Positions 1 through 32,886 of a stretch of DNA of 32,886 bases are shown here, in pieces (positions within the stretch are counted from its first letter, which is position 1; each line of letters begins with the position of its first letter). The stretch spans positions 1 through 32,886 of the forward strand of contig JAJSZR010000011.1 in assembly GCA_030262715.1 (NCBI GenBank), written 5' to 3'. A model generated the notes under the pieces. The model saw only the letters and a program-made list of their open reading frames with translations, did no database searches and was not told the DNA's origin. The position numbers and the translations under genes are program-made. Source of the stretch: Deltaproteobacteria bacterium. GTDB lineage: Bacteria; Desulfobacterota; Dissulfuribacteria; Dissulfuribacterales; UBA3076.

Positions 1-111
1 TGCTTTAGACTCGTCCGTAGCAGTATCGAAAGCCTACAAGCCGTTGGGTCAATGATCAAGTTGCACTGTAAAGAAAATCGTATGAACATCGATGTGATAG
101 AAACTATTTAA
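1..111 (+). CDS. 3' end of an unidentified gene (partial)
   Basis: Frame 1 is open from the first base to a TAA at 109-111, giving 36 residues that end in NIDVIETI. The fragment is too short to assign. The alternating hydrophobic and charged pattern would suit the last helix and strand of a small alpha/beta domain, but that is only an impression. It has the same orientation as the polysaccharide genes that follow, separated by a short AT-rich gap, so it may be the previous gene of that locus. The true start lies upstream of the window. Confidence 0.4.
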   Translation, partial: CFRLVRSSIESLQAVGSMIKLHCKENRMNIDVIETI

Positions 112-164
112 ATAAATTGTAGAAACACGCGCAATATAATAATATTTTGTAATTGGTGAAAAAC

Positions 165-269
165 GTGGTGCAAAAAGTGATTATGGATGCCCCGGATGAC
201 TTTTACAGACTTTTTGAAAAACAGGCTGTATCCAAGTGGATGACTCAGTTCAAGGCGGTGCTGTCATGA
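165..269 (+). CDS. possible short ORF coupled to the glycosyltransferase
   Basis: A 34-codon frame can be read from a GTG at 165 (or GTG 168, or TTG/GTG at 153/156) after an in-frame stop at 150-152. It ends with a TGA at 267-269 that overlaps the ATG at 266 of the next gene in an ATGA arrangement, as is usual for translational coupling. The peptide contains DDFYRLFEKQAVSKW and is soluble and unrecognised. No strong ribosome binding site is seen. It could be a genuine small gene, the end of a decayed upstream gene, or chance; the overlap is the only real support. Confidence 0.3.
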   Translation: MVQKVIMDAPDDFYRLFEKQAVSKWMTQFKAVLS

Positions 270-1420
270 AACTCTTAAACAAGATAGCATGGAAGGTTTT
301 TCTGAGCACAAGGGGGAAGAGAAAAGAAAGCAGAAAATCGGTCAATAAACTTGACCCTAACGAAATCAGAAATGTATTGGCAATTTCCTCAACTGCTATA
401 GGAGACGCCCTGCTCTCCACATCGGCAGTGAGGGCCACACGCTGCATTCTACCAAATGCATCCATAGATTACATGGTCAGGGAAAAGTTCTCCGTACTTT
501 TTGAAAATAATCCTGATATCAGGGCAATAGTTCCTTATTACAGGAAATACAAAAGGTTATTTTCCCTCTTTAAAAGAATCAAGTCAGGAAACTACAACCT
601 GTGTCTGGTATTTCATGACAGTGATCCCTGCCCTGTTCAGGCCGCCTACATGGCCCGGATTCCTTTTATTGCCCGTATTGGTCGCAAGGATGAAACTGTG
701 GCCCCGTTTCTTAATGTAAGGATCCCATACAGAGATGAAGCACATGTAATAGAGCAAAAATTCGACGTGTTGCGCACACTTTTCAAGGTAAAACTTGATT
801 CCCCCCAGGACAAGCAGATGGTATTGCCTGTAGCGGTTGAAGAGGCCGAAACATTCTGGGATGATCTGCTTAACGGCCTGGGATGCAACTATGCAAAAAA
901 CAAAAGGATAGGATTCCAGATATCTGCCTCAAGACCATTCAAGGCTTGGCCACAGAGACACTTCTCAGAACTTGGAAAGAGACTCCTGGCTGATTTGGAA
1001 GATGTCAATATCATTCTGTTCGGGGGACCTGGAGATGAAAAGATTGGCAAGAAGATAGCCAAAGGGATAGCCACTGACTCCGGTCAAAAACCCAGAATAA
1101 TCAACCTTGCAGGGCGCCTGCCCTTAAAAAAGCTACCTGCTGCACTTAGGGGGCTGGATCTCTTTATAACTAACGATACAGGCCCTTTTCATATTGCAGT
1201 GGCACTAAAGATCCCTACAATATCTCTTTTTGTACCCACTCCTGTACGTCATACAGGGCCATACCAGGACCTTGAAATCCACAAAGTCATAAGGAAGCCA
1301 AAACCATGCTCGCCTTGTCTGCAAAAATATTGTAATGATCCGAACTGCATGTCCCTAATCAGTGTTGAAGAGGTATATCAGGCAGTAAAAACCAGTTTAA
1401 GCCAAAGAGTTTTTCTTTAG
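266..1420 (+). CDS. GT9 family glycosyltransferase (ADP-heptose:LPS heptosyltransferase type)
   Basis: This is a GT9-type glycosyltransferase, a family that transfers heptose or related sugars from an ADP-sugar onto the LPS inner core at the cytoplasmic face of the inner membrane. The N-terminal Rossmann part carries the typical IGDALLSTSAVRA motif. The C-terminal domain carries NDTGPFHIA near residue 303, followed by the family's loop with TPVRHTGPY and a Cys cluster (CSPCLQKYCNDPNC) near the C-terminus. Length is about 384 residues, normal for the family. I choose the ATG at 266, which overlaps the preceding short frame as ATGA and gives the expected N-terminus; the frame itself can be extended to 236. 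It heads a plus-strand run with an LPS kinase and an O-antigen ligase, which fits core or capsule assembly. The exact sugar cannot be read from the sequence. Confidence 0.88.
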   Translation: MKLLNKIAWKVFLSTRGKRKESRKSVNKLDPNEIRNVLAISSTAIGDALLSTSAVRATRCILPNASIDYMVREKFSVLFENNPDIRAIVPYYRKYKRLFSLFKRIKSGNYNLCLVFHDSDPCPVQAAYMARIPFIARIGRKDETVAPFLNVRIPYRDEAHVIEQKFDVLRTLFKVKLDSPQDKQMVLPVAVEEAETFWDDLLNGLGCNYAKNKRIGFQISASRPFKAWPQRHFSELGKRLLADLEDVNIILFGGPGDEKIGKKIAKGIATDSGQKPRIINLAGRLPLKKLPAALRGLDLFITNDTGPFHIAVALKIPTISLFVPTPVRHTGPYQDLEIHKVIRKPKPCSPCLQKYCNDPNCMSLISVEEVYQAVKTSLSQRVFL

Positions 1421-1440
1421 AGATAAAAACTAAGAACAAA

Positions 1441-1521
1441 ATGGCCAAAATTCTCTATGCATATCCAGAACCTTTGCCATCACAAAAAGCCCGGGCCTTG
1501 TCCGCTGCCAATGCATCCTAA
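1441..1521 (+). pseudogene. N-terminal remnant of a GT4-type glycosyltransferase
   Basis: Starting at the ATG at 1441, a 26-codon frame reads MAKILYAYPEPLPSQKARAL and then runs to a TAA at 1519-1521. This is the kind of first strand and loop seen at the start of GT4 glycosyltransferases (KILY, short loop, PLP, K-A-R). The rest of that enzyme is absent and the frame overlaps the start of the tandem kinase ORF in another frame. I read it as the scar of a deletion that removed a glycosyltransferase gene between the GT9 gene and the kinase. The match rests on recall of the family pattern over about 20 residues, so it stays tentative. Confidence 0.4.
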
Positions 1522-3067
1522 TGCTAAAGGCCGGGATGCCTTTAACGCTGACTTTGATCTTGAAAAGCTGTTGAGTTCAAACGAAACATTGCTTGTCAAG
1601 GAAGCGGCGAGAAGGAGGGTTTATTGCAATGGAGATCTTTTCATAAAGGTTTTTCTGCTGAAGCCGTCTTTTTTGAGACTTCGTGATCCTGGAAAAAAGG
1701 AATGGACACTTGCCAAGGCATTACATCAGCACGGGCTAACTGCCCCTCCGCTGGCTCACGGTTTGTCAAAAGGGCTAAGCTATTTTGTGACCCAAAAAGT
1801 AATTGGCCAGGACCTTGAGTCTTTTTTGGCATCAACTTGGCCTAATCTGCAACTCAAGGAAAAACGTGAGATTATTTACGCTTTTTATCAGTTGATAACC
1901 GGACTTTCAGATGCCGGAGTTTTCCAGCCTGACTTCCACTTAAACAACGTCTTCTTTGACAGAAGCAGAGAACGATTTGTACTCTTAGACCTGCACAGGG
2001 CCAGATTGTTTGACAGACCATTGAATACTAGGGAGCGGATGGACCAACTTTCCTATATCATGCCTCCTCTGTGGGATAAGATAAGAAAGCGAGAAATCCT
2101 GGAGTTCACAAGCCTTTTATCCCAAAAGTGGCCTGAACTAAAAAGCAGAAAGCAGCGCTACGGGATTCAAGAAAGAGCACTTAAGCGGATGAGGCGACAT
2201 TGGGACAAGAAGGGAGCTAGAAAGATACTCAAAAAAACCATTAAGACCAGGCATGATAAAATTGTCATATTAAGGTCTGAACAGTGCCCTGAACACTTAT
2301 TAAACGTGTTGCTCTTCTTTATAAAACATCCTAAAAAATTCCAGAGCCCGGAGAACATCCTGAAAAATTCCAGGCACACGCTCTGTCTCAAGATCAGCGC
2401 AAAATCAACAAAATATTTCCTGAAGGCATATAGAAGCTCTGGTAACTTGAAGTCCATATCCTATCTCTTCAAGACCCCCAGGGTGCTTCGTGCATGGCAT
2501 ATCTCCTGGAATCTCCTCTTGCGCCATATATCAACACCCCTCCCGCTGGTTGCAATCCACACAGGGAATCCCTGGAAGAGTATCTACGGAGCAATGCTAT
2601 CGCCATGGATTGAGGCAGGAGATGCAAATATAAACCTTATAAAGGAGACACTCAAGCAGCGCAAACAAGGGGACAGGCTGATAAAGGACCTGGCATATTT
2701 CCTGTGGCAGATGCATGAAAAGGGTGTATTTCATGGAGACTGCAAAATATCAAATTTCTATTTCGACCCATCAAGTCCTGCAACATTTAAAATTTTTGAT
2801 CTTGATAAAACAAAAATAAAAAGACAGTTGTCAGATAGAGAAAGGCTATCAGACCTGATCAATCTCTGTGCCTCCCTTGAATGGTGGAGAGTCCGTGATA
2901 AGCTGACAGAACAAATTTTTGAATACTATACAAGAAGATGTATTAACTGGACAGGAAGACAGGATCTGCTTCATTTGCTTGAAACTAAAGTGACAGAGAA
3001 GATTTACAAAAGGAGACTCAGGATAGATCAGGAAACAGCAAAAGGACCAAGGCTATATGATTTTTGA
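1457..3067 (+). CDS. tandem two-domain LPS kinase-like protein (Kdo/WaaP superfamily)
   Basis: The 536-residue frame contains two copies of the LPS kinase (Kdo kinase/WaaP) fold, a eukaryotic-kinase-like fold that phosphorylates inner-core sugars. Domain 1 spans roughly residues 45-200, with the catalytic loop QPDFHLNN at 157-164 and VLLDLHRA as the metal-binding DxD-like segment. Domain 2 spans roughly 300-480, with VFHGDCKISN (His at 426) and KIFDLDKT. Family members normally have one domain of 230-300 residues, so this is a duplication or fusion. Both catalytic loops keep Asp and Asn, so both halves may be active; domain 1 has Gln-Pro-Asp where His-x-Asp is more usual. The start is uncertain: 1457 has no clear ribosome binding site and the ATG at 1511 leads more naturally into the fold. 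Its 3' end overlaps the ligase gene by 11 bp. Confidence 0.8.
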   Translation: MHIQNLCHHKKPGPCPLPMHPNAKGRDAFNADFDLEKLLSSNETLLVKEAARRRVYCNGDLFIKVFLLKPSFLRLRDPGKKEWTLAKALHQHGLTAPPLAHGLSKGLSYFVTQKVIGQDLESFLASTWPNLQLKEKREIIYAFYQLITGLSDAGVFQPDFHLNNVFFDRSRERFVLLDLHRARLFDRPLNTRERMDQLSYIMPPLWDKIRKREILEFTSLLSQKWPELKSRKQRYGIQERALKRMRRHWDKKGARKILKKTIKTRHDKIVILRSEQCPEHLLNVLLFFIKHPKKFQSPENILKNSRHTLCLKISAKSTKYFLKAYRSSGNLKSISYLFKTPRVLRAWHISWNLLLRHISTPLPLVAIHTGNPWKSIYGAMLSPWIEAGDANINLIKETLKQRKQGDRLIKDLAYFLWQMHEKGVFHGDCKISNFYFDPSSPATFKIFDLDKTKIKRQLSDRERLSDLINLCASLEWWRVRDKLTEQIFEYYTRRCINWTGRQDLLHLLETKVTEKIYKRRLRIDQETAKGPRLYDF

Positions 3068-4400
3068 TACCATAAAGAAAGCAGAACCTCAAGAAAGGCT
3101 TGCCTTTTTTTTTATTGGAATCCTTTTGTCAGTAGTCGCCTTGGATATTGGCTCAGTATTTCGTCAAATTCCAAGCGTCATATTGATAATTATATGCAAT
3201 TACCGTTTTATTAAGAATAAAAATTATTTAAATGCTTACTCATGTTTACCCAAAGAAAGCTGGCTGCTTTGGATTTCCTTGATTCTCTTAGTCACTTTTT
3301 CAGCAATTTCTGTGAGTTATTCATTTACTTCTTATTCAATCAAAAACTTTATAGATTCCTTGATATATATATTACTCTTTACTTTTCTTAGTGTCTTTAT
3401 CAGTAAATATTTGACTATATGGCAAACAATTTTAGTTATTAAAAGAGTAAATTTATTATTTCTTATTGTTTATTTCTTTCTCATATTACAATGGATATTA
3501 ATGCCTCATAGACCTGTCTTCTGCAAACTTCCTACCTTAGATGGCATATCCTATCAAGATATATTTTTTTTATTTTCATATACAAACAATTTCTTTGTTA
3601 GTATATTAGATACTAGTATTTATGTGTTGTTTTTTATATGTCTTTTTTTTATAACATTGATTACAACTAAACCTACAAAAACTGACATCGTCATGTTCGC
3701 AGCAAATATGGCCGTCCTTATTTCCACCACCAAGCGAGGTGGAATGCTCGCCGTATTTTCAGGCTTTATTCTGGCGCCCTTGCTAACCAAATGCACTTAT
3801 CGCTATTTCACCGCAATATGTCTTTGTATATGTATTGCTCTTTCCTGTCTTTTTTTTACAGGAGCCGGTAAACACTTTGTCAGAGAAAACTGGGGCCTTA
3901 TAATGAATGGAAATATCAAGCAGGCATGGGATGAAAGAGGATCTATACCTTCACGTATTTATACATATATGGCCTATAGCAAACAAGTACTCAAACAGCC
4001 TTTCAAGGGAGTAGGATTTGGGTGTAAAAACATAAAATATGCACTGCCGGATGTGGAAAAACAGGCAGGACTATGTCATGGACACAATACCCTGCTTAAT
4101 TATGCCCTTGAGATAGGTATTCAGGGAGCGATTTTTTTGCTGGCAGTAATTCTCAGTCAAGCCAGAATCCTCTGGCTTGCCCTTAAAAAAACCGAATTTA
4201 ATAAACAATACCACATATTCCTGGTTACATCAATGCTCTTCATGGTGATGTTTTGGATATCAAATACGTTTGATGATGCGTTCAGACATCAAACCGCTTG
4301 CTACTACTGGTTAATTACTGCGCTAATAACCGGATTTTCCATGCGAGTTTTATCAGACAATGGCTACAAAACAAATGGGCAAGATTCTCTATTTATGTAA
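3057..4400 (+). CDS. O-antigen ligase / polymerase (WaaL-Wzy type) membrane protein
   Basis: This is a 447-residue polytopic inner-membrane protein with about ten or more hydrophobic segments. A large hydrophilic loop near residues 300-350 carries GVGFG and then GHNTLLNYALEIG (His-Asn at 343-344), the hallmark of the Wzy_C/O-antigen ligase family. Such enzymes join or polymerise undecaprenyl-linked glycans at the periplasmic face. WaaL and Wzy cannot be separated by sequence alone; the position beside core transferases and kinases favours a ligase. The gene is markedly richer in A and T than its neighbours, as is common for this family and often linked to horizontal exchange. Its ATG lies inside the end of the kinase gene, and it overlaps the following gene by up to 41 bp, so the three genes are probably co-transcribed. 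Confidence 0.82.
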   Translation: MIFDTIKKAEPQERLAFFFIGILLSVVALDIGSVFRQIPSVILIIICNYRFIKNKNYLNAYSCLPKESWLLWISLILLVTFSAISVSYSFTSYSIKNFIDSLIYILLFTFLSVFISKYLTIWQTILVIKRVNLLFLIVYFFLILQWILMPHRPVFCKLPTLDGISYQDIFFLFSYTNNFFVSILDTSIYVLFFICLFFITLITTKPTKTDIVMFAANMAVLISTTKRGGMLAVFSGFILAPLLTKCTYRYFTAICLCICIALSCLFFTGAGKHFVRENWGLIMNGNIKQAWDERGSIPSRIYTYMAYSKQVLKQPFKGVGFGCKNIKYALPDVEKQAGLCHGHNTLLNYALEIGIQGAIFLLAVILSQARILWLALKKTEFNKQYHIFLVTSMLFMVMFWISNTFDDAFRHQTACYYWLITALITGFSMRVLSDNGYKTNGQDSLFM

Positions 4401-5718
4401 CAAGAAAAGGTTTGATTTTGTCCTTGGAAAATACCTTTCAGTTTACTTTGATCTCAAATTCATCACATCCATGCCTGAGATATATATATTCTTTAAAACA
4501 CAAGGTATTGATGATATTGAGACACTGTATTCTCCTCTGTCAAACATGAGATGCCGCCATCTAGAAGAAAATGAAGAGGCAATTAAAAGAATCTGTAATA
4601 ACGTTGATAGATTTGCGCTTTCGACCAGTGAACGTGAAAAAAATGCTTTTCGTAAGGCCGCTTCACACTATCTGGCAAAACTAACGGCTCTTATGCAGCT
4701 CAAAGCCTTCGACTTGGCCATAGCCTATGATCGTCCCCTTTTAGATATAGCATGCCTTGAAGAGGTATGCAGGGCTCTTGGAGTCAGTATTAGATTCATA
4801 GGAACGGGCTTTTTTAGAGGAGATACAATGGATTTTTCTGCCGAGCGCCTCGAATTGGACAATAATCTGTTGTGGGAGAAGCGCTTTGAGCGGTTTAAAG
4901 ACAGTCCTCAGCAGCCTGTGCCGAACATGCCTGAGCGACCTTTCATCATGCCTAATATCATCTCACCTTCAAAAATTGTTACATTACAAGCACGTCTAAG
5001 GTATTCAAAAAACCCATTTTTTCTAAAAATACATCCAGACATCAAGCCTGCTCGCAGCTTCTTCAGGACAATCATACACAGACATAGAAAATACAAATTC
5101 AGAAAACTCAAACCCCACGACATAGAAAAACTCAATATGCCTCTTGTTTTTATCCCGCTTCAAGGCAATGAGATATGCAGACAGGTGCGAAATCCATTGA
5201 ACATAGCAGACATGGAAGACTTGATCAGGAAAACATATAACGCTACAAAAATTTTCAGCAAGTTTATGAAAAGACCATTTAAAATAGTATCCAAAGAGCA
5301 CCCAAACAGACCTGGAGTAATAGAAAAGCAATTTAAGCTATCTCACCAGCATAATGTAACTTTTCTTTCTAATGTCAATCTGGATTCCCTTATAGATAAA
5401 GCATCCTTGATAGTCACCTTTAATTCGCTGGTTGGATTTGAGGCCTTACGGAAAGGAAAACCAGTAGTAACACTTGCCCCAACATTTTACTCTATGCCCG
5501 GCATGGCCTATTTGCCGTCATCCCTTGAGAGACTGCCAGATGTCATGAAACAAGCAATAGAACATGGTCCTGATCCCTACATAGTTGATAAATTTATTTA
5601 CATGCTTAAAGCTCACTTTCAGGTGGAAACTCCTGACTGCACCAGAAAAAAGATCAGTATTACAGCCTTACGCAACATAGCATGTCATATAGCACGGGAT
5701 ATTGGTCCCAAACACTGA
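4360..5718 (+). CDS. capsule/Kdo-type glycosyltransferase (Capsule_synth family)
   Basis: The C-terminal third has the pattern of the capsule polysaccharide biosynthesis family (KpsS/KpsC/LipB-like): KEHPNRPG, a strand-loop with NLDSLIDKASLIVTFNS, then FNSLVGFEALRKGKPVV at residue 354 onward and a tyrosine-rich loop YSMPGMAYL. In KpsS and KpsC this region binds CMP-Kdo. The N-terminal part (MGKILYLC and YDRPLLDIACLEEVCRAL) fits a GT-B fold. Length is 452 residues from the first ATG at 4360; the ATG at 4375 (MGKILYLC) is an equally good start. It is translationally coupled to the ligase gene. The acceptor is unknown. At its 3' end it overlaps a convergent GT4 gene by 34 bp. Confidence 0.72.
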   Translation: MATKQMGKILYLCNKKRFDFVLGKYLSVYFDLKFITSMPEIYIFFKTQGIDDIETLYSPLSNMRCRHLEENEEAIKRICNNVDRFALSTSEREKNAFRKAASHYLAKLTALMQLKAFDLAIAYDRPLLDIACLEEVCRALGVSIRFIGTGFFRGDTMDFSAERLELDNNLLWEKRFERFKDSPQQPVPNMPERPFIMPNIISPSKIVTLQARLRYSKNPFFLKIHPDIKPARSFFRTIIHRHRKYKFRKLKPHDIEKLNMPLVFIPLQGNEICRQVRNPLNIADMEDLIRKTYNATKIFSKFMKRPFKIVSKEHPNRPGVIEKQFKLSHQHNVTFLSNVNLDSLIDKASLIVTFNSLVGFEALRKGKPVVTLAPTFYSMPGMAYLPSSLERLPDVMKQAIEHGPDPYIVDKFIYMLKAHFQVETPDCTRKKISITALRNIACHIARDIGPKH

Positions 5719-6797
5719 AGCAACTCTTTGGTATGTCTGGCCCATTTGAACCGGCAGGCATGCTCATATGAAGACTCTCTAATGACACATTTTTCTTTTA
5801 ATGAAAGAGAGAAAAATGCCTCAAGTGCCTCAGTTATACTTCTATGGCATGGCCTTTCCACCACAAGCCAGTGGGCGACTTGTTCAACTATTTCCCCTGC
5901 CCCGTTTTGCCTGGTAGTAAGAGCAGGGGTTCCGCAGGCCATGGCCTCAAGAGTAGTATTGGCGAAAGGATCATACTGGGTGGGGAGTACAAAGAGGTCT
6001 GCCATGGCATATACTCGTTCTATATCTTTTACATATCCAAGCCACTTGATCTTTTGATCCAGGCCCATCATTTTTATTTTTTTCTTCAGGTTCCTGTTCC
6101 CCATCGACCCTGCCACTAACAATATAAAAGGCTGTTCTCTGAACTGGGCAAGAGCGGACAAGAGTTGGTTTAGACCCTTACGGCGCAGATCAGAGCCTGC
6201 AAAAACTAAGACTGTTGCATCATCTGAAATGCCCATTGATTTTTTTGTTAAAACCCGATCCTCTTGAGTCATTGGGCGAAACCGTTTAAGATTTACTCCA
6301 TTGTAAATAACTGTAACTTTCTCAGCACATTCGCTGTAGTAATGTTGCACCTGGCCTTTTACTAACTGTGAATTAGTTACAATGGCCTTGGCTTCTTTGA
6401 TTGCCTTGGCCTCCATCCAGAGAAGCAGCCTGTGTCTGGGCCTGAGGCGTCTGAACTTAGTACTTTTCTGATAACCCAGGTCCAGCCATGCGGCATGCAA
6501 CGGATCTGATATTCTAAGAACGTCTACCGGGGCCGCTCTTGAAAGGCCATAGCTCACTTCAAAATCGCCTGCTTTAAGGACCTGCCTGGCATTCAAAAAA
6601 AAACTCAAATTCTTAAGAATGCTCCCCCTTCCCCACACAGAGGCCCTGGAGAACGGCAGGTCCGGCAAAAGAGACTTGTCCGCCAATACTGTCACGTTAT
6701 GGCCCATCTCCGTCAACCAGGTACAAACGTTAGCACAGTAAGCTTCCGCACCTCCAAGCCCCAGTCCGCACTCTCTACGCACTACAGCTATTCTCAA
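5685..6797 (-). CDS. GT4 family glycosyltransferase (WaaG/RfaG-like)
   Basis: This is a retaining GT-B glycosyltransferase of 370 residues, about the usual size. The N-terminus MRIAVVRREC then GLGGAEAYCANV is the GT4 acceptor-domain start with a glycine-rich loop. The C-terminal domain begins with VFAGSDLRRKGLNQLLSAL, and the nucleotide-sugar site shows DPFANTTLEAMACGTPAL with the E-x7-E spacing. The N-terminus resembles LPS core glucosyltransferase WaaG, so a role in core oligosaccharide assembly is likely, given the LPS kinase gene directly upstream on the same strand (100-bp gap). The donor sugar is inferred only from that resemblance. Its last codons overlap the convergent capsule-type gene. 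Confidence 0.85.
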   Translation of the reverse strand: MRIAVVRRECGLGLGGAEAYCANVCTWLTEMGHNVTVLADKSLLPDLPFSRASVWGRGSILKNLSFFLNARQVLKAGDFEVSYGLSRAAPVDVLRISDPLHAAWLDLGYQKSTKFRRLRPRHRLLLWMEAKAIKEAKAIVTNSQLVKGQVQHYYSECAEKVTVIYNGVNLKRFRPMTQEDRVLTKKSMGISDDATVLVFAGSDLRRKGLNQLLSALAQFREQPFILLVAGSMGNRNLKKKIKMMGLDQKIKWLGYVKDIERVYAMADLFVLPTQYDPFANTTLEAMACGTPALTTRQNGAGEIVEQVAHWLVVERPCHRSITEALEAFFSLSLKEKCVIRESSYEHACRFKWARHTKELLQCLGPISRAI

Positions 6798-6897
6798 TGT
6801 TCTATCCTGACCTTTACCTATCTGTGCTTTTGCACTCCTTGCGGGCTTCCTTAGAATCTGTCACAAAATAACCGTCTATCTGACAGAGCTAAGCTTT

Positions 6898-7809
6898 TCA
6901 TGGTACGAAATATTTGCCTGCGCTCTTATCGTCCACTACGGTCATTCCAAATTTGATGCGTTTCTTTCTAGACCAGATTAACTGTTTGGCATCGCAAGCA
7001 AATCGGAAAGCACGGTTAAGTTCATCAACTGATTTTGAACATTCCTTGATAGTATGATATGCCCAAAAATCAAAAAGGCTATCATCATCAACCAATGATC
7101 CAAGCCAATTTCGATATAGATAGCCCAAATTAAAGGCTAGAATCTGAATACTCTTTTGCTCAAGATAATAGCAATACTCAAAATCAACCAGTCTGTCGTC
7201 ATATCTATCAATCATAGACAACATCATATTTGCTGGATGAAGATCAATGTGAAAAGCAGATGCCTCAAAAAGCGCTAAAAGGAGTTTCTTGGCCCTTTCA
7301 AGTGCAGCGATTTTTCTTGATTCGGTGATCGAATTCCCGCGAAGTTCATTAGCCAGTGTTGTGTGATCCCATAGTCCTTCAAGGATTATGATCTCCCGCA
7401 CCGGAAGACCGAACCACTTAATCTCTCCAAAGGCTAAGGTAGCTGGGCATGGTATAGACTTACGCTGTGCAAGAATCAGATTACGGCACTCTCCCCGTCC
7501 AAAACGATCCCCATACACCTTGTACGTTCTTCCCAGCACAGCTCGAATTCTCTCTTTCGCACGCGATATTTTAAAGGACTTAATGAACACGTCGTCTAAT
7601 CGAGATTCTTTGCTATAATGATACCGAATACAGCTTCTACGATTATCGTTCTTTATTATCTCTTTGTGTGCGATATCATAGGAAGCAAGTATATCCTCAG
7701 AAAGAGTTCTGACCAATGAAATATAGTCTTCCTTTGCTAGTTGCCAGATTACCTTTTTTTCTCTGGATCGGACCGCATATTCTAAAGGTAAAATGGATTT
7801 CTTGCGCAT
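6898..7809 (-). CDS. lipopolysaccharide core kinase (Kdo/WaaP family)
   Basis: The protein has 303 residues with the LPS-kinase version of the protein kinase fold. An invariant-Lys region DDVFIKSFKISRAKERIRA is followed by the hinge-like IIILEGLWDHTTLA, the catalytic loop FHIDLHPANMML (His187, Asp189, Asn194) and the metal-binding DFEYCYY. Enzymes of this family phosphorylate Kdo or heptose of the inner core on the cytoplasmic side. It is a single-domain protein, unlike the tandem version on the opposite strand at 1457-3067, so the locus carries three kinase domains. It probably forms a minus-strand unit with the GT4 gene downstream. Start ATG at 7809; no strong ribosome binding site. Confidence 0.8.
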   Translation of the reverse strand: MRKKSILPLEYAVRSREKKVIWQLAKEDYISLVRTLSEDILASYDIAHKEIIKNDNRRSCIRYHYSKESRLDDVFIKSFKISRAKERIRAVLGRTYKVYGDRFGRGECRNLILAQRKSIPCPATLAFGEIKWFGLPVREIIILEGLWDHTTLANELRGNSITESRKIAALERAKKLLLALFEASAFHIDLHPANMMLSMIDRYDDRLVDFEYCYYLEQKSIQILAFNLGYLYRNWLGSLVDDDSLFDFWAYHTIKECSKSVDELNRAFRFACDAKQLIWSRKKRIKFGMTVVDDKSAGKYFVP

Positions 7810-7900
7810 AAAAACTACTACGCTCCTTTTCGGTAGTCAGGGGCTTCGGTTGAAAAATAAAGTATAACTTTCCCAATGTTGATCCAATTCAATTCGGCCA

Positions 7901-8135
7901 TATTCTGAAGTGAACCTCTTTTGACTATAGTCGTGTTGGCTGGTCATCACTGGCTGACATTCTTCTCATTATTACTGCCCCAGGTCTGATACAGCTCCTG
8001 GTAAAGGGCGCTGCTCTCCATTAACTCCTCATGTGTCCCGCTGTCTACTATGCGACCCTGGTCGATAACTATGACCTGGTCCGCGTGGATGATGGTCGAA
8101 AGCCTGTGTACGGTGGTCCTGCCACTCATTCAAGG
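7901..8135. repeat. direct repeat, copy 1 (3' end of msbA and its trailer)
   Basis: This stretch matches 10208-10442 with an offset of 2307 bp. From 7901 to about 8112 only about three differences are seen; after that the copies diverge with a short deletion in this copy. The repeat covers about 46 bp of trailer behind msbA plus the last roughly 50 codons of msbA. It marks one edge of the rearranged block 7901-10207. Confidence 0.92.
7947..8129 (-). pseudogene. 3' fragment of msbA (duplicate)
   Basis: The frame encodes the last part of an ABC transporter nucleotide-binding domain: HRLSTIIHADQVIVIDQGR through SALYQELYQTW to NEKNVSQ. This is virtually identical to the C-terminus of the complete MsbA at 10254-12074, with one substitution (QTWG for QTWS). 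Only the H-loop and the tail remain; Walker A, signature and Walker B motifs and all membrane segments are missing, so it cannot be a transporter. It begins about 16 bp after the stop of the membrane protein gene at 8145, at the point where two pieces of DNA seem to have been joined. Confidence 0.88.
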
Positions 8136-8144
8136 AATAAGCAA

Positions 8145-9089
8145 TTACATTTTTACAGTGTAATCTTCGAGCAGCTTTTTATGTAAACCAAAGGCATAGC
8201 CAAGACCTCCTATCAGGCCTGCCACAACCTGTATAGCAAAGAAGCTCAGGCTCAGGGTAAGGGCCTTTTCGGTAGATATGCCCTTGAGCCCCAGGAAGTA
8301 AATGAAGCCACCTTCTCTAATACCTATACCATTAAAGCTTATAGGTAGTATTGTCAGGATTGCCACCAGAGGAAAGGCCGCAAAGTAAAAGGCCGCAGGG
8401 GGACTGAGTCCCATGTCCTTTGCCAGGAGAGCCACTGCACCCATCCCAAGGGCCTGAAGGATCAGAGATAGGCTCAGGCCAGCAAGCAGGGCCTTTGGCT
8501 TTTCCCAGAATACCATGGGTACTGCCAGCCTTTTTCCAAATATAGGCCAGGTACTGCCAAGAAGCTTATAGGCCAATGGCAGGCCCAAAAGTGATGCGAT
8601 GATGCAGATTCCCGCGACACAAAGAAGGTGCTCGAAGTAGCGGGGAAGTATGCCGCGTCCTATGAGGACAGCACCTGCTCCAAGTAAAAACATTGCAGCA
8701 AGCCCGAAGAGCCTGTCTGCCAGTATGCTATAGGTGGCCCTAAGTTTTTTGGGTTCTCCCCGGGAGATATAGTGCATCTTCAGCACATCCCCGCCAACAC
8801 TGGTAGGCAGAAAAAGGTTGAAGTACATACCTACAAAGTAATATCTGAGGTAAGTAGACCAGGGCCCGGAAAAATCAAGGGCATGTGCCAGGAAATACCA
8901 ACGGATGCTGCCTATAACCTGGGAGGCCAAATACATCAGAAAGGCAACGGCCCACGCAAAAAAGGATAGATCAAGGAAAGCTGTTAGTAGACCATCCAGG
9001 TTTGTCCTTGATATGAGCCAGGCCAGGAGACAGACACTGAGACCTATCTTCAGCAGAAACTTTATTGTGACACTGAGTTTGGCCCTCAC
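8145..9089 (-). CDS. flippase-like membrane protein (LPG synthase TM / UPF0104 family)
   Basis: A 314-residue integral membrane protein with about eight hydrophobic segments, typical of the lysylphosphatidylglycerol-synthase transmembrane (UPF0104/AglD) family. Recognisable parts are LDLSFFAWAVAFLMYLASQ, the RYYFVGMYFNLFLPTSVGGD signature near residues 85-104 and LPISFNGIGIREGGF in the C-terminal third. Members without the soluble synthase domain are thought to handle lipid-linked substrates in the membrane and often sit with polyprenyl-phosphate glycosyltransferases. The start is a GTG at 9087-9089 that overlaps the TGA of the preceding frame by four bases, so translation was coupled to that gene. 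The frame is complete although both neighbours are fragments. Confidence 0.8.
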   Translation of the reverse strand: MRAKLSVTIKFLLKIGLSVCLLAWLISRTNLDGLLTAFLDLSFFAWAVAFLMYLASQVIGSIRWYFLAHALDFSGPWSTYLRYYFVGMYFNLFLPTSVGGDVLKMHYISRGEPKKLRATYSILADRLFGLAAMFLLGAGAVLIGRGILPRYFEHLLCVAGICIIASLLGLPLAYKLLGSTWPIFGKRLAVPMVFWEKPKALLAGLSLSLILQALGMGAVALLAKDMGLSPPAAFYFAAFPLVAILTILPISFNGIGIREGGFIYFLGLKGISTEKALTLSLSFFAIQVVAGLIGGLGYAFGLHKKLLEDYTVKM

Positions 9090-9298
9090 TCCAGCACCTC
9101 TCGTACTGCATATATGCGCTTACCTGAGGATTCATAATATGGGTACACCACCAATTCTGCCAGCAAACGCATTACCAGAGGTTTAATATTTGGTGCCTCG
9201 TTGTAAACAGGGACTATGACCGATATCTCCAAATTGGTCTCACTTCTGCTTGGGTATGAATTGATGGTCTTGTTGTAATTGTCTGTTTGTCGGGTCAT
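9086..9298 (-). pseudogene. fusion scar: GT2 N-terminus joined to the tail of another protein
   Basis: The 70-residue frame begins like a polyprenyl-phosphate (DPM1-type) GT2 glycosyltransferase, with ISVIVPVYNEAPNIKPLV, and stops resembling it after LLAEL. The remaining VVYPYYESSGKRIYAVREVLE is not GT2 sequence. It ends in the four-base stop/start overlap with the flippase-like gene, so this tail belongs to whatever gene originally preceded it; an ArnT/PMT-type (GT83) membrane transferase would be usual there, but that is inference. A large internal deletion, removing the end of one gene and the start of another, explains the structure. GT2 needs about 230 residues, so no GT2 activity is expected. 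Confidence 0.65.
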
Positions 9299-9477
9299 AT
9301 GTTTTTATTCGCGGATTGGATGCAGGTCAAGTGGAAGACGCTATGGTTCCTGCACGCCCGGGCAATGAAATGCGGGTAAGCCCTCGCCTTGGTATGGAAT
9401 CGGGTACTGAAAGGATGCGCTGGGCCAAAAAGACCATTGCCAGCCAGGACTTCCCAGGTATATTTTCATTGTGCATC

Positions 9478-9750
9478 TCAATCAATATGGGGCCTTCTCT
9501 TCTCGCGCCGGATCAGATAGAGGTTCCGGCTGTAAATAAATATCCCGCCAGCCTGACCGAAAATAAAGACCGGATCCAGACGATATATTGCATACATCAA
9601 AAGCAGGACAGACCCTGCAAGGCTCAAGTACCAGAACAAGACTGGAACGACGCTCTTGCCGGCCCTCTCACTGGCTATCCATTGGACAAGAAACCTTGAA
9701 GAAAAAAGTATCTGGGCAAAAAAGCCCAGACCTAACCAATAATTATTCAT
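9478..9750 (-). CDS. lipid A biosynthesis N-terminal domain (LAB_N) protein
   Basis: A small membrane protein of 90 residues from the ATG at 9750 (an upstream TTG at 9777 is possible). It has three hydrophobic segments and the LAB_N pattern: FFAQILFSSRFLVQWIASE, VPVLFWYLSLAGSVLLLMYA and GQAGGIFIYSRNLYLI. Stand-alone LAB_N proteins usually sit between a DPM1-type GT2 and an ArnT-like glycosyltransferase and probably help modify lipid A with sugars. That context is recognisable here in broken form: the C-terminal piece of a GT2 lies just upstream and a fusion scar downstream. The gene itself looks intact, but without its partners it may no longer have a role. Confidence 0.8.
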   Translation of the reverse strand: MNNYWLGLGFFAQILFSSRFLVQWIASERAGKSVVPVLFWYLSLAGSVLLLMYAIYRLDPVFIFGQAGGIFIYSRNLYLIRREKRRPHID

Positions 9751-9813
9751 ACTGTCTTTTCGCACATGTCCACTCAATCCCGTTATTGAATTTAAGACTT
9801 ATGAAGATGCGGT

Positions 9814-10020
9814 TCAGTGAATATGTACGTCCTTTCTCCCTTTGCTTAATGATGAGGTCTTTACCTCTGGATATACCATTCGAGTCTGCATCCATCGCAC
9901 GGCCATGGTATCCATCAAACCTACCCATAGACGGTTATGTATGCCATACTTCGTCTGTCCATATCTTCGAGGACGGTGGTTCACCGGCATCTCAAGTATT
10001 TCGGTCATTTTTATCTGCAA
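9814..10020 (-). pseudogene. C-terminal remnant of a polyprenyl-phosphate GT2 glycosyltransferase
   Basis: The frame contains ILEMPVNHRPRRYGQTKYGI and HNRLWVGLMDTMAVRWMQ, the well-known end of the soluble domain of dolichol/undecaprenyl-phosphate sugar transferases (pattern H-x-PRR-x-G-x-SKYG and L-x-D-x-x-A-V-R-W). The nucleotide-binding DxD half is missing; a GT2 N-terminal piece sits about 500 bp further along the same strand at 9235-9298, beyond the LAB_N gene, in the wrong order for one gene. The two pieces may be from one gene broken by rearrangement or from two copies. No start is evident. Confidence 0.75.
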
Positions 10021-10101
10021 TCAAATCCATATCTGTATATACTGGCCCTCATTTCTGGTGAAAATACTCCATTCGCTGTGTTACTTCAATTTCTTCGCCT
10101 G

Positions 10102-10124
10102 CCTGTGCGTTGCACGCAGACAGG
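10102..10124. repeat. REP-like palindrome
   Basis: CCTG-TGCGT-tgc-ACGCA-ga-CAGG forms an almost perfect hairpin with a 3-base loop, in the non-coding gap behind msbA (10021-10253). GC-rich palindromes of this kind are scattered between genes in many proteobacteria. There is no T tract, so it is not a simple terminator. The rest of this gap, apart from the direct repeat, shows nothing recognisable. Confidence 0.55.
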
Positions 10125-10207
10125 TCACTGCGGAGTACACTGAGTACGCCTTGCATCCGGGGCATTTTGAGCGGAATCATATTTCGGGCTTTTTGCAGTG
10201 TAATTAA

Positions 10208-10442
10208 TATTCTGAAGTGAACCTCTTTTGACTATAGTCGTGTTGGCTGGTCATCACTGGCTGACATTCTTCTCATTATTACTGCTCCAGGTCTGATACA
10301 GCTCCTGGTAAAGGGCGCTGCTCTCCATTAACTCCTCATGTGTCCCGCTGTCTACTATGCGACCCTGGTCGATAACTATGACCTGGTCCGCGTGGATGAT
10401 GGTCGAGAGCCTATGGGCAATCACTATTGTGGTTCTGCCCTT
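10208..10442. repeat. direct repeat, copy 2 (3' end of intact msbA)
   Basis: This is the partner of 7901-8135. It includes the trailer behind msbA and the last codons of the intact gene, so this copy is the original and the other the displaced one. Confidence 0.92.
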
Positions 10443-12074
10443 CATTACCTCATCCAGGGCCTTCTGGATCGTCTTTTCAGAGACGCTGTCAAGGGCGCTT
10501 GTGGCCTCATCCAATATGAGCAATGGTGGATTCCTGAGCACCGCCCTTGCCAGGGCTATCCTCTGACGCTGACCCCCGGACAGATTTAGCCCCCTTTCGT
10601 CCAACACTGTATTATAGCCCTGAGGAAGTGCGACAATAAAGTCGTGGGCCTGAGCAACCTTTGCCGCCTTCTCTACGTCTTCTCCAGTAACTCCTCCATG
10701 CCTACCTACTGCAATATTCTCGTAGATTGTATCGCTGAACAGGACAACGTCCTGGGTAACTATGGCCATCTGGTGTCTCAAGTCCGTGAGGGAAATCTTG
10801 CGGAGATCTGTCCTGTCCCAGAGTATCGTTCCGGAAGTGGGATTGTAGAATCTTGGGATCAGGTCAACCAGGGTGCTCTTACCTGCCCCACTGGGCCCGA
10901 CAATGGCTAAGATCTTCCCAGCAGGTATGGTGATATCTATTTCCTGTAAAACCTGCGCATCAGTCCCAGGATAAGAAAAAGAGACCTTTTCATACCTGAG
11001 GTCCCGGCGTAGTCCATCAAGGGCCTGTCCCTGGCTTTCCTCCCTTTCCTGGCCAAGAAAATGATCCACCCTTTCAAGTACACCAAGGGTCTCCTGGAGT
11101 TGGGTGTAGGCCCCACCCAGTTTTTTAAGAGGAGTAAAGGCCATAACTATAGCCGCAAGGACGGAGAAAAAATCTCCAGGGGTTATCTCTCCACTAGCCA
11201 CAAGGCTGCCTCCATAGCCCAGAATTGCCGCAACAGCAAAACCGGAAAGGACCTCTATCAGAAACTTTGTTCCTTCTTTGAGGCGTACGACCTTTGCCAT
11301 CTGGCGATAGGTAGTCTGATTTTCCTTTACAAATTGGCCATCCTTGACCTTCTCCATGCCGAATATCTTTACAATCCTGAGGCCCTGAAGGACCTCGCTC
11401 ACCCGGTGCGTCAAAATAGCCAGATACCTCTGAACCCTCTTCCGGCGTATTCGTACCAATCTGGAGAGGAAACGGGTCCCCAGAGCAATAAAGGGAAGGA
11501 GAATAAAACTCAGCAGGGCCAGGTCCCACCGCCGGTAAAGGGCCACTCCCATGAGAACGATCACAGTTGGTACCTGGAGCAGGAACGTCCTCAGGCTCTG
11601 TGACAGGATATTGCTCAGTGCCCCCACGTCATTCATGAGCCTTGAGAGTATATCACCACTGGTGGAACGGGATATAATAGATACTGGCAGATGAATCAGG
11701 TGAGAGAAAAATCGGTTCCTCAGATCACGGACCAGTTTCATCCCTGCGGTCTGCATAAGGTATGACTGGAGAAAGTTACACGCGCCACGAAAGATATAAA
11801 GAATAATAATCCCAAAAGGTAGCAGATATATATATTTGTAATTCCCTTCGACAAAGATCTTGTCCATTGCCGGCTTTACGAGCCAGGCTATCGCTCCATT
11901 TATTCCTGAGACGATAAGACTGAATAGTGTAGCCAGGATTACGCGTGGAACATATGGACGGACCAGTCCCACCAACCGTTGCCAGATTGTCGAATACACG
12001 AGATTGCTTACAGGCTTATGCTTGTAATTTGAGCCGGATTCCGACGGAATAGGACTATTATTAGATGGTTTCAC
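10254..12074 (-). CDS. msbA: lipid A export ABC transporter MsbA
   Basis: A half-transporter of 606 residues with a fused six-helix membrane domain and a nucleotide-binding domain, the normal MsbA layout. MsbA dimers flip lipid A-core from the inner to the outer leaflet of the inner membrane. The ATPase domain shows Walker A GPSGAGKST near residue 395, the Q-loop in VTQDVVLFSDTI, signature LSGGQRQRIALARA, Walker B LLILDEATSALD and the H-loop in IAHRLST. The start is a GTG at 12072-12074 without a clear ribosome binding site; TATAAT lies about 15 bases upstream on the same strand, so the leader would be very short. Its last 60 codons are duplicated at 7947-8129. Confidence 0.93.
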   Translation of the reverse strand: MKPSNNSPIPSESGSNYKHKPVSNLVYSTIWQRLVGLVRPYVPRVILATLFSLIVSGINGAIAWLVKPAMDKIFVEGNYKYIYLLPFGIIILYIFRGACNFLQSYLMQTAGMKLVRDLRNRFFSHLIHLPVSIISRSTSGDILSRLMNDVGALSNILSQSLRTFLLQVPTVIVLMGVALYRRWDLALLSFILLPFIALGTRFLSRLVRIRRKRVQRYLAILTHRVSEVLQGLRIVKIFGMEKVKDGQFVKENQTTYRQMAKVVRLKEGTKFLIEVLSGFAVAAILGYGGSLVASGEITPGDFFSVLAAIVMAFTPLKKLGGAYTQLQETLGVLERVDHFLGQEREESQGQALDGLRRDLRYEKVSFSYPGTDAQVLQEIDITIPAGKILAIVGPSGAGKSTLVDLIPRFYNPTSGTILWDRTDLRKISLTDLRHQMAIVTQDVVLFSDTIYENIAVGRHGGVTGEDVEKAAKVAQAHDFIVALPQGYNTVLDERGLNLSGGQRQRIALARAVLRNPPLLILDEATSALDSVSEKTIQKALDEVMKGRTTIVIAHRLSTIIHADQVIVIDQGRIVDSGTHEELMESSALYQELYQTWSSNNEKNVSQ

Positions 12075-12147
12075 AATAAAAAAGATTATATGATAGTCGG
12101 TACAATGTCTGATTACACTGAAAAAAGTCTATAGGCAGGACCTTTTT

Positions 12148-12198
12148 GACAGGAGTTACAGGATTTTTATTTATCCTGACAATCCTGTTTATCCTGTC
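12148..12198. repeat. nested palindromic intergenic repeat
   Basis: The stretch begins with GACAGGA and ends with its reverse complement TCCTGTC, and inside it AGGAT faces ATCCT, with further ATCCTG words in the right half. It occupies the gap between the divergent msbA and ispH genes (12075-12390), which otherwise shows only AT-rich DNA and a 19-codon frame (12329-12388) just before ispH. Elements of this wording are common as intergenic repeats in environmental proteobacteria. It may act as a transcript end or simply be a mobile repeat. Confidence 0.5.
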
Positions 12199-12390
12199 TA
12201 AAAAATTGAAAGTCCTATACTATATACCGATAATAAAGATACGCATTATTGAGAAAACGTGAGATTGTGGTATTTGTTTGATAAACAGCTACAAAAGACA
12301 ATAAACTTTTTTCTTTCAATTTTCAATATGGAGAATTATTCTGAAACGGAAAGGTCTATCCAACATAGGCATAGGCAAATGGAGTGAGGA

Positions 12391-13317
12391 GTGGAAATCA
12401 TTCTGGCCAATCCGAGGGGATTTTGTGCGGGTGTGATCCGGGCCATCAAGACGGTCCAGCTCATCCTCGAGAAACACGGCGCGCCTGTGTATGTTCTGCA
12501 TGAAATTGTTCACAATAGGCACGTGATCCAGGAACTTCAGGAACAGGGCGCGGTTTTTGTGGAATATCTCTCCGATATTCCGACAGGGGCCGTTGTCATT
12601 TTCAGCGCTCATGGAGTCTCCAGGGCTGTAGAAAAACAAGCGGCCGAATTGGGGCTCAGGACCATCGACGCGACCTGTCCTCTTGTTGCCAGTGTCCATA
12701 GAATGGTAGAAAAATATCATAAAGAAGGCTACGATGTGGTAATCATAGGTCATCATGATCATCCTGAAGTGGAGGGGACTGCCGGAAGAATCGATGAGCA
12801 TGTCCATCTCATAGCAACCGTTGAAGAAGTCAGGACTTTGCAGGTGAATGATTTCGCACGTATGGCCTATGTCACCCAGACCACACTGAGCCAGGATGAT
12901 ATTGTCGGAGTGCGCCAAGCTTTGGAAAGGCGGTTTCCAGATATCAAGGGACCACTCTCAAACATCTGTTACGCTACTCAGAATCGGCAAAATGCCGTGA
13001 AGGAGCTGGCCGGTAAAACGGACTTGCTCTTTGTAGTAGGCTCAAAAAACAGCTCCAACTCCAACCGACTCAAAGAAGTGGGAACGCGCCAGGGGATTGG
13101 CTGCCATTTGATCGATGATGCCGGCGATATCGATCCGGCCTGGCTTGAGGGTATACGACGTGTTGGAGTGACGGCCGGCGCATCTGCCCCGGAGCGGCTG
13201 GTTGATGGTGTGATTCATTGGCTGCAGGACTATGGGGCAACAACGTTTCACGAGATGGTTGGCAAGAAAGAGAAGGTGAAGTTTGAGCCTGCAGAGCTTG
13301 ATGAGCAATTGAGTTAA
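12391..13317 (+). CDS. ispH: 4-hydroxy-3-methylbut-2-enyl diphosphate reductase
   Basis: IspH (LytB) catalyses the last step of the MEP isoprenoid pathway, reducing HMBPP to IPP and DMAPP with a [4Fe-4S] cluster. The three cluster cysteines are present: Cys12 in NPRGFCAGV, Cys96 in IDATCPLV and Cys193 in NICYATQNRQ. Further family motifs are HEIVHN, FSAHGVS, VTQTTLS and VGSKNSSNS. The length of 308 residues is normal. The start is a GTG at 12391 directly behind a GGAGTGAGGA ribosome binding site. It begins a plus-strand run with DUF116 and hopanoid genes, so it probably supplies precursors for the squalene used by the cyclase downstream. Confidence 0.95.
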   Translation: MEIILANPRGFCAGVIRAIKTVQLILEKHGAPVYVLHEIVHNRHVIQELQEQGAVFVEYLSDIPTGAVVIFSAHGVSRAVEKQAAELGLRTIDATCPLVASVHRMVEKYHKEGYDVVIIGHHDHPEVEGTAGRIDEHVHLIATVEEVRTLQVNDFARMAYVTQTTLSQDDIVGVRQALERRFPDIKGPLSNICYATQNRQNAVKELAGKTDLLFVVGSKNSSNSNRLKEVGTRQGIGCHLIDDAGDIDPAWLEGIRRVGVTAGASAPERLVDGVIHWLQDYGATTFHEMVGKKEKVKFEPAELDEQLS

Positions 13318-13389
13318 AGCGATAGTAAATTATTCACTCCCTGCCGATTGCCAAGGAGTGTGAACAGTTACGAAACAATGAGAGGAGAT

Positions 13390-14349
13390 ATGGAAAAATC
13401 GGCCATGCCTGTATCAGGAAGCCATCCTGCCGTTGAGAGCCCGGTTTCGCTACAGGCCTTGCAAGTCTTTGACCAGGAAGACCAAAAGGCTGATAGGGCA
13501 AAAAAGCGTCTGTTTATCGGACTGGTCATGGTCACCAATGGAATGGCGATCTTTTTTCTTTTTCTGGTCTGGGCCTTGTCGACCTTCGACCTTGCCCACA
13601 TTCATCCCTTGGGGCCCATCTTGTTAGGACTTGTCATCGGTTGCATTATAGCGCTCATTGGCTTGGCCTCGCTTAGCCTCATTCTCAGTGTCAGGTTCGG
13701 TAAAACCCTGCCTTTTTTTTCCCGGATGCGGGGTCTGACAGTCAAGCTGTTTCTGCCATTCATGGTTATGCTTGGTCAGGCCATCGGCATATCCAAGAAC
13801 AAAGTCCGTTCATCATTCGTGGAGGTAAATAACGAGCTCGTTCTGAAGACGGCAGGACGCTATAAGCCGGAAGAGATGCTGATGCTCATGCCTCATTGCC
13901 TGCAGAGATCCATGTGCAAGAGGCGCCTGACTTATTCCATCTATAACTGCAAGCGCTGCGGCAAATGTCCCATTAGCGACTTGATCGCCCTAAGCGAACG
14001 GTACTCTGTCTATCTGGCCATTGCCACCGGTGGCACCATTGCCCGCAGGACCGTGATCCAGCGCCTTCCAAAGATGATCGTGGCCGTGGCCTGCGAACGA
14101 GATATGGCCAGTGGTATCCAGTATGCCTATCCGCTGCCTGTCTATGGGGTGTTGAATACCAGGCCTAACGGACCCTGTCGCGATACCCAGGTTTCCATAG
14201 AAAGTGTGGAATGGGCCATCCGCAGATTCATGCAACCCCAATACTATCCGGAAAACCTGCATCAAGACCAGGATGACGACGGCAAAGAAACAGCCGATAT
14301 CAAAAAAAATCTTATTGAGACCGGACAGGCTGTAGCCAGAGCTGCCTGA
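13390..14349 (+). CDS. DUF116 family membrane-associated protein
   Basis: A DUF116 protein of unknown function. The N-terminal part has two hydrophobic segments (around LFIGLVMVTNGMAIFFLFLV and a second starting ILLGLVIGCIIALIGLASL). The C-terminal half has the family's cysteine-rich motif MPHCLQRSMCKRRL followed by NCKRCGKCPI, which suggests a metal or Fe-S site, and then AVACERDMASGI and VLNTRPNGPC. I choose the ATG at 13390 because GAGGAGA lies just upstream; the frame can be extended to a TTG at 13348. Its place between ispH and hpnH suggests a supporting role in isoprenoid or hopanoid metabolism, but this is context only. A CACTCC/GGAGTG hairpin lies in the gap after ispH (13335-13360). 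Confidence 0.85.
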   Translation: MEKSAMPVSGSHPAVESPVSLQALQVFDQEDQKADRAKKRLFIGLVMVTNGMAIFFLFLVWALSTFDLAHIHPLGPILLGLVIGCIIALIGLASLSLILSVRFGKTLPFFSRMRGLTVKLFLPFMVMLGQAIGISKNKVRSSFVEVNNELVLKTAGRYKPEEMLMLMPHCLQRSMCKRRLTYSIYNCKRCGKCPISDLIALSERYSVYLAIATGGTIARRTVIQRLPKMIVAVACERDMASGIQYAYPLPVYGVLNTRPNGPCRDTQVSIESVEWAIRRFMQPQYYPENLHQDQDDDGKETADIKKNLIETGQAVARAA

Positions 14350-14369
14350 GTGATGAACCGCGTAACCTA

Positions 14370-15377
14370 ATGGGAATACCAATTATTCAAAAGGCCCGTA
14401 TCGGGAAATATATCATCAGCCGGATGCTGATGAAACAGAAGCACTTTCCGCTTGTGCTGATGCTTGAGCCTCTCTTTCGATGCAACCTGCGCTGTAAGGG
14501 CTGCGGCAAGGTGGATTATCCCCCCGAGGTGCTGCGCAACCAGCTCAGTGTTGAAGAATGTGTGGGAGCGGCTGAAGAATGCGGTGCTCCAGTCGTGAGC
14601 ATAGCCGGAGGCGAGCCATTGCTCCACCCGGAGATCACTACTATTGTCGATGAGCTAATCAGCCGCAAACGATTTATCTATCTTTGTACCAATGGCCTGC
14701 TGGTGGAAAAGCGATTCCATGATTTTTCCCCTAGCCCCTATCTCACATTTAATGTCCATCTGGATGGTATGTATGAACGCCATGATCTCGCCGTCTGCCA
14801 CGAGGGGGCCTTTAAAAAGGCTACGGAAGCCATCCGCAAGCTGGTAGCAGCCGGTTTCAGAGTAACCACCAACACCACCTTTTTCAAAGGACAGACAGCG
14901 GAAGCAGCGGGTCAGTTGTTTGATCATCTCAGCTCCCTGGGAGTTGAGGCCATGACCGTGGCCGCCGGTTTTAATTACGATTCAGCCGATGATCAGGACT
15001 GCTTTCTGGGCAGGGAAGGCACAAAAGAGCTGTTCAGGACCATTCTCCGTCAGGCCAAGTCGTCCTGGACCTTTAACCACTCAAGCCTGTATCTCGATTT
15101 TTTGGCAGGAAACCGTGATTACGCATGCACCCCATGGGGAAATCCGACCAGGAACCAGTTCGGCTGGCAAAGGCCGTGTTACCTGCTCAATGATGGCTAC
15201 GTGGCCACCTATCGTGAGTTGATAGACAACACCGATTGGGACCGGTACGGGGTAGGACGTGATCCCCGCTGTGCAGACTGCATGGTCCACTCCGGCTTTG
15301 AGGCAAGCGCTGTCCTGGATACGGTTAAACATCCCTGGCGAGCACTCACTGTTTGCCTGCGCGGACCGGGGAAATAG
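14370..15377 (+). CDS. hpnH: adenosylhopane synthase (radical SAM, HpnH)
   Basis: HpnH is a radical SAM enzyme that joins a 5'-deoxyadenosyl group to diploptene, giving adenosylhopane. The cluster motif is CNLRCKGC (Cys38, Cys42, Cys45), followed by VSIAGGEPLLHPE, the SAM-binding GGE motif, and FNVHLDGMYERHD. The C-terminus has the HpnH-type segment RCADCMVHSGFEA. The length of 335 residues fits the family. The ATG at 14370 follows the DUF116 gene by about 20 bp; its ribosome binding site is weak, so coupling to the upstream gene is possible. The 3' end overlaps the convergent hpnG by 32 bp. Confidence 0.93.
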   Translation: MGIPIIQKARIGKYIISRMLMKQKHFPLVLMLEPLFRCNLRCKGCGKVDYPPEVLRNQLSVEECVGAAEECGAPVVSIAGGEPLLHPEITTIVDELISRKRFIYLCTNGLLVEKRFHDFSPSPYLTFNVHLDGMYERHDLAVCHEGAFKKATEAIRKLVAAGFRVTTNTTFFKGQTAEAAGQLFDHLSSLGVEAMTVAAGFNYDSADDQDCFLGREGTKELFRTILRQAKSSWTFNHSSLYLDFLAGNRDYACTPWGNPTRNQFGWQRPCYLLNDGYVATYRELIDNTDWDRYGVGRDPRCADCMVHSGFEASAVLDTVKHPWRALTVCLRGPGK

Positions 15378-16185
15378 CATAGCGTGCATTGGCTGCTGAT
15401 AGAAACTGTTTACCGACGAGGAGCCAGGCCCTTTCAAGGGCAATTAGGGCCTGGCGGAACTGGCTGGCCATTCGTATCATATCCCGCAGGAGCCAGGGAC
15501 GCCGCGCAAGATGAGCCAGGAGATAGCCGATCCTGGGATTGCCCTGCTTATCCACCGTTGCCAGCAAGGCATCAGCCACAGTCTGATCGGCCGGATCGCA
15601 GACGGCCCGCAGACAGAAAAAAGGGAGTCCTGCTTCTGCAGCAACTTCGCAAACCGCTCTGCTCTCCATGTCCACTGCCAGTGCGCCGGTCATGCGATGA
15701 GCAACCAGCTTGGAGGCTGCAGTTGAAATCGGTTTGGCCGAGCAGAGTATGGGACCTCGATAAAAGTGGATGGTGTTCTCTTGAAACTTCTCTGCAATGT
15801 AATCAATGAACCCGGCGTCGGCTCTGAAACTGACAGGTAGGACCTGTGTTTGAGAAAGTTCGTGCAGGTCGGGGTCCCATGCCAGCACCCGGTCGGCCAG
15901 CACCAGGTCGCCGGTCTCCAGGGCAGGGTGTAAGCCGCCGGATACACCAAATGAGACAAGCAATTCACTTATTTCGGCCAGATATTCTGCCTGTCTGCGG
16001 GCCGCCAGCAGGCCGATTCCTGACTGGCGGACAACTATTCTTCCTTTTGGCGACAACCCTTGTATCATCTTGTCTGCCACCCGGGTCAGTACTCTGGCTT
16101 CAGCCGAAAGGGCTACAACGACGCCGATGGTAGAAAGCGAGTCAGTATGCATTGTGTTTGCCAGCATAATAAGATTGAAAAGCAC
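15346..16185 (-). CDS. hpnG: hopanoid-associated nucleoside phosphorylase (HpnG)
   Basis: HpnG belongs to the purine nucleoside phosphorylase/nucleosidase family and removes adenine from adenosylhopane, producing ribosylhopane on the way to bacteriohopanetetrol. Visible motifs are GVVVALSAEARVL at the N-terminus, SFGVSGGLHPALETGDLVLA (phosphate and ribose site) and AVDMESRAVCEVA, the MES base/ribose-binding motif. The length from the first start is 279 residues; the Met at 16152 (MHTDSLSTIG) begins closer to the fold. The gene stands on the minus strand between hpnH and shc, sharing its last 32 bp with hpnH and starting 8 bp from the divergent shc, so the start regions of hpnG and shc overlap. 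Confidence 0.9.
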   Translation of the reverse strand: MLFNLIMLANTMHTDSLSTIGVVVALSAEARVLTRVADKMIQGLSPKGRIVVRQSGIGLLAARRQAEYLAEISELLVSFGVSGGLHPALETGDLVLADRVLAWDPDLHELSQTQVLPVSFRADAGFIDYIAEKFQENTIHFYRGPILCSAKPISTAASKLVAHRMTGALAVDMESRAVCEVAAEAGLPFFCLRAVCDPADQTVADALLATVDKQGNPRIGYLLAHLARRPWLLRDMIRMASQFRQALIALERAWLLVGKQFLSAANARYAISPVRAGKQ

Positions 16186-16193
16186 CGAAATTT

Positions 16194-18203
16194 ATGGATT
16201 CGACCCCTCATAGCATGATCACAGACAGCCTGCAACAGGGGATCGAAAGGGGGGTATCATGGTTGTTGGATAACCACCGGCCGGAAGGGTTCTGGGTAGG
16301 GAACCTGGAAACCAACTCCTGCATGGAAGCACAGTGGGTCCTAGCCATACATTTTCTCGGTGTGGAGGATGATCCGAAGTATGAATCGGTAGTCCGGGCA
16401 ATCCTGAACGAGCAGCGGCCTGACGGTTCATGGGAGGTTTACTACCAGGCGACCATTGGCGACATCAACACCACGGTCGAGTGCTATACAGCGCTCAGGG
16501 CCTCCGGCATGCCTTTTGATGCCCTGCCTCTCCGCAAGGCAAGAGAATGGATCCTAGAGCATGGCGGGCTGGGAGGCCTCCGGGTCTTTACCAGATACTG
16601 GCTTGCCCTGTTTGGTGAATGGCCATGGGATGCTACTCCGGCCCTGCCTCCGGAAATCATATTCCTGCCATCCTGGGCCCCCTTTAATGTCTATCAGTTT
16701 GCCTCCTGGGCCCGGGGCACCATTATTCCATTGACAGTGCTGAGGGCCAGACGGCCGGTCAGAAAACTCCCGCAGGAACATCGAATTGATGAGCTTTTTC
16801 CTGAGACACGGGACCATTTCGATTACCGATCGGCCAGTAAAGGCCATACCTCTTTCTGGCAGCGTCCTTTCTATCTGTCTGACCGGTTGTTGAGCCGGTA
16901 TACCGGTTTTCCGTTTCGTCCAGGCCGAGAACTGGCCATACGACAATGTCTGGAGTGGATCATTCGTCATCAGGAGGCGGACGGGGCATGGAGTGGCATT
17001 CAGCCGCCATGGATCTATTCGCTGATGGCTTTGAATGTGGAAGGATACGCCGTTGATCATCCAGTGCTGGCTGCCGGACTTGATGCCTGGAATCAACACT
17101 GGAAATTCGAGAAAAATGGAGCTACCTATCTCCAGGCCAGTGATACGCCTGTGTGGGATACCGTGCTTTCACTCCTGGCCCTTTTGGACTGCCGGCAGGA
17201 TTTCAATGCAACACCCCAAATGCAAGTTGCTTTGGAATGGATACTAAACGAACAGGTTCTGGCAGGAGGGGACTGGCAGGTCTATGTCAAAGATGTGGAG
17301 CCTGGTGGATGGGCCTTTGAGCGGCAAAACGACTTTTATCCCGATGTGGATGATACAGCAGTGGCCATAATTGTCTTGCTCAGATTGCTGCCTGCCTTGG
17401 GCTCCGGTCTGCGGAGCCGGGTTGACCTGGCTATACGCAGGGCAGTGGCCTGGATGAATGCTATGCAGAGCGCAAACGGCGGCTGGGGTGCCTTCGACAA
17501 GGACAACACCAGCCGTTTTATTACCCTTATCCCCTTCTGTGATTTCGGCGAGACGCTTGATCCGCCGAGTGCTGATGTAACAGCCCATGTACTGGAGGCC
17601 CTTGGACTCCTGGGACGGGGGATGGATGATCCCGTTGTTGCCCGGGCCTATAGATATATCCGGTCGGAACAGGAAGAGGATGGTAGCTGGTTCGGCCGTT
17701 GGGGAGTCAATCATATCTATGGAACGGCCGCAGTCCTGCCGGCCCTGAAGGCCATTGGCGAGGATATGAATGCGGCCTATGTGCAAAAGGCGGCCCAATG
17801 GATCGTGGACCACCAGAACCCGGACGGTGGCTGGGGCGAAAGCTGCGGCTCTTACATGGATATCACACTCAGAGGATGTGGCCCTAGTACCGCTTCACAG
17901 ACCGGCTGGGCCATCATGGCCCTTGTGGCCACAGGATCCCATGCCTATGATCAGGTGATTGAACAAGGGCTGGAATGGTTGCTGGCAACGCAATGTACTG
18001 ACGGTACCTGGGATGAGCCACAATATACCGGCACCGGTTTCCCGGGCTACGGGATTGGCGAGCGCACTGACATTGCCAAAGCGGTAAGTGACCTGGATCA
18101 GGGCAGCGAGCTTGCCAGAGGATTTATGCTCAACTACAATATGTACCGCCATTATTTCCCGCTCATGGCCATGGGCAGAGCCTGGCGTCACCTTAGTGAG
18201 TAA
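16194..18203 (+). CDS. shc: squalene-hopene cyclase
   Basis: This class II triterpene cyclase turns squalene into hopene and hopanol; it is a monotopic membrane enzyme. The catalytic acid motif DVDDTA lies at residues 384-389. Several QW repeats are visible (for example QEADGAWSG, QSANGGWGAFDKDN, QEEDGSWFGRWGVN, QNPDGGWGES, QCTDGTWDEPQYTGTGFP), and the N-terminal TINTTVECYTALR-like segment is present. The length of 669 residues is within the usual 630-720. The ATG at 16194 is 8 bp from the divergent hpnG start. A convergent glgC ends 17 bp after its stop. With hpnH and hpnG it is sufficient for extended C35 hopanoid precursors. Confidence 0.95.
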   Translation: MDSTPHSMITDSLQQGIERGVSWLLDNHRPEGFWVGNLETNSCMEAQWVLAIHFLGVEDDPKYESVVRAILNEQRPDGSWEVYYQATIGDINTTVECYTALRASGMPFDALPLRKAREWILEHGGLGGLRVFTRYWLALFGEWPWDATPALPPEIIFLPSWAPFNVYQFASWARGTIIPLTVLRARRPVRKLPQEHRIDELFPETRDHFDYRSASKGHTSFWQRPFYLSDRLLSRYTGFPFRPGRELAIRQCLEWIIRHQEADGAWSGIQPPWIYSLMALNVEGYAVDHPVLAAGLDAWNQHWKFEKNGATYLQASDTPVWDTVLSLLALLDCRQDFNATPQMQVALEWILNEQVLAGGDWQVYVKDVEPGGWAFERQNDFYPDVDDTAVAIIVLLRLLPALGSGLRSRVDLAIRRAVAWMNAMQSANGGWGAFDKDNTSRFITLIPFCDFGETLDPPSADVTAHVLEALGLLGRGMDDPVVARAYRYIRSEQEEDGSWFGRWGVNHIYGTAAVLPALKAIGEDMNAAYVQKAAQWIVDHQNPDGGWGESCGSYMDITLRGCGPSTASQTGWAIMALVATGSHAYDQVIEQGLEWLLATQCTDGTWDEPQYTGTGFPGYGIGERTDIAKAVSDLDQGSELARGFMLNYNMYRHYFPLMAMGRAWRHLSE

Positions 18204-18220
18204 AATCCACCAACCAGTCA

Positions 18221-19459
18221 TCATTTCGCACTTATAATGTCCCCTTGCTCATAAATCTTCTGGGTAAAGTCTTCGGCCTTGAGTTCGGGATGAACGCTGC
18301 ACCCTGGTCCTATTTTTATCCCCTGGGGTATTTGTGTTCGGATACCTATTACAGTGAGTGCCTCGTCCTGTTCACCAATTACGGAATCCCTGCCAATACT
18401 GACACCAAGGTCAGTTATAGTATTCTCAACTCTGGCTCCTGGTCCTACCTGAGTATCGAAAAACAGTATTGAATCATTTACTACTGCCCCCGCTCCCACA
18501 TAGGCCCCAGGAAAAAGGATTGATCGAGCAACTTGTCCTTCAACTCTGACCCCGTTATAAATCCTTGAATTGTTTATGGAGCCTTGAGGGCCAATAAGTG
18601 CAGGGCTCCGATCTCTTATTGCCTCGTGGTCCAGGTTGGTACGTACTTGCCAATCGGACAGTTTTATTTTTGGATGTTCCCCCAAGAGATCCATGTTGGC
18701 GGTCCAGTATTCCTCAAGGGTCCGGCTGTATCCCCAATAACCGTGAAATTTGTAACCATATACCTTATGTTTGCTCATTATGGCAGGAAATATGTCTCTG
18801 CCGAACTCATGGGAGTCAGCTCCGGTATTTTCCTTCAAGGCCTGGTCCAGAATCTCGGCCTTGAACAGATATATGGTCATGGAGGCCCAGTTTGATGCAG
18901 GGTGGGCCGGTTTTTCTATATATTCCAGAAGACGGCCTCCTCTTGGGTCATCCTCAGAAATCAGGGCCAGGCCGAATCTGGACGAACCTGCCGGAGAAAC
19001 CTGAACAAAGGAAGCCGTAGCATCGGCACCCACGTCCAGATGAAATTGAATGAGTCTTTGATAATCCATATGATAGATATGGTCGCCTGATAAGATTAGT
19101 ATAAGGTCTGGTTTTTGAGCATGGATAAAGTCAAGGTTTTGATATACCGCATCGGCTGTGCCCTTATACCAGTCTGAGGCATGCAAGCCTTGAAAAGGAG
19201 GCAGAAGAGTGATACCGCGATGTCTGCCTGTCATGTCCCAGGATGCGCCTGTCCCGATATGCTCTATTAGAGATGAGGACCTATACTGGCTGAGAATTCC
19301 GACTCTCTCGATGCCTGATTGCATAAGGTTACTTAAAGGGAAATCTATGAATCTGTACAGGCCTCCAAAAGGTACTGTGGACTTAGGCCTGAAGAAGGTA
19401 AGGACTCCAAGCTCATCAACCCTGCCGCCGGCAAGGACCATAGCTAAAATTTTCGGCAT
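18221..19459 (-). CDS. glgC: glucose-1-phosphate adenylyltransferase
   Basis: GlgC makes ADP-glucose from ATP and glucose 1-phosphate, the committed step of glycogen synthesis. The N-terminal nucleotidyltransferase domain shows AMVLAGGRVDELGVLTFFRP, PFGGLYRFIDFPLSNLMQSG, WYKGTADAV and LSGDHIYHMDY. The middle has the glucose-1-P site region SSRFGLALI and IEKPAHP, and the C-terminal part is a left-handed beta helix of hexapeptides (NSRIYNGVRVEGQV, NSILFFDTQVGPGARV). Its 412 residues match the family. The common GGxGTRL loop reads GGRVDELGVLT here, a known variant type. It stands alone, convergent with shc. Confidence 0.93.
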   Translation of the reverse strand: MPKILAMVLAGGRVDELGVLTFFRPKSTVPFGGLYRFIDFPLSNLMQSGIERVGILSQYRSSSLIEHIGTGASWDMTGRHRGITLLPPFQGLHASDWYKGTADAVYQNLDFIHAQKPDLILILSGDHIYHMDYQRLIQFHLDVGADATASFVQVSPAGSSRFGLALISEDDPRGGRLLEYIEKPAHPASNWASMTIYLFKAEILDQALKENTGADSHEFGRDIFPAIMSKHKVYGYKFHGYWGYSRTLEEYWTANMDLLGEHPKIKLSDWQVRTNLDHEAIRDRSPALIGPQGSINNSRIYNGVRVEGQVARSILFPGAYVGAGAVVNDSILFFDTQVGPGARVENTITDLGVSIGRDSVIGEQDEALTVIGIRTQIPQGIKIGPGCSVHPELKAEDFTQKIYEQGDIISAK

Positions 19460-19516
19460 TTGCTAACCCGATGAGTGGATCTGAAATTAAAGCTCTCCAG
19501 TGAGCTATTTACCAAA

Positions 19517-19903
19517 TTATATAGACATTGAATCTTTTACAGGTGGTGAGAATTCATCCGGCCCGCTGCCGCCAGATTCAGGGCCACCTGCAGTCTCTTC
19601 CATGGCTTCATCAACCATCTGGTCAAAATCCTCGCCAAGATCATCTCCTACCAGACCTCCCATCTTCTTCATCCACTTAGCCATGCTCTTGGGATTATTT
19701 TCGTCGAGACCCGACATCATTGCCGGATCTGCTAATTTTTCCAGCCTTGACTCTTCGGAAAGACGGACATTAACTCTGGAGATCAACTTGGTGACCGAGC
19801 TACTTCCACAGTATTTGCAATGGGATTCAAAATCGTCCTTATTAAGGACCAGGTGAGAAGAAATCTTTCCACACTTTTCACAGCGATATTCGTAGATCGG
19901 CAT
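19517..19903 (-). CDS. FmdB-family zinc ribbon protein
   Basis: A 128-residue protein starting MPIYEYRCEKCGK, the signature of the FmdB/putative regulatory zinc ribbon family. Two CxxC pairs (Cys8/Cys11 and Cys29/Cys32) can bind one zinc. The remainder is a low-complexity acidic tail rich in Glu, Gly, Ser and Pro, typical for this family. The function is unknown; FmdB was named as a regulator in methylotrophs but most members are uncharacterised. A GGAGGGA ribosome binding site lies at a good distance from the ATG at 19903. It is flanked by glgC and a DHH phosphoesterase on the same strand with gaps of 57 and 41 bp. Confidence 0.85.
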   Translation of the reverse strand: MPIYEYRCEKCGKISSHLVLNKDDFESHCKYCGSSSVTKLISRVNVRLSEESRLEKLADPAMMSGLDENNPKSMAKWMKKMGGLVGDDLGEDFDQMVDEAMEETAGGPESGGSGPDEFSPPVKDSMSI

Positions 19904-19944
19904 GATTACTTCCCTCCATGTGCCGGATTCTGTACAGGATTTGT

Positions 19945-21009
19945 TTACCCAAAATGTTTAGCTACCAAGCGAAGGAGCGTATTTGTTGTAAATTTTTTGG
20001 CTGCACCCTCAGGCAGATTCTTAAAAGGAACCTCTGCCCTGGCACTTTGCCTGTGTCCTCCTGCTGACCCTATTTTCCCAAAGACCCTGGCCGCCAGTTT
20101 CCCCGCATTTTTTCTATAGCCATCGCAGCGAAAGATAACTATTAGCTTCTCTCCATACTGTCCGGAGATTATGACCCAGCCTATATCATGAATATGCGTA
20201 AAAAAATCGGCTATTAAGACAAGAATATCCGGATTTCCAACGCGGCCCAGGTGGACATAAATACGTTTTTTGCTGGTCTTCATGGTTTCCAGGGCGATCT
20301 TGAAATATTTCAACTCTGACCGCCTTATGTCAGCAGTCTCTATCTTATTCAGCAGTTGCTGGTTGATCCGCTTAAAGAGGTATTGGAAACAGAGCAAATC
20401 AGAGTGAGAGGTCTTTTTGGTAAAGTTCTGGGTATCGGCCTTAATGCCGTAAAAGAGTGCTGTTGCAAGGGCTACCGTAGGATTTATCTTGGCGGCCTTC
20501 AGGTATTCTGTGAGCATGGAGGCGACCGCTCCATATTCCGGCCGTATATCTACAAATGGAGCATCCCATCCATCAGTGATGGGGTGATGGTCTATTACTG
20601 CATTATAGGAAATTGAAGCCAGATCCGGATGGTGCGAGGGTTGGGAATCTATCAGCACGAATTTGGTGTACTGATCCTGCTTTATCCTCCTCAGGAGATG
20701 CAGAGGAATTTTGAGAAAATCTCTCATTGCAAGATTATTCAAGCGTTTTATCTCATTATTGTGAGCGATTGTCACCTCTTCTACTCTTCGACTGAGCAGT
20801 CTTTTTACTGCCTGAGCGCTGGACATGGCATCGGGGTCAGCTACTATGACGACCAGTACCCGATCGTCCCGCTTGAAGAGCTGCAAGAAAGAACGGAGAC
20901 GTTCTATATTAGAAAGCCTTCTTGTGATACGTGCACTATGATAAGGAGATTGTGGCGAACCAGCTATTTCAGGATCGTGTTTACCGTTATTATTAACTGA
21001 GTTTGTCAT
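19945..21009 (-). CDS. DHH-family phosphoesterase (NrnA-like)
   Basis: A 354-residue protein of the DHH superfamily, which hydrolyses short oligonucleotides, cyclic dinucleotides or related phosphodiesters using manganese. Visible are VLVVIVADPDAMSSAQAVKRLL (motif I, DPDA), VLIDSQPSHHPDL (motif II), NAVIDHHPITD (the DHH motif) and YGIKADTQNFTKKT (motif IV, D-T-x-x-F). The C-terminal DHHA1-like domain ends with GSAGGHRQSARAEVPF, the usual GG-H substrate loop. The N-terminal 40 residues are hydrophilic and poorly conserved. No clear ribosome binding site precedes the ATG at 21009. The substrate is not determined by the sequence. Confidence 0.85.
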   Translation of the reverse strand: MTNSVNNNGKHDPEIAGSPQSPYHSARITRRLSNIERLRSFLQLFKRDDRVLVVIVADPDAMSSAQAVKRLLSRRVEEVTIAHNNEIKRLNNLAMRDFLKIPLHLLRRIKQDQYTKFVLIDSQPSHHPDLASISYNAVIDHHPITDGWDAPFVDIRPEYGAVASMLTEYLKAAKINPTVALATALFYGIKADTQNFTKKTSHSDLLCFQYLFKRINQQLLNKIETADIRRSELKYFKIALETMKTSKKRIYVHLGRVGNPDILVLIADFFTHIHDIGWVIISGQYGEKLIVIFRCDGYRKNAGKLAARVFGKIGSAGGHRQSARAEVPFKNLPEGAAKKFTTNTLLRLVAKHFG

Positions 21010-21585
21010 TTTACTATTATGCAGCCTACTTCACAACACGAAATATTAACTGGAACAAGTGTGCCAAGCAAGCCCGCCGACAAAGTAAGCACAGTTTGTA
21101 TTATAGAGCAATTCTAAATTAGTCATGATTCCGCCAAAAAAACCTAATCTGCGGTGTTACTTCAATTTTCCAGCCCATGCGACGTACGATAACATCGGAC
21201 CAAGGCCAAGAACGTCCAGTCTTCCACCTTTATGATCATATGAGTCTGATGCTATAATCATCTTGTAGTTTTCGACAACTTCCTTATTATATAGTGAAAA
21301 GTATTTTTAATGTCCAAACTAAATATTACACTAAGTCACAGTATCAGCAAATGACACTATGGAGGATCTCTTGCGAAAAGGCTTAAGGTGTTACCACTGG
21401 GTCTGGTTGGCTCTCCTGGCTAAGTTTGGTTTGGATGTGCTGGGAATTTGGGTTAAAAAAAAGAGGGCGAAATCAATTAAAAAGCCTGCTAGTAGAGCCG
21501 CTTGAAAAACTCAAAATTTTGTTCAAGGGCAAAACGCGAAAAGGTGAAAAAAGCATCATAAACTCCGCTCTTATCTTATTTCAAA
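21010..21585. other. long intergenic stretch between two minus-strand genes
   Basis: No RNA gene, terminator or repeat is obvious apart from the word GTGTTACTTCAATTTT near 21154, which is also found near 10078 behind msbA. The only plausible gene inside is the 48-codon frame listed at 21359-21505. The region upstream of the DHH gene probably contains its promoter but no convincing hexamer pair was found. Confidence 0.4.
21359..21505 (+). CDS. possible small membrane-type peptide
   Basis: A frame of 48 codons from an ATG at 21359 reads MEDLLRKGLRCYHWVWLALL, then KFGLDVLGIWVKKKRAKSIK and a basic tail, ending at 503-505 of that kilobase. One hydrophobic stretch flanked by positively charged residues is what a single-pass membrane peptide would look like. 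There is no strong ribosome binding site and the family is unrecognised, so this may be chance or the end of a lost gene. Confidence 0.25.
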   Translation: MEDLLRKGLRCYHWVWLALLAKFGLDVLGIWVKKKRAKSIKKPASRAA

Positions 21586-22371
21586 TTATTTCATCAAATA
21601 ACCCTTGAGCCGGATATCTTCCACTCGAAATGGTGCAAGCTCATGATTTAGACACCTGATTATCGGCTGTCTATATTGCATCAGAAAATTTTCTTGAATA
21701 CCGGAGCTTATATCGATACCCTTAAGTTCCCTGTAAATTGCGTCTCTGGCCCAGGCCTCTTTTTTTCGAATTGCGCGCTTTGTCTTGGCATCAGAGATAA
21801 TAAGTTCCGCTTGTAATTTAAAAAAAATCATTTCTTTATTCCGTTGAACTGGAATAAGAAACGGGGCAAGATTCATGGTTTCAAAGTCAACATGATTGCC
21901 CAAGGTATCTGGGATATCCTTTATAATCGCACTATGTGGCCCTAAAAACGGAACCGAAAGATTCCACAAGACCACAAATCCCACTGTGAGGAGAAATCCC
22001 GACACCCCTGTTATGGCCCAAGTAATCCACGATGCTTCGTCCGGCAGCTTTGTCTCTGCAGTCTCTTGTGAAGGCCTTTCTCCTGCCTGCTCTGGCAGGA
22101 TGGCCTCTTCAGGGAATAGTTTTATTGCCTTTTCATCTGACTCATCATAACTATTATCCTCAAAAAGCCGGATTTCAGCCGGGTGATCTCCTTCATCCCG
22201 TAATTCATCGTCAGAAAGTATCACCTCAAAGTCATTTTCCAATGACTCTCTTGAGTTTGCATCGGCCTGCGGACTATCATCACCTGAGTCCTTTATCGAT
22301 TTGGTGATTTCTATATCCGGTCCTTTTTTTGAACCGGTTTTGTCTTTGAAAATAGAAGTATCTTGAGTCAC
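21586..22371 (-). CDS. FliL-like single-pass membrane protein
   Basis: The 261-residue protein has a long acidic, low-complexity cytoplasmic part (residues 1-112), one membrane segment (about 115-137, ITGVSGFLLTVGFVVLWNL) and a C-terminal domain of about 120 residues. That domain resembles FliL: ELIISDAKTKRAIRKKEAWARDAIYREL, a helix ending in FLMQYRQPIIRCLN and the final strand RVEDIRLKGYLMK. FliL proteins associate with the flagellar stator, and stand-alone relatives exist outside flagellar loci. No flagellar gene is nearby, so the role is open. The start is a GTG at 22369-22371 without a strong ribosome binding site; no alternative Met is near. Confidence 0.65.
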   Translation of the reverse strand: MTQDTSIFKDKTGSKKGPDIEITKSIKDSGDDSPQADANSRESLENDFEVILSDDELRDEGDHPAEIRLFEDNSYDESDEKAIKLFPEEAILPEQAGERPSQETAETKLPDEASWITWAITGVSGFLLTVGFVVLWNLSVPFLGPHSAIIKDIPDTLGNHVDFETMNLAPFLIPVQRNKEMIFFKLQAELIISDAKTKRAIRKKEAWARDAIYRELKGIDISSGIQENFLMQYRQPIIRCLNHELAPFRVEDIRLKGYLMK

Positions 22372-22704
22372 AGCAATTGTTATCAGGAAAAACTATTTTA
22401 TATCTTCTAGTCCAAGGTCTTAAGACGGAAGTAGAAGAGGGTTATATAGAGATATAAAGTCATGGCACTTAAGATCAGATCTTTATGAGGGCAGATCAAA
22501 TTAGGTTTGCCATTTTTTAGTTAAACTGATACTGGCATTTTCGATTCCCCTTTCTTTTCTATTTTTTTATTGCATTTTACAATTTGCCTTTAGTTATTGT
22601 CAATGGAATTCTGTAATCCGACCATATCCCGTTTTCAAGCCCTTCCCTGCCCTTATAAATCATGATGAATCCTGAGATTATCTGGCCTGCTTTTTCTTGA
22701 CATA

Positions 22705-22734
22705 TTGCTTTTTTTATTAAAATTCATTTATAAT
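22705..22734 (+). promoter_or_regulatory. sigma70-type promoter for the Slp lipoprotein
   Basis: TTGCTT (22705-22710) and a perfect TATAAT (22729-22734) are separated by 18 bp, about 20 bp upstream of the ATG at 22757. The leader would be short. The rest of the 385-bp gap (22372-22756) is AT-rich and shows nothing else. Confidence 0.55.
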
Positions 22735-22756
22735 ATGTTTTAATTAAGGGTAATCT

Positions 22757-23311
22757 ATGAGTATGAAAGCTGTGCACACAAGGGGCAACATCTGGCATCT
22801 GTTTTTTGCCCTCACATTTCTAGTCTGTGGTTCTTTCTCCCTCACCGGCTGTGCTCCGGCGATTTCAAAGCAATTGAGGCAACAAGTAGCAAAGGAGCTC
22901 ACTTTGAAGATGGTGCTGAAAAATCCAAAGGCTTATAAGGAAAAGACCATACTCTGGAGCGGGTTGATTATGAGCTCTGTGAACCTGAAAGAGGGAACAT
23001 TGATCGAGGTATTGCAAAAACCAGCCGATATGCAGGGAAAACCAAGGGATGTGGATAAATCAGAGGGAAGGTTTCTGGCCTTATACTCCAGTTACCTTGA
23101 TGTGGCCATCTATCGCCAGGGAAGAAAGGTAACAGTGGCAGGAAAGGTTCAAGGAAAGAAGGTTCAGCGCCTGGGTGAAATCGAGTATACCTATCCTCTG
23201 ATCGCTGCCAAGGAGATCCATCTCTGGCCTGTAGAAAAGGAACAAAGGGTCTATCACCCCTATCCCTACTGGCACTATCCCCGGTGGTATTATCCATACT
23301 GGTGGCCCTAA
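22757..23311 (+). CDS. Slp-family outer-membrane lipoprotein
   Basis: A 184-residue lipoprotein precursor. The signal peptide is followed by the lipobox LTGC with the acylated Cys at residue 32, then APAIS. The mature part has the Slp pattern of a small beta-rich domain: LKNPKAYKEKTILWSGLIMS, GTLIEVLQKPAD, GRFLALYSSYLDVAIYRQGRK and VTVAGKVQGKKVQRLGEIEYTYPLI. Slp proteins are starvation- or stress-induced outer-membrane lipoproteins in enterobacteria. The C-terminus is unusual, a run of Tyr, Trp, Pro and His (HPYPYWHYPRWYYPYWWP). The ATG at 22763 is an alternative start; a weak AAGGGT stands before the first. It has its own promoter and stands alone. Confidence 0.85.
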   Translation: MSMKAVHTRGNIWHLFFALTFLVCGSFSLTGCAPAISKQLRQQVAKELTLKMVLKNPKAYKEKTILWSGLIMSSVNLKEGTLIEVLQKPADMQGKPRDVDKSEGRFLALYSSYLDVAIYRQGRKVTVAGKVQGKKVQRLGEIEYTYPLIAAKEIHLWPVEKEQRVYHPYPYWHYPRWYYPYWWP

Positions 23312-23440
23312 GTGGAACTTTTCAAACCTTCAAATTCCTGGCGAAATCATGTGAACAAAAGGAATTAGACTCTCACAAATAATTCGTCATAGACAGGTTC
23401 AACTATTGGCTCCGATTTCGCCGGCCTGCCGACCTATAGA

Positions 23441-23650
23441 TCAGGACTTCCGTTCAGATTTAAGCGCTTTCCAGGGCGGAGGGTTATAGACATTATAGTG
23501 CCAGACTGAAAAGCCTATTAGTGCAATCCCGGCCCAGGTATGCCACTGGCGGTTGACACATCCTCGCCCCATTCCGGTCCAGACCAGACCGCCCAGCGAG
23601 ATCACCATTCCCGCCTTGGACCAGGTCCTTACTGTCTTGGTATCAAACAT
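23441..23650 (-). CDS. small two-helix membrane protein
   Basis: From the ATG at 23650 a 69-residue protein reads MFDTKTVRTWSKAGMVISLG, with two hydrophobic segments (SKAGMVISLGGLVWTG and WHTWAGIALIGFSVWHYNVY) and a short basic tail. GGAG sits five bases before the ATG, and this decides the start; the open frame could be extended upstream to 23788 but that part is low in coding character and lies over a repeat-like palindrome. The family is not recognised. It is convergent with the Slp gene and 129 bp from it. Confidence 0.6.
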   Translation of the reverse strand: MFDTKTVRTWSKAGMVISLGGLVWTGMGRGCVNRQWHTWAGIALIGFSVWHYNVYNPPPWKALKSERKS

Positions 23651-23755
23651 TTCTCCGTTACTCCAATCGTAACCATTTACGGGATTACAACGCCCGTTCG
23701 TTTTACCGCAACCCACAGAACTGTAAGCGTTTACAGGGTGCTGCAGATGCGAGGC

Positions 23756-23778
23756 GGAGGGTACGCAGACGTACTCCC
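23756..23778. repeat. short imperfect palindrome
   Basis: The bases GTACG and CGTAC face each other around CAGA, flanked by imperfect GGAG/CTCC arms. It sits upstream of the small membrane protein gene in a segment (23651-23929) without other recognisable content. It may belong to an intergenic repeat family; no second copy is in the window. Confidence 0.3.
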
Positions 23779-23929
23779 TGTACTTCAAGTGCCCGACAAC
23801 AAAGCAGATGTGGTGCCCTGTGAATGCTTACCTCCAATCATACTATAAGAAATCGAAATCAAGACGCAGAGGAGGATGCTATGACCACAAACCTCCTCTT
23901 GCTATTAACGCGGGATGACTATTTTTTCT

Positions 23930-23954
23930 GGTTCTTCGCTATTTAGTGTGGGTA
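23930..23954 (+). repeat. left terminal inverted repeat of the ISL3 element
   Basis: Twenty-four of 25 bases are the reverse complement of 25409-25433. A perfect 7-bp hairpin CTGGGGA-ccag-TCCCCAG at 23980-23997 lies just inside this end, and a second imperfect GGAAC/GTTCC hairpin before the transposase; such structures can protect the transposase gene from outside transcription. Confidence 0.9.
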
Positions 23955-24173
23955 ATCTTTTCTAATCGGCTTCGCCAATCTGGGGACCAGTCCCCAGGCC
24001 CCTGGGATTTATCGCTTTCATGCCAAAACAAAGTTTAGTAGAAAAGAGAGTAAGGAGGGAACACTCAAGTTCCTTCCCTTTGTCTTGGCCCCCGGCTCGG
24101 CGCTCAGGTCGGTTCCCACCGTTGCCCTATCCTCCGGCCGGGCCATGTTTATCCTATATTTTCTTTATGAGAG

Positions 24174-25424
24174 GTGCAAGCAAAGTTGAACGAAAAAGAT
24201 CTTTTCCAAATGGCCTTGGGAATTTCAGAGCCTTGGCAGGTTGTGAAAATCGAATTTAATGCCGAAAGTCACCGACTTGACCTTTATCTAGACTTTCCTG
24301 AAGGAAGCAATTTTCCATGCCCGGTATGCGGAAAATCGTGCTTGGCCTACGATACTGATGAGAGGTCCTGGCGCCACCTGAACTTCTTTGAGCATCTCAC
24401 TTATCTGCATGCGAGACTGCCCCGAGTGAAGTGCGATGAGCACGGAGTGAAGACAGTTGGAGCCCCATGGGCACGACCTGGTGCAGGCTTTACCTTACTT
24501 TTTGAGGCGCTCATAATGACATTCGCAAAAAATGGCATGACACCCAAAGCGATCAGCCGACTCGTAGGAGAGCACGATACCAGAATATGGCGGGTGCTTG
24601 AACATTATGTGGAGGCCAGTCGTGCCAAGGAAGATTTTTCTCCCGTATCCATGGTCGGCGTGGACGAGACATCAAGGGCCAAAGGGCATACTTATGTGAC
24701 TCTGTTTGCTGACATGGAGAAACATAAGGTCATCTTTACCACCGAAGGCAAGGACCACACTACCATTGAGAACTTCAGGCAAGACCTTGAGGAACATGGC
24801 GGTGATGCCTTGAAGATAACCGACTTCTCAATAGACATGTCCAAGGCCTTTATAAAAGGCATAGGTGAGAAATTTGAGAACGCTGCAATAACCTTTGATA
24901 AATTTCATGTGATCAAGATCATCAATGATGCTGTGGACAAAGTGAGGCGTGCCGAGCAGAAGCTGTGCCCCGAACTGAAAAGGACCCGCTATGTCTGGTT
25001 GAAAAACGAAGAGAACCACACCGACAGTCAACGTGAGATTTACGAGGAGCTAAAGGATTCGACCCTAAAGACTGCCAGGGCATGCCGTATCAAGGACATG
25101 CTGCAAAAGCTCTATGAGCGGCCCGCTGAGGATGCGCCTGCTCATTTAAAACGCTGGTACTTCTGGGCAACGCATAGTCGTCTCACTCCTATCATCAAAG
25201 CCGCCAAAACCATTAAGGTACACTGGGACGGAGTGATGAGATGGTTCGAGTCTGGCCTTAATAACGGGTTTATGGAAGGAATCAACAGTTTGGTTCAGGC
25301 GGCCAAAGCCAGGGCCAGAGGGTATCGTTCAACCAAAAAGATGAAGGTGATGATCTATCTCATTGCCGGTAAACTGAATTTCGATCTGCCGAGGGTAATG
25401 CCCTATGCTACCCACACTAAATAG
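24174..25424 (+). CDS. ISL3-family transposase
   Basis: A 416-residue transposase that cuts and joins the element's ends with a DDE active site. The N-terminal zinc-finger-like part has CPVCGKSC and a later Cys (LPRVKCDEHG), followed by a helix-turn-helix in PKAISRLVGEHDTRIWRVLE. The catalytic core shows MVGVDETSRAKGHTYVT (first Asp), KITDFSIDMSKAFIKGI (second Asp), FHVIKIINDAVDKVRR and FMEGINSLVQAAKARARGYR (Glu). The GTG at 24174 starts the frame; the TTG at 24186 (LNEKDLFQMALG) is nearer the usual ISL3 N-terminus and has GAGAGG upstream. The frame is intact and closes inside the right inverted repeat, so the element could be active. Confidence 0.92.
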   Translation: MQAKLNEKDLFQMALGISEPWQVVKIEFNAESHRLDLYLDFPEGSNFPCPVCGKSCLAYDTDERSWRHLNFFEHLTYLHARLPRVKCDEHGVKTVGAPWARPGAGFTLLFEALIMTFAKNGMTPKAISRLVGEHDTRIWRVLEHYVEASRAKEDFSPVSMVGVDETSRAKGHTYVTLFADMEKHKVIFTTEGKDHTTIENFRQDLEEHGGDALKITDFSIDMSKAFIKGIGEKFENAAITFDKFHVIKIINDAVDKVRRAEQKLCPELKRTRYVWLKNEENHTDSQREIYEELKDSTLKTARACRIKDMLQKLYERPAEDAPAHLKRWYFWATHSRLTPIIKAAKTIKVHWDGVMRWFESGLNNGFMEGINSLVQAAKARARGYRSTKKMKVMIYLIAGKLNFDLPRVMPYATHTK

Positions 25425-25433
25425 CGAAGAGCC
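25409..25433 (-). repeat. right terminal inverted repeat of the ISL3 element
   Basis: It is the complement of 23930-23954 with one mismatch. The transposase stop codon (25422-25424) lies inside it. Confidence 0.9.
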
Positions 25434-25787
25434 AAAAATAACAAATAGGTAATGCACTCATATAGGAAGACTCTTCTCGTTCGATTTTGACTGCGCACAC
25501 CTTGCCCAACAGCTATACATTGGTATGAATCCCAAAACGTGTTGCTCTGATCGGCTTTTCCTTTGACTTTTTTCATCTCGGTCTTCATAGATAGTAATAT
25601 TTCAGAGGAAATCGGGGAAATCTTCGGTTCTTGTGCTCATAGCCTGCCGAATAAGCAATCCTCTTTTTTTGGAGATGGACACGAATATGCAGAAACTGAA
25701 TATTGGAGTATAAAAAGTTCTAGATATCTCCGTATTCGAGATTCTGGTATACTGGAATATCCAGCACTCTAGCTACTCTACTGTTAT
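25434..25787. repeat. dispersed repeat module, copy A (upstream of DUF2281/MazF)
   Basis: About 354 bp present again at 27934-28200 (left part) and 31326-31546 (right part). Copy A is the longest. It begins with AAAAATAACAAATAGG at the IS end and closes with CTACTGTTAT, after which copies A and C have unrelated sequence. Near its right end is TACTGGAATATCCAGCA (25750-25766), a near-perfect 7-3-7 palindrome that is perfect in copy C, probably a promoter-associated operator or hairpin. The frame reading NTFWDSYQCIAVGQG on the minus strand does not look conserved as protein. Confidence 0.85.
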
Positions 25788-25834
25788 ACGCCTGAAAAAT
25801 AAACACATGCTGCAAGCATGAATGGAGGGTTAAT

Positions 25835-26047
25835 ATGAGTCTGACAGATAAAATTATTGAAAATGTCAGGTCATTGCCCGAGTCAAAACAGATAGAAATT
25901 CTTGATTTTGTGGAATACTTACGGGCAAAAATAGAAAAAGAAGAAAGAAAAGAATGGACGGGCCTTTCCCTTACGTCAGCAATGAGGGGAATGGAAGAGG
26001 AAGAGTTAACGTATTCCATGAATGACCTAAAGGAAACTTATTCATGA
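25835..26047 (+). CDS. antitoxin, DUF2281 family
   Basis: A 70-residue acidic protein with the DUF2281 pattern: a helix TDKIIENVRSLPESKQIEIL, then DFVEYLRAKIEKEE and an Asp/Glu-rich tail. Family members are found as antitoxins paired with PIN or MazF toxins. GGAGGG lies six bases before the ATG at 25835. The TGA overlaps the ATG of the next gene (ATGA at 26044-26047), the standard toxin-antitoxin coupling. It probably binds the MazF-like partner with its C-terminal tail and may regulate the operon. The promoter is presumably in repeat module A directly upstream. Confidence 0.82.
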   Translation: MSLTDKIIENVRSLPESKQIEILDFVEYLRAKIEKEERKEWTGLSLTSAMRGMEEEELTYSMNDLKETYS

Positions 26048-26391
26048 TTTTTGAAGGACAAATTATTCTATTTAGGTTTCCACAAACAGATCAAACGGAA
26101 GGGAAACTTCGTCCCGCCCTTGTTTTGCGTAGATTGCCCGGAAAATTTGATGATTGGCTTATTTGTATGATCTCTTCTCAGCTTCATCAGCAACTACCTG
26201 AATTGGACGAAGTAATTACTTCTGAGAACTCCGACTTCCTGGAATCCGGGTTGAAACTAGCGAGTGTCATCCGAGTCAGCAGGCTTGCAGTTGTAAGTAG
26301 CGAGATTATTCTTGGAAAATTGGGCCGGATAGATCAGAAGCGACTCATCAGGATCAAGGAAAATATAATAAAATGGATTAAAGGCGCATAA
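26044..26391 (+). CDS. MazF/PemK-like toxin
   Basis: A 115-residue protein of the MazF/PemK endoribonuclease family, which cleaves mRNA when free of its antitoxin. The SH3-like barrel is visible as GQIILFRFPQTDQTEGKLRPALVLRR with the substrate-binding K-x-RPAL segment, then LICMISSQLHQQLPELDEVI and SVIRVSRLAVVSSEIILGKLG, ending in a helix IRIKENIIKWIKG. The start ATG is inside the antitoxin stop (ATGA). The arrangement, antitoxin first with four-base overlap, is typical type II. The sequence looks complete. Confidence 0.85.
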   Translation: MIFEGQIILFRFPQTDQTEGKLRPALVLRRLPGKFDDWLICMISSQLHQQLPELDEVITSENSDFLESGLKLASVIRVSRLAVVSSEIILGKLGRIDQKRLIRIKENIIKWIKGA

Positions 26392-26423
26392 TCGGGTAGC
26401 CAAGGGTAGCCCCCCTTCATCAC

Positions 26424-26450
26424 ACCGTATGCGGGTCCGCACGGTACGGT
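26424..26450 (+). ncRNA. group II intron fragment (hairpin)
   Basis: ACCGTATGCGG-gt-CCGCA-cgg-TACGGT forms a stem of two parts with a three-base bulge. Its wording is the well-known hairpin of bacterial group II introns (CCGTATGCGG...CGCAC..TACGGTTC) that lies close to the maturase gene. No maturase frame, domain V or other intron part is present here, so this is only a relic. The surrounding 26392-26570 has nothing else. Confidence 0.55.
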
Positions 26451-26570
26451 TCATAAAGCCTATCGGACCGTAGCCGGATAATGAATGTTTATACACAGTT
26501 CCTTAATAGAAATTAGCCCTTACTCCTTCAGCCACTGATTCGTAATGCCGGACTGTGTTGCCAGGGAATT

Positions 26571-26807
26571 TAGGGGACATCCTATGTTTCCCCTGTCAAG
26601 CTAAATAATTTCTTTTTAAAAACAGCTAGTTGAACATTTGTGTGGCTAATAGACACAGGTTCCCTGTTGGGCCTGTAACAGCTCTTGCAACCTGCCCGCA
26701 ACGCTCTCGCTTGCGAGGCGGGCGGGAAGGTCCGGCGGAACTCTCACCAATAGCGAACCTTGAATCTGATCGATCAGTATCCGGCGTGCTCTGTTTCAAG
26801 CCGCCTA
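26571..26807. repeat. dispersed repeat R, copy 1
   Basis: The repeat begins with TAGGGGACATCC, contains the hairpin GGGGACATCCTATGTTTCCCC and later AAAACAGCTAGTTGAA, and ends GTTTCAAGCCGCCTA. Copies are at 29868-30070 and, in part, at 30793-30889. This copy holds a GC-rich insert of about 36 bp (26690-26729) that is itself palindromic (CCTGCCCGC against GGCGGGCGG) and absent from copy 2. A further CCCGCC/GGCGGG hairpin follows at 26838-26857. The GGGGAC hairpin is the kind of REP element mobilised by REP-associated transposases, one of which has a remnant at 27714. Confidence 0.8.
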
Positions 26808-26915
26808 TCATCCCTTATCCAGATTCCAGAATTCAGTCCCGCCAGAAGGACGGCGGGCAGGGGCCGGCTTGGTCAGGCTGGACAATGTTTTCTGACCCAA
26901 AAGTAATTGATATTG

Positions 26916-26939
26916 GTAACATAGATGTTACTATATAAT
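26916..26939 (+). promoter_or_regulatory. operator palindrome and -10 box of the HigBA-like locus
   Basis: GTAACAT-ag-ATGTTAC (26916-26931) is a perfect 7-2-7 palindrome and a TATAAT (26934-26939) follows at once. TTGGTA (26913-26918) may be the -35, though the spacing is only 15 bp. An antitoxin with a helix-turn-helix binding such a palindrome would give autoregulation, as usual for this family. The start codon GTG at 26941 follows the -10 box by only one base. Confidence 0.5.
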
Positions 26940-26940
26940 T

Positions 26941-27606
26941 GTGGGAATTATTGTTCGTGAATATCTCGACGAGGAAGGGCGGTCCCCCTACGCACAATGG
27001 TTCACTGGCCTGAATGCTGTTGCGGCGGCGAAGGTGACCACAGCGGTGTATCGCCTGGAGCAGGGCAATTTCTCGAACGTCAAGGGAATCGGGGAGGGAG
27101 TCTTTGAGTACCGGGTTGATTTCGGCCCGGGGTATCGAATCTATTTCGGAAAAGACGGAGACAGGATTGTCATTTTAGTTGGCGGTGGGACGAAGAAACG
27201 GCAAAGCCATGACATCAGGGCGGTAAAGAGATGCTGGCTAAGCCTACAAGGCCAGAAGGAAACAGTGAGGTATATGGGTATGGCTGTTACGAAAGATTTT
27301 CGGGAGACTATAAAGGCGAGGGCAGAGACTGATCCGGAGTTCCGGCGGGCGCTTTTGATCGAAGCGGTCCACGCCTTTCTCACCAGAGACGTCGAAGTGG
27401 GGAAGTCGATCCTCCGGGACTACATCAACGCGACGGTGGGCTTTGAAGAGCTTGCCGAGGCCCTGGACAAACAAAGCAAGAGCCTTCACCGGATGCTCGG
27501 ACCAAAGGGTAATCCGAGTTCTAACAATCTTTTTGATATCCTCCAGGTTCTTCAGGAGCGCGAAGGCGTGGAGCTTGAGGTCGTTGTCCGGCAAAAAGCG
27601 GCGTGA
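26941..27606 (+). CDS. fused HigB-like toxin and HigA-like antitoxin (HI1419/HI1420 type)
   Basis: One 221-codon frame carries two proteins that are normally separate. Residues 1-100 are a RelE/HigB-type toxin of the HI1419 (phage Gp49-like) family: VREYLDEEGRSPYAQWFTGL, RLEQGNFSNVKGIGEGV, FEYRVDFGPGYRIYFGKDG and LVGGGTKKRQSHDI. Residues 114-221 are the HI1420-type antitoxin, a Xre-like helix-turn-helix protein: KDFRETIKARAETDPEFRRA, LRDYINATVGFEELAEAL and MLGPKGNPSSNNLFDIL. Frame 2 beside the joint reads YKARRKQ-stop (27245-27268), the ending expected for such toxins, so a one-base gain or loss near 27240 probably removed the toxin's own stop. The fusion may be inactive, self-neutralised, or corrected by frameshifting. 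The GTG start at 26941 is weak and uncertain. Confidence 0.8.
   Translation: MGIIVREYLDEEGRSPYAQWFTGLNAVAAAKVTTAVYRLEQGNFSNVKGIGEGVFEYRVDFGPGYRIYFGKDGDRIVILVGGGTKKRQSHDIRAVKRCWLSLQGQKETVRYMGMAVTKDFRETIKARAETDPEFRRALLIEAVHAFLTRDVEVGKSILRDYINATVGFEELAEALDKQSKSLHRMLGPKGNPSSNNLFDILQVLQEREGVELEVVVRQKAA
27280..27606 (+). CDS. antitoxin of the HI1420 type (possible independent start)
   Basis: Within the fused frame, an ATG at 27280 (MAVTKDFRET) matches the normal start of HI1420-type antitoxins and has GAGG at 27267-27270, nine bases upstream. Separate antitoxin of 108 residues can therefore still be made even if the fused protein is also made. This would fit the usual excess of antitoxin. It is an interpretation of the same reading frame, not an additional gene. 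Confidence 0.6.
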   Translation: MAVTKDFRETIKARAETDPEFRRALLIEAVHAFLTRDVEVGKSILRDYINATVGFEELAEALDKQSKSLHRMLGPKGNPSSNNLFDILQVLQEREGVELEVVVRQKAA

Positions 27607-27713
27607 AGCTCTGGATCCCGAGCCCCCCGCCGTAGGTGTAACAGTGCCAGTGATTCAGGGGACGGGGAATTTAGGAGACGTGACGTTGATTTGCTAATTC
27701 CTATCATGGTGGC

Positions 27714-27872
27714 ATGCCTCGACACAGACGACTCAATATGCCCGGTGCGATTAATCATGTCATCACCAGGGATTTGAATCGCCAAGATATTTTTCTTGAC
27801 GACTGCGACCGGAATGACTTTCTTTGTCGACTTGAAAAGAATCTTTCTTTGACTGGCTGCAGGTGTTGTTGA
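27714..27872 (+). pseudogene. truncated REP-associated tyrosine transposase (TnpA_REP/RAYT)
   Basis: From an ATG at 27714 the frame reads MPRHRRLNMPGAINHVITRD then DIFLDDCDRNDFLCRLEKNL, the unmistakable N-terminus of a RAYT (Y1 transposase) that acts on REP palindromes. It ends at 52 codons in LTGCRCC-stop, immediately before the segment that would carry the HUH (NHFH) motif and the catalytic Tyr, so it cannot be active. A GGGGAC-type REP element lies about 50 bp upstream. The following bases run into repeat module B. Confidence 0.85.
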
Positions 27873-27933
27873 AAAATATCCTCTTCCGTAACGTCTTCGA
27901 TATTCCCGCAGCAGCGTGATGGCAGTTGATAGA

Positions 27934-28200
27934 AAAAATAACAAATAGGTAACGCGCTCATATAGGAAGACTCTTCTCGTTCGATTTTGACTGCACACAC
28001 CTTGCCCAACAGCTATACATTGGTATGAATCCCAAAACGTGTTGCCCTGACCAGCTTTTCCCTTGACTTTTTTCATCCCGGCCTTCATAAATAGTAATAT
28101 TTCAGAGGAAATCGGGGAAATCTTCGGTTCTTGTGCTCATAGCCTGCCGAATAATCAATCCTTTTTTGGGAAGATGGGCACGTATATGCAGAAACTGAAA
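27934..28200. repeat. dispersed repeat module, copy B
   Basis: This copy matches the left three quarters of copy A (25434-25700) closely, starting AAAAATAACAAATAGG, but lacks the right part with the palindrome and the GTTAT end. After the common CAGAAACTGAA it continues with GAGGAAGAGCTAAC, which resembles the end of the DUF2281 gene beside copy A (GAGGAAGAGTTAAC), hinting at an internal deletion of a DUF2281 locus. The remainder to 28302 shows no recognisable gene. Confidence 0.85.
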
Positions 28201-28302
28201 TGAGGAAGAGCTAACATTACCATCCGCTGGCGGCGATTGTGCGATGTGATAAGCAAAAAGCGGAAGATTATTGGCCGTATTTTAGAAAAGATAAAAGGAA
28301 GG

Positions 28303-28629
28303 CTATTCGCCATACATATCAGTTATCAGCTTACGTAATTGAGCGGCTTTAATCTTTGATAATTTATCAATTTTATTTCTTAATCGCAGTTTGCTAATAG
28401 TGCGTATTTGGTCAACTGCTATTTCAGCATTTTTATTCGAGCATTTTATCTGGAGACGGGTTCTCCATTGTGGATGCAGCGTTGAGGTTAAAGGGCATAC
28501 GACAACGGTTTCTAAATATTTATTCATTTCATCTTGGCTAATTATGACAACGGGACGTACTTTTTTAATTTCGCTTCCTATAGTGGGGTTGAGATCAGCG
28601 AAATATATTTCGTATCTTTTAATATCCAA
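28303..28629 (-). CDS. MazF-family toxin
   Basis: A 108-residue MazF/PemK-type endoribonuclease: IKRYEIYFADLNPTIGSEIK, KKVRPVVIISQDEMNKYLET, TVVVCPLTSTLHPQWRTRL, then AVDQIRTISKLRLRNKID and the C-terminal helix ITDMYGE. All usual landmarks (GSE-x-K-x-x-RP, CPLTS, D-Q-IRT) are there. The start is best set at the TTG at 28629, because GGAGG lies nine bases before it and it overlaps the antitoxin stop by 11 bp; a longer frame exists but overlaps the antitoxin too far. It is the second gene of the minus-strand operon. Confidence 0.88.
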   Translation of the reverse strand: MDIKRYEIYFADLNPTIGSEIKKVRPVVIISQDEMNKYLETVVVCPLTSTLHPQWRTRLQIKCSNKNAEIAVDQIRTISKLRLRNKIDKLSKIKAAQLRKLITDMYGE

Positions 28630-28891
28630 AGTCTTTATCCTCCAATCCGTCAAGAAGCGTTGTATCAAAATCGTCCCAATCTTCTTTTTCATCAGCCATG
28701 GCTTTGTATGTATCCTCCCAAGAAAGTTTATTTTCATCTTTCTTCCGAAGAAGCAGTCCCCTATCTGTTTCTTCAAGCAAAAGGGAATTATTAAGGCCAT
28801 ATTTTTGAAGGAGTGCCTTGGGTATGCGAACTCCTTTTGAATTTCCAATAGGGATCAATTTAATATCCCTTGCACGTATCTGCTTTTCCAT
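28619..28891 (-). CDS. antitoxin with SpoVT-AbrB domain (MazE-like)
   Basis: A 90-residue protein with an AbrB/MazE DNA-binding fold at residues 8-50 (IKLIPIGNSKGVRIPKALLQKYGL then LLLEETDRGLLLR) and an acidic C-terminal tail (DEKEDWDDFDTTLLDGLEDKDF) that should wrap around the MazF partner. AAGGAG lies at a good distance before the ATG at 28891. Its stop overlaps the start of the toxin. The promoter with a palindromic operator is immediately upstream. Confidence 0.87.
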   Translation of the reverse strand: MEKQIRARDIKLIPIGNSKGVRIPKALLQKYGLNNSLLLEETDRGLLLRKKDENKLSWEDTYKAMADEKEDWDDFDTTLLDGLEDKDFGY

Positions 28892-28927
28892 GGTTATTGC
28901 TCCTTAAATTATTATTGAACTTATTGC

Positions 28928-28962
28928 GTAATTATTGTAATTACCTTTTGTTTTAAAGTCAA
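28928..28962 (-). promoter_or_regulatory. promoter and operator of the AbrB/MazF operon
   Basis: On the minus strand TTGACT (28957-28962) and TACAAT (28934-28939) are spaced by 17 bp. The -10 box lies inside the perfect 7-3-7 palindrome GTAATTA-ttg-TAATTAC (28928-28944). Binding of the AbrB-type antitoxin here would block the promoter. The remaining gap to 29100 has simple A/T-rich, repetitive words only. Confidence 0.7.
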
Positions 28963-29100
28963 GCGTAAAATCAATGTATTTTGGGGGACTCTTCTGCCAG
29001 TTTGTAAACATGCAACTCGTAAACTCGTTTCATCTCTCCCAAATTTCTACTTTCCAATTTCAAGTTTCAAGCCGTGAACGGCTACGAATTCCATTATAAT

Positions 29101-29199
29101 ATGAAGCGTGTTAAATGGTCCTCAGGTAACCAGTTTTCAACAGAAGTGGTAGAAGATAAAGTTGTTTTAGAGTATAGTTGCAAGAATTGTAATTCATAG
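29101..29199 (+). CDS. short frame with a CxxC end (doubtful)
   Basis: A 32-codon frame from ATG at 29101 ends in EYSCKNCNS before TAG at 29197-29199. The Cys-x-x-Cys suggests half of a zinc ribbon, but no ribosome binding site precedes it and the rest of a ribbon is absent. It may be the end of a lost gene. The flanking 29200-29302 carries only the strong ribosome binding site of the next gene. Confidence 0.2.
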   Translation: MKRVKWSSGNQFSTEVVEDKVVLEYSCKNCNS

Positions 29200-29302
29200 A
29201 GCTCGCCACCAACACTACCTAACTGATTTTATAGATATTTTGCTAAATAACCGGCTGACATGCAACTAATGTTTGCAGGACAGCCCCTAAGGAGGAATCT
29301 TC

Positions 29303-29788
29303 ATGACCAAGAAGCAGTGGGATAGTGCACCTGAGATGCAGATTGATTTAATCAAGATGTATAAGGCAACGATTGAGACCAACAAGGGCATTATTGAATT
29401 GGAGCTCTACCCGCAACACGCACCGAAAACGGTCAACAACTTCGTGTTCCTGGCCCGAGATGGATTCTACGATGGCGTAACGTTCCACCGGGTGATCAGC
29501 GATTTCATGATCCAGGAGGGAGATCCGACAGGTACAGGTCGAGGTGGTCCTGGCTACACGTTTGAAGATGAGCTAGAGGGAAATCCTCTGAAACACGAGA
29601 GGGGAGCGATCTCGATGGCGAATGCCGGCCCGGACACGAACGGGAGCCAGTTCTTCATTACGCATTCACCGCAACCGCACTTGAATGGGAGGCACACAGT
29701 ATTTGGGAAAGTGGAGAAGGGGCTTGAGGTAGTGGATGCAATTCAGAAAGGCGATAAAATGAAAAAGGTGGAGATAAACGAGGGATAG
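29303..29788 (+). CDS. peptidyl-prolyl cis-trans isomerase, cyclophilin type
   Basis: A 161-residue cytoplasmic cyclophilin that speeds proline isomerisation in protein folding. The family landmarks are [22 protein letters not shown] (active-site Arg, Phe, Met and Gln), [20 protein letters not shown] and [15 protein letters not shown]. The first 17 residues before [11 protein letters not shown] are extra; the Met there could be the original start, but TAAGGAGG lies ideally before the ATG at 29303. The gene sits between repeats and toxin-antitoxin genes, with a typical tandem GGTTCA word array behind it (29808-29852). The gene symbol ppiB would be usual, but paralogues cannot be distinguished. 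Confidence 0.92.
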
Positions 29789-29867
29789 AACGAAGGAAAA
29801 TCGTAACCGTTCAGGGGTTCAGGATTTAAAGGTTCAAAGGTTCAGGATTCACCGAAAATCTGGGATT

Positions 29868-30070
29868 TAGGGGACATCTTATCTTATCCCTGTCAAGCTA
29901 AAAATTTCCTTTTTTAAAACAGCTAGTTGAATATTTGGATGTTTATAAAGCGCAAATTCCCTGTTGGGGCTGTAGCTGCTCCTGCAAAAGGTCTGGCGGA
30001 ACTCTCACCAATAGCGAATCCTGGATCTAATGTTATCTAGTATCCGGCGTGCTTTGTTTCAAGCCGCCTA
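29868..30070. repeat. dispersed repeat R, copy 2
   Basis: The copy of 26571-26807 without the GC-rich insert, from TAGGGGACATC to GTTTCAAGCCGCCTA. The stop of the small basic protein gene at 30068 lies at its edge. The opening palindrome is less perfect here. Confidence 0.8.
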
Positions 30071-30208
30071 ACGTGGATTAGACTGACCAGGATTCTCTTC
30101 GGATTTTATAGTGTTTTTATCCAGTTTGTGTTGTCTTTTTTGATCTTTCTTTTTCTTTCTTGCTAATTCTTTCTGTCGTTTATTAAATTGATAATTTGAT
30201 CTTGCCAA
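30068..30208 (-). CDS. small very basic protein (46 aa)
   Basis: From a TTG at 30208, positioned ideally behind AAGGAGG, the protein reads LARSNYQFNKRQKELARKKK then KDQKRQHKLDK and a polar tail. The pattern (ARSNYQFxKRQKELA plus a lysine-rich stretch) is a small conserved protein seen in many Desulfobacterota and relatives, function unknown; the charge suggests nucleic acid or ribosome association. Upstream extension to 30331 is open but not protein-like. It stands beside the cold-shock gene, with a terminator in between. Confidence 0.72.
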   Translation of the reverse strand: MARSNYQFNKRQKELARKKKKDQKRQHKLDKNTIKSEENPGQSNPR

Positions 30209-30328
30209 TTTGTCACCTCCTTGGCTGTTATTCTTGATAATGGCAAAAAGAAAAGAAGTTTGGACCGGACTTTTTTGCGGTTTAAGATCTGATAATAGCA
30301 AATCGGGCATGCATAAATTCAAACGAAA

Positions 30329-30370
30329 CAAAAGGGCATTTCCTCGATATTAGAAGGAATGCCCTTTTTA
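30329..30370 (-). terminator. rho-independent terminator behind the cold-shock gene
   Basis: AAAAGGGCATTTCCT and AGGAATGCCCTTTTT form a stem of about 14 bp with a 9-base loop and a T tract on both sides. On the minus strand it follows the cold-shock stop (30385) by about 15 bp. Confidence 0.85.
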
Positions 30371-30384
30371 CTCAGAACAGGAAT

Positions 30385-30585
30385 TTAAATCACAGTGACA
30401 TTTACGGCGGCAGGACCTTTTTGTCCTTGCTCTATGTCAAAGGAAACTCGGTCGCCTTCATTGAGGGATTTAAAACCGTCTGCGTTGATTGCTGAATGAT
30501 GAACAAACACATCCGATCCATCTTTCTGCTCAATGAATCCGAACCCTTTTCGGTCATTAAACCATTTAACAGTTCCATTGGTCAT
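30385..30585 (-). CDS. cold-shock domain protein (CspA family)
   Basis: A 66-residue single-domain cold-shock protein that binds single-stranded RNA and DNA and melts secondary structure. The RNP-1 motif KGFGFIEQ and RNP-2 motif DVFVHHSAI are present, with the usual start [17 protein letters not shown] and end [20 protein letters not shown] before the ATG at 30585 is a strong ribosome binding site. The leader upstream can form a hairpin (30674-30696), as in many cold-shock mRNAs. Confidence 0.95.
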
Positions 30586-30673
30586 GATAACATCCTCCTT
30601 TCTTAAAAATTTTCAACGTCGCAAACTGGAGGATGCCACTTTGACAAATGGATTGTTCCTTCAGAACGAAACT

Positions 30674-30696
30674 GTCCCGCCAATTAAAGACGGGAC
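30674..30696 (-). promoter_or_regulatory. hairpin in the cold-shock gene leader
   Basis: GTCCCG and CGGGAC are separated by 11 bases, about 90 bp upstream of the cold-shock start. It may be a structured leader or an unrelated terminator. No clear promoter hexamers were found. The rest of 30586-30792 has no gene. Confidence 0.35.
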
Positions 30697-30792
30697 TTTA
30701 TTGATTGGACAATGATAACCTTTTTTTGGGTCGAAAGCAAGCTAATGAGGCATTTGCGCTGTCCCGTTTTTTGATCCTCCCATGGAAGGAAA

Positions 30793-30889
30793 TTGGGGAC
30801 ATCCTATATTTCCCCTGTCAAACTAAAAAGTTTCTTTTTTAAAAACAGCTAGTTGAATATTTGGGTGTCTAATAAGCGCAAGTTCCCCG
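30793..30889. repeat. dispersed repeat R, copy 3 (truncated)
   Basis: It matches the first 100 bp of copies 1 and 2 (GGGGACATCC to GCGCAAGTTCCC) and then changes abruptly into the copied end of the HI1420-type antitoxin (30891). The junction shows recombination or insertion between the two. Confidence 0.8.
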
Positions 30890-30890
30890 T

Positions 30891-30947
30891 CCTTCAGGAG
30901 CGCGAAGGCATAGAGCTTGAGGTCGTTGCCCGGCAAAAAGCGGCGTG
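30891..30947 (+). pseudogene. 3' fragment of a HigA-like antitoxin gene
   Basis: The frame LQEREGIELEVVARQKAA-stop matches the end of the antitoxin at 27550-27606 with an offset of 3341 bp. The similarity continues downstream to about 31003 through the trailer, so it is a duplicated DNA segment and not an independent gene. Confidence 0.85.
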
Positions 30948-31045
30948 AAGCTCTGGATCCCGAGCCCCCCGTCGTAGGCGTAATAGTGCCAGTGATCTGG
31001 GGGACGCCTATTTCTTGGATTGTGCCATTAGGCATAATTCCCCCT

Positions 31046-31185
31046 TACTGAAATGGTCAAGAATACGACAGTCGGAGAGGCAGTTCAATGATGCGCTTAG
31101 CGTGGCCAAAGTTCAGACTGAGACTCTTGATCGTGCCTATTTGTTGAAGTGGGCTAAAGAATTGGGCATTGACACATTGCTGTAA
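31046..31185 (+). pseudogene. C-terminal remnant of a small uncharacterised (nucleotidyltransferase-like) protein
   Basis: A frame without a start reads SERQFNDALSVAKVQTETLD and then RAYLLKWAKELGIDTLL-stop. The ending (SERQW-type, LKVQ-type, LDRAYL-x-x-WA-x-ELG-x-x-x-LL) is widespread at the end of small uncharacterised proteins, often nucleotidyltransferase-like partners in toxin-antitoxin neighbourhoods. The N-terminal bulk is missing, and the frame upstream is unrelated. The following 31186-31325 holds nothing recognisable. Confidence 0.5.
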
Positions 31186-31325
31186 AAGTTGTTTGCGGAA
31201 TTGGATTGAAAAAGCTTCGGCGAATCGATCTTGAATGTTTTAAGAGACATTTGTGAATTTATTGAATAAATATGGTAGTTGTCATAAAAGGTATTATGAA
31301 ATGGGTGACTCGGAGGAATTGAATG

Positions 31326-31546
31326 CCCTTGACTTTTTTTATCTCGGCCTTCATAAATAGTAATATTCCAGAGAAAATCGGGGAAATCTTCGGTTCTTGT
31401 GCGCATAGCCTGCTGAATAATCAATTCCCTTTTTTTGAAGGTAGGCACGAATATGCAGAAATTGAAATATACAGGGTTCTAGATATCTCCATATTCGAGA
31501 TTCTGTTATACTGGAATATCCAGTATTCTAGCTACTCTATTGTTAT
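31326..31546. repeat. dispersed repeat module, copy C (upstream of the 77-codon gene)
   Basis: The right two thirds of module A. It ends with CTATTGTTAT (GTTAT at 31542-31546), the same place where copy A ends, and beyond it copies A and C differ completely. The palindrome TACTGGA-ata-TCCAGTA at 31509-31525 is perfect here. It probably provides the promoter region for the gene at 31588. Confidence 0.85.
31509..31525. promoter_or_regulatory. perfect 7-3-7 palindrome in module C
   Basis: TACTGGAATATCCAGTA is found 63 bp before the start of the 77-codon gene, and with one change at 25750-25766 before the DUF2281 antitoxin. Its conservation in front of two unrelated genes suggests a binding site or a structure belonging to the module itself. 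Confidence 0.5.
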
Positions 31547-31587
31547 GGCTACCTGATTGAATTTGTGCAAATTTAAAGGAGTATTGT

Positions 31588-31821
31588 ATGGGAAAAATTC
31601 GTATGAATGCAGAAGTCCGAACTGATTATGAATGTGAAGTAACAGGACTTCCTGCTGAACGTTGGGGAGAGGTTGTTTTTAAAATCGAAGACGAAGAAAT
31701 CGTATTTGAAGTTAGTGTTGAGAAAGACGTAATTGTAGCAATTATGGTAGGTGAAAATACAGCATGGAAAGGCACTTTAGCTGGCCTTAAACAATTGATA
31801 AAAGATGCTCATAAAGCATAA
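31588..31821 (+). CDS. orphan small protein, probable gene-cassette product
   Basis: A 77-residue protein starting MGKIRMNAEVRTDYECEVTG, mostly beta-strand-like (EVVFKIEDEEIVFEVSVEK, VIVAIMVGENTAWKG) and closing with a helix LAGLKQLIKDAHKA. No family is recognised. AAAGGAG is well placed before the ATG. It lies between repeat module C, whose end resembles an integration boundary, and an attC-like site starting 18 bp after its stop. Such short, unknown, well-framed genes followed by attC are the usual contents of integron cassettes. Confidence 0.78.
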   Translation: MGKIRMNAEVRTDYECEVTGLPAERWGEVVFKIEDEEIVFEVSVEKDVIVAIMVGENTAWKGTLAGLKQLIKDAHKA

Positions 31822-31838
31822 CTAACCAAACTGACTCC

Positions 31839-31962
31839 ATATAACAACGCCATTCTCTCGGACGGGCAGAATCGTGGCGTTTGATCTTTTACCAATTGTT
31901 GTGTTTAATCATCATAAATCAAGGCCTGTTTATCCCGCCCGCTGGTGATGGCGGCGTTTTAT
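31839..31962. other. attC-like integron recombination site (VCR-type)
   Basis: A 124-bp imperfect palindrome. The left end reads ATATAACAACGCCAT, the right end ATGGCGGCGTTTTAT; these complement each other as in attC R''-L''/L'-R' boxes, with a few unpaired bases. Internal words GTGGCGTTT (31874-31882) and TTGTTGTGTTT (31897-31907) are the same as in the Vibrio cholerae repeat, and the total length agrees with VCR (about 123-126 bp). The outer 7-mers deviate from the RYYYAAC/GTTRRRY consensus at one and two positions. The position directly behind a small orphan gene is that of a cassette end. No integrase gene is in the window. Confidence 0.6.
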
Positions 31963-32429
31963 ACCGCTGAGTTCCCTTGCCAGATCAATTGAGGATGGTG
32001 AGGGGATCACGGGATTGAGGTCACAGGTAGCAGGACCCGCAAAGTTCATTCAGAAACAGTCCTCCAAATCACACCAGGCCGCAGTTGGGCATTTCTTGTC
32101 AGCGCTGGCTTAACCAGTATCACAAAGAGGGTGACAATTTCCGGCCTCAATTGTCAGGAATTGTCAGCCGAGTAAAAGAGATAATGCAACGAGTTAGCCA
32201 TGAAACCCGAAAAAGAAAAGCGAAAAAAGGCTACACACTTCAAGGCAGGTGTCGTTTAGTATGGGGCAAAGCAATTTCCTGTGCGGCCGGGCGAGGTCGC
32301 ACATTCTAGCGGGTTGGATGCCAGCCCCGGAAGGCTGGTCAGCCACCGGATAGCGAGTCGAGAAAAGGGGGTATCAAAGCTGGTTTCGATAGACTTGGTA
32401 GAGAGTCCGGCATCTTGAAACCCTGTGGT
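31963..32429. other. gene-free stretch with a GC-rich structured segment
   Basis: No reliable gene is seen. At 32279-32360 a GC-rich segment can fold: GTGCGGCC with GGTCGCAC, and CCAGCC-ccggaa-GGCTGG. A GTGCG start followed by such stems resembles the 5' end of some group II introns, and a relic of one lies at 26424, but no further intron part is present. Purine-rich sequence at 32195-32240 precedes it. The upstream part of the stretch shows nothing. Confidence 0.3.
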
Positions 32430-32886
32430 ATGCAGATCGATATCAACCGCCTTAAGAAAAGTCAGCTCTATTCCGAGGAATTGGGCATCAACCTGTGGGA
32501 AGACGACGACAGGGAAATCTTCAAGTGGTTTTTGGCAAGCCTGCTTTTCGGGGCTCGGATATCGGAGATCATTGCCAAAAAAACCTATAAGACCTTTGAG
32601 AGATATCACCTGCTGGAGCCCAAAACCATATTAGAGAGCGGCTGGGATTTCCTGGTAAGTCCGATCATGCGGGAGGGAGGATACGTCCGTTATGACGGGA
32701 AGACCTCTACCAAGGTCCTGAGAAACTGCCATGCGATCCTGGTGAAATATCATGGAAGCCTGAAAAATCTGCACAAAGAGGCACAAAATAGCAGAGACCT
32801 TGAAAGCAAGTTAACAGGCCTTTATGGCGTAGGTCCTGTAACTGCCAATATATTTCTCAGGGAATTAAGGACGGTCTGGGAAAAAT
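32430..32886 (+). CDS. helix-hairpin-helix DNA-repair-like protein (partial, 3' end outside)
   Basis: From an ATG at 32430 the frame stays open for 152 codons to the edge of the window. It reads MQIDINRLKKSQLYSEELGI and later FKWFLASLLFGARISEIIAK, SGWDFLVSPIMREGGYVRYD and LTGLYGVGPVTANIFLREL. The last is a helix-hairpin-helix (GVGPVTA) as in HhH-GPD DNA glycosylases and endonuclease III; the first two helices also match that superfold. A lesion-specific glycosylase or an uncharacterised HhH protein is likely. The catalytic Lys/Asp lies beyond the window end. No ribosome binding site is evident, and the open frame continues upstream, so the start is uncertain. Confidence 0.65.
   Translation, partial: MQIDINRLKKSQLYSEELGINLWEDDDREIFKWFLASLLFGARISEIIAKKTYKTFERYHLLEPKTILESGWDFLVSPIMREGGYVRYDGKTSTKVLRNCHAILVKYHGSLKNLHKEAQNSRDLESKLTGLYGVGPVTANIFLRELRTVWEK

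Follow-up and report, generated by a model that had tools for sequence, protein, structure and literature searches.

The Desulfobacterota are among the groups from which integrons are known (PMC8618304), and for Deltaproteobacteria an attC model is available (PMC8352920). Cassettes also occur away from a complete integron: IntegronFinder groups them as CALIN, for which at least 2 attCs are required (PMC9024848), and insertion of cassettes at nonclassical attG sites has been described (Loot et al. 2024, cited by PMC12444791). The locus described here recalls these systems and, in its attC, the Vibrio repeats (VCR) of the Vibrio sedentary chromosomal integrons. It lies in a stretch of 32,886 nucleotides from a Deltaproteobacteria bacterium (GCA_030262715.1, contig JAJSZR010000011.1), hereafter the window. 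Based on our findings, we propose that positions 31543-31956 are in all likelihood a single integron gene cassette, consisting of a 77-codon gene, its own ribosome-binding site, and a 124-bp attC that has diverged but is of the same long type as the Vibrio repeats. The proposal draws on the match to attC models, the pairing within the site, the geometry of gene and attC, the integrase and other cassettes of the genome, the conserved DNA downstream, and the divergence of repeat copies at a G|TT. The features of the locus are as follows.

31326-31542, + strand: dispersed repeat of 217 bp ending ...CTATTG|TT, a candidate attI-like or attG-like landing site.
31543-31956, + strand: putative gene cassette of 414 bp, from G31542|T31543 (divergence of the repeat) to G31956|T31957 (R'' core).
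31575-31581, + strand: ribosome-binding site AAAGGAG, upstream of the 77-aa ORF; DNA similarity to relatives in metagenome-assembled genomes (MAGs) begins here.
31588-31821, + strand: cassette ORF of 77 aa, GC 0.37 versus 0.46 for the window.
31839-31962, + strand (top strand shown; folding and recombination involve the bottom strand): attC site, from covariance models R1 and R2.
31839-31845 and 31848-31853: attC boxes R' (ATATAAC) and L' (CGCCAT), separated by the spacer AA.
31948-31953 and 31956-31962: attC boxes L'' (ATGGCG) and R'' (GTTTTAT), separated by the spacer GC.
32278-32886, + strand: genus-conserved chromosomal gene region, 94% to G002:C6 and, from 32388, 96% to G004:C217.

The original prediction described an attC-like 124-bp palindrome with Vibrio-repeat words, placed just behind a small gene in the manner of a cassette. 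Our analysis bears out this description. The imperfect palindrome at 31839-31962 begins ATATAAC-AA-CGCCAT and finishes ATGGCG-GC-GTTTTAT. Its central words GTGGCGTTT and TTGTTGTGTTT are common to the Vibrio repeat in identical order, and CGTGGCGTTT and TTGTTGTGTTT likewise occur in both with their order kept. Nowhere else in the window, on either strand, do Vibrio-repeat 9-mers cluster so densely, and the site's global similarity score against 21 Vibrio repeats is 63, where shuffles give a mean of 54.4 (SD 1.6). A simple arm-pairing scan could not tell the site from shuffles; we therefore turned to covariance models, a kind of check that the original prediction had also suggested. Model R1 was made from 21 nonredundant Vibrio repeats of a Vibrio plasmid with a chromosomal-type array, with the bottom-strand structure written down, and model R2 from 6 Vibrio repeats, 2 sites of contig C86, and 2 from other genomes of the order; the window site was excluded from both. 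Each model matched 31839-31962 significantly, over its full length and on the minus strand: R1, run with filters off, at 27.9 bits (E 3.5e-6; runner-up in the window, 12.2 bits) and R2 at 30.5 bits (E 1.9e-6; runner-up, 8.1 bits). The search tool describes its E-values as rough, but the distance from the background is large. When R2 was applied to the whole genome, the window site was one among the eight matches listed (E 1.6e-4). Run on 138 kb of further sequence, R1 gave 2 matches with E <1, one being a C86 attC and the other lying in a relative's array. As a control for R2, the class 1 aadA1 attC of plasmid R100 (L061 1976-2035), absent from the training set, was recovered with 27.5 bits, and there were no evident false matches in 155 kb. 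A scan of Rfam gave no match at the gathering score, and a search of plasmid DNA with the window site gave chance matches only.

The boxes pair in the bottom strand: 6 of 7 pairs form in the R box, the L box joins CGCCAT to ATGGCG, and 24 of the 27 pairs of the R2 structure are standard. We regard the identity of 31839-31962 as an attC as established at the level of sequence and pairing. Several features nevertheless count against a cassette here. The R2 score of the site is 30, versus 76-126 for nearly all Vibrio repeats, and the one bulged base beside L is an A, which is atypical. R'' (GTTTTAT) falls short of the full consensus GTTRRRY, keeping the GTT triplet and the final Y with 2 of the 3 R positions wrong. 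In an array, the bases past the G of R'' derive from the next segment, so the R'' consensus is the least binding feature of an attC.

The 77-aa ORF runs in the same direction as the attC, with a measured gap of 17 nt between its stop codon and R', and its start codon is 46 nt inside the left edge of the putative cassette, as in a typical cassette. Three proteins of MAGs filed as Desulfobacterales or Deltaproteobacteria are 74-77% identical to its product, and the genes for 2 of these 3 have the same chromosomal neighbourhood. An attC was sought behind the gene in all three MAGs and none was found. Local DNA alignments to these relatives span 31575-31805, starting at the ribosome-binding site and stopping a little short of the stop codon, and the GC of the ORF resembles that of the MAGs and not that of the window. 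On this evidence the gene was probably acquired, and elsewhere it is a plain gene. A family search with the 77-aa protein gave no convincing match; its predicted structure is of low confidence (pLDDT 68) and had no PDB match with E <0.5.

The left edge of the cassette is suggested by the dispersed repeat that precedes it. Copies of 31326-31542 are found at 25560-25787 (86%), at 28060-28201 (90%, partial), and in a related genome (G007:C182, 80%); the roughly 220-bp element as a whole extends over 25434-25787, 27934-28201, and 31326-31542 in the window and over 5776-5998 of G007:C182, and the palindrome CTGGAATATCCAG stands shortly before its end. The three full copies agree through CTCTA(C/T)TG (CTGTACTG in G007) and diverge at the next T, TT, or TTAT. 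Integron recombination crosses over at G|TT, and the copies diverge at that very motif; the cassette would therefore be 31543-31956, with 31542/31543 as a recombination junction and the attC crossover point at G31956|T31957. It counts against this proposal that the left junction is drawn from three repeat copies only and that no attC is found downstream of the other two full copies. A comparison of joined flanks found no empty site among the repeat copies.

On the right, the genus-conserved region begins 316 bp downstream of the attC and holds a complete gene in two genomes of the genus, and no further attC is found between the window site and 32278. An array continuing rightward is unlikely because this conserved region begins at 32278. 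The original prediction was right that the site is a lone copy on its contig, and the lack of a second attC there counts against the cassette reading. The surroundings are a mosaic of repeats, with many copies of 32072-32184 and 29862-30070 in the source genome and in the genus. Elsewhere in the window, 7900-8108 and 10207-10415 form a 209-bp direct repeat that is 98.6% identical.

The assembly comprises 2.6 Mb in 220 contigs, and across it one gene, with 377 bits, scores above the threshold set for the integron-integrase model (265). This gene, at C103:7912-8841 on the minus strand, encodes a protein of 461 aa with an N-terminal extension and an intact tyrosine-recombinase domain. Contig C103 stops about 66 bp ahead of the start codon, and many relatives' contigs likewise stop near the integrase start, as would be expected if arrays break assemblies, an effect described in PMC9024848. 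The window site is one of at least about six plausible attCs in the genome, all directly behind a same-strand ORF. The sites among the matches listed for R2 are on C86 (two, both in its training set), C156, C174, and C40, and C86 also has a third, weaker attC. Each of the 7 accepted attCs directly follows a stop codon on its own strand, for which the chance at a random position is about 0.17 each. Because the first filter of the genome-wide searches scored only part of the candidates (the best 150 of 409 and the best 150 of 537), these counts are lower bounds and further attCs may exist. An R2 match on C163 was judged false, being inside a coding frame and without R boxes. On C86, 3396-5971 (L063) is an array of at least 3 long attCs with chromosomal genes on its flanks and no local integrase. 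Other cassettes of the genome contain the toxin–antitoxin pairs RelB/YafQ and DUF2283/DUF4258; cassettes with two ORFs can encode such pairs (PMC8618304).

The statement in the original prediction that no integrase is present thus holds only locally: no integrase match is listed on the window contig, whereas the genome has the integrase on C103 and several other cassettes. The genome search that it called for found the integrase gene and other long-type attCs but no near-copy of the window site, the next blastn match being 16 nt long (E 0.37). Its view that the occurrence is unusual for such a genome is contradicted, since integrons are common here: 30 of 60 relatives have an integron integrase above the cut-off, in keeping with the Desulfobacterota integrons of PMC8618304. 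In one relative (G025), a classical array is beside its integron integrase. In one genome of the genus (G004), contigs C233, C135, C215, and C118 carry three genes for integron integrases and part of a fourth, and the contigs of the three begin near the gene start. Two further loci, L064 (1501-1632) and L065 (1501-1631), are near-alike long attCs from two genomes that share a taxonomic order but belong to different families, which suggests an exchange of cassettes between those genomes.

We suggest the following as the most likely origin of the locus. Integron integrases recognise attCs in the form of the folded bottom strand and cut them at G|TT. Such an enzyme would have released the cassette from an array in circular form and joined it to a G|TT where the dispersed repeat ends. 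The cassette would then have stayed at the repeat end, solitary and decaying. The enzyme that moved it would be the integrase of this same genome, encoded on C103. The repeat itself could be the attI site of an integron since lost, a target of the attG type, or an unrelated element that ends there by chance.

The first of these options leads to an explanation that we consider possible, if rather unlikely, namely that a local integron shrank by deletion of its integrase and other cassettes, which would make 31326-31542 a genuine attI and the cassette the last one still in position. The repeat ends ACTG|TT, like the DNA ahead of relatives' integrase genes (L013, ATACTGTTAGCG; L044, ACAACTG|TTGTGCC), and different small genes come after different repeat copies, one of them a toxin–antitoxin pair of DUF2281 and a PemK/MazF-like protein (25835-26391) that directly follows a copy and has no attC behind it. 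Against this stand the lack of attCs at the other full copies and the failure to demonstrate an integrase remnant beside the repeat. A reading frame to the left of two copies was considered as such a remnant and dropped, since it shows no significant likeness to integrases; no relatives of it were found in 297 genomes of the phylum or in plasmids. The left part of the copy at 25434 adjoins a 416-aa ORF (24174-25424) that by eye resembles an ISL3-type transposase.

For the transferred and now decaying cassette that we prefer, the bottom-strand fold is of interest. The original prediction asked for such a fold; the free fold of the site is no better than shuffles (minimum free energy z -0.62), which counts against a cassette. 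Free folding of DNA is not a discriminating test for an attC. Two Vibrio repeats have z-scores of -3.26 and -1.23 and two C86 sites -3.74 and -4.71, and the C174 site folds as poorly as the window site (+0.40). With its weak fold, an R'' that departs from the consensus, and an atypical bulged A, the window site is diverged and probably a poor substrate. Activity of the cassette at the present day is doubtful, and any that persists would be low. A cassette that is still active and movable, belonging to the genome's integron but lying outside its array, would account for the largely intact R and L pairing and for the full-domain integrase in the genome, but we consider it improbable in view of the same three weaknesses of the site and of two other attCs of the genome that fold far better. 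Reading the palindrome as a transcriptional terminator, or as an inverted repeat that arose by chance, could explain its place behind a stop codon and its unremarkable free fold, but has very little chance of being correct against E-values near 1e-6 over the window from two models built without the site, a clean background, Vibrio-repeat words in the correct order, and arms more than 80 nt apart, unlike those of an intrinsic terminator.

These findings add an uncultured lineage that has an integrase, scattered cassettes, and long attCs resembling Vibrio repeats. The window cassette adds one more case, solid but ordinary, to a kind of element already known. Worth following are cassette genes that have noncassette twins and the possibility that the repeat serves as a landing site. 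How a plain gene turns into a cassette is, to our knowledge, still poorly understood, and the 77-aa gene, as a cassette gene with close noncassette relatives, is useful for studying it. We regard as a long shot the broader scheme in which the repeat is a dispersed family of attI-like landing sites, the genus drops single cassettes away from the integrase, and the 77-aa cassette was recently converted from a plain gene.

Among known systems, the window site resembles the Vibrio repeats, with a length of 124 versus 125-129, R and L arms, the two central words, and a position behind a gene. It differs in the shorter centre between the two words and in being a single copy, and with 61-74 identical columns of about 130 aligned (about 55%) it is not a VCR by close identity. 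It also resembles the attCs of C86 (3396-3521 and 5844-5971) and C174 (1854-1985) in its own genome, which are 126-132 long, have a central GNGGCG-TTT-like word, and stand behind a gene; the C86 sites, however, fold strongly and form a small array, whereas the window site is solitary and weak. A complete integron would have intI beside attI and the cassettes, and here the integrase sits on C103; either model, with filters off, finds one attC in the window, fewer than a CALIN contains. Like CALIN and attG-inserted cassettes, the locus has an attC without an adjoining integrase, joined to chromosomal DNA at G|TT, and the cassette may have had an attG origin. It has, directly before its attC, the short same-direction ORF of a gene cassette.
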